Shown piece after piece: positions 1-64,000 of a DNA stretch of 64,000 bases; position 1 is the stretch's first letter, and the number at the start of each line of letters is the position of its first letter. Source of the DNA: Hemicentrotus pulcherrimus (taxonomy: Eukaryota; Echinodermata; Echinoidea; Camarodonta; Strongylocentrotidae); assembly GCA_003118195.1 (NCBI GenBank), contig BEXV01000051.1, positions 428,123-492,122 of the forward strand, in the 5' to 3' direction. The notes under the pieces were generated by a model. The model saw only the letters and a list, made by a program, of their open reading frames with translations. It searched no databases and was not told the DNA's origin. The position numbers were made by a program, and so were the translations under genes.

Positions 1-166
1 TTGCCACATCTAAGTTCTTTCCGGTGAACGGCACCTTGTTTGAGGTAAATCAATGTTATGCACATTGTAATAGAATTGAGATGGTAAGTTATTTTTAAAC
101 AGTTAAAACTAAGGTTTCAATTTGAAGTTGTTTTGTTGTTGTTACTGAGACCCCCCCCCCTCCCAT

Positions 167-390
167 GACAAAACAGCATAACAGACATTTTGAAGTTTAT
201 GTGACATAGGCAAAACGTGTTCTTTTAAAAGCCTTTAGAGACCTTGTAACCACATAAACTATGATCAACTTGTCTGAATAGACATTTGGCATGTCTTACA
301 AGATTCAATTATTTTTTTGAAAAATCTCAAAAAAATTTTAGGAAAAATCTTGCATTTTACGCTCGAAAATGTCTGTTATGCTGTTTTATC
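167..390. repeat. Small inverted repeat (foldback remnant)
   Basis: The segment at 167-191 (ACAAAACAGCATAACAGACA and flanks) returns as its reverse complement at 366-390, separated by about 175 bases. A C-run at 151-160 lies just outside. Related text (TATGCTGTTTTGTCATG) occurs again near 980-996, so this is probably a dispersed repeat. No target-site duplication was recognised. Confidence 0.6.
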
Positions 391-752
391 GTGGTGTTAC
401 TGCTTTAACAATGAATTGACAAACTTTGACAGAAAGTAATTAATGCAAGATACTATTAATTTAACGAGTTTTGATATTTAATATGATGTACATGTTGAAT
501 TAAAGTCTTCAAATAACATAGATCATGTAGGTGTTTGCCTAAAACTATGTCAATTTTGAACGCTTTTTAAACAAATTTGAAATATGCAATTGACAAAATC
601 AATCAAAGGCCGTATTATTCATTCATATTCATTGCACTTTGTCGATTTCAGCAACAAAAAATCACCACTTTATGTGGTTTTATATTTGGGACTAACCTCG
701 ATTAGCATTGTGCTTTTTTGCGTTGGCCCTTTTGTCAATAATGCAGTAATGT

Positions 753-785
753 CCGTGCACTGAAGCATCCGGCTTCAGTGCACGG
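753..785. repeat. Perfect 14-bp hairpin with 5-base loop
   Basis: CCGTGCACTGAAGC (753-766) is followed by a five-base loop and its exact reverse complement GCTTCAGTGCACGG (772-785). The stem is GC-richer than its surroundings. No ORF or known RNA family is recognised here. Confidence 0.8.
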
Positions 786-1822
786 TGCTTTGTGATGTTA
801 TGCTCTTTTGTCATGGGTTTTTAAGAAGAACATTCTGTTGTGCCATTTAGACATGCTAATTAATTATGAATAGTGATCACTTTAACAATTCAAAAAATGG
901 TTTAACATGTGTATTGATATGATGTATTGAGTACCAACATCAATAAAAAAAAAACCCCGCATTTTAAACAAATTGTATGGTATGCTGTTTTGTCATGCAT
1001 GGGGGCGATATTCTCAATAGCGGTTTCTAGCTGCATTGGGCTTGGGCCGCTAATGAATAAGGCACAATTATTAGGTGAATGAATGTATAAGAACCCCCAA
1101 TCTTCCCGTCCCAAAACATATCCCATAGTGCAACGCGCGCTTTTGCATTGATATGACGATATCCGGTCGATAGCGTGCTTGCAGCAGCCATGCCAGTGCT
1201 AGCTTTTGTGCATGTGATGTGTGTAGTGTGCATGCATGCCGCGCTGTTGAATCAAGGGAACGCTGCAGTTTGGGTGAGTTGGTTAAAACTACTTAATTAT
1301 GAATTAAAGAAATCTGATATGTGTGAGCAGTAGCAGTAACATTTTATGTTATTGAATGCAGGTGATATTATAACGGAAGATTACATTTTGAAATGATCAT
1401 AGGCTGAAGACTACTTTCGGAATCGGAAGTGCATGTGCAAGTGTGTGATTCGGCGTGGCGTGGACTTTGTCTTGATCTTGATGCCTCGTTACTTGATGTG
1501 TGTGTACAAAGAGATGTGTGTTTCAATGGTGCATTTTAGGGTTTTCCAAGTTCGCGCACATAAGAAAATTTGGAATGTGATATTCGATCCATGATATCTC
1601 ATATTCTACACAAAACTATTCATATCAAGTACGGTAGTCTATAACCTAATGGATAGCCAAATTTTAGTACAAGAGACTGAAGAGTCCAAAGGTCAGACTA
1701 GATAAATCATTTTCAAAAGAAATTGCGTCAAGAGTCGATATCCCTGGGGTTCTTTTATCGAAGTAGATCTAAGTACAAGATCAACGACATCTCAACCCTG
1801 TCCAAACTTGCATGCTAAGCAG

Positions 1823-2252
1823 TAGACCGAATTTTTTGTCTCTTTCGTTCGTTAGCCTCTTATTGTGGTACGGTCGGCTCTCTCTTTAGAGACCGAAACA
1901 GACCATACCGCGAGGTGTGCAAATCTATGTTGAAAGTCTATTTTAACTCTCGCAATTGGATGTCGATTTTGACCCATAATTTCTTAAAAATGGACCATAA
2001 AACGGATTATTTCAGTCAAGTTGGTAAGTGGAACTGAAAAAGTTAAGCCTGAAGCTAATTTACAATGTAAAATGCAGCAAATATATATGCTGTAAAAGGA
2101 GTAATTCGGTGATAAGTTTTGCAAGTTTGGTGTACTGATTTGCACACCTAACCTGCACACCTCGCGGTATGGTCTGTTTCGTTCTCTAAAGAGAGAGCCG
2201 ACCGTACCCCAATAAGAGGCTAACGAACGAAAGAGACGAAAAATTCGGTCTA
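1823..2252. mobile_element. Foldback MITE, 430 bp, with 9-bp target duplication
   Basis: The element begins TAGACCGAAT and ends ATTCGGTCTA. Inverted arms of roughly 90-100 bp run from both ends and include the near-identical blocks TCTTTCGTTCGTTAGCCTC and its complement. The 9 bases GCTAAGCAG flank it exactly on both sides (1814-1822 and 2253-2261), which marks a real insertion. It has no coding capacity, so it must have been moved in trans. A 9-bp duplication with long terminal inverted repeats resembles Mutator-like elements; that assignment is inference. A relative lies at 21310-22051. Confidence 0.88.
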
Positions 2253-3170
2253 GCTAAGCAGTAGGGGTGCTGGTCCGAGAATGAGAATTGTAGACATAGA
2301 TTTAAACAAGGATATCCTCATACACGTCAACAGATTTGCACCCTAAAAAAATAAGGATCGTCCATCAACGATTTTTTCTTTGGTGCTCTGGGGTTGTAGG
2401 GTTTCTGATCCGCTTACTGGCAATGCGAAAAATGTGTAATAAAATGTCCATTGCCCGTCTTCCTGCAAATTTAGTGCTCATAACATGATAGTCTTTCTGC
2501 TTTGTAAATGAGAAAATGCATCGTGGAGCATCATTGCAGAGGATCGGACGATCTATAATTTTTAGTACTGGTATGCAATTTGTCCTCGTTCACAAGGATA
2601 TCCTAGCTATTTGTTTTGCAAAACTGTCGCCAAGATGAGCGACAACTTGCGATACAATTCCTTCTTCCAAACCTTTCATATTGCAGGCCTGCATTTTATT
2701 CCTATTTTCCAGGTTATTCCCTTATTTTTTCTATTCTTCCCTGTTTTTCCCAATTTTCTTACAGGGGGGAATGTTGTTAGATGCCATTTTCCCCCAAAAA
2801 TCCTCTTTTTATTTTTACTCAAGAGAAGCATGGTTGAGGGAGAAAAATAATCTTTATTTTTTTTTTTATTGCTCACTATCACCCCTGTTTATGTTTAGAA
2901 CGCCATCTCAAGGGAACTTAAAGTGAGTCTATGGGCAGTGAAAAAATGAATACTTGGAATTCATTTTAAAACTTATTTTTTGGTCTTCAACCAGGTCAGG
3001 GTTATCGTCATCCCCCCAAGTCATATTAAATTGTGTAATGCAGGCAAGACTGCCAAGGGCATTTCCCTTGTTTATAAAGCTAAAGTAAATTGAAAAATAA
3101 ATCTTCTCGACTCGACCCTCTGTATTCTGAATTTCTAGGAGACGGAAGATTTTGAGAGATATCTTCCACC

Positions 3171-6100
3171 ATGGCCAAGAAGCTCTTTGTGGGGAACCTA
3201 CCCCAGGGGTGTACTAATGAGGATCTCAAGACCCTTTTCGCAACGATAGGACAGGTGGTAGAATGTGATGTTCTGAAGAACTATGGATTCGTGGTAAGTT
3301 TACTAAAAAGGAAGCTCCTTTGGCGATATAATTTCTCTTCTGGAAATACCATTGAGATGAAATTCAAACACGATAGGTGATTTGAAACTGGATCACTGTC
3401 TCCACCAATATCTGCAAAATTTGTACATATGTCTTTTGCAGATGTAAGGGACACTGACAATGTATCAAATTGCTTTTGCATTGATAAACATGTTATTTAC
3501 AACACAAACATGCATATCCAAACTATTTCTGACAGAGGATACAAAAGTTATGAATTTTTTAAGTTTTGATTTTGTGACGTCACTTTCGATATGCTCTTCC
3601 ATATGTTGTGTACTGTAATTTCCATAAATTGCCCCCTTTTCATGGTTCTCGATGAAGGAGTGGATCTATTTCATAGAGGCGTGTATAAAAGCATGTGTCT
3701 GATAATATATCGAATGCACAGGTAAAATAATTATGATTTTCCTGAGAAAATGGCAATTTATGGAATTTACAGTACACAACGTAAAGGAGAGCAGCTCGCA
3801 TGTGACTTCACAAAATTAAAACTTTAAAAATTCATAACTTTTGCATCCTTTGTCGGATTTTCGTCAAACCTTCACTGATATGTTTCTCTCACTGTTCTGC
3901 TTTTATTAAAAACAACTTAAGTTCAGGGTGGACTTTCCCTTTAATTGTTAAAGGACAAGTCCACTCGAAAAATAACTTACTTTCAATAAAAGCAGAAAAA
4001 TCCGACAAACCAATCAAAAAAAGTTTGAGCAAAATCGGATCACTAATAAGAAAGTTGTGAATTTTTTAATAAGTATGTAAAACTATGGAACAATGAGATT
4101 CTCAACAAAAATTGCCAAGATGGTTATCAGTTTGTGACGTCATGTCCTCATAACTTATCAATTACTTTACATAGTTTGATCGCATTAATTTCCCCTTTTA
4201 TCACCAAAAACCTGATTTCCCCATGCCTTTGCCCAGGTTATATGATTTGTATCATATTGCGTGCATGAAATTTCTCATGAATTTTGAAGAATTTATACTA
4301 TTTTCTGAATTTTGTACTTCATGATTATTAATTTTTATATAAATAGTTTATCAAAATTCATTTTTTCATGATTTAACCGCACAAAAATTACTCCTTATTT
4401 TTGCATCCACACAAACACATATTACTAACAATCTACCTTGGATGCTGATGTGAAGAAATAGGATTCTTAGGGTGAAAATAGGAAATTTGTATTGTTAATA
4501 TACAGAAAATAATTGGTGGATAGTGAGGACCATACATCACAGACTCATGAGTGAGTTGCCAATTTGTGTAGTGATTTTCAAAGTTTTTCACGTCAAAATT
4601 CATAACTTTCTTATTAGTTATCCAATTTTGCTCAAACTTTATTTGATTGGTTTGTCTGATTTTTCTGGTTCTATTACAAGTAAGTTATTTTTGGGGTGAA
4701 CTTGGGCTTTAAGTTTCCAATATTTGTGAAAATAAACCCAACTGAAAATAATATGATGTACAGGTAAGTAATGCCATTATGACAGTGTATCATGTTATTG
4801 CTTTGAAACTACCCCTCATACTGTGATGTAAATAGAATTCTTATCAAATGAACATCCATTTTGTCTCTTCTCAAAAATGCCATTTTTGTTTTTGTGTCAT
4901 TACCAGAAATATTCCAAATTTTCATTCACACATTCTATCCTTCCAGGTTTAGTGATATGTTTTATCTCATTCTTATTTGGATTCACATTTTAATGATTAG
5001 TTTGTGTAGTGGAAAATAGTTTAGAAAATATGTACTTGATATTGAGTTAATGGTTTTGAATTGTTTGTTGTAGCACATGTCCACAATTGAGGAAGCTTTG
5101 GAAGCAGTTAGCAAACTTGGTGGTCACAGATTGTATGGTAATGCAATCAGGGTACAGCACTCTACCTCAGGCGAACGACAAGAGCCGTAAGTCTCGTGGG
5201 AACGGTTTCATCACCACTTGGGAGCAGCAAAGTTTCTGACATTCATTGCATGGGTTCTATCCTGTCAAAAGGTGTATGCTCGGTTCGGAATTAAAACAAG
5301 CTGACTTCGGAGATCCAAAGTAACAAGTGATTGCATGGACCAGAAACTTTGCTGTTCTACCATGATCATTATATGATATTACAATCTCACCCGCGAAGTC
5401 CTCTCATTTACCCTGTTCTCATTCCAACAAATTGGCCCCTTTGTACTTTTCTTAAAGCACATGGCAACGGAAACTGAATGCCAAGAGGCGGTCACTCAGC
5501 TAGACAAGACTGATTTCATTGGCAACATTATCCAGGTCCAATTGTCCACATCCACAGTGCACAAATCAACTGGTGTGGGCAACAAAGGAGAATGCTTCCA
5601 GTGCGGTAAAATGGGGCACTTCTCTCGCGACTGTCATTTTAACGGGAGGTAAGCAGACCGCGTGTAACCCTGCACCTCAAGATTAATCTTAGCGTATGTC
5701 TCCATCGCGATATCGGTTCTTCATTTTCAGAAAAGGTCTTCTTTTTTCTGCCATTTTTATTGTCCATTTGTTAAAGGCCATGTACATGATAATGGCTAAA
5801 GTCACAATAATAAGGATCTACAGTGGTTGTTTTAATATTTTGATAGACATGATTACAGAGCTCTTTTAATTATAGTCAATCTACTGAACACAATTTCAAT
5901 TGAAATGTAAAAACAAAAGGAAAATTCAGTGAAGATTGTTTTATTTGTTATGAATGAATTAGTTATGTATTAAGCCTCTGTACAATATGTATAACAGGTT
6001 TATTTTAGTTACTATATTCTTGCCTTGATTACTTAAAACTTGTACAACAGTTTTAATCATGGCCCATTTTAGATTTACGAGTTTGAATTTCTACATACTT

Positions 6101-8615
6101 TATCTCGCTCTCCAAAGGTTAAGCCATGTCTTTACAATTCTTTTATATGATGCTTGCAATCATTACAATCTTTCAATCATTTATTTTTATCAATTTGTTT
6201 TGAAATAGTGGAGAAGGAGGAAGGGCCAGAGGACGAGGAGGTGGAAGAGGATTCAGAGGTGGCCGTGGAGGCGGTGGTTACCGTGGCGGTGATGGAGGCG
6301 GTCGAGGTAGTTACAGGGGCGGAAGAGGAGGTCGTGATCGAGCACCAGTAGACTACAAAGACAGAGATTATTATGATGGTTATGCCTCTCGTAGACAGCC
6401 TCCACCTGATTCCTACTATGATCGTTATTATGATGACTACTACAGGTATGAGTCAAATTTTAGGATACTGCATGATTGTGATTACATTAATTGTGTCAGT
6501 ATTGGTCTTATTTGCATTCATTTACATTAATGCTGGTCATAAACATGTAAGGATTGTCCTGGAACAAGTTCTTGTTTGGAATTGATTACTATTTTATTTT
6601 TATCTTTAATTTTGCCATTTTCTTGAACAAACTTCAAGTAGCCCCTTTTTATTTAGATGGATGGTTTATCTGATTTGATGTTTATTCATGAGTTGCTTTA
6701 TCTATGTTATTGAATAAAGACCTTTGTCAGGAAAGCATGAATTTACAGCTTTGTTATATTTCTATTTCCTAAACAGGCGTCCACCCCCATATCCCTACCC
6801 TCCACACTCTCGTGACCCGTATGCTCGTGACCCCTACAGAGCAAGGAGCCGAAGCCCCCCTCCAGCAAGGAGGCCCCTGACACCACCAAGGTACAGGAGA
6901 CGTGATTCCCCACCACCACCACCTAGGTGGGTACTAACAATACCAAATTACATTGCACCCACATAAATAACTTGATTGCTTTCAAGTCAAATTTATTGAG
7001 TGATATATAATGAATGTTTGACGTAAACGTGAGCTGGTCTGCTATGGTCCATTTCATTTCAAATATACAATTTAGATGCATTTCTAAAAGATTGGTCATA
7101 CATGTACAAAACACTCCTATTTTAGTACGTACACATAGAATGGCATAATTGTCACAAAACAGATTGGTACATGTACTTGACAACTGAAGGTTGTGCATTT
7201 TAATTCATGTAATTCATAGGCAATTTAGTGGATGTGTCCTTTACATTTGATAACATCATGTTCATTCATATTACAGGGACTTCTACGATTACCCTCCAAG
7301 TGACAGATATGCAGATTCCAGGAGCCAGTGAGTAGAACTTCCTGCCTTTATTATTCTAATTATCTTTTATAGGGATGTAGATGGTTTCATTCGAATCGCA
7401 TGCTCACATCATCCTTTCTTTTTCACTTTAGCTTTCTTGAAATTACCATGTATAAAATGTTTAGATATGTACTATCATTGAGCTGTAGTGTCAAAGTTTT
7501 GAGTCGCGTAAAGAGATTCGAAACAATGATGACTTCAGAATATATATTTGTGCTCATACTTAATCACTTCATTGAGGTGTCATATGAAGGGCAGAAAATA
7601 AACTTTCCGGAAATGTTATTTTCTCTTTCAAATTCAAATAACGTTCGACAAATGACTTTTGGGTACCCTTTCTTCAAATTGTTTTTAATTACTCATGCAT
7701 GAAATAGGCACCATATGAGTTGAATTAAATGGAAGATGAGGATCTAAGCTTCACAAACATGTGTCATTTATAAATTTTAATAGTAATTAAGTTATGATTA
7801 ATCATTGATAATTCCCAGTTTTCGTTTTTTCTGTGACGCACTGTATAAATATCTTTTTGATCATGTTATATGGCGAAGTGAGGAATATGTGTTTTTAGTG
7901 TAAACTTGTTCAGAATTCAAGTCCATCCTGATATAAGTTGGTTTTGTTAGAAGCAGAAAATTACAGGAATACATAGTACAATTTTATCTAAATTCCAATT
8001 GAAAATTTTGAAGTTATGGATTGTCAAAGTTTTCATCAATGAAACAGGAATTGGCAACACTGCTTATCTTGCAAAGTCCTCTCCCATTTGCTTTGAACAT
8101 AAATTTCATTAACTTTCAAATTGCTTCATACAGGGATGTAAAGAAACATCTGCACAATGTATATTAAGGATGCTTGTATGATTGAAAATTTTCTTTAGGG
8201 GAAATAGAGATTCCAGAATTTTTTTATTTACAGAACATTTGGGAGGGAACCTTGCAAAAATGTCACAGAGTTGCCAATTTGTGTTTGATCATAACTTCTA
8301 AATTTCATCATTTTCTTCTTTTTAATCATTGCTGTAACTTTTGCTGACATATTCCTCATTTTTCTGCTTCCATTTTTTCTGTTCATTATTTGAACAGGCT
8401 TTTAATCTTTTCATTTTGTAGAATTTGGCTTTACCTCCAGCATTTGACAATATAAACCCTCTGTGCAAAGTTCATATTTGGCGCAAGAATGAGGCGTGCT
8501 CCTCTATCATTATGTAATTCTTTTTTCCCTGTTGCGTGAAACACTCCTCCTCTACAGCTACCCACCACCAAGGCCCCGTTACAGTTCTCCGCCGCGACAG
8601 ACGTCTGCATTCTAA
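3171..8615 (+). CDS. RBM4/Lark-like RNA-binding protein (RRM, CCHC zinc knuckle, RGG and RS/PY-rich tail)
   Basis: Coding exons: 3171-3293, then either 5074-5186 or 5458-5648, then 6209-6445, 6777-6926, 7277-7327 and 8558-8615. With 5458-5648 the product is 269 residues; with 5074-5186 it is 243. The start sits in an ideal context (CCACCATGG). Exon 1 gives the first half of an RRM (RNP2 KLFVGNL, RNP1-like NYGFV). Exon 5458-5648 completes it and adds a CCHC knuckle (CFQCGKMGHFSRDC). The next exon is RGG-rich, followed by Tyr-, Pro- and Arg/Ser-rich segments. RBM4 and Drosophila Lark have this order but two complete RRMs; here only one first-half exon is found. Those relatives regulate splicing and translation in nucleus and cytoplasm. 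All junctions after exon 1 are phase 2, so cassette use is easy. Family assignment is strong; one-to-one orthology is not shown. Confidence 0.88.
3528..3944. repeat. Truncated foldback element in intron 1 of the RBM4-like gene
   Basis: Segments around 3528-3635 and 3746-3870 are inverted copies, for example GTGTACTGTAATTTCCATAA against its complement at about 3755-3774. The right side continues to a terminus GGTGGACTTTCCCTTTAA. The matching left terminus is missing, so the element looks 5' truncated. It abuts the foldback that starts at 3949. Confidence 0.65.
3949..4712. mobile_element. Foldback MITE in intron 1 of the RBM4-like gene
   Basis: The left end reads TTAAAGGACAAGTCCACTCG and the right end GTGAACTTGGGCTTTAA. 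Inner arms match as reverse complements (a GAAAAATAACTTAC block; the phrase TTGAGCAAAATCGGAT against ATCCAATTTTGCTCAA). Arms are about 130 bp and diverged. The ends share TTAA, so a TA or TTAA target is likely. No coding capacity is seen. Confidence 0.72.
5074..5186 (+). other. Alternative RRM second-half exon (RBM4-like gene, version 1)
   Basis: Acceptor TTGTAG precedes CACATG and the donor is GTAAGT. It encodes about 37 residues ending an RRM (HMSTIEEALEAVSKLGG, then a GNAIRVQHST strand). The entry phase is 0 and the exit phase is 2, exactly as in the exon at 5458-5648. Spliced to the RGG exon at 6209 it keeps the frame and yields a protein without the zinc knuckle. Spliced to the exon at 5458 it shifts frame and stops after about 15 codons. 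Reading through its donor gives an immediate TAA. Confidence 0.72.
5458..5648 (+). other. Alternative RRM second-half exon with CCHC zinc knuckle (version 2)
   Basis: Acceptor CTTAAAG precedes CACATG and the donor is GTAAGC. It encodes the last half of an RRM (ending IIQVQLSTS, very like the end of RRM2 in RBM4 and Lark) and a canonical C-X2-C-X4-H-X4-C knuckle. Phases are 0 in and 2 out. It lies 271 bases after the competing exon, and both begin with the same six bases. Confidence 0.82.
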
Positions 8616-9310
8616 AAAGAAAATCGCGACCGAATTACTGGATATATCCTCGTCCAGTTCCTCCACACTGATACCGTTTCAATGTATTCGGTCCCTTCCG
8701 AGCTCCTTTCCGCTGTTATATATATGTCAGACTCTTAGTTTGAGTCGTTTGATCCGGTTCTCGGTATCAAAGAGTGGAACTTCAAGGAATGTACATAGTA
8801 TCATGGACAGATATAGGAGACTGAATGTCAAGAAAGCTCTCTTGGTTCTAGTAGATTCTTGTGTGCGTATGAACGTCAACCTTTAGATCATGTACATAGC
8901 TTTAATCCTTTTTTATCCAAACGTTTCCTGATCAAAGAAATCATTAAAAATGGTTGGGCTGAATGATGTTAAAAAAACTAACCCATTCGATTTTTGCATC
9001 TTTATATATTTTGATACATGTATGTGTTAAATTCTAAGAATCATAAACAGGAGCCCTCCGTAGAAACAGTCCCATTTACAATACCCAGTGTTGAAAAAAA
9101 TAAAAATAATCAGTGTTTACTCGTTACCGTTAAATGTTCGCTGACATTGTCTGCTTGAACCAGATACCGCGATGTCCGTTTAAAAAGAAGTAGATTGTTG
9201 AATGTAAGAGATGGAAATTAATCTTTTTTAGACTGTATCAACAAATTGAATGCTTCTAGCGTGTTTTAGTCTATGTTGTATTTCTGTCAATAAAAGTTAA
9301 GATAAATTCT
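8616..9310 (+). other. 3' untranslated region of the RBM4-like gene, proximal isoform
   Basis: The sequence after the TAA at 8613-8615 has no coding continuation. A poly(A) signal AATAAA lies at 9289-9294, preceded by T-rich, TGTA-containing sequence. The cleavage site is inferred to be some 15-25 bases further on. Confidence 0.6.
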
Positions 9311-10584
9311 GAAAATAACGTTATGCAGCTGTCTTCTTTTTCTGGAGTGTAAATTAGCAATTCTATCAATTTCGCAAGTATATACAGAATCTGGGGCACA
9401 TGCAAAGTGTCTTCCAATTTTTAACCGCCAGAAGTTTTAGTCTTGCAAAGCTGTTTTCTGCTTTTGGGACTAAATTCGCTGTTAAAAATAGTTATTTTGA
9501 AAATTTCATTGGGTTTAATTTATTTGGGTTAATCAATAAGACAAGCCGGAGATCATGTGTGTTATATATATCGTGGAGCCAAGGTATTCCTGGAGTGCGC
9601 CATTGTCCGTGTATTATATGATGAACATTATATACGGCGAGCGTTGAGGTGTATTTGCCGGATTACTTCAAGAGTTTATGCACCAATGACCGACCTATTC
9701 ACCGTGCGATCAAAGAAATGCTCTCGTGTCTTGAATATTCCACCTGAGAACCTGTAAGTATTCCTCTTTGCGTAACCGGAAAAAAAAAACGGATTAAGCC
9801 GACAGACAGAGGCATCCTTACCTTGCCAATGGCCGATTACCAATGTTGAAGGAATCGTTACTCCTGTATATAGGGTTTCCAAATAGCTAGGGATGTATCT
9901 TAGTAATAAGGAATTAGCAATTTAATTGCAAATTTGGCCGTGAGGGACACTACATAGATATCGAGCTTCATATATGATTTCATACTATGGATATTGTACA
10001 TCATAATCATTTATTGCCAGTAATTGATGCATAACGATTCATTACTAAAATTCTTTCATGCATTTGCTTAATTGTTGTGGTAAGGAAGATATTCTTACAG
10101 CAGAGCTGCCATCCATTCCATTTTTGCTGGAATTACTGTTTTTTCCTCCAAATTACGGTATTACGTTTTTTTCTTCATAAACTACTTTTTTTTTCTTTTT
10201 TTTACATACCGCTCTTTAAACTGCCCTAAAATGAAGATTTGATCACAAATTCAGTAGAAAACTAGATTTGAAACAGACTTGAAATAAAAAGATTCTCAAA
10301 AAGAAAATGAAATGCAGATAATACCAAAATAAACACCCCAAAAATTCCTGCTTGTAAGGAAAAAAAAAACAGCATGACGATTGAACATTGCTGCATTGGA
10401 AGTGTGCCGTGCGTGGTTGTAAGTTTCGTTTTTACGAATTCCTTTTTTTTTTGTTGGCATCATGATTCCTTTTTTGGGTCGCACAAGGTTGGCAGCTCTG
10501 ATACAGTAAATTCAATTGTTCATCTTCCAAAAATTTACTGTAAAGTTATTGCCACATCTCAATTTTGTCTATGGTTAAATACAG
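9311..10584. other. Intergenic or intronic stretch
   Basis: Several short open frames (for example 9400-9757) show no domain, splice or compositional support. If the exon at 10585 belongs to the RBM4-like gene, this stretch is intronic in the long isoform. Otherwise nothing is recognised. Confidence 0.4.
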
Positions 10585-10831
10585 ATCATCCACTCTCAAT
10601 GGCACTCAACCAGCTGAACATCTTGCAGCTGAAGCCCTTCACATGATCAAACATTCTGCTGGCCAGAGACCCCAGCATCGATCTGATGACTATGAAATGT
10701 ATGACATGAGCAGCCCCAGACCCAGGGGCAGTCCTCGTAGTCGAGGTAGTCCAAGACAGTCGTATCATCAAGCCAAAGCATACCATGGTGCCCTGGGCAA
10801 CCACAACATGTCCTACAGACCAGAGATGTAA
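10585..10831 (+). other. Probable alternative terminal exon of the RBM4-like gene
   Basis: An acceptor (TTAAATACAG) precedes an open frame of 82 residues ending in TAA at 10829-10831. The phase (2) fits exon 7277-7327 and the other downstream exons; joined to 7277-7327 it gives a 332-residue isoform. The encoded tail has an Arg/Ser/Pro/Gly segment (SPRPRGSPRSRGSPRQS) and ends in Tyr/Asn-rich sequence, in keeping with the style of the gene. An AATAAA at about 10987 could end the transcript; a possible donor near 10933 may instead lead further downstream. It could also belong to an unrecognised separate gene. Confidence 0.5.
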
Positions 10832-13800
10832 CTTGGTTTGTCTCCTACAGTAGGATGATATCAGGAGACCTAGTCTTCATTCTCCTTGAGAAGAGTTGTA
10901 TTCAAGGAGAGCTCTGATCGACCATTCAATGAGGTATGTATGCAGCATTGGGATGATCAAGATTAGGAATGAAGGAGTTAATTAAAATAAAAATAGAAAC
11001 TTTTAACACTGACCATCACATCCACACCTCTGCCCTAATATACATAATGTATATTAAACTTCGGTGTGATGGAAAATAGTACAAAAGTAAAAGTCTTTTC
11101 ATTAATTTCAAATTAAAACTTCTATATTACCTAGCAAATAAACAAAGTTTTTTATTGACGAAACACAAAATTTTTTTTCAAGAAATGTTAAAGGTAATAC
11201 AAAGTTTTGGTATGGGGTCATGAATTTGGTTCAAATGAACATATTGGAAGCATATGCGATCCTACAATATGTAGTAATAGCTGTCGCGGTTGAAATCGAG
11301 TCTAAAGTTATGAAATTATTAATAACAAACTCTTTGTTGTATAGCGCCCTCTCAAGGTCAAGATATTAATTAAGCTATAAAACAATAATTCTTGACTAAT
11401 TTTGACCGGTAAGCTATTCCCGTTTGGTAGTCATATATCACATCTACATATTCTGAAATTTTCAGGGTCGCAGTTACCATTGTACGGCCGTTTGCGCTAT
11501 TTGAAATTTATCAACATTTATCGGGAGTACCGATAAATTTTCATTTTCATTTTTTCTCGAAAGCAGAAGTGTTCTAGGGGCCATTTTTTTAGTGCTTATT
11601 GTACATCCACAGGGGCATCCAAATATATCAAAATTGTAAAGAATCATTATCCACCAAATTTTCAAAATTTCCCAAACTTTTGTATTACCTTTAAGGTTAT
11701 AACTATTTATTTGAATACTTATGTCTTTCTTTTATAATGTTAAAATGTTAATTGATGTAAATATATGAAATGTGAAATAAAACGCCTCAGTAAGAGGACA
11801 AGAAAGAAAACATTCACCTCTGCCAGAAGATAAAGAATGTCCAATTTGAAAGAAATTAACAAAAATTGTTTCCTGTATGCTATATATTTTATAACCATAT
11901 TTGTATTCCAGGTATATAAATGAGGATTAAAGGTTATTTTGTATTCAAGCTGTGCTTATATTTAGAACAAGTTGAATTCATGGCTTTTTAGTTATTTCTC
12001 CTTTTCTTTTCATTTCCATTTTGCACAGGAAACGAAGTGGAAGATGGAGAATCATGCTGTGACAGTAGGTGTATGTGACAACCCAATTCAACAAGTTTGA
12101 CCTTATACCGTGTCCACTCAAGAGGCTTAAAGCTGTTTCATATATGTTACAGCACATTACATGTTATTGATTGTTTCTAAACCATATACCGGTACTAGAC
12201 TTTTCAACTTCAGGGTAACTTGCTTTACCGAAAATTTATCTTTTTGAATTCTTATGAGATTGATGCAAACTCATGGGATTTTTTCTCTTCCTTTAAAGCA
12301 ACCTTCCTCATAAATGAAGTTTAAAAACTATACGTGGATAGGCTTAAGCACAGCAGGAGATGCATTGGTTTGCGAAATCAGCGGGTAAATAAGACATATT
12401 TGCTGATTAGTGTATGCAGGGCTCTACACTAACTCTACTTGTAGTGGTAGGGGGGGGGGTGGTCTGAACTGATATTATTAGATAATTATATGCACTGAGT
12501 CATATGTAGGTATTCTGATCTTTTGGGAGTCTGGACCGGTCTGTTGATGTGAAAAGTGTAATGAACAAAGCTATTAGTTATGTTCATATTCATCTGGAAT
12601 GGTTGAAGAAACCTTTCTCACAGTGTTGTATTCAAATTTGTTAGTGTACTAGTCTCTCATGATGAGCAGCTGAAATCATAATGTGCCATTTATCACTATT
12701 ATCAAACTGCCTTTAAGATCTTTCCTTGAGTAAAAGTATGTAAATGTGGTATTTTTTGTCAATTTTCATCACTACCCCGGTACTGCAGTTCTTTATGATA
12801 CATTCCTGTAGGATCTGTGTAAAGCCAATTAGTGACTTCTATCAAATATTTATACCCGCTATACTTATGTATCTGTTCATGACTCTTATGAATTATTTTT
12901 CTCGTTTTTCGGGCCTCAATTCATATTGAGAAGTTTAACATTATTCATTTATGCACCATTTATGCACCAATGGTACATTCTATGATACAGGTGGAAGTAT
13001 TCTTTTCAAGAGGTCAAACAAAAGGTATCCATGAAGCACATCTAGGACTTTGGCAGCTATTATTCTAAGATGCTCAAATTGGAACTTCTCCATGTGTAAA
13101 AGATCTATTGATATTTGGGATAATTTGTACCATGTGCTATCTGTAAACTCCCTTATTGTTGCCTATCTGTATTTGATTTTTTTGGTGGTAACTCCACCAC
13201 AAATGTGGTAAATGTTAATGATGTCAGGGGCTTAATGACCATCTCAGGTATTTTATATCGCAATTTAACATATTCAATACCTATAATATGCTTCAAATTA
13301 CTCCTTGTAAATTTGAAGTTTTTAGTGTTTTTCATAACTCAAGGATGAAAGGTGGAGTGGTTGAATTAGGATCTTTGTTGAAAACTTTGAAATGTAAGCT
13401 TGATTATGTCACATTCTCAAGAAATGTAAATTGGGACACTTCAATTTTTGACATACATGTACTTAAGAATTACAAAACATAGTGAGGGTAAGAGTAATTT
13501 AGGTGTTAACTTTATATCTAGTAAGATGGGTTGAAAAGGTCATTGTTCAACATGCTTGCTTAGTTTTATCATCTCCTCACCAGAGAAACTTTAAACCAAT
13601 TCTTTTAACAGATACGGCACTTTGTCTTGCAAGTTATACTTCATTCACATTAATGATGATAAGTGCAGTAGACTTACTCAGCAATAAATGTGTACACTAG
13701 CTGTTCTGTTAGCTCTACCGTGTTTGAAAATTACAGAATTTAAGGATCAAATATTATCTTTATGAATTGAAACAATCAGACTTTTTTTTCATGACAGATT

Positions 13801-16069
13801 ATAGGACAAGCTTTCATATGTCATCTACAGAATGACAATTTCTGTTAATTACCGGTAAGGGTTCATGTTTTTGAGTGATATTGGAAATGCCCATCATAAG
13901 TTCATCATCATTTGCATAAGAATATGATAATGTACAGTACTTGTTTTTTTACACAGTTTAAAAATCTATTTCAGTATTATGACACTTTGATACATACTTT
14001 TCCAAGAGAAATAGCTTTGTCGTTTCCATATGCAATCATTAAATGCTGAATTGTTTTTTGCTACATCAAGTTTAGAACTCATTTTGTAGATTATTTGTGC
14101 ACAAAAGGTGATCAAAATTAATAAATCCGTTGATGGAAGTGTAAGTTGGTAGGTTGCATAATGCATATCAGTCATCTACAAGCAAGTCGTGCCTGTTACA
14201 AGCACATTGTATGATATGAAACAGCAGGATAAAATATCAGTATAAATGGTTCATATGACCTGCCTGTACATGACCATATGAGAGGTCCATGTATTCTTGT
14301 GCTGAATAAGAGAGGTGCTCTTGTGAGTGTGCAGAAAAAGAGGCAAACTATTTATGTAATGTTATGTGTGTAGACCGATATAGAAAAAAAGAATATTTTT
14401 GTAATGAGCAAGTTGAGTGGGTAAGAACAGTTCACAGGAAAGTTTGTAAGTTTAAGTTAAGTAAGTTACTATTCCAGCTTACCGGTAGTTCAAAGAGAAT
14501 GGAGTTTGGTGGATGTAATATAAATTGTGGGGATTGGGGAAAGAGGAGTAAACAAGACTAGATGTTGATATATTGGTTGAGTGGAATTAACACATACCGG
14601 TAAGTTGATAACTGGATGAGAGAGAAAAAGATACACTAGAGAAATGACAGAAAATAAAGAAAGGATGAATATGGAAGAAAAACGAGAACAAATGGATTAT
14701 AAAAAAGGATCTCGGAAGAAGACGACAAATTACATTAAGAAAGTGAGACCAAGCGCAGTGGAAAAGAGAAGTTGTATGGGTTCAAATGGAGAAATGAGCA
14801 TATAGTGCCGCCTTTTTGTGTCGTTTTATTTGTACTTTTGATCCAGAATGCTCTTAATTACAAATTGCTGGAAAACTTTTGTCCACTTTCTGATGCAGTA
14901 CATTGTGTCCTCCACTAATGAGAGCGATTTAATTGAAAATAATTATTGCAGTCTCTAAATTGGCAACGCAGTAAAATTGTTATCACTGTTGCGGTTTTAG
15001 TGGGCAATATCTTGTTGAATTTTGGAAATTTCATTCACTCTCATTTCAAATACATATGTATTTCTTTTTATCGATGAAAGAGTGGAAAAAATACAAATTA
15101 TTGTTACATTTTGAGAAGGAAAAGATTATTTGTTCCGGACTCTAGAAATTCTTCTAGTAAAATCTGATTCTTGTTTTCTGGAAACCTGAACCAAAATTAT
15201 ATTTGCGAGTTATGACATTGAGTGCATAATTCTTATCAAAAATTGTCATGATCTGTAGTACTTATCATAAACAGAAACGTTCAGGTTTAAAGACATTGAT
15301 GGATGGTTTACAGAAAATTCCAAACTTGAAAATTTTGATGAGAAGGAAAGTAGAAAATCCAAAGAAACAGATCAAAAAGATATAGTAAAAGGGAAGAAAC
15401 TTAATACAATTGTTGGACTCTCCTGCCAAATTGTGTAGAGTATGTACCGAAGAGCATTAGGATACCGGTATATGAATAAATGTTTGAATAATAGTGGGAC
15501 AGTGAATTAGTAATGGCACATGCAATTATGCAATAATTAGGAGTACATATACCACATACTTAATGTGACTTTGTCACAACATTTGACTTTATCTACATTA
15601 TTAAGTCTCTAGAAAAACACAAAACCTAAAAGAATACACAAGACTTGCTTTCCCAAGAAATATAGAAATAATTTAATATATTCTTTCCAGCTCTCCTGTT
15701 AATATTCACTCAGAAATGATTAACATTCATGTCTGGCAATAGCATGATTCATATGACCATTAGAATAATGAAAACAAAGTCATTCTGATGTCCATCAAGT
15801 AATCATATACAAGTAAATACTGTAGCATAAAATTAACACCATCATGTAACAAAACTGCATATTCCTATCTACTAAAATGAAAGTTAAATCAAATATTTCA
15901 CACTGTGTTTTGTCACAAGAATGGTTAAATCATAGTTTTCCTTACACAAATGTTAATCATAATGACCCCAATACAAGCTCACCAGTCATGTAGCACAAGA
16001 TTAAAGGAATTTTCATTTATTTTTAAGATTATTAAAGGAAAAATTTGTCAATATTTCAGACAAAAAAGG
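10832..16069. other. Long non-coding stretch between the RBM4-like gene and the desaturase
   Basis: No coding exon is supported. Possible poly(A) signals occur (about 10987 and 11777). A 33-base segment after TTTGCACAG at about 12028 could be an untranslated microexon, but this is weak. TACCGGTA-type palindromes are scattered through it (about 12188, 13852, 14481, 14597 and 15464). Otherwise it is AT-rich single-copy-looking sequence. Confidence 0.45.
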
Positions 16070-16195
16070 AATACACAATCGAAAGACTCACGAGGAACAA
16101 TGTAGATAAATACTTTGCTCAAGATCATAAGTGCCTAGCAAACCCACACTCTTTGCATTCCCAGTCAAGGGATTAAACCACTAGACTACAGCACC
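16070..16195 (-). mobile_element. tRNA-derived SINE fragment
   Basis: Read on the minus strand, 16195-16131 resembles a tRNA: an A-box-like TAGTCTAGTGG lies near the start and a degraded B-box-like GGGTTTGCTAGG lies about 40 bases later. The next bases (CTTGAGCAAAGTATTTATCTA) match the conserved body that follows the tRNA head in several invertebrate SINEs, as I recall them. The head cannot fold as a working tRNA because the B box and acceptor ends are eroded. The 3' boundary is uncertain. Confidence 0.62.
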
Positions 16196-17363
16196 TTGTA
16201 ACAATATTACAATTCACTGTGCCATACCAGACATCCAGCCTACTTGCTAAACAAATGATTGGTTTTGTGATCATTGGTCATTTAAGTGATCTTTAATTTT
16301 GGGATGAAACAAATAAAAAATAACCCTTGTTAAAAGGGTAATAAAGATCCTAGCTCTGTATAACATACAGCTATATTGCCCATCTTTCACCCCGAATGTT
16401 ACATCAGTTATGTGACAGTTGATTTATCTTGATGTCTAATAAGCTAAAGTTAAGTAACCCTGAAAGTATTGTCACACAATTTCAATTTTATGAAGTGGAA
16501 TGGCTGAAAAGATTAAATCAACAATTTTCATAATGGTAACAGATAATCAGACAAGCATGAGGTCCCGTATTTAGTCTGCAATGTAGTACTGTTTCAATCA
16601 CAGACTCCATATACTATGACCACTTACAGGTTAAAGAATGTTCAAGGAAGGAGAATGAGAGTCTTGTACTGATCAGGCGAAGTGACCGAAGGCATTTCTT
16701 TTCAGGATTCAGGGAGTTTCTTGATCCAATTAGGTTAAAAAACTATTGATCATTCTATATACTTTTCATCATACATGTACATAAAGTGCACAGACAAAGA
16801 AATGATGCTTAAGTTGAGTAAATCAGAGGGTAACTTTCTTATTTAAAAAAATCCCTTGAAATGTCATAACACATACCGGTAAAATATAAATGAGAGACCA
16901 TAACATTATAACCAATACAAACCGCTTGTCACTTTTCAAAATTGTATTATTGATTATTCTGCTTATACTGCATTAAATTACATAAAAAACGAACTTACCG
17001 ATATAAATACATGTATAACATACACATTGATTGCCACTTTTACAAAGTTTTACAAAGTTTGACATATATTATCATTCTGCTTACCGGTATGTTGCAGTAA
17101 ATGATATACAGATACTAACCTATCCTTCAAAATTGACTTTAAAAACAAAATGAATATAAGATTAGTTCATATTTCTGTAGTTATATAAAATAGACAGGTT
17201 AGACAATTTTAATTCAAATTTCGTGGCATATGGTGAGAGTAAGATTTTGTGAATAGACGCAACATTCTCCAGCACCATCAAAGATTGCGCAAAAATTTAA
17301 AGAAAATAGTTCCACCCGATGAAGGAATCTATGCATTACTCATAATGTACAGACTGTTTGCTG

Positions 17364-17416
17364 AGAGCGAGAAGGGCATTAACTCTACATGAAAGAAGTC
17401 AACGCCCTTCTGGCTC
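17364..17416. repeat. Hairpin in the presumed 3' UTR of the desaturase gene
   Basis: GAGCGAGAAGGGCATTAAC is followed by a short loop and an imperfect complement (GTCAACGCCCTTCTGGCTC). About 17 of 21 positions pair. It lies about 100 bases past the desaturase stop codon on its strand. The same hairpin, with a perfect 17-bp stem, occurs at 32374-32428. Confidence 0.7.
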
Positions 17417-17516
17417 TTCCCTGACAAAGGAATATAACGTCTATAAATTGTGTATGAATTAGTTGATATGATTGCAGAAAGACACACCCAAACCAGACAC
17501 TCACACATAGCAGACA

Positions 17517-20500
17517 CTAATGAGGCATATCCCAGGGGTCAATGGAGGTGGGGTCAATAGAGTTGGGTCGCTTGACACGAGCATAAGGTCCAATCTTAGG
17601 GCTCATGATGAAATCCCATACTACTTTGGCAAAGGATTCATGAGTTGGCAGTGGGTCATAGTACTCCGGTGCGATCTTCCTGATCTGTATTCAAATGGAG
17701 AGAAAAAGAAGACAAAAAAATAATATATTGATAAAAAAGGAATATACATGTAAATACAATTTCAAATTTAATTCACAATACACAGTCTGCCCTTAGTCCA
17801 AAATCAGTTGTGCAATCAATCTAAAACTGATAACAAAAATGAATATCAACAGAATATCCTGTAACTAAAAAAAAAAGTTCCATTCAAAATACTACCAACT
17901 TGAACTTTGGTACAGTCATTCTTCTGTATGTATGAATCAGTTCATTGTTAGGTAATTTGAATAATAAGGAAATGAATACAGACAAAATGTTATTTTACCT
18001 AATATATTGAAAAATCAAATTCATTTAATAGTTGTCTCTACATAAGTTGGATCTGTTGGACCGCACCATAAAAAATATTTGCACAATAATGCAATGCCTA
18101 ATTATAGATGGAATTGATGACCTGATTCATACAAGGTTATAATTAAGCAAACTCACAAGTGGAAGTTTGTATCCAGGGATGTTGGGGAAATCATGGTGCT
18201 CCATGTGGTATCCCACATTGAAGGCAATGTAATTGAAAGGTCCATAGTAAGAGTATGTCTCGTGTCCTTCCTCATAGAGGTAGTGCTCTGAGATGAAGTG
18301 ACCAGCCAGAGGATGAAGTCCCATGGTCATGATAGACCCCAAGATAAGATAGATGTATGCCTTCAGACTGAAGAAATAGATGATGGCTGCATTGAAGACT
18401 ATCTGGATAGCCAGGTTGATGATCTCTAGCTTGCTGGGGACCTGGTCAAAATCAAATGAAAAAGCAAATAGGGTATATACCTTGATTCTAATAACATAAC
18501 AGTAATTGGCAGTACGTTATTACATAATTCTGGCTAATTACATGCATATTTCATAATCATCAGGGATAAAGGTGAAAATGAATTGGTCAAAGGTATTATT
18601 TAAATTATTGGGTCAATGACAGATCAATCCATTCAAACCTTGATTCACAATTTTGGGACATCAAGGTTACCAATCAAATTTAACACTGAAATAAATTAAT
18701 TTGGAAAAGTCATTTCAAAGCACTTGATGAAATATTCAAAAAATATTGGAATGTATGAGGAGCATTTTTGGGGGGTAATAAACAAAACATATTTTGCCCA
18801 ATACTTTATCAAGTGCAAAATATTTCAAAGAAAATATAACATGCGTTTTCTTTTTTTATAAAAGTTACGGTATTCACTTCACAGTACATTGAATAAAGTT
18901 TGCTCATGTTATGTGGACTATATATCCTGGGCTATTGTTGTGATCAATTCTCATAAAGAAGATTAACATACCTTAGGTCTCTTGATGAATGGTCTGAAGG
19001 CATAGAAAGCTGGCTGTAGGAGCATCCAGATAGCTTTAGTAAAAGGCTTTCTAAAGAGGATGCCTTCCCATTCTGATGGAATATCAGGATCCAAGGTGTC
19101 TTCACCCTACATAGTTTGGAAAGAGGTGATTAATTATATGATACATCTGGCATTGTAAAATCATAGGACATACCTGTAAACAAACATCAACGTAATTAAT
19201 AATGCCAATAATTGATTTCAAAAAACACATATTTTCATGAATTACCATGAAACTGCACAAATTTGAATGAAATGTAAATATTATATGAACATAACATATA
19301 CCAAATTTGCATGTACAGTAGTATTAAATAAAATATTATTGACAGTTTGGAGAAAAAAAATTGATACATTCTTTGGCATGGTGCAAAAGTGAACAAAGTG
19401 AACAAAGATGAAGTATAAAATAATTTCAATTCCAAAATTTTGATGCACGCATTTCATTTAGCATAATTTCTAGCAAATATTGTATACACCGGTAAGGGAA
19501 TTTGAAAATTCATCTCACATCACAGGTACGGGTATGGTAATATCAAAGTGCCTTTCCAAACCAAGGGTCAGAAGTTTAAATTCAAGATTGGTAAAGTAAA
19601 GATTGGTAAAAGCATTTAAACAATCTGTGTAAATAACAGGCATCATTCTGTGTCATCTTCTAAAATCTCTGGTTAATGACTTCTTTATTTCTACTAGCAC
19701 ATACAAGGCATTTCAAATTGTACACCTACAGGTGTAAGCCTATCTGTTCCGTCAATTTACCACTGACAGCACAGTTGAGAGGTAACTCAATGTACTGGAA
19801 GTTGATGTTTCCCTGAAGTCTGATCTTTACCTGATACTTGTGATGATCCTGGTGGTATCTCTTGAAAGACACTGAAATCGGTACACCTATCACCAGATTA
19901 CCAATGAATCCTATTATCCTGTTCCACATTGGTCTAGCATGTCCATACGCCAAGTTGTGACCAACCTCGTGAAGTGCCAGGGTCATGGAATGATTGACCA
20001 CCCCTCCAAAGCAGTAGCCTACGATGACAATGGTCATCCATGATTCGTTCCGGAGAAGGTATGATGTGATAACTTGGACCATAACCATGGCAAGCATGAT
20101 GTTTCCAATGTTGGTATCGTATCCCATTAGCCTCTTTATTTCTGGATATTTTTCTGAAAGAGTGAATATGTGATTTGATTTGAAAAAGTATTTATTGAGA
20201 AACCTTATCTCAGCTCAGCTCAAGAGCTATATTACAAGGATACATCATGCCTAGAATAAAAAGAATAAGGCGCCCATCACAGAGTTTGCTGAATTTAGCA
20301 AACTTCCTGCTTATGCGCCTTCAACATTAAAGGTACTATGTCCCATTTGCAGGCCCAAAAAATGAAAAAGTTAAATTCCAACTGCATTTGAAAGATAATA
20401 ACAATTTAGAACTTCCCTAAAAAAAGGTGGGACTTGAAAATGTCTTCAAGTGGGAAAATAATGACTATTAGTTGTCAAATCGACTTTAGGGCTATAGAGC

Positions 20501-22548
20501 CCAAAAGTAATAGTCTTGATTTTCAGACAATTGTACCGAATGGTCATACGTTTTATGCTGCGCAAAGATTTAATCAGTTTAATCTTGGCCATCACAAGAA
20601 GTGGGTTATTGATATAGACAAATGCTCATGTACCCTTTACAACTCGTTTCATATTTGTTATTACCAAAGAAGAAAAAAAGCCAGTCAGTCACTCAATAGT
20701 GTCTGACAGTGTAGTCTAGCAAGTAAACAAGTTTCCTTGCATAATATGAATATGCGGACACTTCTAACGTTTAAATTTCACAGATAGGACATACATTACA
20801 TATTTATAATTACAGCAAAGTTCTACAGCATTTGAGGTTGGCTGAAAAAAGGGACATAGTACCTTTAAGTGCTATTATCATAAAGTACGTAGGTCTATCA
20901 AATTGGCAACGCAAAAACAATGTTTTTTTTATACCATTGCTAACTCTTGTAAGACAGGGCTCGGCGTTTTTTTTCATGGTATTCACGGTAAACTGCCGCA
21001 CAGTACAATTGTATACCATAACAACGTTGGGTAGCGGCCGCGAGCCTGAAGATTGCGACTGTAATCTTAGATCCTCATTTAATCCTCAGTTAATCTAAGA
21101 AATTCATCATTACAGTTGCTATAAACTTTATACACGCACACCGGGACGCACCCGCACCCCAACGTCGGTACGGTATTCAATTCACAATTGTATCGTGCAG
21201 CATTTTGCCATAAATCCCATAATAAGTATTCGTTTTCAGGAAAAATACTCAAAAAAACGATGAGAAAATTGAAACGAAACAGGTAAGAAACATAGATCTA
21301 GGCTAGATCTAGACCAAATTTTTCTGTCTCTTTCGTTCGTTAGCCTCTTATTGGGGTAGGGTCGGCTCTCTCTTTAGAGACGGAAGACGACTATACGCAT
21401 TCCCTTGCTAACTCCATGGCCATTTATGGCCATATTTCTATGCCCCGAAAATCCCCCCAAATGTCATTTTACCTATTTCTTATTATTTGGTAAATTAGGC
21501 CTAGGCTATAATAAATTGGTTCCACTTACCAACTTGACTGAAATAATCCGTTTAATGGTCCCTTTTTAGGAAATCATGGGTCAACGACATCCATGTTGAA
21601 AATCTTGCAAGCCGTGTTTTAACTCTCGCTGTGCATGAAATCTCATTCGTTCTAGTCTACCCCGAAGGCAAAATGATGAAGGAAAAACTGTGATAGCACC
21701 ATTAAGAACGTGTAGCTCGCGCACAGTTTTTTCCTCATTTTGCCTTCGGTGTAGACTACAACGAATGAGATTTCATGCACAGCGAGAGTTAAAAAAAAAA
21801 CACAGCTTGCAAGATTTTCAACATGGATGTCGATTTTAAACGGATTATTTCAGTCAAGTTGGTAGATTTCTAGATCTAAGTGGAACTTTTGGGGGGATTT
21901 TTGGGGCATAGAAATATGGCCATAAATGGCCATGGAGTTAGCAAGGGAATGCGTATAGATCTAGATCTAGTCGTCTTCCGTCTCTAAAGAGAGAGCCGAC
22001 CCTACCTCAATAAGAGGCTAACGAACGAAAGAGATGGAAAAATTTGGTCTAGGCTAGATCCAACGACTTTTATTTCATCATTCATGATCATGATGATCAT
22101 TACATAGACTTTTTTTCTAGATCTAGTCTATTAGAATTTTTGAACAATTAACTGATGAAAATTTAGTCAATTTTTGGTATGTTTCGGTCTAGGGTATCTC
22201 CACACAAAAGTTTACAGGTCAAAGTATGGATATGATTCTGAATTACCGCCGTGTTATTAACCAAATAAGACGAAAGAGACAGAGATTTTCGGTCTAGATC
22301 TAACCTGGAAACTGTCTGAATTGCTTATTTCACACGACAGCAGACAGTCAAAGTTTGTGCGTGGGACTGTTGATTGTCTCGATTCGTTGGTCGATTTGTC
22401 TTGATATTATCTACCTAAGTTATTCTAGACTAATATGTTTTTCTACTACAAAAAAATAACACTTACTTAGCATCTCCTTTCTTCTTGTGAAGTGTGGTTC
22501 ATCTGTGTACACCCATGCAAAGTCTGATCTTGACACTGAGCCCCCCAT
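17517..22548 (-). CDS. degs1: Sphingolipid delta(4)-desaturase, DEGS1 type
   Basis: Five exons on the minus strand: 22548-22467, 20153-19831, 19106-18972, 18441-18157 and 17684-17517. All have GT-AG borders, and together they encode 330 residues (human DEGS1 has 323). The enzyme converts dihydroceramide to ceramide in the ER membrane, using a di-iron centre and electrons from cytochrome b5. The three histidine boxes are present at the spacing I recall for human: HEVGH at 89-93, HQDHH at 128-132 and HMEHH at 259-263. The N-terminus MGGSVS fits an N-myristoylation signal, as reported for DES1. Hydrophobic segments lie near residues 44-61, 66-82 and 183-218. The C-terminus (ending DPWDMPH) differs from vertebrates. 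The hydroxylase/desaturase paralogue DEGS2 cannot be excluded, but a single early-branching DEGS is the simplest reading. Confidence 0.96.
20331..20864. mobile_element. TTAA-flanked non-autonomous element, copy 1 (534 bp)
   Basis: It starts AGGTACTATGTCCC and ends GGGACATAGTACCT, with TTAA on both sides (20327-20330 and 20865-20868), in intron 1 of the desaturase gene. TTAA target duplications suggest mobilisation by a piggyBac-like transposase (inference). An open frame of about 88 codons from the ATG at 20440 to 20706 is kept in copy 2 but resembles no known protein. Confidence 0.85.
21310..22051. mobile_element. Long foldback MITE, 742 bp, with 9-bp target duplication
   Basis: The ends are TAGACCAAAT and ATTTGGTCTA, and the 9 bases GGCTAGATC flank both sides exactly (21301-21309 and 22052-22060). 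Almost the whole element is self-complementary: arms of over 300 bp run to a short centre near 21692-21723. The left arm carries about 60 extra bases (near 21465-21530). It shares its terminal 45 bases or so, and an internal block (TTATTTCAGTCAAGTTGG), with the element at 1823-2252. It lies in intron 1 of the desaturase gene. Confidence 0.88.
22262..22299. repeat. Solo terminus of the 9-bp-duplication foldback family
   Basis: ACGAAAGAGACAGAG followed by TTTTCGGTCTA matches the right end of the elements at 1823-2252 and 21310-22051. No matching left end was found nearby, so it is probably a deletion remnant. Confidence 0.5.
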
Positions 22549-23023
22549 TTTGGAAGAAATATTATCAAAAAAAGTCTCTTGATCACTCCGAAAATAAGCC
22601 ACACCTTCGATACGTCTAGTCTGCACTGCACTGAATTCGATAGCAACGATAACGGCGATAAGGCGCATTCTACTTTAAAATTAGGGGTGATAAATATTAT
22701 TTATTTAAAATGACTTTACCAGGTAGAAATTAAAACAATATTTGAAGTTCCAAAACTCATTTTTTGTATTCATTTTTAATTGGAAAAGCTAATTTGGTGT
22801 TTTTTGTTGGATTTTTTAAATTATTTATTTTATTACGCACAAGTTTCCTTCTCTGAACCCTACAATAGTAGTAGATTTAACCATGGGGGATTGCGTAAAA
22901 TCTAAAAATTACATCATCAGTACAGAGCATGCACGTATACCATGCATATGAGAAGGGCGGCATTACTGAAAGGGACACAGAGGCAACTCTCCAAGGGTGG
23001 CAGGGGCACAGACCCCCCCCCCC
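22549..23023. other. Upstream region of the desaturase gene
   Basis: This should hold the 5' UTR and promoter of the minus-strand desaturase. The sequence just upstream of its ATG keeps an open frame to about 22668, but the start chosen (MGGSVS) matches the family N-terminus, so the rest is read as leader. No TATA or other element is claimed. A C-run precedes the gap. Confidence 0.4.
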
Positions 23024-23607
23024 NNNNNNNNNNNNNNNNNNNNNNNNNNNNNNNNNNNNNNNNNNNNNNNNNNNNNNNNNNNNNNNNNNNNNNNNNNNNN
23101 NNNNNNNNNNNNNNNNNNNNNNNNNNNNNNNNNNNNNNNNNNNNNNNNNNNNNNNNNNNNNNNNNNNNNNNNNNNNNNNNNNNNNNNNNNNNNNNNNNNN
23201 NNNNNNNNNNNNNNNNNNNNNNNNNNNNNNNNNNNNNNNNNNNNNNNNNNNNNNNNNNNNNNNNNNNNNNNNNNNNNNNNNNNNNNNNNNNNNNNNNNNN
23301 NNNNNNNNNNNNNNNNNNNNNNNNNNNNNNNNNNNNNNNNNNNNNNNNNNNNNNNNNNNNNNNNNNNNNNNNNNNNNNNNNNNNNNNNNNNNNNNNNNNN
23401 NNNNNNNNNNNNNNNNNNNNNNNNNNNNNNNNNNNNNNNNNNNNNNNNNNNNNNNNNNNNNNNNNNNNNNNNNNNNNNNNNNNNNNNNNNNNNNNNNNNN
23501 NNNNNNNNNNNNNNNNNNNNNNNNNNNNNNNNNNNNNNNNNNNNNNNNNNNNNNNNNNNNNNNNNNNNNNNNNNNNNNNNNNNNNNNNNNNNNNNNNNNN
23601 NNNNNNN
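23024..23607. other. Assembly gap (584 N)
   Basis: Unknown bases. The left edge is a C-run and the right edge a G-run. Long open frames crossing it are artefacts of N. Confidence 0.99.
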
Positions 23608-23689
23608 GGGGGGGGGGGGGGGGACCGGCCCCATGGATCCGGTATGCATGTCTCCTAGCTCCAGAATTGCAGAAATCTGCATGGAAATG

Positions 23690-23935
23690 AGTTACTGGAA
23701 GGTCAAAGAAAGGCACTCGACAGAAATGAAAAGGGGCATGCACCCCTTAGATTTAAATGTGGGCAATTATTATCGGTTTAAGGGGGGCACTTTTAAGAAT
23801 ATGGAGCAGGCACCTATTTGAAAGATAAAAAGGGCACTTATCTGAAATAAAAGGGGGTACTTTTCCCATGTAAAAAGGGGTATATTCGGGGTACATATAA
23901 GAGTGGGAGCACTGAGGCCCCCTCCCGGAATACCG
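23690..23935. repeat. Degenerate G-rich repeat next to the gap
   Basis: Units like AAAAGGGGGCACTTTT recur with variation (GGGGCATGCACCCC, GGGGGGCACTTTT, AAAAAGGGCACTTATC, AAAAGGGGGTACTTTT, AAAAAGGGGTATATTC). This looks like a decayed low-complexity or satellite-like tract that may have stalled sequencing. Confidence 0.5.
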
Positions 23936-24403
23936 GCACCGCCTCTGCTCTGGGCGGAGTCGTACAGGCTCGTCTGGGTGCAGATGTTGTCACTTTTTGT
24001 GAAAATTTAACCTTCCCTCGCAATACACAATGTGGCGCTATTGTACCCAAATTCGGTAGCTTCTAATTTAAAACTTTAAAACCTATGTGACCTTGAATCA
24101 TAGATCATGGTAAAGTATACCCTGTATAATGATTCCATATTCATAATTGTCCTGCCATGGATGACTGAGCACCAGGCTTTAAACAAGTTATGTCAAAATC
24201 CTTTTGTACCTAGTTTGGGCTTAAAGAGAAAGTACGGTTCTGGGGAGAGGTGACAAATATTGTTTTGAGCGCTTTCATTGTTATTACGCAAGTGTGGAAT
24301 CACATAAGAAAAACAATATTTTCTGCATGCATAGCATGGCGCTTCAAATGCCTTCATAATTATGAAAAGACATGTAACAGCATGAAAATCACATCTTTGT
24401 GTA

Positions 24404-24562
24404 GTCTCATGTACATCTTTCTGTGTACAGTGCTTGTTGTTTTTACCAAGACTGAGGTAAAATTCTTATAATTTTATGATTCCAGAACCTTGCAGTACAC
24501 ACCAATACTTATAATGCTACGTGATAAAAAAAAAATTCTGATTGATTCCACACCATTTTTTG
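24404..24562. repeat. Diverged direct repeat, left copy
   Basis: Shares long blocks with 29690-29845 in the same orientation, for example ATGTACATCTTTCTGTGTA and CCAGAACCTTGCAGTACACA. The two copies lie about 5.3 kb apart and bracket the TRIM-like gene. Confidence 0.75.
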
Positions 24563-25129
24563 TCACAATGTAATCGCATGACATTATGTTTGTGTTATCC
24601 CATTCCAAAAATAATTGCTTACTTATTAACACTGACTATTAGGCAGTTGAAAAGAAAATGTCTTACTACCAACCCAAACTCAAGGAAATGCGTATACAAG
24701 CATTTTTTTCTTTCTCTTTGTTATGGTGATTATAATCTTGACTTCATTTGAATCTTCTGTTTAAGGTAACCCTTCTTTTTTAAGTGATACAAAAGGGATA
24801 ACATTTATTTGGGATGTTTGTTTTTTTTCTTCATGAAAATCTACTGTCATTTTTTGTAAATACTGTACTTAACATCATATGATTGTGTTCTTTCTATTTT
24901 GACGACACTTTTTAAAGACACTGCCTGGTGCTAAGTCACCCGTGAAAAAATATTATGAATAGGACATCATTGGACAAAGAATAAGTTACTTGTCGTCATA
25001 AAATATACAGATTGGTTATGAATGTTAATAAGTATAGCTACCAAAGTTGGGTACTCTTTTTCATAACCATGCAGTTCGTCTACTATCCACGTGATCTCAC
25101 ATTCATTATTGTCTATTGATCATTTTAGA

Positions 25130-25365
25130 CTATACGTCATCCGGTCTAATTTCCATATGGTCTAAAACCAATTTGTGTAATACCCATTTGGTCTATCATT
25201 AATTTAGTCTATTAACCAGTTGGTCTAATTCCCAGTTTGTATAATACCCACTTTATCTACCATCCTTATGTCTACCAATCATCTGATATTACATTATTAT
25301 TAGACCACATGGATAATAGCCCAATGGGCATTAGACAAACTGGGAATTAGACCGAATGGATCTGA
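25130..25365. repeat. Degenerate GTCTAAT-rich repeat with inverted arm
   Basis: Short units of the form GGTCTAAT-N-CCCA-N-TTTG recur about every 16-22 bases. The block GGTCTAATTCCCAGTTTG at about 25214 returns as CAAACTGGGAATTAGACC near 25338. It probably folds back. No coding content. Confidence 0.65.
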
Positions 25366-25889
25366 ACTGATTGTCGGGCTGAGATGGATGATAAACTTGA
25401 TCTATAAAAAAAAAATGTTTAAAAAAACAACAACGAGTAAACAGACAATATTTCTAATCTAATTATGGTGATTCTTGAAATAATACTTATTCGGCTCATT
25501 CAATTTACGAATATCATCTTTTTCAAAGGTATGGAATAATAATAATGGATATTTAAAATCACCATTCATAATGAAAGAGAACGAAAAGACTATGGAAAAG
25601 GCGCCGATTGCAGTGAGACCTCTTTAGTGTTAAAAAATACTAGATGAGGATAAGGACGAGATGTACTTGTAATTAATGATGATGTCGTGTATTATGAGAT
25701 GCGATGGGGCTGACACAATCGGAGATTATGTTCTGAACTGGGAGTGCGACCTACCCACCACCGGTCTTGTAATTCAGACTCGATGTGATAATGTTGTGAT
25801 ATGTTGTGATATCGTTGTAAAGTGGAGACCGTTTTTTTTAAAAAGTAAGTTTGATTTAAAATGTATGTAAAGAGAGAAATACAAAGAGA

Positions 25890-25917
25890 GAGGGAGAAAG
25901 AGAGAGAGAGAGAGAGA
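25890..25917. repeat. GA microsatellite
   Basis: Purine run AGAGAG with few interruptions. A second pure GA run occurs at 30736-30758, and a TC run at 56062-56082. Confidence 0.85.
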
Positions 25918-26398
25918 TAGGGGAGTTGTTTGTGCTATTTTTTTACTCAATCATTAAGTGTATAACTTTATGTTTTGGAAATGTTATCATATTTCGAACT
26001 TTATTATTGATATTTATTCATTGAAAGCTCATGAATGATGCTGAAATAAAGCGAAATTAAACTCAATGAAAGGAAGAATTTAAAGCACCATCATACGACA
26101 CACCTCTAGTCGTTTAGCTTGCTAGACTAGTTCATGCACAGTAGTTACACGCCGAAATAATGTGAGAGCGAAGATGATAGCATGGTGTACATCGTTTCGT
26201 TGATGAAACAGAATATGAAAATGCACACGTTAGCGTGCGGATGAGTGAGGGATGTGTAATGCATGCACACGACCACCGACGACTCATTCAGCACACCGCT
26301 AGCTTTGCGCAACTTGTTATCTTCGGTAGACGTTAACGTTAGAGGGAAACTCGCACACTCTTATACACGTATTGCAGCACTGAGATGAAACCGAAAAT

Positions 26399-27538
26399 AT
26401 GGCGGCATCATCATTGCTCGAAAAGATCGGAGATTTTTTAGAGTGTCAGATATGTTTGGACAGCTTCAGACGACCAAAGGTGTTGCAATGTCTACACACA
26501 TTTTGTCAAGATTGTCTGCTTCGTATGGCGCCTACTGTCCAAGACACAGTGGTATGCCCAACGTGTCGTGAGCAGACACCATTGCATGGAGAGGGTGTGG
26601 CAGACTTGAAGAATAATTTCGTGCTTTCTAATCTGTTGGATCTTGTCACCTCGATTCAGAAACCACTTGAAGACCTGCCATGTGGAGCACCCAATGGGAC
26701 TACGTACACCTGTTCAAACTGCGAGGATAACTCGCCTGCATCTTCACGCTGTCTCAACTGCTGCGAATTTCTTTGTGAAGATTGCGTGAAGGCCCATCGA
26801 CGAATTCGAGCTCTTCGTCACCATGTCATGAGAGATATTGAAGCATGGCTAGCAGCTGGACAGTGTATCCGTAGTCCAGGAGATGGTGAAGAAAATACCA
26901 ATCTTGTCTACTATTGCCCAGAGCACGATGACCGTGTGGTAGCAGTGTTCTGTGAAGCCTGTGAGTTGGCGATATGTAGTGAGTGTGGTCAAACCGACCA
27001 CGCTCGACCTCCACATCGTGTGGTGACCCTCGTTTTGGCAGCTGATCGAGAACGAGATCAAATCCGACTTATCCTGGCTGATTGCAAGCGCAAACTTGGC
27101 GTCTTCTCAACAGCCATCGAGTGCACTGTCCAGATTGCCAAAGACCTTCAGAGAAGATCTGATCGAGCTCAGAAGGATATACAGAGACGAGCACGAGAGT
27201 TCCTTACCATCATACAGACTGAACAGGCTCGTCTCATTAACACCCTTCACAAGACAAAGGAGGACAAGGAGAGTGAAATGGCGGCCCACATCGACGGTCT
27301 CCAGCGTACTGTGGATATATTACGTAACATGATCTCCATGGCAGAAGGTGCCATAACCTCTGATAGCAGCACGGCAACGGTGTTCTCTGCTAAATCACAG
27401 CTAACAACCCGTCGGCATGAGCTTGAAAACATTACAATTCTAAGCGTTCCTGCTGATCTCAGCTCCCTTAAATTTGAATTGAATAATGAATGCAGTTTTC
27501 AGGGGGATTTCCTAGGAAGTATTAAGTCTTTAAAATAA
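26399..27538 (+). CDS. Intronless TRIM-like protein (RING, two B-boxes, coiled coil)
   Basis: One uninterrupted reading frame of 379 residues. The RING has C16-x2-C19, C31-x-H33-x2-C36-x2-C39 and C53-x2-C56, consistent with E3 ubiquitin ligase activity. Two B-box-like zinc segments follow (about 106-146 and 168-210, the second CPEH...CEAC...CSEC...DH...H). A helical, charge-rich coiled coil covers about 215-345. The protein then ends without B30.2/SPRY, NHL or filamin domains, so it is an RBCC-only form, shorter than most TRIMs. The upstream 250 bases are CpG-richer and look promoter-like, and AATAAA occurs at 28017-28022. Intronless TRIM genes often arise by retrocopying; none of the cysteines seen is lost, so the gene looks functional. 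Target and pathway cannot be named. Confidence 0.93.
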   Translation: MAASSLLEKIGDFLECQICLDSFRRPKVLQCLHTFCQDCLLRMAPTVQDTVVCPTCREQTPLHGEGVADLKNNFVLSNLLDLVTSIQKPLEDLPCGAPNGTTYTCSNCEDNSPASSRCLNCCEFLCEDCVKAHRRIRALRHHVMRDIEAWLAAGQCIRSPGDGEENTNLVYYCPEHDDRVVAVFCEACELAICSECGQTDHARPPHRVVTLVLAADRERDQIRLILADCKRKLGVFSTAIECTVQIAKDLQRRSDRAQKDIQRRAREFLTIIQTEQARLINTLHKTKEDKESEMAAHIDGLQRTVDILRNMISMAEGAITSDSSTATVFSAKSQLTTRRHELENITILSVPADLSSLKFELNNECSFQGDFLGSIKSLK

Positions 27539-28040
27539 GCGTCACGAGTCAGCAATGCATTTCCATAATCAACATACATGAATCACATTTAAAGTGGATT
27601 ATTGAAGTTCTACTGTGATGATAGTAAAAAAAAAAACGTTTCGTTAACGTGCACAAAGTTGACAAATTTATACTGCTTATTGTAAATCTATTTGCATCAC
27701 CTGTTTGAAAGATTTGGGTCTATCAAAATATAATTCCTCTCCCCCCCCCCCCCNCCCCCCCCCGAATATAAACTAAAATTCCAAGTATAGAATCTAAGGA
27801 CGGGGATAAAATTATTATTGTCCAGAAATGCATCGATGAATATATTTTCACATCAAGCATGATCTACATGGTTATGGTTTTAATGTGGAGGCCAATTTAA
27901 GTTATATTAGCAATCAGTGTATACATTTACAAACAAATTCTTACCATATGCAAAGTGTATGTGCACTGTAAAAATTGAAATCATTGTATATTATTTTGTG
28001 TTTCAAACGATTGTCGAATAAACGCAAGCCAAATACTACT
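27539..28040 (+). other. 3' UTR of the TRIM-like gene with a broken C-run
   Basis: Non-coding after the TAA at 27536-27538. A C homopolymer at 27739-27763 contains one N (27754), so its length is unreliable. A poly(A) signal AATAAA lies at 28017-28022. Confidence 0.55.
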
Positions 28041-31000
28041 ATTTACAATTTTGGACTCAAATTAAACTTGCCTTGAACTGAACAGGCTATCATCCGAATT
28101 CGTGCTATGTAGCATTCTAATTCACATGTTTCATACAGCAGTAATTGTTCATGATGTTAAAATAAATTGCGGTACAGGATATAATTATATAATTATTTCT
28201 AGTATAGCTATAGGGCCTACTAAAGGCTTGTGTTGTACAATGATGAAACTGTGTTTTAATAGTCAGCTGTAAAGTCTTTCTTTCCTGTCATAGCGTGATT
28301 ATAATTCAAGCTTTAATGACGGACTTGTCAAATTATTTTTAAAGGGGTGAATGTGACATCGCAATGCTTCCGATAGACTCTTTTTATTTCAACAAAGATT
28401 ATCTTATTGATAGCCTCAAAGGCAAACAATACATGTGACGTATAATGACTTCGAATGTTTAGTTTCTACTTTTGTTAAATTATAATTATGTATACTATGA
28501 GCTATATGAAAATATTTATTTATCGTAGAACATAATTTATTGATATCAATTTATTTGCGTTCCCGTGGGATGCAAAATAAGCAAACGATGATTGAATCGC
28601 AGCAATGTTCATGTATAGTTGCATGCTGGCACTCAAGCAGAGCGATGTATAGCAGTCAGTGGTACGATATACCCTGCTTCCTATATTGGAAATTATGGCA
28701 GTCAATTCCAAACTCAAATTGATATTCCATGGGTAAGCCGGTTGTTTTTATTCTATTTTTGACTTGCATGCTTCAAGTCGTCAAGCAAATTGCATCTGGA
28801 TGTTGCATTATTGAATTGTGTGTGACTCACTGCTGTATGAATATGGAATCGAATTTCGATAGAATGAATGTACAAATGACTTGTATGCCAGAGTGAGATG
28901 GAGAATTTAAGCCTATTAGTGTGCGAGCTAGGAGGAAATGAATTCTACATACCTTCTGCTGCGAAGCGTTCTGAAAATGGTGTCTTTTAGTGTCTTATTG
29001 ATTGGGAAGGTATAATGGTATAATAAATTATGTTACCTGCATTCATGCTTGAGAGAATATTGACAAAAAAATATGTATATAATTATCAAGGAATGAGATC
29101 AACCATGATTGTATATACTTTCTCAATTTTTGTGCATTATTTACCAGGTTAAATACGCGAAATACTCAACTAGCCGTGTACACAAACTATTTACCATAAT
29201 TTCATTATATAGGTTCCCTCCTAATGCCACTATTTTGCTGTATTATTCATATTTTAGAATATAAATGTATTTGTTGTTTATATGAGCATTGATATGATTC
29301 TATACAAGGCAAATATCTTTTTAGTTGATCACTTCTTCTGAATAGATACCTCTAATTGAGGTAAAAAAAGAAAGAAAAAAAAAACGATGTACGTGAAATC
29401 AGCTTGGTTAAGAATTAATATACGACACTAGATTCCAGAAAGCAATCAAAATGAATAACGGTGCAAAGGATACGAACATTAAACAATTCGTAAACTACAA
29501 AGATAAAACATTTAAAGTGATTAAAGGTATAGACAAGTTTTGTCTCTCAAAAATGAAATGTAAGCTCTTATTACCAATCATCATGTGAAAGAATATGTTT
29601 TGGCCAATACGCGATGATTCACATTTGGCTGGGAAACCGCCGACTATTTGGTAAATTATCATTTATCCGGCCTAGATAGATATCGCGGAGTCCCATGTAC
29701 ATCTTTCTGTGTAAAGTGCTTGTAACTTTACCAAGACTGGGCCAAATTTCTTATCATTTTGATTATTCCAGAACCTTGCAGTACACACCAATACTTGTAT
29801 GCTAGATGATAAACCTTTTCTGACCGATTCCACAACGTTTCTTTCATGGCCACTGTATTATCCTCTTAAAATGTGACATTGAATGATGCAGAATCTATCC
29901 AAAACAATAAGTAACTTCAAACTAATTTTTGTTTCTGACCAAGTACGTAAATATTATTACACGGTCCTTCATTTTCGGTTGTTGTTGTTGTTGTTGTTGG
30001 GTTTGTTGGCGCTATCCATCGATTTCGATGATTTTCGCCAGGCTGTGTGTGAGGGCGTCTTGCTATCACTTCTGATGCTCTACGTTTCTGTGATTCTGCT
30101 ACTTGCCCCAGTGTGTGAGATAAAGATTTATCTTGGTCTTCGTTATTGGCTAAGTGCAAGATTAAAGATTAAGGGGGGTTTAATGTGCTCATTATTTGGA
30201 AGCATTCCGTCGGCTTATATACACGACTGCAATAATTCAGTGACTTGGGTACAGTTAGCACAAGGGGGCACCTGTCACTGACCCCATCGAATGGTGTAAA
30301 ATGAAAGAGATGGGAAACAACATTCAACAAGATCCTTCCAGTATCGCCAGTATCCCAGCTCCCCTCACTCGATGAACTTAATAGTTCTCTTGCATTTCAT
30401 CCATCTAGCTCGTTTCTTGGGGAGGCCGGTGTCTCTTCTTTGAAACCAGTCTCCTTCGATGGTTTAACTACAGTATTTAACACCATTGCGATGGCTGTTT
30501 AAATACACTTTGAAATGAATTAATTACCTTGTTTCTCTCAATTTCGTTTACATATTAAAAGATATTGGTGTGCACTTGAATTAAACAGTGACTATAATTT
30601 CATTCATTTTGAGTATCTGAAGTGGCTAAGAGCCTGTTCAATATAATAATTTGACTTTAGTTTGAACGTTTATTTTAAAAATGTTGAAAAGTTGCGAATG
30701 ATAAGAGATGACTTTAGAAAAAGACCAGATGGTCGGGAGAGAGAGAGAGAGAGAGAGATTGCATAGAAGGAAACATAGATTAAGAGTTACGAGCGTACGT
30801 GTCAGAGATGGATCCAGCATTAGGTGAAGAAAACAAAAGTTTACACATTAATTTTAATTCATTTTTGTATTCATTCATTAATTTTGATTGTAAGATAATG
30901 TTTTATCAAAAGTGGCACACCAAACATTGAAACTTTTAAAAACACAACAAAAAGAAGAAGAAAATACTATAGTTACAGGGCACCGGATAAATTAGACAAA

Positions 31001-31329
31001 CAGATAAGGAATTTTTGAATTAAGATTCGGGTTTAAACATCAAACACCCAAGAAATAAAATCGTTAGGGATGCTTCAGTCTGAAATATAAAATCAGTCAT
31101 AATGGTCCCTATATAGGGCAATTCCAAACCTGAGTATCTTTGCCAGCCATACATTGCAGTTTATATGAAATCTCGTTACAGCAAAAGAAGGAGTAATTTT
31201 TACAATCCACAACAGTCACGTAAACTCAATCTAGAGTTGAAAATGGACATCCGGCTCAAGAAATGCAGATAATACCCAAACAAAAGTGGCGCCGAATAGG
31301 CCGATTTATTGGTGACGCCATAATGTGCA
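28041..31329. other. Intergenic stretch with repeats
   Basis: No gene is supported. It contains the right copy of the direct repeat (29690-29845), a TTG run at 29980-29998 and a GA run at 30736-30758. A segment at about 30000-30165 is open on both strands (minus-strand reading rich in charged residues) but matches nothing I know; it may be a decayed mobile-element coding fragment. Confidence 0.45.
29690..29845. repeat. Diverged direct repeat, right copy
   Basis: Partner of 24404-24562, in the same orientation, at an estimated 75-80% identity by eye with small indels. Confidence 0.75.
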
Positions 31330-31593
31330 ATGTGTAGCAGTCATTCTTTCTACCAGAGCGCCAGCTCGACAATACCGCTTTCAAAGCGTGTTTTGAAAAG
31401 TGATCGTCGTTGCTTTGTACGCCACTTCCCTGGTTTCACCTGTTACCGGATCAGTGAAACGGTAGTGTATGCGTACCCACAAAACGAACTCAGCGACTCT
31501 GCGAGTTATGTGATTGTTAAGCGAGAAGAATGCGAGGAGACTGTACCTATACATTCATCCAAGATTGAGGTGAAAATATCTCTAGTTGACAAG
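31330..31593 (+). other. Candidate coding exon; possible alternative first exon of the CH-SAM gene
   Basis: An ATG opens 88 codons that end in AAG at a strong donor (GTAAGT, phase 0). The segment is richer in CpG than its surroundings. The protein (MCSSHSFYQSASSTIPLSKR at the start, SKIEVKISLVDK at the end) matches no domain I know. Because the exon at 38498 opens in phase 0, this exon could splice to it directly and give the CH-SAM protein another N-terminus. If unspliced, the frame stops after 112 codons and an AATAAATAAA lies near 31835, so a small separate gene or chance frame is also possible. Confidence 0.35.
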
Positions 31594-34500
31594 GTAAGTT
31601 TACCCTTTTACTGTCTGTTACTAATGCAACACCATGTGATAAAATATGGAAGACAATTGTATGTGTGAGTGCCCTCGCCTGAACGTCCGCTTAGACGTTC
31701 GCCACGCCGGTGGTCGCTCTCGGGGCACGCCTTGCCGAGCGGTGTAGAGTTGAGCAGAACCCCTGTGCCAGTCGCGCAGTTGTAGCTATTAGAGTCTAGT
31801 ATGTTTTTGTTTTGTAATCGTTCTTTTTTTTATAATAAATAAAGAACCGATAATTTTTGATTGAATGCTTTTTCAATCTAGGGGAGTGTTACTGATTTTA
31901 TTTTCGTTTGGGCATGCAAATTATTGTATGAAATTGTAATTGTTAAATTTACATGAACATGGTTTGCTTTGTTTGATATAATTTTTCCTCGGATGTTTAT
32001 ATTGAATGGGTTTGAATTCTTACTCAGGCTTATTATGAACTACATGTGCAAAGTCTAATTTATTATAATATCTATCTAAAATATGGTAAATATTTGACTA
32101 TTTTAACTTAAAGAGTTTATATAGATTGGAAAGGCATTCTACTGACAATTTGTGTGATATAACTAAGACCTAGCTACTGATCTAGAGAACAAAGGTTAAG
32201 TGTTAGATAAACTTCATCTCGGCATCGTTTCATGAAATAAGTATAATTTTTATTCTCCAACATCCTATTCAAACATGTATTTCAATGGGATGTCAGCAAA
32301 CTGCACTTGTATTTGGTTCGGTTTTTGCACCTTTTGGAACGGTACTTATTTTTGGAATACATCAACTGTTAGAAGCCAGAAGGGCATTAACTGTGTGTAA
32401 AATGATATGAATTAATGCCCTTCTGGCTCCAAATAGTAAATGGGCAATTCAGTGCAACGTGCATGACATATGACATTTATCCACATATTTTATCTAAGAA
32501 CGAAAAATCTTTCGATATGACTGACCAATATTGGGGTTCCAGACAGCACCATTTTACAATGGTCACACCAAGAGATTCTTCATATTGAAATATGGTCAAT
32601 AAAGTCATATCTCTTACATGACACATTGCATGGAATCGCCCTAAAGTGGTATGACCAGTATCTGTGTCGGCAAATTGTAGCAAATGAGAGAATATACATG
32701 TATAAAAATATCCAGGTCTTTTTAATCACATGAACACGTACAGTAGGTGTGATACAGAGCATTGTTCATACTTTATTATATTGAAATGACCATTTGCCAA
32801 TTAAGATACTGGGCATAATAGTCATGTAAATGTATCTATGTACATGTATTATGTACTTATTGAATTGATCTCTGGCCAAATAATTGAGAAAGAAAACCCA
32901 TCTACGGTATACATACAGAGATAAGTCATAAGAAAGCTGTTTATTGGGAATTGGAGCTATAATTATTTCGTCAAGAACAACATGCCATTTCATTCAAACA
33001 GGTAAGAAAGTGAGGAGTAGTTGTAAGTTGAAAGACAGAGACAAAGAAAACCAAGGATCTTCCAGTTACAGTAGCCAATCTATCATTATTACTTTTGATA
33101 GTGTTAATTGTTATCTTCTCCTTGAGTATTGGGTAGCCCCTAAAGAGGCTCTTTTGTTTCCAAAACAAATTTATGAAGCAAATAAAAAGAATGAAAGGGT
33201 ATATTTACTTAGGGTGTTGTGTTCATGGCTTTTTGGCAAAGAGGTGATATTGTTTGGTTTAAGGATTAGTCCTCCTGTAGAGATCAATGCAGTTGGTGGA
33301 GTAGGAAAGTACTTCAGATAATAGGGAAGAGTAAAACATACATGTGAAAAGAGGGATGCTGTCTGGTAGACAGGTATCTTTCAAACTGTCAAATTGAATG
33401 TGTTATCTTCTACATCTTCAATTCTGCTACTTGTCAAAGACTGTTCAGCATTTAGGTCAATGTGCTCTCTCCAAATGAATACAAATATATAAATGTACAG
33501 AGGTTCATATCCAGGATTCTGTTATTTAAAAATATGACAAACTTGCAAACAAGCATAAAATATATTGTGCTTGAACATGAATACCAACATGGATATTAAT
33601 GACAGTACTGATCTTAAACTTAAAATTATATCTTAAGTTTCTTGTTGGGGATTTTTATACCTGTAGACGGTGCAATATGTTACAAATATATTTGTATGCC
33701 TCTATATTTGCACTTTTGTACATGTAGGTAAAGGTGTTTGTATTAATTGTTTCCTGTATACATACATTGTGTAAATGTATGTAGAAACTACCGGTAGACA
33801 AAATTATGTTTGGGCCAAGTTTGTCTACTTTGTTTTAATTAGTTTGGCAAGTCGGTTATTGACCATGTTATATATTGTTCTTCTGATTTCTTAATGAATA
33901 CCGTAGATATCTCATGAATATTAAGTGGGGATATTGTTCACTATAGTATACATTTTGTAGGTACTGCATGTTTGTCTCAATTTATGCTATTTCTTGACAT
34001 TGTCATTTTTCAGAATTTTATTAGGTTTGAATGATTTGAAGTACCGGTACCAAAAATAATTGTGGATATCTCACTGTCATTGTTACCATAACAACTGCAT
34101 GTTCAGCTGTAGGCAGTCAAGTTTTCTTTACAGATTTTTTCCTGTACATGTAATACAAGTCTAATATTAGTTAAATCAAGAAGTTGGTTAAATCAGGTGC
34201 CATACAACAAATACACTGTCAGGGGTTATCAATCTTGGCTATCATTGCGATCAATTTTTTCTCGTAATTAGTTTTGCAGGAACAGAAGTATGCAAATGCT
34301 TGCAATCATACTCCTCATAGAAAATATTTTACACAACTAGGCAGAATGGACTTTGTTTTTATTTCTTCAATTAGGCATTTTCTTATTTTTTTCTAACATT
34401 AAAGTTTGTAATACATGTACACCATGTACATATCTATAACTATCAAATGAAACACGTTTGAGATGGCTGCCTTGAGAGAACCCCAGAGGTTCTTTGGTAG

Positions 34501-36043
34501 TTAATCATCATTATTCATGCAAGATTGCCAGTTCAATGTTTATTTATTTATCCTATTAATTGAATGTTTTGTATTAAAAAATGTTTGATATTATGTTGTG
34601 CCCAATGTACATACAAATACATATTTATCTTTTTTTAAATGGAATTGATGTATCAGAAGTTAATTTGGTGACATGATCATTAATGCATAAATGTAGTTTC
34701 CATACATTTTGTACCACAATTTTTGTGAGTACAATACACTGTACATCTTTACAGATACAATGTATGTGTATACAGCCACTTCCATTTGTGTACTTTTGTG
34801 TTGCTATTAGGAGCCACAATTCAACCCATCTGAAATGGTCCCTTGGGTTTTCTGAAAAAAAAAGACAGCAATGAATAGCAAATAACCATTGAGTGGAAAC
34901 AACCAAAGCAGTTCATCAGTGTCTGCATTAAAAAGCAATTCTACAATGAATACTATCTATTTTCTTGCATTCACAACTCGGACGCTCTAGTTTTATAGAT
35001 CTTTTGTCGGTTGCTGTCCTGTAATTTTGGAATATGTTCCGGGAATGCTTATATCCATTGGATTAGATCCATTGGATAAGAATTAGCTTATAAGAACTTC
35101 CATGATTTCAAAGGGCAGAAGGATAGAAAATTCTGGGGCGATCAATTTTTTAACAAAAAATGCAGACAGGTGAATTGTCATGCAGAGATTTTTCTTTCTT
35201 TAGAGTGTAATGTTAAAGGAAATTTCAACTGGAAATTTAGGTTGTAAAAGTCTGTTTATCCCCTTAGATTATAATCTACCGGTAATTCTATTTTTGTGCC
35301 CCTTGGCCCATTGAATATGATTCTTCACATGTACATTGTATTTGCAACCATTTGGGAAGTGGTTTCTGGTGAGTTTCAATGCTATGCTCTGGCTAAGATG
35401 ACAAAGGTGGATTATCAGGGCTATAAAGTTTTGAATTATTAGAATTCGCTAGTGCTCCAACCCATGCTTGTTGAATAATTTTCCCTGGAGCATATTATGT
35501 GATACGATTTATTCTTTTTCTTTTTTCTTTTTTATTCTCCAGGTTAATAGAAAATCTATGCAAGTTCACCTGAGGATAAAGTTTCATATCACAATTACAG
35601 CACTTGCAAGAACAATTGTGACACCAATCCTTACAAGTTGACTATACTATAGGGAACATCGTAACGAAAAGAAAGATGCGAATGGACTATACATGACACA
35701 AATGATGAGGTGTTCTTTTATTATCAGGAAATATTGATCCAGGCACGTAATTTGTAACATATGGAGATAGACATGCTTAGTTACCAGACAGCTTTTTAAA
35801 TATCCATGACCCATCCATCAATATTGCCATTTTGACTTGGCTTACAAAATGCAAAAACACATGTAGTGCATATTATATGAGCAAATTACTGAAATAGAAT
35901 TTTCAGACGAGCTGTAAAGCAGCCATTGACTGGATGAGAAGTTAATGTCAGAAGGTACACTGTCCAGTGTAAAGAGAGCTGTAATTGTATCATTAATGCT
36001 GCATAGACATTGATGACAGTGATGAAGTGTCTATGTTTAATTC
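31594..36043. other. Intergenic or intronic stretch upstream of the CH-SAM gene
   Basis: No supported exon. The GC-rich patch at about 31670-31790 was checked for a tRNA and showed no valid A or B box. It contains the perfect hairpin at 32374-32428. Short open frames such as 32944-33321 have no domain or splice support. Confidence 0.4.
32374..32428. repeat. Perfect 17-bp-stem hairpin, second copy of a family
   Basis: AGCCAGAAGGGCATTAA (32374-32390), a 21-base loop, and the exact complement TTAATGCCCTTCTGGCT (32412-32428). It shares its stem with the hairpin at 17364-17416. This may be a very short palindromic transposon or a precursor-like RNA hairpin. Confidence 0.8.
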
Positions 36044-39000
36044 ATGAGAGTTGAATCGCCGCGAAAACCAGCTGCCATGATGGTCATCAAGGGACACCTG
36101 GGGTCAACGTCCTCGGGTGGAGGACCGAGGCAATTGAAGCCTCAGCCGATCAAATCATGGACTGCTAAATCAGAAAAGGTTTATGAGAAGTCCAGGGAGA
36201 ATGGGTTTGTGCCTGCACAGCGGGGTCTGTACACCAAGACTAAGAATCCACTGCCAGTGAAGTACACAGTCAGAGGAGAATGGGAACTGCAAGAATGTGA
36301 GGTAAGATATGGATTTACATGTGGGTGTAGTGGAAAGTCATGATGAAGCCTCCAGCTGTCAAAATAAAGCAGATATGTCAGGTAGCTAGCGCAAACATTC
36401 GATCAAACAAATTATAGCGTATTTGGTGGACCAGGTATTCATGTTTAAAGCCTCGTTCATAAATGTTTGGATAAACAATTTTCAAAAGATGCTGTATTCA
36501 ATTAAAATAATACTATGGTAAGGGTAATCTGCTTACCGTACATCATTTATATAAGTAAAAGCCAGGTACATGTAAGTACAGTTAGAGGCCTCTGGTACAG
36601 GAAGCTACCATTTTTAACTCCATTTTCAAATAAATAGGTTTTGTTTTGCTGCTGCGGTGAAGTGCAATGAATGCTATACATGTACATGTATGTGCACCAC
36701 TATTAATTGGTCACCCTTTACTAGTTTGAATCTCATGTTTGTATTGAATCAGTGACAGATCGTGCAAAGATTGGGAATTTTGTTTATGGTGAAGAATATC
36801 TCAGAATATTCTGTTGACATAAAATTATGCTTTCACAACATCCTTATTTCTCTTTTCACTTCTTTAAGGCTATACAGTACACATGTATGTGCTTTATCAA
36901 TATTATTAAGGTTACACTGTATAATGATAATTTTATGTTTTAGTAAAGGCACGTAAAATTGATTCTGACACAGTTACACCCCCCTAGTCAGCGGCTTTGG
37001 GTGAAAGCTCTATTGAGGATGACAGTTAATCAATAAATAAAGGTGCGTCCAGATGATAATGGTGAAGGAGTGCACTTTCTTTTCTTTCAGATTAAACTCG
37101 GGCAAATGTACATTAAAAGTACACAACCATAGTTGTATTGATTTCAATTTTTAAACCAAAATTTGAGAACAGATGAGAGATTAAAATGTTCAAATGAGAA
37201 TGATACTTGCTATATATATGTATTAAAGGGATCGTTTAACAATGTTAAATCTGAGATACACGGCATTTGTGTTATCAGTGTCTGTGATATGGTGTAATAT
37301 TGAAGCCCTAAAAAAAAATTGCGCTTCAAAATCATCAAGAAGTGCCTCAAAAAAGTAAAAATCTTTGAGTGACCGGTTTTATCATACTCGTTGAAATATT
37401 TACTTTCCCCAGGTTATCTATTCTATAAAGAATATTTTGCATTTAAACTAAATATTTTTGATTTCTTTCTTCTTTTTCCTTCAAATTAAAAAATAAAAAA
37501 TAAAATAAATTGATTTTGCCAACCCCTGCCGAAGATTGAATGATTCTACCTGTACTTCTCATTTTCTATGCAATACATGTATTTTGATTGGTTTGTTGAC
37601 CATTGTGCTTGAAACCAGTGCAGAGTACACAAACAGACATGCTCATCCTCTCATGATAGTCACTGAAGATGAGTCTTCAGTTGCAAGTAGTCTGTACTTC
37701 ATACATTATGCTTTACTTTTGGATTGTATCTTTCCCAACAATTACCCCACAAGTAGACATGTATGTACATGTAAGCTACCATGAATTCCAAGTAATTTCA
37801 TGAATTCATGGACTCTATAATTTGGCAGTTTCATTTAGGCCTTCATGTACTACATGTATGTATAGTTGCTTCTAACTCACCTCAATAATTGAAGATGTAC
37901 TTGTGAAGATGTTACAATAATGTTCTGCAAGAAGACTAGCTTTTTATCAGATCAGTTGAATGAAGTCGAATGATAAAGAGCTATTTGGAGATTTATGGCT
38001 ATCCTTTGTACACATGTACATTTTGCTAGTACAAACTATTTGCTGTAGTCTAATATTGAACTAGATGCTCTTTGAGCAGTGCTAGAAACATTGCATTGGG
38101 ATTCATTCATACACGTGTGTACCTATGATGGACTGGACTGGCAGTGGATAATGAAGGATTTTTACTGTGCATACATTCTCATTAAAAAAAATATGTGATT
38201 GATGCAGGAGAGCTCACAAAATAGTCACATTTTTCAACTAGATGTTCTACCTACATGTATGCTGGTGTCATGGAAACATCAGTAAAACCATTCCACCGAC
38301 ACAAAAGATCAGGGTCTATTACTCAGTTATTTCGGACTGAGTCAAGTAACAATTCAACTGAAAAGGTAAATTTCTTCATATTACCAAATTCAGGTGTAAT
38401 CTTTTTGCTCTTTAATTCGTAGCATCAATGTTCATTTAGAGTTTTTTTCTTCTCATTATTGATGATGTGTTTTTACCTTTGTGATCATAAATTCCAGGAA
38501 CATTTGGCATGGCTGAACAAAGTTCTGAAGAAGAAGAAACACAAGCCTTTGACAGACTTCCGCAAAAGTGTGTCAGATGGCCTGACTCTAGTCAACTTGC
38601 TGGAAATCTTGTGTGAGTATAGTCAGTGATAACAAATACACAAGCTAGCACAAGAGCAAAGATTGCTTTAGCTCTGGAATGCTCTAAAGTGTTGTTCTTT
38701 TCTTTTTAAACTCAGAAAAGCTTTGGTAAAACATAAACATACATTTAAATGTCATTGGAAGGAATTAGTGAATGCCCTAAGCCCCCAAAGCACTTGTTAA
38801 CAGCAGCAACAGCACCAACAAAAATGATTTTACACAGTACGTGTTTTGTGTTTTTTCTTTTCAAACAGCACTCCTTTTAATTATAGAAGGGGAAAAACAG
38901 TTACATTTGTTAAAGGATACATAATTCTTGTGACACAATTAAACTACATTTAAGCCACTATTAGGGCTTGACATGAGGTTTACTTTTATCTGTCATGCAA

Positions 39001-42000
39001 TGTATGATAATGCTTAGCACTTAACCGTTTAGCACCCATATGGTTTCAGTCAATGACTGCCATTTTGCACAGCATTGATAAGTGCGAGACATGACAGATG
39101 CACAATAGGCTCCCGTCCTGGCTATCAACAATATTCCCATAACTGAAGCTAAATACAAAGAGGAGAGAGACTTGGCTTCTTTTCACTTTGTTTTCTTTTT
39201 ATTTGCAATGTGACCTTTGACCTGCTCCACCCTATTTTCAACAAAACATGACCATTCGTCAGAACTCTCTGATGAATGAATGTAAGGGACATTATTGATC
39301 TTTGCTGTAATTGGTTTGACAGATGTGACCTAGCTGTCCTACAGAAATTGGACAAAACATCTGCAAGCACATCGTAGGACTATTTTGATGCAGTAAAAGA
39401 AGACACCTTCTTGAGAAAAAAAATTTGTGGTCAACATAAACAAAATCCCGAAATAATCACATTTGCAAAATTGCTGTGATAATAGCCATCATTAGCAAAT
39501 TCAAAAGATTAATAAAGCATCTTCCATATTAAAGGTACTATGTCCCATTTGCAGGCCAAAAAAATGAAAAAGTTAAATTCCAACTGCATTTGAAAGATAA
39601 TAATAATTTAGAACTTCCCTAAAAAAAGGTGGGGCTTGAAAATGTCTTCAAGTGGGAAAATAACGACTATTAGTTGTCAAATCGACTTTAGGGCTATAGA
39701 GCCCAAAAGTAATAGTCTTGATTTTCAGACAATTGTACCAAATGGTCGTACATTTTATGCTGCGCAAAGATTCAATCAGTTTAATCTTGGCCATCACAAG
39801 AAGTGGGTTATTGATGTAGACAAATGCTCATGTACCCTTTACAACTCATTTCATGTTTGTTATTACCAAAGAAGAAAAAAAGCCAGTCAGTCACTCAATA
39901 GTGTCTGACAGTGAAGTCTAGAAAGTAAACAAGTTTCCTTGCATAATTTGAATATGAGGACACTTCTAATGTTTAAATTTCACAGATAGGACATACATTA
40001 CATATTCATAATTCCAGCAAAGTTCTACAGCATTTGAGGTTGGCTGGAAAAGGGACATAGTACCTTTAAGAGAGTTTTTTAAAATAACAATCAAGAAGAA
40101 AAAAAGGTGTAACAAGCTAACATGTTAACAATGTAGGAACATGATGGCAGTTCAGATGACTTTGGTAATTAGATGAAAAGGGAAAAGACACAATGCCTTT
40201 TAAATAAATAAATCACTATATCATATATATTTGAAACATAAATACATGTAATACAAATGAGAAATGGTATGCCCCATATCTGAAGGAATGTGTAGAATGA
40301 AGCATTAGAAATACAGTTGTTTTTTAAATACTTGCCCCAAATCATTTTGAATTTACAAACTGAGATGCCTTTCATACTGTTGTATGCTGATATTTTAGAC
40401 AGTTGTAAGCTTGGAGCTAAATCATTTAGAAAGTCAAAACATTTCCCTTTTTTTTAATCATTGGTGACTGAACTTTAAATTGCTAATTAAAGTTGGTCAC
40501 TTTTTAATGTTTGTACTCTTATACTTAGAATTGTTGTTTCTATGTGAACATATGTTTAGGGCAAACAACCAATGCACTTAAATAGGTGTGGATACTGTAC
40601 ATTTCAGAGAAACTATTTTTCTTAATAGCTCATTAATCCCTATATCTCAGAACACACGTCATCTTGTATTCTATAGCCTCTCAGTACCAGGTACAATTCC
40701 AGGGACATCTATTGAGATTATTATCCCTTCATCGTCGGAGCATGAACCTATGTTCCACTCGGTGCACTATTCGGCGCTATAATCAATACCTTCTCTTCAT
40801 TGGAATCTTGCTCCTTGTTCATTAAATATTAAGTGGTGCTCATTAGGAGAAACTGATGCGAGTTCTGAAAATTCAGGGAGGAATTGCATGCCCCTACGTG
40901 TAGGTCTTAAATTGCATTATATTGTATCGTTGTTAGATCTTTAGATTAAATGCAACTGTAGTCACAGAATGATTAAGGATGATAAAGTTGCTAGCAATTG
41001 TATTTAAGTATAGTTTTGACATGATATGTTCATATTGATTATTAATTGGAATTCCTAGGAACAATCAATATTGAATGCAGATGAATAGGAGTATGTTAAA
41101 GGAACATGTAGAATTAGAAGGAATATACAAATCTTCCTTCTTGGTTTATTTGGCTTATGGTTCATTCGTGAGGGAAATAATAAGCTTTACTTAATATAGT
41201 AAAATGTAGCCCTTGTTTGTCTTATTTATTAGTCTTTGCAATATTTCACGAACCTTCCATTTTGACATTTTACTGCACTATTCATAAAAATGGTTGTTTT
41301 TTTCTTTTATTTTCTTCATCTGTTTCTTTTGAAAACCATGTAAATGATCTCTTTTCATTCTCTACAAAATACACCTCCAACAAATAGAATAACTAAAATG
41401 AAAAAGACGTTGAAGATATTGAAAAAATATCTTATTTTTTCTAGCCACAATGAGAAAATGCTAGCGTGAAATACATGTAATATTTCACATGTAGATAGAT
41501 TGCTTAATCAGATGATCAGTTTAATTTAATTTCACATGCAAACTACATATATATGTATGGGGCTTAATTAGGCTTCTGAGAATACTGGCAGCTCTTTAAT
41601 TGCAAGGTGCATAATGATGGTTGAGTGATATAATTCATTCATGCACAGATTGTAGTAATCATCTATCTTGTCGGGGGAATACATTGTAGGCTGTTGATAG
41701 TTGACATGATACGCATAAATATTCACTTCTGAATGACAAACGCCAATAAACCAAAACAACAAAAAAAACAATGTTTGTATCAGAGCTATATTTTTAATTA
41801 TCCAGATTTAATGCATTTTTAGTCTTTTTTTAGTTTTGTGCATAAAAATGTGCCTTTACAAAAAAATAGTCACTTTATATATAAAATATTTTGAAGGAAT
41901 TTAGTTTTCTCAGATATCACTGTAGATCTCAAATTTAAGTCATGTAATCATTTGAAACAAAGATTAATTTAGGAGAGTTTTATTAAGAGCTTTATTTTTT

Positions 42001-45000
42001 GTAGCTGTGACTTGTGGTTATTTGATGATGAAGATGATGATGATGATGAGTTCAGGCACAAACCAATTGCACAAGACCCTCCAGCTAGGAAGATCATTAT
42101 GATTGAACATTGTGCATGCTCACTGCCTAAACAGCTTCTACGATGGGATTATCTTCTAACAATAGCTGGAAGAAATCAATAGCAAGACAGGAATCGATAG
42201 TCTGAAGACGTAGAGAAAGAGAGATTGGAGTGAGCGTGACTGGATAGCGAGAAGAGTCTCTTAACATGTCAATTGAATGATACACTTGACTCTTTGGGAG
42301 TATGCTGGAGTCAGTTTGGCTAGCAGTGGTTTTGCCATCATTAGTCTCAAGACTGCATCTGACAAAGATAGCATACTGTAATTGCCGGAATTTTAAGTAC
42401 TTCATTTTTAGTCAATTAATTTATTTAGGAATGAACTGGAAGTACAGTAGTATGTCATGTGTCCTCCTTTCCAAGGTGTGTTGAACTCGAAGAGTTTTTA
42501 TTAGTGGTAAGCTTTTTTACTCCAGGCACCTGATTGTTTTGGTAATTGTGTACGATTTTAAAATGAATGCTAACTAATCCCTTCTTCATACATGTATATG
42601 AAAAAAGGGACAGAGCTAGAGGAAGAGAAAGAGGGCAGGGAAGAAATAGATTCTGAAATGAGTAAAGAAAATGACCCCTCATTGATCGCACTAATTTTCC
42701 TGTACATATTTACTTAAAGCCTTCCTAATGGACTGTTGCCCCTATCAATGGGACTAAACCAAACAGACTAAATGCATTACAAGTTCATTGGCATGGCCGA
42801 TGTAGAGATAAGTATATAGTACTAGTATGTACATGACTGAGTGCAAAATATACCTACACATGCTACTTGCACAAAGGCCCTATGAAATAAAACTTTTAAT
42901 GTAAATTCCAGGCATTTATTTTTTTTTTTGGGGGGGGGGATGATGATAATTACAATGATAATTGAAAATTGCAATATGGATTCAACTTGTATTTTTCACA
43001 CATTCATATTGTTCAAAGATTGTAGATAATTGGTTTCCTCTGACAAACTCACATTACATGTACATTATGTAGCATATGCTCCACTTTTTTAAAAATTAAA
43101 ATCTATCAGATTCACTTCCCTTTCTGTTTTAAGCTAGTGATTAATCCCCTCCGTTTTGTAAGGTGCAATGTACAAAAAAGCTTACAAAACTGTTCAACAT
43201 TTTCTGTTCAAAAGCTAATCCTGAGCAAATAGCAATTATAGGATAAACTGCATGGCTAGATCCAATGATTATAAGTAGATACTTATTGTTTTGTGTTCCA
43301 GATGAACTAAAGAATTGATTGGAAACAAACACTTATGTAATGGCAAGAATGTATTCTAAGAACCTTTATACTGTTGTTACAATTACAGCTACAAAACCAT
43401 TGGATTGATATGTCGAACTCGAACTGTCAACTCTAATTGGACAAATGTCGTTTAAGTATCATGGTCAATAATATTTGGACACATTGTTCACATCCTATCT
43501 TCTTCAAGGAAATAATTTTATCTACCGGTTCTAGTTTATATAGAGTACACAGACACTACCAAGATATTAATTGGTACATTTTTGGAGAAGTGTCTTCAGA
43601 TGGAATGTGCTTCTTTTGAGTTTAGATCATGCATTGATAGTTTATATTCATATGAGGTTTGATTCTTGCTTATTGCCAAGTAAAGAAGACAATCAATGCT
43701 GTTTGAATAAGTTGCATTCAGTATGTAGTCAGTATAAAGTGATTAGTACTTTGCTGGCTTCAAAGATTTTTGTTTTCACACTCACAGTCCCTTTCAAGTT
43801 GGTGTAAAAAGGACAATTTATATTTATTATATGTCTAAGGTACTCTATTTTTTCTTTGAATCTTCTTCCATGGAATCCTCATTGGGGGAAGCTAGTAAAT
43901 ATCTTATGAATTCTAGTGGGTACCACTTCAACTCCTACATGAAGTGAATCACTCTGTGGTAAGTCGATTTGCTTGACACAACTCTCTGGCAAAATCAACT
44001 GCTATAAGACAAATATGTATGCTAGCATCACACCTCTATCTTGGTTCTGCTGAAAACCTTGGCGAGGTATTAAAGTCGTCTCCATCTTCTTTGTGCCATC
44101 GACCTTCCATCCCACATCTCTGTGACAACCATTGCCTTAGCCCTTTTCTGGAGCCTATTGATTTCCTCATGGAGAAGGTATTGATTACTTTGTCTTTCTG
44201 TTGAAGACCGTTTACTGTGAACCAACAATGATGGGATAAACTACAATTACGGTGGATGATGAGTAGCCAATGAAGGCTCTTTAGATGCGATTGATATATC
44301 CTTTAGAGACAGGTTAGGTTAGTGATCAGAGAGGGGACATACTACTGAGCTTTCTTCAAGTCCTGAAGCAAGTTGAGTGTCCTTTTTGTCCATTGAAAGG
44401 ATTCATTAAGTGTTCTATAGCTCACCAACAAGTAATGAGTGAGCAGACAATAGAGGTCTAGAACTCAAGGTAAATGGGTTTGTGTCCTTAGTGGAAAGAA
44501 GAGACAAAAGCAAATTGCCTTTTAAGATAGTTGAAAATTGATGAGTTGTTTTTACCCCAGACAAAATCTGACAATCAATAAATCAATGAAATATTTACTA
44601 CATTATAAACACATCATGAAAACATGACAGATATCGTGAAATTACAACTGTAGATCATGCACCGGAAAAATCCAGATATAGAAATATGAATTTGATGAAA
44701 TAGGATAGTGGAACTCAAGACATTTAAATTGAGCACAAATATTATGAAGCTAATTTGTCCCCTGGGACTAGTTTGATTATAGTTTGATCTTGTATAAATT
44801 ACAGTTCTTTATAAAGATAAAGATAGATCAAGTAAAGAAATCAATACCATTGCTATGTATACTACAGTCATTATGATTTATGAGCATTGTGATTCTGTTT
44901 ACCCCTGTAGATCATCCAAGAAGTGGGGTCAAATGTCACAAGGTATTGAATATCAAATCCATGTAGTGCACTATGAAATATTAAATTTCAGTGTACCGTA

Positions 45001-48000
45001 GTTTTGCGTTAAGTCAGAGTTTAAATGCATTTACATGTCTGTATTATTTTGTAGAGCTTATTGAAAAAAGGTATGTGCAAAAACTTGAGAAAATTATATG
45101 GATTTGATTGGATGACAAAGAATTGGACATGGACCTACACATATTCACAATGCACTACTCCTATATATTACTTGTAAATTTTGAGGAACATAAAGAACAA
45201 AATTACATACATTTGTATCAATTTTAACAAGCTTCAGGTATATATTTACATGTAAAATCGTAATGTTTTTGTCATATAACACATAGAATTGAAATCTGTA
45301 GATTCAAATTGTGTCTAATACACATGTACTATTTAAAAATTAAAATGATGCTGCACATTGGTTTGAACAAAAATGGTATTCATGTATACATGAATATGTA
45401 CATCTACATGTGTATTTACTACCGGTAAGTACTTGCAGAGAAATATAAGCTATACATACATGTACTATGTAAGATTTTTTTTTCAAATATAAGCCATAAT
45501 TACAGCCTGATATATTAGTACATGGTGGGTTAAAAGACATGTAAGTTGTGTAAAAGACTAGACCAACATATCAAACCAGCAGGGAATAACATGCTGGGCT
45601 TTAAGAATATCCCAACTGTTCTACCAAACAACAAAACACATCCATGCATACATGTACAGGACTTTGTAGAAAATCCTGTTTCATATCTGGAACAATTTAG
45701 GTTGCCATGGCGCTCTCCAAATCATATTACTTCAATCTTGCAGCAAGTTTGTTTCTCTAGGAACTTAAGATAGGGATTTGGATTACTGCGTCCTTTCTTA
45801 TGAGCTGGAATGTGAGCTGTTGTCATGGTTTTGTAAGTAACGGTGATTGATTTTGAGATCTTTAGGTAAAGTCTGACTGCTGGAGCTTTTCTTTGGTTTA
45901 GGCTGTTCTTCATGAATGCAGTAAGTCAAGAATACCAGACTGGCATGCAGGGCCTGTACAATCAACAATAGTTGCTATGTTGACTTTTAAAATAAATTGG
46001 TAAACCTTTCATAAATTCATGTGCATTTTATGCCATGGACATGACAAATGCTGGGTGTAGACAGAATTAATAACATTTTTGTGTGGTACCGGTAATCTAA
46101 ACGATTAATTACTTGAACTTTTTAATAATGATTATAATGTACAGTTATCTCTATTCTTGTTTTTGTCCTTATCTTTCAGGCATGGATGCCATTAGATCAC
46201 TGATATGTATATACATGTAAAGTAATATGCAATTCAGTTACCTATTTTGTCCAACCTATACATATGTCAGGAATTTGGAAGTCCACCACTATCATCCTTT
46301 ATAAAATTGATGTAGTTATACTATTCCTTCAAATATGAAGATCTAAAATTTATACAGACCCAGTTTTGGTTTGGGTTTAACAGAGACATGAAATTATTAT
46401 ATAAAAAAAGCAGAAATGTGTTAGAATTTTACGTGTTAAGGTTCATCCGTATTTCATGAGACATCTGGCATTAAATTTTAAATATATTGTTTAAAAATAA
46501 ACAAAAAATGAACAACATACAGACACCTTTATATCTAGAAACTTACCATTCACACATTATATGACAATCAAATGTACGTTTTAATTGAATTGAGATGGAA
46601 GCTATACAAAACAAAATATAGGAATCAAATATCTCTTCATCAAATCAATCATAAATGTAATACTTTCTGTGTTACCTTAATAATACCAAATTTGAGTATC
46701 TTACTACCTGATAATATATTGTGAAATGAGGTATATTCAATAATAATGATAATGATAATAATAGCTCACATTTATAATGCGCCCAATACTTTGTTTCTAG
46801 GTGTAGCAAGAAATAATGCTCTGAAGTTATACTCTGCAGGCTGCATAAATGCAGCTCTTGAGTTGATCATTTTTATTCATAAAAACCCACAAACAGATGC
46901 CATGATACAAGCTGATTGAACTAAATAACAGCCTAAATCAGGGCGTATATTGAGTTAATCTTCCCATCCACACCTGCGATATTGAATCATAATGAAAAAC
47001 ACCATTCATTTGCTTGGGCAGAGATCTGGGGGATAAACAGGTTAGAATGGGAAACAGGTGACCTGAAATAAATTGATAATCTTTTTGTATACTTCTTATA
47101 ATATGAACCAGAAGGCATATTTTGGATTATAGTTTCAAAAAGTACAATAAGTATATCAATGGAAATTGAATATAGCTGTGGTTTACATTAGATTGGCAAT
47201 TTAGATTTTATTTCACAAGATAATGTGTGCATAATTTATCTACAGAAAATGATATGTGATATAAGCCTCTGGATAGAGGCATGAATAAACTATATCCTCA
47301 TTTTTAATTGCTTCTATTTTGGGGTTATTAATGTCAAAGATCAGAAGCATTCATTTAGTGCTTTTTCAGTGAGAAAGAGAGGGATGGGAAGAAAGAATTT
47401 CTGATACATGTACTGATTGCCAGAAGCATATAAATAATGGTTGGCTATCTCTAACAGTTGAAGTTATGAAAAGATGTATAATTTTAATTTATGACATATG
47501 ATAATGCTTTAACCACAAGTCATTTATCATGCGATAATATTGTCTTGTTTGACAAGATGATGAAAAGTTTTGTATGAGTGGGTGCACTTCTATTTCTGGA
47601 TGTAGTACATTGTTTGCACACATGATAAAACTACATGCATGTACCAATGGGAGATAGTGATGTTGAATAGGGGGGGGGGGGGNNNNNNNNNNNNNNNNNN
47701 NNNNNNNNNNNNNNNNNNNNNNNNNNNNNNNNNNNNNNNNNNNNNNNNNNNNNNNNNNNNNNNNNNNNNNNNNNNNNNNNNNNNNNNNNNNNNNNNNNNN
47801 NNNNNNNNNNNNNNNNNNNNNNNNNNNNNNNNNNNNNNNNNNNNNNNNNNNNNNNNNNNNNNNNNNNNNNNNNNNNNNNNNNNNNNNNNNNNNNNNNNNN
47901 NNNNNNNNNNNNNNNNNNNNNNNNNNNNNNNNNNNNNNNNNNNNNNNNNNNNNNNNNNNNNNNNNNNNNNNNNNNNNNNNNNNNNNNNNNNNNNNNNNNN

Positions 48001-51000
48001 NNNNNNNNNNNNNNNNNNNNNNNNNNNNNNNNNNNNNNNNNNNNNNNNNNNNNNNNNNNNNNNNNNNNNNNNNNNNNNNNNNNNNNNNNNNNNNNNNNNN
48101 NNNNNNNNNNNNNNNNNNNNNNNNNNNNNNNNNNNNNNNNNNNNNNNNNNNNNNNNNNNNNNNNNNNNNNNNNNNNNNNNNNNNNNNNNNNNNNNNNNNN
48201 NNNNNNNNNNNNNNNNNNNNNNNNNNNNNNNNNNNNNNNNCCCCCCCCCCCCCAAAGATTAGATAATTGCTGTCATCATATTTCTGAATACTTGTTAATC
48301 CCTTCCAGTCAGTCGTGACTTATGAAGACTCCTGAATAGTATTTGATCATTTGTTATCATTATTCTAACTACGTATTCATAAGCACACATTGATTGATAT
48401 AATCCTATTCAATTTCTGCACTTGGAAAAAAATAGAAATTCATACATGTTTGTTAATCTACTGCAACACTCACATACCGGTACATGTTGGTATGTGAATG
48501 CAGTTACTCTTGATACTTTGATATCATTCATCTACTTCAGCTGCTCTTTTCAAAGGGAAAGTAAATGAAAATTGTAGCAATGTTTTACATTTGATCATGT
48601 GCTCTGCTGGAGGGTATGAATGGATGTGCAGAGAATGCATGTAACCTTGAAGAAGAAAGGTTTATTCTGAAGTTTTTGACTGTCCTTTAGATATGGAACA
48701 CATTTCAGTCCAACATTATCCAATGATCTGCTATACATGCAACAATATGTACCTAAGCTTTTAAAATCTTGAGAGCAAAAGAAAGTGTATGAAAATTTTA
48801 CATACAGGCATCCACATTCACTATTTTTATATTTTGCACATTGTGTGTTGCCAACTGTCACTGCTGTGATGAAACATATAATCTGATCTCCTACTGATGG
48901 TAGTCAAAGAAGACTGGGAGCTCACAGTAGTAATCGTTTCTGTCACGCTCCAAGCATCTCTGAAACCTGGTATTGAAAACCATTGAAGCAATCTAGTTGT
49001 GTTGACTCTAACCATGGTAGCATCTCGAGTTCTCTTGTAAATCTTTTGTCCAGGTTTTTAAACTTTCCCAACACTTAAAAGGCTTACCACTAACCTATGA
49101 ACTTCCAATCTTTTTGACAGTCTTGTTGTATACCGTGAATATTATTCCAGTATGTTTTATGGGTGTATAATAAACTTACAAGTTAGTTAGATCACTTCTA
49201 TCAGTATGATCCTACAAAATAAAGATTCTTTAAAAAACATATTGCACCACCTCATCTAAAATCTACCCTACATCCAATTGAAATCAAATTTGTCTATTTT
49301 GAGGGGGTATAGAAATTCAGTCCTGTCAGTACATTTTGTAGTCATGGAAATGTTATTACACTTCTCTTCTTGCTAATCTATATGCTCAAAGAAAATTTTA
49401 AGATAACTTAGAGAATATTTTTGACACTTCAGAATTCAGATTTGCTTGAGACCCTTGAGCAGTTTGGCTGCCTTTAATAGCTTTGTAGTCAGGAAGATGT
49501 TTTGACTTGAAAAGTAATCTGTGACTAAGCTCTCAAGTTTTGACCATAAAGAGCCTTATAATACATGATTGGGCACTCTGGATTATTACTCTTTACAAGG
49601 AAGCAATTTACAAAAGAATAAAAGTCCTTTACTTTACTTTTCTTTGCATAGCGAATTGGCACGATTTTTAATTCCACAAGAAAAAAAGGGGAAAAAAAAA
49701 CTTTCTTTGAAGCTTAAACAGTACCGGTACAGATAGTTTAAGACACCATCATATAACTTATTCATAAGGTTTCAAACATTGTCTTTAATAATTCAAATAA
49801 ACGGCCATGACAGAGCAGAAATTAATGATATTGTACAGTTTCATTCCATTCAATTATAACAATAACCCAGACAGCATAACATGCGATACAACAGAAGCGA
49901 CCTTTGACAGGGCAAGAGCAGTTGGGTGTAAAGAACATTCTGTGTATTGATCATGTTAAAGAATGTTTGTCTTTTGTCTTAGTCATGAAAAAGATACTCC
50001 TCCTTTCCCAAGCATTACTAAAGACATTAAAGGAGTTACATAATGCTGTTTGGAAGAGGATTTAAATGTTCATTGATATGTCTTACCCAAGTAAGCAACT
50101 CAGAGAACATGTGAATGATTGTCAAAACTATACTAATTAATTATTCCATAGATATTGATGATTGAAAATCATTTGTCATGTTTATTAACTAAATGTATGA
50201 AATGTACATGTAGTTTTCAAGAACTGCTATGTTTACAATGCTTTTTTAAGTGTATAGTGTATTATGTTGGTAACAAGTGATAAATCTTGTATATGATGTA
50301 CATGTAGAGGACAGAAAAGCACAATTGTTGTGCATACTATAGACAAGAATTTAAACACGTCTACAGAAGCTCTAAGAATAAATTAGATATTGATAGGGTC
50401 AAATATAAAAGTTGCAGCCCACAGTAAACCATATTTTTTGTTTATCTAGTTCTTTTAGTAATTGTTTTTCGTTTTTGATCTTTTGTTATTCCTTCTAGTT
50501 AATGAGAAGATACAAGGAATACAGACCCGTCCCATCATCAGAGCTCAAAGAATTGAAAACATTCATCTATGTCTACGCTTCTTGCAGATCAAGGGCTTTG
50601 ATACCAGAGGGGTCAATGCTGAAGGTACATATGACCATCTGTTTTTTTTTTCATTTGTTATGTATGCAGGTCTGAGTTACTATTGTATTAATAAGGTCTG
50701 CAAATACAGACTAATATGCACAGCATGCATCATACACACATGCACTGCATTGTATGTGTATAGGCACAGACACATCATCAGGACTGGAACTGAAGAAATA
50801 AAAGAGTGAACATGCACTCAGAGATAACTCTTTAAAAGATGACTTTATTGNTTAGTCTACATTTGAATAATGATCATTGTGACCAAATGTCAAAAATCAT
50901 CTTATAATCTCTATACAGGGCAAAGAGAACCCCCAAAAGATTTAATGATATTCCTTTAGTCAGCAATCAATCTGATGGTTGAAATTATGAAAAAGAAAGA

Positions 51001-54000
51001 AAATATTTCATTGAAATGAGAACCAAAGGAGAAATTAATTCTAAATTGGATCAACAAATTTAGAATTCTACATACTTTCATGAGTCCTTGCAGTGCAATT
51101 CCTGAATTTATTTTGATCAGATTCAAATCTTATCCCTTGTTCATTGAGGCACATATGAAAGATTATATGACACCTAGTTTTCCTTTTTGCAGAAATAAGT
51201 GATGGGAATCTCCGGTCATCTCTTGCCCTCATTAACACCCTGAAGCGAAGGTTTGAGGTATGTGCAATGTCATTATACTCATTAGGGATACATAGAAAGG
51301 TTGTTACATGTAGATATTTTGTGTAGTAGTTGATATACAGTACATATACACATAAGTAAAGCAATTCAAACTACAGTTAGCACCTGCTGTTAATATTTGA
51401 TATATTATGTGAAGTTATAGGTAAAGGTTTACACACACACAGAAATTGTTGAATATTTGAAAAAACAATTATTTTAAGCTGAAAAGAGTAATCTTATAAA
51501 TGTTCAATTCATCAAGAGATGGTCATTACTGTATACTTTGAGGGAAATTGTTATCTTTTACCGCTTTACCGGTATTAAGAAAGGCATGTTTTACCCCTTT
51601 TATCTTTGACATAAATCCAGATATTGTTTACAGGACAATCTCTTGATTTGCTGAGCTACAGTCCTTAATTGGAAGCATATTAATTTTGAATGTATGAATC
51701 AATATGGTTCCTTGTAAAGTAAATCAATGTGTCACTAAACTTGACAGAGTACCACCACAAGTGCTAGTAGTCAGAAGGACAGTGCACCTCCTACTCCTAG
51801 AGGACCGGTACCGGATAGCATCTCACAGAATGAAGAGAGAATATCATTACAGGGTAGAGAACCAAGTATTATGAGCCAGGTAAGATGATCAATGGTCAAC
51901 CTATATGTGAGATATTTTTAGCTATTCATTTTCATATCTTTAGCACTAGTAATTAGTACAATGTGCATATAGGGTGAACTCCAGAACATAGAGGCTAGGT
52001 TGCATTGGGTTTTGTCTACTGAACGACCTTCTCTTTATTATTTAATAATAGACTAATAATGGATAATAGATTTCTTCAAGTACTGTAATTTATAAACAAT
52101 TAATTATCTCCTCATTTTCGACCTGGTTTTCAACATATTTGTGTTTGTTTTCCAATAATACTATCTTCTATTCCCATAGCTGTCTAAATCCTAGATATGT
52201 TTGAAAGGGGTAAAGTAGCCAGGCAAACATAAATATACAGAGAGAATTATAATTTTTTTTTTTAAACATGTAAAAGCTCTTCCAATTTGTGTAGAGACCA
52301 TAAAAATAGGACATACATGTACATATTGTGCTGAAACATAAGATAAATTCAAAAGAGAAATTTAAACACTTTTTTTTATTCTGAAGAGTTCTATGTTGAC
52401 TTATCCAATACTATTATAAGTTAAAGTGACACGCCACATTTTTTTATTAATCCCTGTATTAAAATGTCTTCCTTTCACAGATATCTGGTCAGTCTGAAAC
52501 AAGTTTTGGAAGAAAGAGTGGAGATTACACAAGTGAGTATTGTTATTCCTGAAACTATATAATTATTGTTTACTCTGATTTAATAATGTGTTACTTCTGT
52601 ACAGGACCATCTCTTTCTATGTGGATGTTTATGGACTCTGGACTGTCAACAACATACTAATATTTTTATATATGGCAAAATGTAATTAGCTCAGAGACCA
52701 AAGTCTACATACTCATAAATTCATATTTGTATTGGTACTACACAAACTGCGACAACATTGGTTGGATCCAATAAGTGGTCATTTTGCAAGTAAAGAAAAC
52801 TTAAAGAGGTCATAAAGATGGACTTAATTAGCATGAAGTAAATGGTCCTAGATTTGATAAATAGAACAAATTGAATGAAGTTGATAAAGACAACAGTATC
52901 AAAAGGACAAGAGATGGGCTTAATGAAAAATGAGACTTAAATATATTTGAAAGTAGTAGCTCATTTTACAAAGTCTTTGATAGGAGGCCCTACTGTATTT
53001 GGAGCTGCTAAAGATAATATACTATTCTTAAAGGTACTATGTCCCGTAAATTGCAGGCCAACAAAATGAAAAGGTTAAATTTTTCTGGCATTTGAAAGAT
53101 AATACTATTTTAGAACTTCCCTCAAAATGAAAGGGCTTAAAAATGTCTTTTTTTTTGTGGGAAAATAATGACTGTTAGTTGTCGAATCGACTTAAGGGAT
53201 TGCGATCCTTTTAGTAAATAGTCTGATTTCAGCCCCTTGTAGTAAATGGTGTTCCGGTATGTTTTGTGCTGCACAAAGATTCAATCAGTTTAATATTGGC
53301 CATTACAAAAAAAAGGATAATAAAAAAAAAAAAAAAAAAAAAAACCATTAAAAAATAATTTAAAAAAAATAATAACAAAAAAAAAAATGAAATCAGTCAG
53401 TCATTAAAAGTGTCAGACAGTGAAGTCTAAAAAGTAAACAGGTTTCCTTGCAAAACTTGAATACTTAGACACTGATAATGTTTAAATTCCACAGGTAGGA
53501 CATAAGTGACATATTCATAATTCCTGCAAAGTTCTACAGAATTTGATGTTGGCTGCAAACCGGACATAGTACATGTACCTTTATAGGGACCATGAAGACT
53601 GCTACTACCATTAACAATACAGATGGCTCATATGACCCTCTTTCAAGCAGCCAATGTTGCTGCTGATGTGTCATGTAATCCTGTAACAATGATCTTGTCA
53701 TATTTCTTCATTTCATTCCATCATTCTCTTTTATTTTCAGTGAATGGTACAGATGGAACCTCTGAGGGGCAGAATACCACGCCTCGTCTCATTCCTAATG
53801 GTCATGTTGAGCCCTCTTTACCAGGCCTTATGGGCTCTACCAATCCAGAAGATGATATACCAGTCATTGTGCAGAATGAGCATAATGTCATGGTAACTAT
53901 ACTTTATCTATAATTTTGGAGACCTTCCTTACATTCTTTGTTTGTGTACATAACTTTTATATATAGGCCTATGGTATCCATTTCTTTTATATTTTTTACT

Positions 54001-57000
54001 CAAGTGGTAGTATATTTGGAAATAAGTTTGTTTTTTTAAAGGGTGTTGTACATGCAACTACGTTCAATATTCAGTGAGTAGACTTGTATGTATTTGTCTG
54101 TTACCCATCGTTATGTTTGCATTGATCCACATGACTGCTATATTACTCTAGAGTGTATTTATTGAACAGGATGAGTAACCATGTGAAATATGATTACATA
54201 TCTTACAACAAAGAGGTGAGAATGTTGGGGTTGTCTGAAGGTCAGAGATGTTTGATTAGTAAATTTGCTTGGTAAAGATTTTTGGTTTCAAGCAATGTCA
54301 AGGCTTTGGTAGATTTTGTTAAAGTGTAGGGCGGATGGTTTTCATGCATGGACACTTTCCCATGATGTTTATACTGATTGTTTATATTGATTGTTTATAG
54401 TGACAGTGATTTTGTTATTTTCAATCTATTTACTTGTTCGATGAAAGTAGGAATGTGGATTTTAGTTACCTTGAATGACTTATGTTTGTGGATTAGTCTT
54501 GACCCCATTCAAAATATCTGATTTCCTATGTTTTAATGTTCAGAGTATGACAGAGATGGGATCCAAGGGAGTCCTCCAGCATGGAGCTGAGACTAGAAGG
54601 ATACAGCTATCCAAAGAAAAGAGCCCACGGGGGGCTATCAGACCTCAGCCAATCAAAGCAGGAGATACATGGAACCCATTAACCGTAAGCATGGCATTAT
54701 ATTAAAAATTAATATATCTTATTGGGAGGAAGTACAGTATATTTATTGTACCATTTTTATTTAGGGAAGTTATTACCATTTAGCAGCATTATGCCTTGTA
54801 ATTTGATGGCAGGGAAAAATTATTGAGTCCTTGCTTTTAGCTCAGTTGGGAGATTTTACTATCTTGATAATTTATATCAAACCAAGTAAAGAAAAGGTTA
54901 ATGTAAACAAAAAAATGTCTCTTTTTCTGTTTCAAATTAGAAATATTATATCTTCATATATGTATTTCTACATATTTACTCACTTTCTCTCTTTGTCCTT
55001 CCAATCCAAGCATCTTTCTTTTCAACATTTTAATTATTTGTATGCATCTCTCCTATATTCTGTCTTTTTCTATCATTCACATTGTTTCCATTCATACATG
55101 TAATTCTGCCCTATACATTACCTTTTCATTCCCCCTATTATATCCCAACTGTCCTTCATGTCATTGTTTATAAATCATTTCCACTTTTCTCTGTTTGATA
55201 GAATCCAAAGTCTCCACTGAGGGACACGTTATCCATGACAGTGGAAGAGAAGCTCAAAAACTTGCTAGATTCCCCCACACCAGGCAGTCTGATGAATGGT
55301 AACCATCAGGTAAGTCTGCACGTACAAGGCATGCATATCTAATCTAATCCCAATCAAGATACTTTTGTTTGTTCATATCATAAACAAATTACCAGTTCTG
55401 GGAACACCCTGAAACATAAAAGAGTTAGTTCTGCATAACTCCCCCAACTAGTTATATCTTTTTCAATCAATCATATCTACAGTAACGTCTAATCAATTTT
55501 ATTTTACAGTAAAGCAACAGTATATTGTAAGCATCAATCAATTATAACAATAATGGAAATACAATAGTGGTTGTTTTGTAGTTGTCACTATTATTATTTA
55601 TTTTTTGCTGGAAATGTCAGGTTTTGAGCATTCAAAGGTTTCTTATGTACATTACAATATCCACCTATCAAATTGTGTTAAATACCAATGTTAAAATGAT
55701 ATATAATTTTATAGTTTTCTTTTCCTTATGATAGCCTAAGTTTGATGATGGTGAGCTGCTGGAGTTACCTCCACCAAACTTCCGGGATGTCACCGATGAG
55801 GATGAGAATGGTGATGAAGAGGCTAACCTTCAGGCCATGCTGGAGGATCCAGATAAGTTTGACTACCCCAAGGATTGGGATAGATATATCTCAGGTTATG
55901 TGGTGAGTACAGCTCGCTCTTTCTCTGACTCTTCCTGTCCTTTCTTAAGACTTTCTCTCTGCTTTTTATATCTGCCTGTATGAGAATATCTCCATATTTC
56001 ACTCTCCCATTCTCATTCTTTCTTTAACTTTAATTACCCCCATCCCATCTCTCCCTCATTTTCTCTCTCTCTCTCTCTCTCTGTGGTATATCTAAATAGA
56101 AATTGGGAAAGATTGGCTTGCTTAACAAGCTGCATGCATTATGTCTTATGTGTAATTGATGAACATGTTTTTGGTTGTATAGTGTAATAGTCAACATTAT
56201 TATATATTTGATTACTTACAAGCTTCTGACAGAGAGGTGTAATTTTATTTTGTCCCTTTACTCTTCCAGCCATCCACAAACACTGAGAAGAAAGAGGGCC
56301 CTCGTGCTCAGGCCCTGTTGGATCAACCCCCTACCTCCACCACACCCCCTCCAGATGCCTCTACTCCAACCTCCAAGTGGAACCAACCCGCCCCTTTCTT
56401 CCATGGTCCTTCATCACATCACATGGGGACAGCTCCATCAACTCAGCCTTCACAAGAGATGCCTAGCTACTCAAATGGGTAAGGCACATTTGTTTGTTAA
56501 AATCATCAAATGTGAGCGGGTATGAAAGCAGTTGTCTGATAATAAAATACTGATTTGTTTTTTCTGGGTTGGGTTTGACTTTGACCATTCAATTAGTGAA
56601 CAACATACAGTTATACTGATTGCAGGGTTGAATTTATTTTTAATCATTTCCAACATTTGCTTCACCGGTAAGTTCTAAATTCAATTTTAGTCATATTTTG
56701 GTTAGCTTCAATGTAACCAAAATAATTAAGTTGTAACATCTTTGTAATAATCAATTCCAACATTTGGTTTAAGTACTAAATTCAATTTTAGTCACATTTG
56801 GATAGCTTCAATGTAAACAAAATAATTCAGTTGTAACATCTTTGATATAATCAAGGTCTCTTTATGTCTTATGTTTTGTTCTCATTATTTTGTGAACCAG
56901 GAGGCCTCAACCTATCCGTCCAATCAGCAAGAAGCTTCCAGATAACTTCCGTAACCTATCAGGTGTGGTCTATGGGGAGGAGCCAATCAACAAAGGGTCA

Positions 57001-60000
57001 ATGTCTAATCTCTCGAAGACATGGGTATGTAATTAAGTCAAAACTCTATTACATTAGCAGTTTTCTTTTTGGATTATATTTGTATTTGTTATATGACGAA
57101 AGGGTGTACTTATTTTTGCATCATACTTGTCCTTTATATTATTTGGTCAGAATAGCCAATGGAGGACTCATAATCTGTTATTTTTTATTTGCCAGTCGGC
57201 ACCATACAGGACTCCAGGTGATGGTCAGAGAACAAGGCATCTTCCTTCATATGAGGATCACATTCAACGTCATTCTCCTCCCGTCTACCGCAAGCTCCAA
57301 GCCAATGGTCAGAGCCCACCAACCAGTGGCTATGAATCAAGAGGTCGTAGCTCTCCCAAGACGTTACCTCGATCTCAGGGATTTCAGAGGTATTACCCGT
57401 CATCTCGCACCCAATTCCCTGATCAGTACAACACTGATGCAGGCTTTCATGAACAGTATATCGATCCAATGGACAGAGGGCAGCTCTTCATGTCGCAGAG
57501 TCTGCCTCAACCATTAGACAATCAGGGTTCACTTCAAAGACTGTACAACAGACCAAATCAGAACACTGCCTTTGTGCCGATTCATGCATCGAATCCTATG
57601 TATCCCATGATGCCCGGTGGGGGTATGAACGAGGAGGCATTTGCCATGCAGCAGATGGGGTACGAGTATGATTTGCCTTACAGTGGAAGCTCCTCGCGGT
57701 CTAACACGCCGCCCTTGCCCCCACTCTCACCAGACATTACCCCTCCAGAGACCCCACCAGACTCACCTACTGTCTACAAGAAGAACAGATCATCTTCCAG
57801 CCTCTATGTGACCAACAACCAGCCCTCACCTATCAACACAAGGAGGAGCAGAGGTGATAGCATGGGCAAGACGAGGAAGGGTTTAGTCAACAGGAGTCAT
57901 AGTGCAAACTACAAGCTTGGAGACTCCAGGTCACCACTGAGGAAGAGTGGGGGTAAAGGCAGGAGGAAAAACAAGCATGGATCAAGGAACAGCAGCAGAG
58001 CAAGCAGTTCATCAGGGAAAGAGAGTCGCAAATCAAGTGCACAAGGTAGAGGTGCGTAAACATCTTCTTAAAACATAACTATAGAGTGAAGATCACTTAA
58101 AGATGTTCTGTCAAACCTGTCTTAGTGGTCACCTATATGTATATTTTTCTTCTTGTGTTTAATAAAGTATTACGTAGGTTTTACAGAAGAACCTGTCTTG
58201 GAAAGCCTGTTTGAAGTGGCCTCTTTATCTGTTTACCTTGCCTGGCCATTATTTAACCATATTTTACAAACATGTAAATACATGTATGTCTAGATCAAGA
58301 ACACTACTATGCAATGCAAAAAGAGAGAGAGGGGGAAATTTTGTATTGTTTTAGTTAATAAATATTTGATCTCCTATGATATTGAGCAGTGCCACCTCTG
58401 CAGCTGAATCAAGTACAAGAGCAGACAGAAGCATCAGACAGTGATATCTCTCCCAAGCAGAAGGCATCATCCAGCATGTTGATACCTGATGATGAGAGGG
58501 AGGAGGAGCTTCCCCGTGGCAACCCATCTAGATCCTCATCCCTGGTCGGGAAAGAGAACCAGAACATGGAGGCTGTCAGGTCACAGCTTCTAGCTCTGGA
58601 GGGAATGTATAAAGAAATACTGGGTGTAAGTAGCCTACTGCATTACCAATTGCAAACAAGCTATGTTGTATAATATATTTCTCAAATATTCATGCCATGA
58701 AAGAAAGAGGGTGAATAAAGTTTTGATTGTGCTTAACATATGAAAGATGATATACCGGAAATCGGTGTTGTGTATTAAAGCGAGTGATAGGTATGAAGTC
58801 AAAAGTGATGTAACAGAAAGATGAAATGATGATGTATAAAAATATTGTTCATGCAATATACAAAATATTTTTGAGACTTAGTTACTCACTTTGCATGTAG
58901 TTGATACAAACATTTCTAAAAATTGAAATTGACAATATTTCCTAACAGTTGATGCTTGATATGATGACTATGCTTTCAACTTTACATTGTTAATTTGCAG
59001 AACCTATAATCATTGACAGATCTAACACTAATTAGTACGAATAAATCCTTATTATATCTCAACCTTGGTCTATTTCTATCTACTTTTCCATCCACCAGGT
59101 GATTGGCTCCAGCAAACTGGAGAGTGATAGCCCTAAGGCAGGAAGCAAGATAACTGTTCCGTCAAGAACCATTGGTAGACCAAAAAGTGAGTTGCCCTTG
59201 CTATTGCACTAAGTTGAAAAGAATTTCAGTATCCTCTACATTTATTGCGTTATTTACTTCAAAGGTATGTTCTTTATCCAATGTGCATTCCTGAAGGAGA
59301 TTGGATTGAAGGACATTAGATATTATTGAAAAAAAAATTACAAATTAGACTACATGATATTGTTCACATATTCATAAGGATCCTATTTACAGGAACCATA
59401 AGAGGCTTGCTATTTGGTTCGAAAATGTATATTTCATATTCATTGTTTCTTTCGCACTGACAAAATACAGAAAAGAAGACACTTATCGACTAAAATTTTA
59501 TTAATTTCTCATCAGATTCAAAAAGACAATTCAAAATTCTTTTTCTCTCACCTATAGATAATAAACTTTCCACCAAACAACGTGAGCGGGATATCAAGAC
59601 AGTCAACAAGCGTTTCTTGCGAGTAGAGTCTCATGTTGTCACACTAGCTCGCAGTGTTGCCCACTTATCGTCTGAGCTACGATCTCAGAATGCTCTAATT
59701 CGAGAGATTGAGGCATTGAGGATTGAGGTGAATCAACTGAAGGATGTTGCATACTTTAATCATGATGTCTCGGCTTCATCTAGGAGCTTACATAGGCCAT
59801 TTGTGCCACAGTGTGCCAACCCACAGAAGATCAAGAAACTCACCAAGTAAGTTGAAATATGCAGCTTTTACATCTGAAAATTGTGTGTAGGAGGGAATGT
59901 AGTTTTATGAAAGTTTCATCGGAATATAGTTTATAGTTGTGTAGCATTCATTTTGTTGACATACTTTTGCATTTAAAAATAATGTGCTGCCCCCCACCCT

Positions 60001-61334
60001 GATTTTGAAAAATTCGATTTTATTGATTTACGTGACAAAAGCTGCCTTAGAAAAAAGAAGACAAAACTTGCACATACCGACCGGGTAAGCTTACATACAT
60101 TTTATAAAATGAGAAAAGTAGTTATTTCATGTATTTTTCTTTATTTTCTTTCTAGATTCTTTGGAGAGGAGCCTCCTTTATTATCAATCTTCCTCAAGGA
60201 TCTTGGCTATGAGGTGATTATCATATTTTATCATGTCTTGAAATTTGTTTTTGTTTTTGAAGTTCTTTGAAATAACCAAAGATAATTTTGGCATTTGGTC
60301 ATATTAAAAGAGATTATTTCTATGTAATCGTGATTTTCTAGATTTAAAACTCACTGCTCTAAAATGATTCACATCTGTAATTTTTCTAAGAACAGAGTGT
60401 ACCCTTTGCCATTGAAATGACTTTATTTGGTCATTCATGTTGTTCAAGAAGAGCAGTCAAATGTTTGATTTAAAATAGGGCTTAATATCCTGGAAGTGAT
60501 GATCAGTTGCATATAAAATATATGGAATTGATGATAGAAAGATTTTAGTAATGATTACATAGTCTTCTTCCTGGCCATAATGTTGCTGTATAAGCCATGA
60601 TCCAGCAACAATTACTACTTTGTCAAATTTCTACTCTAATTGAATTATGTACTTCCACCCTGAACCAGTTATTATACTTAACCCTAACCCTTAATCTTAG
60701 ACAAAATGAATCCTGGAGTAAACAGACCATCCAATGATGTAGGTAACTTACCTCTTCACCAACCTTTAAAGATGAAGTTGAGTTCTGGTCATGCAATTGC
60801 ATTGTGAAAGAAACGGTGTGGAATCCATCAGAAAAGGTTGATCATCTAGTATATAAGTATTTGTGTGAATTGCAAAGTTCTGGAATTATCAAACTGATAA
60901 GAAATTTGGCCAAATCTTGGCAAAGTTACAAGCACTGTCCCAAGAATGATGTATATGGGACTACACGAGCACATGGCAAAAAAACACCTACCCCCTGATT
61001 TTTACGATGTTTCATGTCATATTTAGAATATGAAGGCATTTAAAGAGCCATGCTTTTCAGGGAACATGTTTAATCTGATGTTCTTCCATCCTTGCATGAT
61101 AACAATGATAACGCTCACAAATTATTTGTTACCTCTTCCCAGAACTCAACCTTCTCTTTAACCTTGGTTATCTATTCCTTTCTTTGCATGCAACAGAAAT
61201 ATGACACCAACTTTGTAAAAGCAGGAATATCGATGATAGAGATGCCATATCTGAGTGAAGAGAAGCTTGAGAACATTGGCATACCCATTGGACCTCGACT
61301 ACGCATCTTACAAGAGGCACAAGTAATGATCTGA
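36044..61334 (+). CDS. Large CH-domain and SAM-domain protein, probable cytoskeletal scaffold
   Basis: Eighteen exons join in frame to about 1104 residues: 36044-36301, 38498-38612, 50499-50624, 51193-51257, 51748-51879, 52481-52532, 53741-53892, 54544-54684, 55202-55309, 55735-55902, 56270-56478, 56901-57024, 57196-58051, 58390-58625, 59099-59186, 59558-59846, 60156-60213 and 61197-61334. An in-frame TAA lies just upstream of the ATG. Residues 87-188 form a calponin-homology domain (WLNKVLKKKKHKPLTDF, SDGLTLVNLLEIL, IENIHLCLRFLQIKG, ISDGNLRSSLALI), most like neuron-navigator CH domains. The middle is Pro/Ser/Gln-rich with basic, proline-directed sites. A coiled coil covers about 955-1010, and a SAM domain about 1041-1104 (ending LENIGIPIGPRLRILQEA). 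Single CH domains often bind actin or microtubule partners and SAM domains oligomerise; a scaffold role is inference. There is no AAA domain, so it is not a true navigator. Confidence 0.87.
39533..40065. mobile_element. TTAA-flanked non-autonomous element, copy 2 (533 bp)
   Basis: Very similar to copy 1 (20331-20864) over its whole length, in the same orientation, with TTAA at 39529-39532 and 40066-40069. It keeps the same open frame of about 90 codons. Eight base differences were counted between the two frames, all transitions; four change the residue. Confidence 0.85.
46735..46800. repeat. ATAAT microsatellite plus TTTATAATGCGC repeat fragment
   Basis: An AATAATAATGATAATGATA run passes into AGCTCACATTTATAATGCGC. 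This resembles a widespread invertebrate repeat with a TTTATAAAGCGC core. The assignment is from memory and the fragment is short. Confidence 0.4.
47683..48240. other. Assembly gap (558 N)
   Basis: Unknown bases, with a G-run on the left and a C-run on the right. Confidence 0.99.
53032..53580. mobile_element. TTAA-type element, copy 3 (diverged)
   Basis: The left end AGGTACTATGTCCC is preceded by TTAA. The right end reads CCGGACATAGTAC, then four inserted bases before GTACCT-like sequence, then TTAT. The centre (about 53305-53390) has degenerated into an A-rich tract and the frame seen in copies 1 and 2 is destroyed. This is the oldest of the three copies; it lies in an intron of the CH-SAM gene. 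Confidence 0.78.
56062..56082. repeat. TC microsatellite in a CH-SAM intron
   Basis: Pure TC run within the intron 55903-56269. Confidence 0.85.
56640..56850. repeat. Tandem duplication of about 110 bp in a CH-SAM intron
   Basis: Two copies of a unit containing TCCAACATTTG, AAATTCAATTTTAGTCA, TAGCTTCAATGTAA and AGTTGTAACATCTTTG follow each other just before the exon at 56901. They differ by scattered substitutions and small indels. No coding content. Confidence 0.75.
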
Positions 61335-63595
61335 GAGGATCGTTCTTAGCAAGAACAAAAAACTTAAGACAAAGGTGCTGGAATCCTCCATGAAAATGGT
61401 TCTATATTATAATGGCGAGACAGAGACTTTTATTATGAATCATCACTGTATAACATAGATGTGGGAATCATTATGAGGCATTAGCACACCATCCGTCATG
61501 CAGTCTTCATTGAAGACCTACTTCCAATAGATGTGGGAATCATTATGAAGCATCAGCACACCATCCGTTGTGCAGTCTTCCAAAGAGATGCAAGGAAATA
61601 AAATCTGAAAATGAGGCATCGTTTATGCGTCAGACAAAGATTCATGGATTACAACCTCTGAGACACATATTTCACAAAGAGAACTCTCCAAGAGAAACTT
61701 CTCTGCTCAGGAGCTTAAAAATGATGATCATAATAATTCCACATCAAATCTGAGAAATGGAGCCTAAATTGAAGACATAATCAAAAAGTGTCTATTCATT
61801 TGGCAAGCAGAGAGTATTCTGATTCAAGCAGATTGATCTTCTTCCAATTGTAAGCAATGTATGTTCTTCAACAGAATGTAGTGTAGTAATATTTTAGTCG
61901 CAGTACACCAAAATTATTCAATATAAACCAGCAATAATAAGAGTACCCAAGTAACTATTTTCCTTCCTGGTTTTCTCCATTTGTATGTACCGAGTGTTCT
62001 CCACAGACATATGTATGCAACTGGTGCTAGTAATATTTGCTAATACTTTAAAGCACCTTCATTCCTTCCAATATTATCTGCTAACATTTGTTATAATTTG
62101 TGCTATCTTCTTCAAGTCACTTATGATTCTATTTGTGAATAAAAACTGTATGCATTCAACCACATTCCATAGATATTGTGATGTCATGGGAGGGTAATTT
62201 ATAGAATATTGTGTATTTGAAACTGTTAAAGAATTTTAAAAAAAAATGAAAATTATGTTTTTTCCTAGCTCTTCTATAAACTGTGACTTATGCACTTAGA
62301 TACTTGGAATCTATTTATTTATTATTCAAAAATATGTGGATGTATAGAATCCACATTTTTCATCTTTTGTATTTCCTTTGCAGAACTGAAATAATTTGTA
62401 TAGTTCTCACATCTCATCATGTACATGTGTAGTACTTTCTTTGTATATCACTTTTTATTTATGATTTTATTAGGTTAAAGGATTGGTCTGTAGTATATGC
62501 AATGTTTTTTTTTATATAATTCTGGTGTGTGGAATCTATGTTGCATTCTTCAGATGTAACTTATATACTTTCCAGTTTATCTCCATAAGTGAATGCAGTT
62601 CTAATAGAAATAAATTTGTGTCTATTTTCCCTCTAAATTCACTATTCTACTTGATGTATCTCGAGTTAATCTTATATTGCACAACAGGTTTTAGGATGTC
62701 TTGGGGGTATGGGCAATTTCTACTGTTCTACAGCTGTTTCTAAGTGTGTTTGGACAGTATCCATGAAGCTTACAATTTTGGGTCCCACAAATATATAGAG
62801 ATCATAAAGAGTCCCTCTCCCCCAGCATACAAGCATACAGTCTAAGACAAGAAAATAAGATAGTGTTATATTTCATTTTTTTATTGCCAATTTAATTTTC
62901 CCTATGATTCAAGACAATTTAATGAGGTGAACAATATATTTGTTATAAGCACCGTCACAAGATATACCAATCTAGGGATCACTATAATAATAAATATCTA
63001 TGCAAGTCACCCAATTCTTGAAACCATAAAGTATTAAATATATGCACCATCAAATGATGAGTCTCTATACCAATCACCTGTGTAGTATTCTGAGGAAAGA
63101 TTAAGCATGCAATTGTCAGGAAATTGTTTTCTTTTATCAAATAATCATCACTATTATTATAATCTTTGCATGAAAAACATTTTGTATTCAATGGTAAATA
63201 TTCTATTTCATAAACTAGATTATTTCAATTTGTAACCACTTGTCTTTCAATGTAACATGTCGACACCTGAAAATGTCCAGACAATGTCCCTATAAACCAT
63301 GTAAAAAGAGAACAGAACTTACTTAATGATGTAATCTTTACATCCCCTTCAGATTATATTTTGGATCTTGACATAACACCAATGTTTGTGTAATAAAAAG
63401 ATGGTATAGATCGTGGGGAATATCCATCTTTGCTTATATCAGAGACGGGAAAATTATGGTTACTTTGTCATGAAGTTGATATATCCTGTGTTGTATATGT
63501 TTGTACATTACATTTTAAAATGTAACTATGCTATTTAATGCTGTATATAGTTTGTACATTTTGTGAATTAATGAATAAAGACGAATCGATTAAGT
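61335..63595 (+). other. 3' untranslated region of the CH-SAM gene
   Basis: Follows the TGA at 61332-61334. Several AATAAA hexamers occur (about 62129, 62607 and 62988). The best is at 63573-63578, preceded by TGTA-rich sequence. The 3' UTR would then be about 2.2 kb, with shorter forms possible. Confidence 0.55.
61455..61582. repeat. Tandem duplication in the CH-SAM 3' UTR (period 72)
   Basis: ATAGATGTGGGAATCATTAT begins at 61455 and again at 61527. The second copy is partial and ends at about GCAGTCTTCC, with a few substitutions between copies. Confidence 0.85.
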
Positions 63596-64000
63596 AAACG
63601 GATGTGGATGATAGTTTTCGATAATTTTGTGTTTGAAGTATGTGGGATTATGACATAAACTACAAATTATACAAATATGAAATGTTCCTCTAATTAGGTT
63701 TAGGAAATGGACTTTCATTCATCTTGAATGCACATTTCATATGCAGAGTGAAAACTTTCTATGATTGTCTTTCAATCTCATATGTAAAAATATTTTATAG
63801 GAATATTTATTTTCATGTTTTTTTTCCCCCAATGCTTGTATTTTCGGTATCATATAGAAATATAGAATCATACCTTAATAACTACCTGAAAATAATCACA
63901 GAACACGTACATATTTTCTATCCTACTTGGACAAAATTACAAAAAAAAGAATGAAAACCTGACGAGATCAATATTCATGATATTTATATTCATGACACTT
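63596..64000. other. Downstream intergenic sequence
   Basis: AT-rich sequence after the presumed cleavage site. No gene or repeat is recognised. Confidence 0.45.

Follow-up and report, generated by a model that had tools for sequence, protein, structure and literature searches.

Introduction

RBM4/Lark is a conserved regulator of splicing and translation, described as a protein with two RRMs plus a zinc knuckle. According to the account of RBM4 homologs given in PMC3602429, all of them have two RRMs and a knuckle, nematode ones excepted. The closest mechanistic precedent for the gene considered here is given by exons Ab and 3 of U2AF1 (U2AF35a/U2AF35b), i.e., alternative exons inside an RRM-like domain. 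In the part of PMC5224494 that deals with these exons, they are said to encode part of the UHM, and including or skipping both leads to stop codons and decay; seven residues only differ between them, located in RNP2, in a short disordered region and in helix A. Finally, PMC3041646 describes an RBM14-RBM4 chimera (CoAZ) in which RBM14 exon 1 is joined to RBM4 exon 2, and a fusion protein is reported.

The present gene comes from the sea urchin Hemicentrotus pulcherrimus. It lies in a stretch of 64,000 nucleotides, hereafter the window, to which all positions refer. Judging from sequence, it is likely that the pre-mRNA of this RBM4/Lark-family gene is spliced from exon A to either exon B or exon C, then to exon D, i.e., that there is one RRM with two alternative endings.

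Exon map of the locus

The coding exons are the following.

3171..3293, + strand: coding part of exon A, 123 nt; start codon and RRM first half; phase 0 donor gtaagt
5074..5186, + strand: exon B, 113 nt; RRM second half lacking the knuckle (HMSTIEEALEAVSKLGGHRLYGNAIRVQHSTSGERQE); entered in phase 0 and left in phase 2
5458..5648, + strand: exon C, 191 nt; RRM second half followed by linker and CCHC knuckle (CFQCGKMGHFSRDC); same phases as exon B
6209..6445, + strand: exon D, 237 nt; RGG-rich tail exon common to both forms
6777..6926, + strand: exon E; common Arg/Ser/Pro-rich tail; matches P0076
7277..7327, + strand: exon F; common tail; matches P0076
8558..8615, + strand: G1, candidate alternative last coding exon (basis: frame and acceptor only); ends ..HYPPPRPRYSSPPRQTSAF, stop
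10585..10831, + strand: G2, last coding exon; ends ..NHNMSYRPEM, stop; matches the ends of P0001 and P0076

A first-pass annotation of this DNA had given the coordinates, phases, CACATG starts and frame effects of exons A, B and C; all of these are correct to the base. Exon A ends in phase 0 after codon 41 and carries RNP2 (LFVGNL) as well as RNP1 up to its sixth residue (KNYGFV). From the frames and the predicted structures of the Strongylocentrotus purpuratus proteins, its RRM portion corresponds to beta1-alpha1-beta2 and most of beta3. The splice sites of exons A to D are GT-AG, with boundaries ttgtag/CACATG..GCC/gtaagt for exon B, cttaaag/CACATG..GAG/gtaagc for exon C and an acceptor gaaatag/TGGAGA for exon D.

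The C-terminal tail is of low complexity, as in RBM4/Lark, and is rich in RGG, RS and Pro (from translation). Full products including exons E and F have 243 or 269 aa via G1, and 306 or 332 aa via G2. G1 (8558-8615) and G2 (10585-10831) give different C-termini: the G2 version is the one present in S. purpuratus records, and the G1 tail (..YPPPRPRYSSPPRQTSAF) is, by eye, nearer to sea-star tails. Reading on past exon F gives an immediate stop.

Isoform records of S. purpuratus

Isoform X3 of S. purpuratus (P0001, XP_011671254.1, 303 aa) corresponds to A-B and isoform X1 (P0076, 329 aa) to A-C, with the same junctions; the difference in length, 26 aa, equals (191-113)/3. The arrangement goes beyond chance, since two isoform records have exactly these junctions, and the exon arrangement of the first-pass annotation is borne out by them. 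Between the window and S. purpuratus, 40/41 residues of exon A (97.6%), 37/37 of exon B and 62/63 of exon C are identical. It should be noted that the A-B record is titled PREDICTED and that the X numbering of both records is that of computed models; in the database searched here, the A-B record is sourced only from EukProt and the A-C record from NCBI, UniRef and nr. The exon pair is real in the sequence and in predicted relatives.

A comparison was also made of 210 RRM halves taken from 217 proteins, and the 30 highest-ranking pairs that combine similar first halves with dissimilar second ones were listed. In this list, X3/X1 of S. purpuratus alone has first halves that are identical and second halves that are less than 50% identical (47%). 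Two more pairs have identical first halves, with second halves at 73-77%, and three pairs at 3% are alignment offsets by one residue.

What the choice of exon exchanges

Pfam RRM_1 matches both A-B (59.6 bits) and A-C (55.3 bits). The knuckle follows the RRM and is detected in A-C only (zf-CCHC, 24.7 bits for a cut-off of 20.8), which agrees with the proposal that it is present only via exon C. In the AlphaFold2 model of S. purpuratus A-B, residues 1-70 have block-mean pLDDT values of 94-98 (per 10 residues) and the order beta-alpha-beta-beta-alpha-beta; in that of A-C, the values for residues 1-70 are 89-98, and those of the knuckle blocks are 65 and 77. Both S. purpuratus forms are thus predicted to fold as complete RRMs. 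The anatomy, the frames, the matching isoform records and the predicted folds of those records are all established at the level of sequence.

The exon junction falls within strand 3 and RNP1. We take the standard RNP consensus to place RNP2 at L5-L10 and RNP1 at K36-M43. The canonical aromatic positions, i.e., F6 in RNP2 and Y38 and F40 in RNP1, all come from the constant exon A, and the last two residues of RNP1 (H42-M43) are HM in both exons B and C. Because of these two features the core RNA face is not swapped, and the earlier idea that the choice changes the RNA-binding face has to be narrowed: the exchange concerns helix 2 and strand 4, together with the C-terminal extension that follows and the knuckle. 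Exons B and C have 47% identity over 34 aa.

The kinship with RBM4/Lark that had been suggested is upheld by the nearest RRM sequences and by solved structures, which are of the RBM4/RBM14 type. For A-B and A-C alike, the three nearest solved sequences are the RRMs of RBM14, RBM30 and RBM4B. A fold search against the PDB, which covered the A-B model, gave RBM30 (RBM4 family), RBM14, RBM39 and RBM30 as the first four matches.

Reading frame and exclusive choice

Exons B and C adjoin and have equal phases, and exactly one of them gives an open frame, as in mutually exclusive exons: A-B-D and A-C-D are open. In A-B-C, 14 residues follow the B/C junction codon, then a TAG is met at nt 282, 145 nt before the C/D junction. 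In A-D, where both exons are skipped, a TGA occurs at nt 207, 153 nt before the D/E junction. The claim that exactly one RRM second half can be used is thereby supported, the restriction being enforced at least by the reading frame, with early stops in both A-B-C and A-D. Stops at such a distance upstream of a junction mark, by the usual rule, a transcript for nonsense-mediated decay. Since they lie 145-153 nt before the next junction, the A-B-C and A-D products should be degraded in this way, and judging by stop position only, inclusion or skipping of both exons leads to stops suited for decay, as for U2AF1 exons Ab and 3. The reading frame alone would be enough for wrong products to be non-productive and for the choice to look exclusive.

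A short intron was also considered as a cause of exclusivity between B and C. The B-C intron has 271 nt, more than the usual rule allows for steric exclusion, and this cause is unlikely on account of that length.

The same stops are compatible with a second reading, in which exon B is a poison or decoy exon: inclusion of B with C, or of neither, would trigger decay and set the protein level, and the A-B protein would be minor. Both wrong products do carry early stops with downstream junctions, and RNA-binding proteins often autoregulate via decay-triggering exons. However, B alone keeps the frame, the RRM half for which it codes is complete and its fold is predicted with high confidence, and the identity of all its 37 residues in S. 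purpuratus argues in the same direction, so that a role of B as poison exon is considered improbable.

A candidate hairpin in the B-C intron

A structure of the pre-mRNA might also enforce the choice, i.e., a 17-nt stem in the B-C intron would block the joining of B to C. The stem is that of the following feature.

5222..5357, + strand: candidate RNA hairpin between exons B and C, with arms at 5222-5238 and 5341-5357 and a 102-nt loop

The arms (17 nt) are 94% complementary, with a predicted pair probability of 0.85-1.0, and no stem longer than 11 nt was obtained in 1000 mononucleotide shuffles. The relative P0008 is an open frame that reads through the B-C intron; there the arms have the same translation, but the loop differs. 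A hairpin and inverted repeats are moreover involved in the case of U2AF1 exons Ab and 3, as far as PMC5224494 presents them. On the other side, a perfect stem of at least 14 nt is found in 6 of the 226 bins of 271 nt of the window, its own bin included, and the total fold energy of the B-C intron is ordinary (z -0.40). The stem covers neither splice site, the neighbouring introns offer only single 10-11-mer partners at chance level, and the conservation of the arms in P0008 shows little because the rest of the intron is similar there as well. Enforcement by this stem is considered doubtful, the stem being kept as a candidate. No known RNA family was matched at gathering cut-offs. An inverted repeat (..TACTGTAATTTCCATAAATTGCC / GGCAATTTATGGAATTTACAGTA..) is present at 3590-3790, in the A-B intron upstream of exon B.

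Search for a second RRM or a second locus

The window was searched by tblastn with 13 family proteins, including two-RRM proteins of sea stars, crustaceans and fish. With these proteins, no RRM first half besides 3171-3293 was found, whether between B and C, in the A-B intron or elsewhere in the window; in particular, none was found between 5186 and 5458, in agreement with the first-pass annotation. In a few matches to exon B or C, the alignment continues into upstream sequence or across the B-C intron; the identity is low in these cases, most of which contain in-frame stops, and they are read as run-ons into intron sequence.

In the whole genome (414 Mb), P0076 used as query returned its own locus and a weak Gly-rich match (C516, E 1.2e-5); the two-RRM protein of Asterias (P0181) returned the same locus and a weak RRM (C521, E 0.0014). 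Among the 46 RRM_1 matches of the genome, none of the 8 compared resembles an RBM4 RRM. Two further loci (L004 and L006), which we take to be SRSF7-like with an RRM plus a knuckle, are separate from the urchin RBM4/Lark gene. The two RRMs of RBM4/Lark are not recovered here, there being one first half in the window and no other locus by the two protein searches, by which the gene appears as the only RBM4/Lark member found in the genome. Best candidates only were scored in these searches, exon by exon, so that a diverged RBM4/Lark copy could be missed.

Elsewhere in the window, positions 1819-2253 consist of two inverted copies with matching ORFs on opposite strands (1819..2037 on the + strand, 1984..2253 on the - strand); this resembles an element of the fold-back or MITE type, and part of it recurs near 21500. 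Exons at 18127-20214 (- strand) resemble what we take to be a sphingolipid delta-4 desaturase (DEGS) gene. A single open frame of 384 aa at 26384-27538 (+ strand) is presumably TRIM-like, from its RING and B-box look, and the calponin-homology and later exons at 38423-63900 (+ strand) presumably belong to a neuron navigator gene. Runs of N occur at about 22990-23630 and 47680-48250; these would be either gaps of the assembly or stretches that were withheld.

Number of RRMs and origin of exon B

The RBM4-type RRM core motif was counted in 217 proteins, a set which includes fragments and unrelated RRM proteins: 62 have one motif (23 with knuckle), 74 have two (60 with knuckle) and 81 have none. 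Records with one RRM plus a knuckle come from a crinoid (P0107), a hemichordate (P0029), amphioxus (P0123 and P0183) and a clam (P0129), those of the crinoid and the hemichordate being labelled isoform X2. Two RRMs are found in sea stars (P0079, P0080, P0181), vertebrates and arthropods. Molluscs seem to have a knuckle-free one-RRM protein (P0033, P0036, P0040, P0128) and, separate from it, a one-RRM-plus-knuckle protein (P0129), with different first halves. Seen across species and not within one, this pattern looks like a distribution of the two Lark modules over different genes.

The filtered RRM tree comprises 55 of 67 rows and 72 columns, the 12 others (long or odd rows, tunicates and Hemiscyllium) being left out. 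The row filtering and the tested grouping were chosen after unfiltered quick trees had been seen, and the urchin A-B and A-C rows have their first half in common. In this tree, P0101 and the nine echinoderm rows, among which are the two RRMs from each of three sea stars, make up a single clade (94/72). The constraint that joins the 16 RRM1 rows is rejected (p-AU 0.022, on 72 columns), the test being one that does not address sea stars in particular. In the unfiltered quick trees, among the rows listed, the echinoderm rows are mixed with a tunicate and with other rows and the picture is less clean.

The second-half tree (54 rows, Lineus being also dropped, and 32 columns) has little resolution. 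The branch of exon B is long (1.39 vs. 0.34 for C), and in the free tree B is placed with crustacean RRM2 (93/71). On these 32 columns, neither a sisterhood of B and C (p 0.48) nor a single clade of all echinoderm second halves (p 0.39) is rejected. B is matched best by further second halves of the Lark type, C being in 32nd place; in the reverse comparison, B comes 38th for C.

A recent duplication of C into B is disfavoured, there being no DNA similarity (the best local match is 8 nt) and the rank of C being 32nd; the placement of B with crustacean RRM2 does not speak for it either.

Class profiles were built from two-RRM proteins, of which 33 out of 73 were kept after removal of near-duplicates and of rows whose segments were incomplete, and leave-one-out assignment was correct for 61/66 first halves and 63/66 second halves. 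With these profiles, A falls into class 1 (90.4 vs. 81.2), B into class 2 (44.1 vs. 37.1) and C into class 1 (36.8 vs. 26.8). B is nearer to the RRM2 class and C to the RRM1 class, i.e., the opposite of a simple one-to-one mapping. Class-1 second halves are likewise present in 15 of 16 one-RRM relatives, including 6 of the 7 with knuckle, so that the profile assignment of B and C is to be regarded as tentative. C, with its knuckle, would be the ancestral half, and B a derived alternative.

These data bear on the suggestion that two RRMs collapsed into one, i.e., that an ancestral two-RRM RBM4/Lark gene lost one first half, leaving two old second halves as alternatives. Vertebrate RBM4, insect Lark and the sea-star relatives do have two RRMs. 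B and C are no more alike than unrelated second halves (C is 32nd of 208 others for B), so that both could be old, and the urchin rows are not cleanly joined to sea-star rows in the unfiltered quick trees, among the rows listed. Nevertheless, the echinoderm clade that includes both sea-star RRMs and P0101, together with the rejected grouping of all RRM1 rows (with the scope given above), may be taken as moderate evidence against a collapse; one-RRM-plus-knuckle records in the crinoid, the hemichordate and amphioxus, and a class test that fails to map B to RRM1 and C to RRM2, point the same way. The collapse is disfavoured and now appears unlikely.

Discussion

In the mechanism proposed, either choice would complete the same RRM at the intron inside RNP1. 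Splicing of A to C would give the RRM-linker-CCHC module of the family, followed by the RGG/RS-like tail; splicing of A to B would give a different helix 2 and strand 4 and no knuckle, the tail being joined directly. Products with both exons or with neither would be out of frame and subject to nonsense-mediated decay. Since the RNP core does not change, it is probable that both proteins recognize similar short RNA motifs via the RRM, and they may differ in knuckle-assisted binding and in partners docking on helix 2; such a binding difference, like any regulated use of B and C, is to be regarded as putative. That exon B is an unused annotation artefact, as the EukProt-only source of the A-B record might suggest, is very improbable given its exact splice signals, its open frame, the complete predicted RRM and the conservation of B.

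As a tentative extension, to which rather little probability is given, the knuckle-free and the RRM-knuckle proteins made from one RRM could stand in for the two RRM modules present in other animals; the exon choice could be self-regulated, and the ratio of both forms could set splicing or translation programmes in the embryo.

The comparison with known systems leads to the following points: (i) RBM4/Lark has in common with the urchin gene the RRM-linker-CCHC module, the low-complexity C-terminal tail and the nearest RRM sequences and structures, but it has two RRMs, whereas the urchin gene has one, with a knuckle made optional by splicing; (ii) for U2AF1 exons Ab and 3, as far as their description goes, no domain is gained or lost, whereas the urchin exons differ by 78 nt and one of them adds a zinc knuckle, and an exchange of RNP2 and helix A of the U2AF1 type does not take place, RNP2 being in the constant exon A; (iii) the CoAZ fusion brings in the RBM4 zinc finger, but, as it is described, it concerns two human genes and read-through or trans-splicing, whereas the urchin switch lies within one gene; (iv) SRSF7/9G8 likewise has one RRM and a CCHC knuckle, whereas the urchin RRM matches RBM4/RBM14 best. 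In the openly licensed papers searched, no title or beginning of an abstract mentions such a pair of exons or a switch of this kind in echinoderm RBM4 and, as far as the accounts compared here go, in none of these systems do two exons serve as alternative endings of one RRM, with the knuckle on one only. One exon choice that swaps half of an RRM and removes the knuckle, the RNP core being fixed, offers a natural test of the roles of helix 2, strand 4 and the knuckle in RNA recognition, and it carries the U2AF1 precedent of alternative exons in an RRM-like domain over to a different RNA-binding protein and a different phylum.
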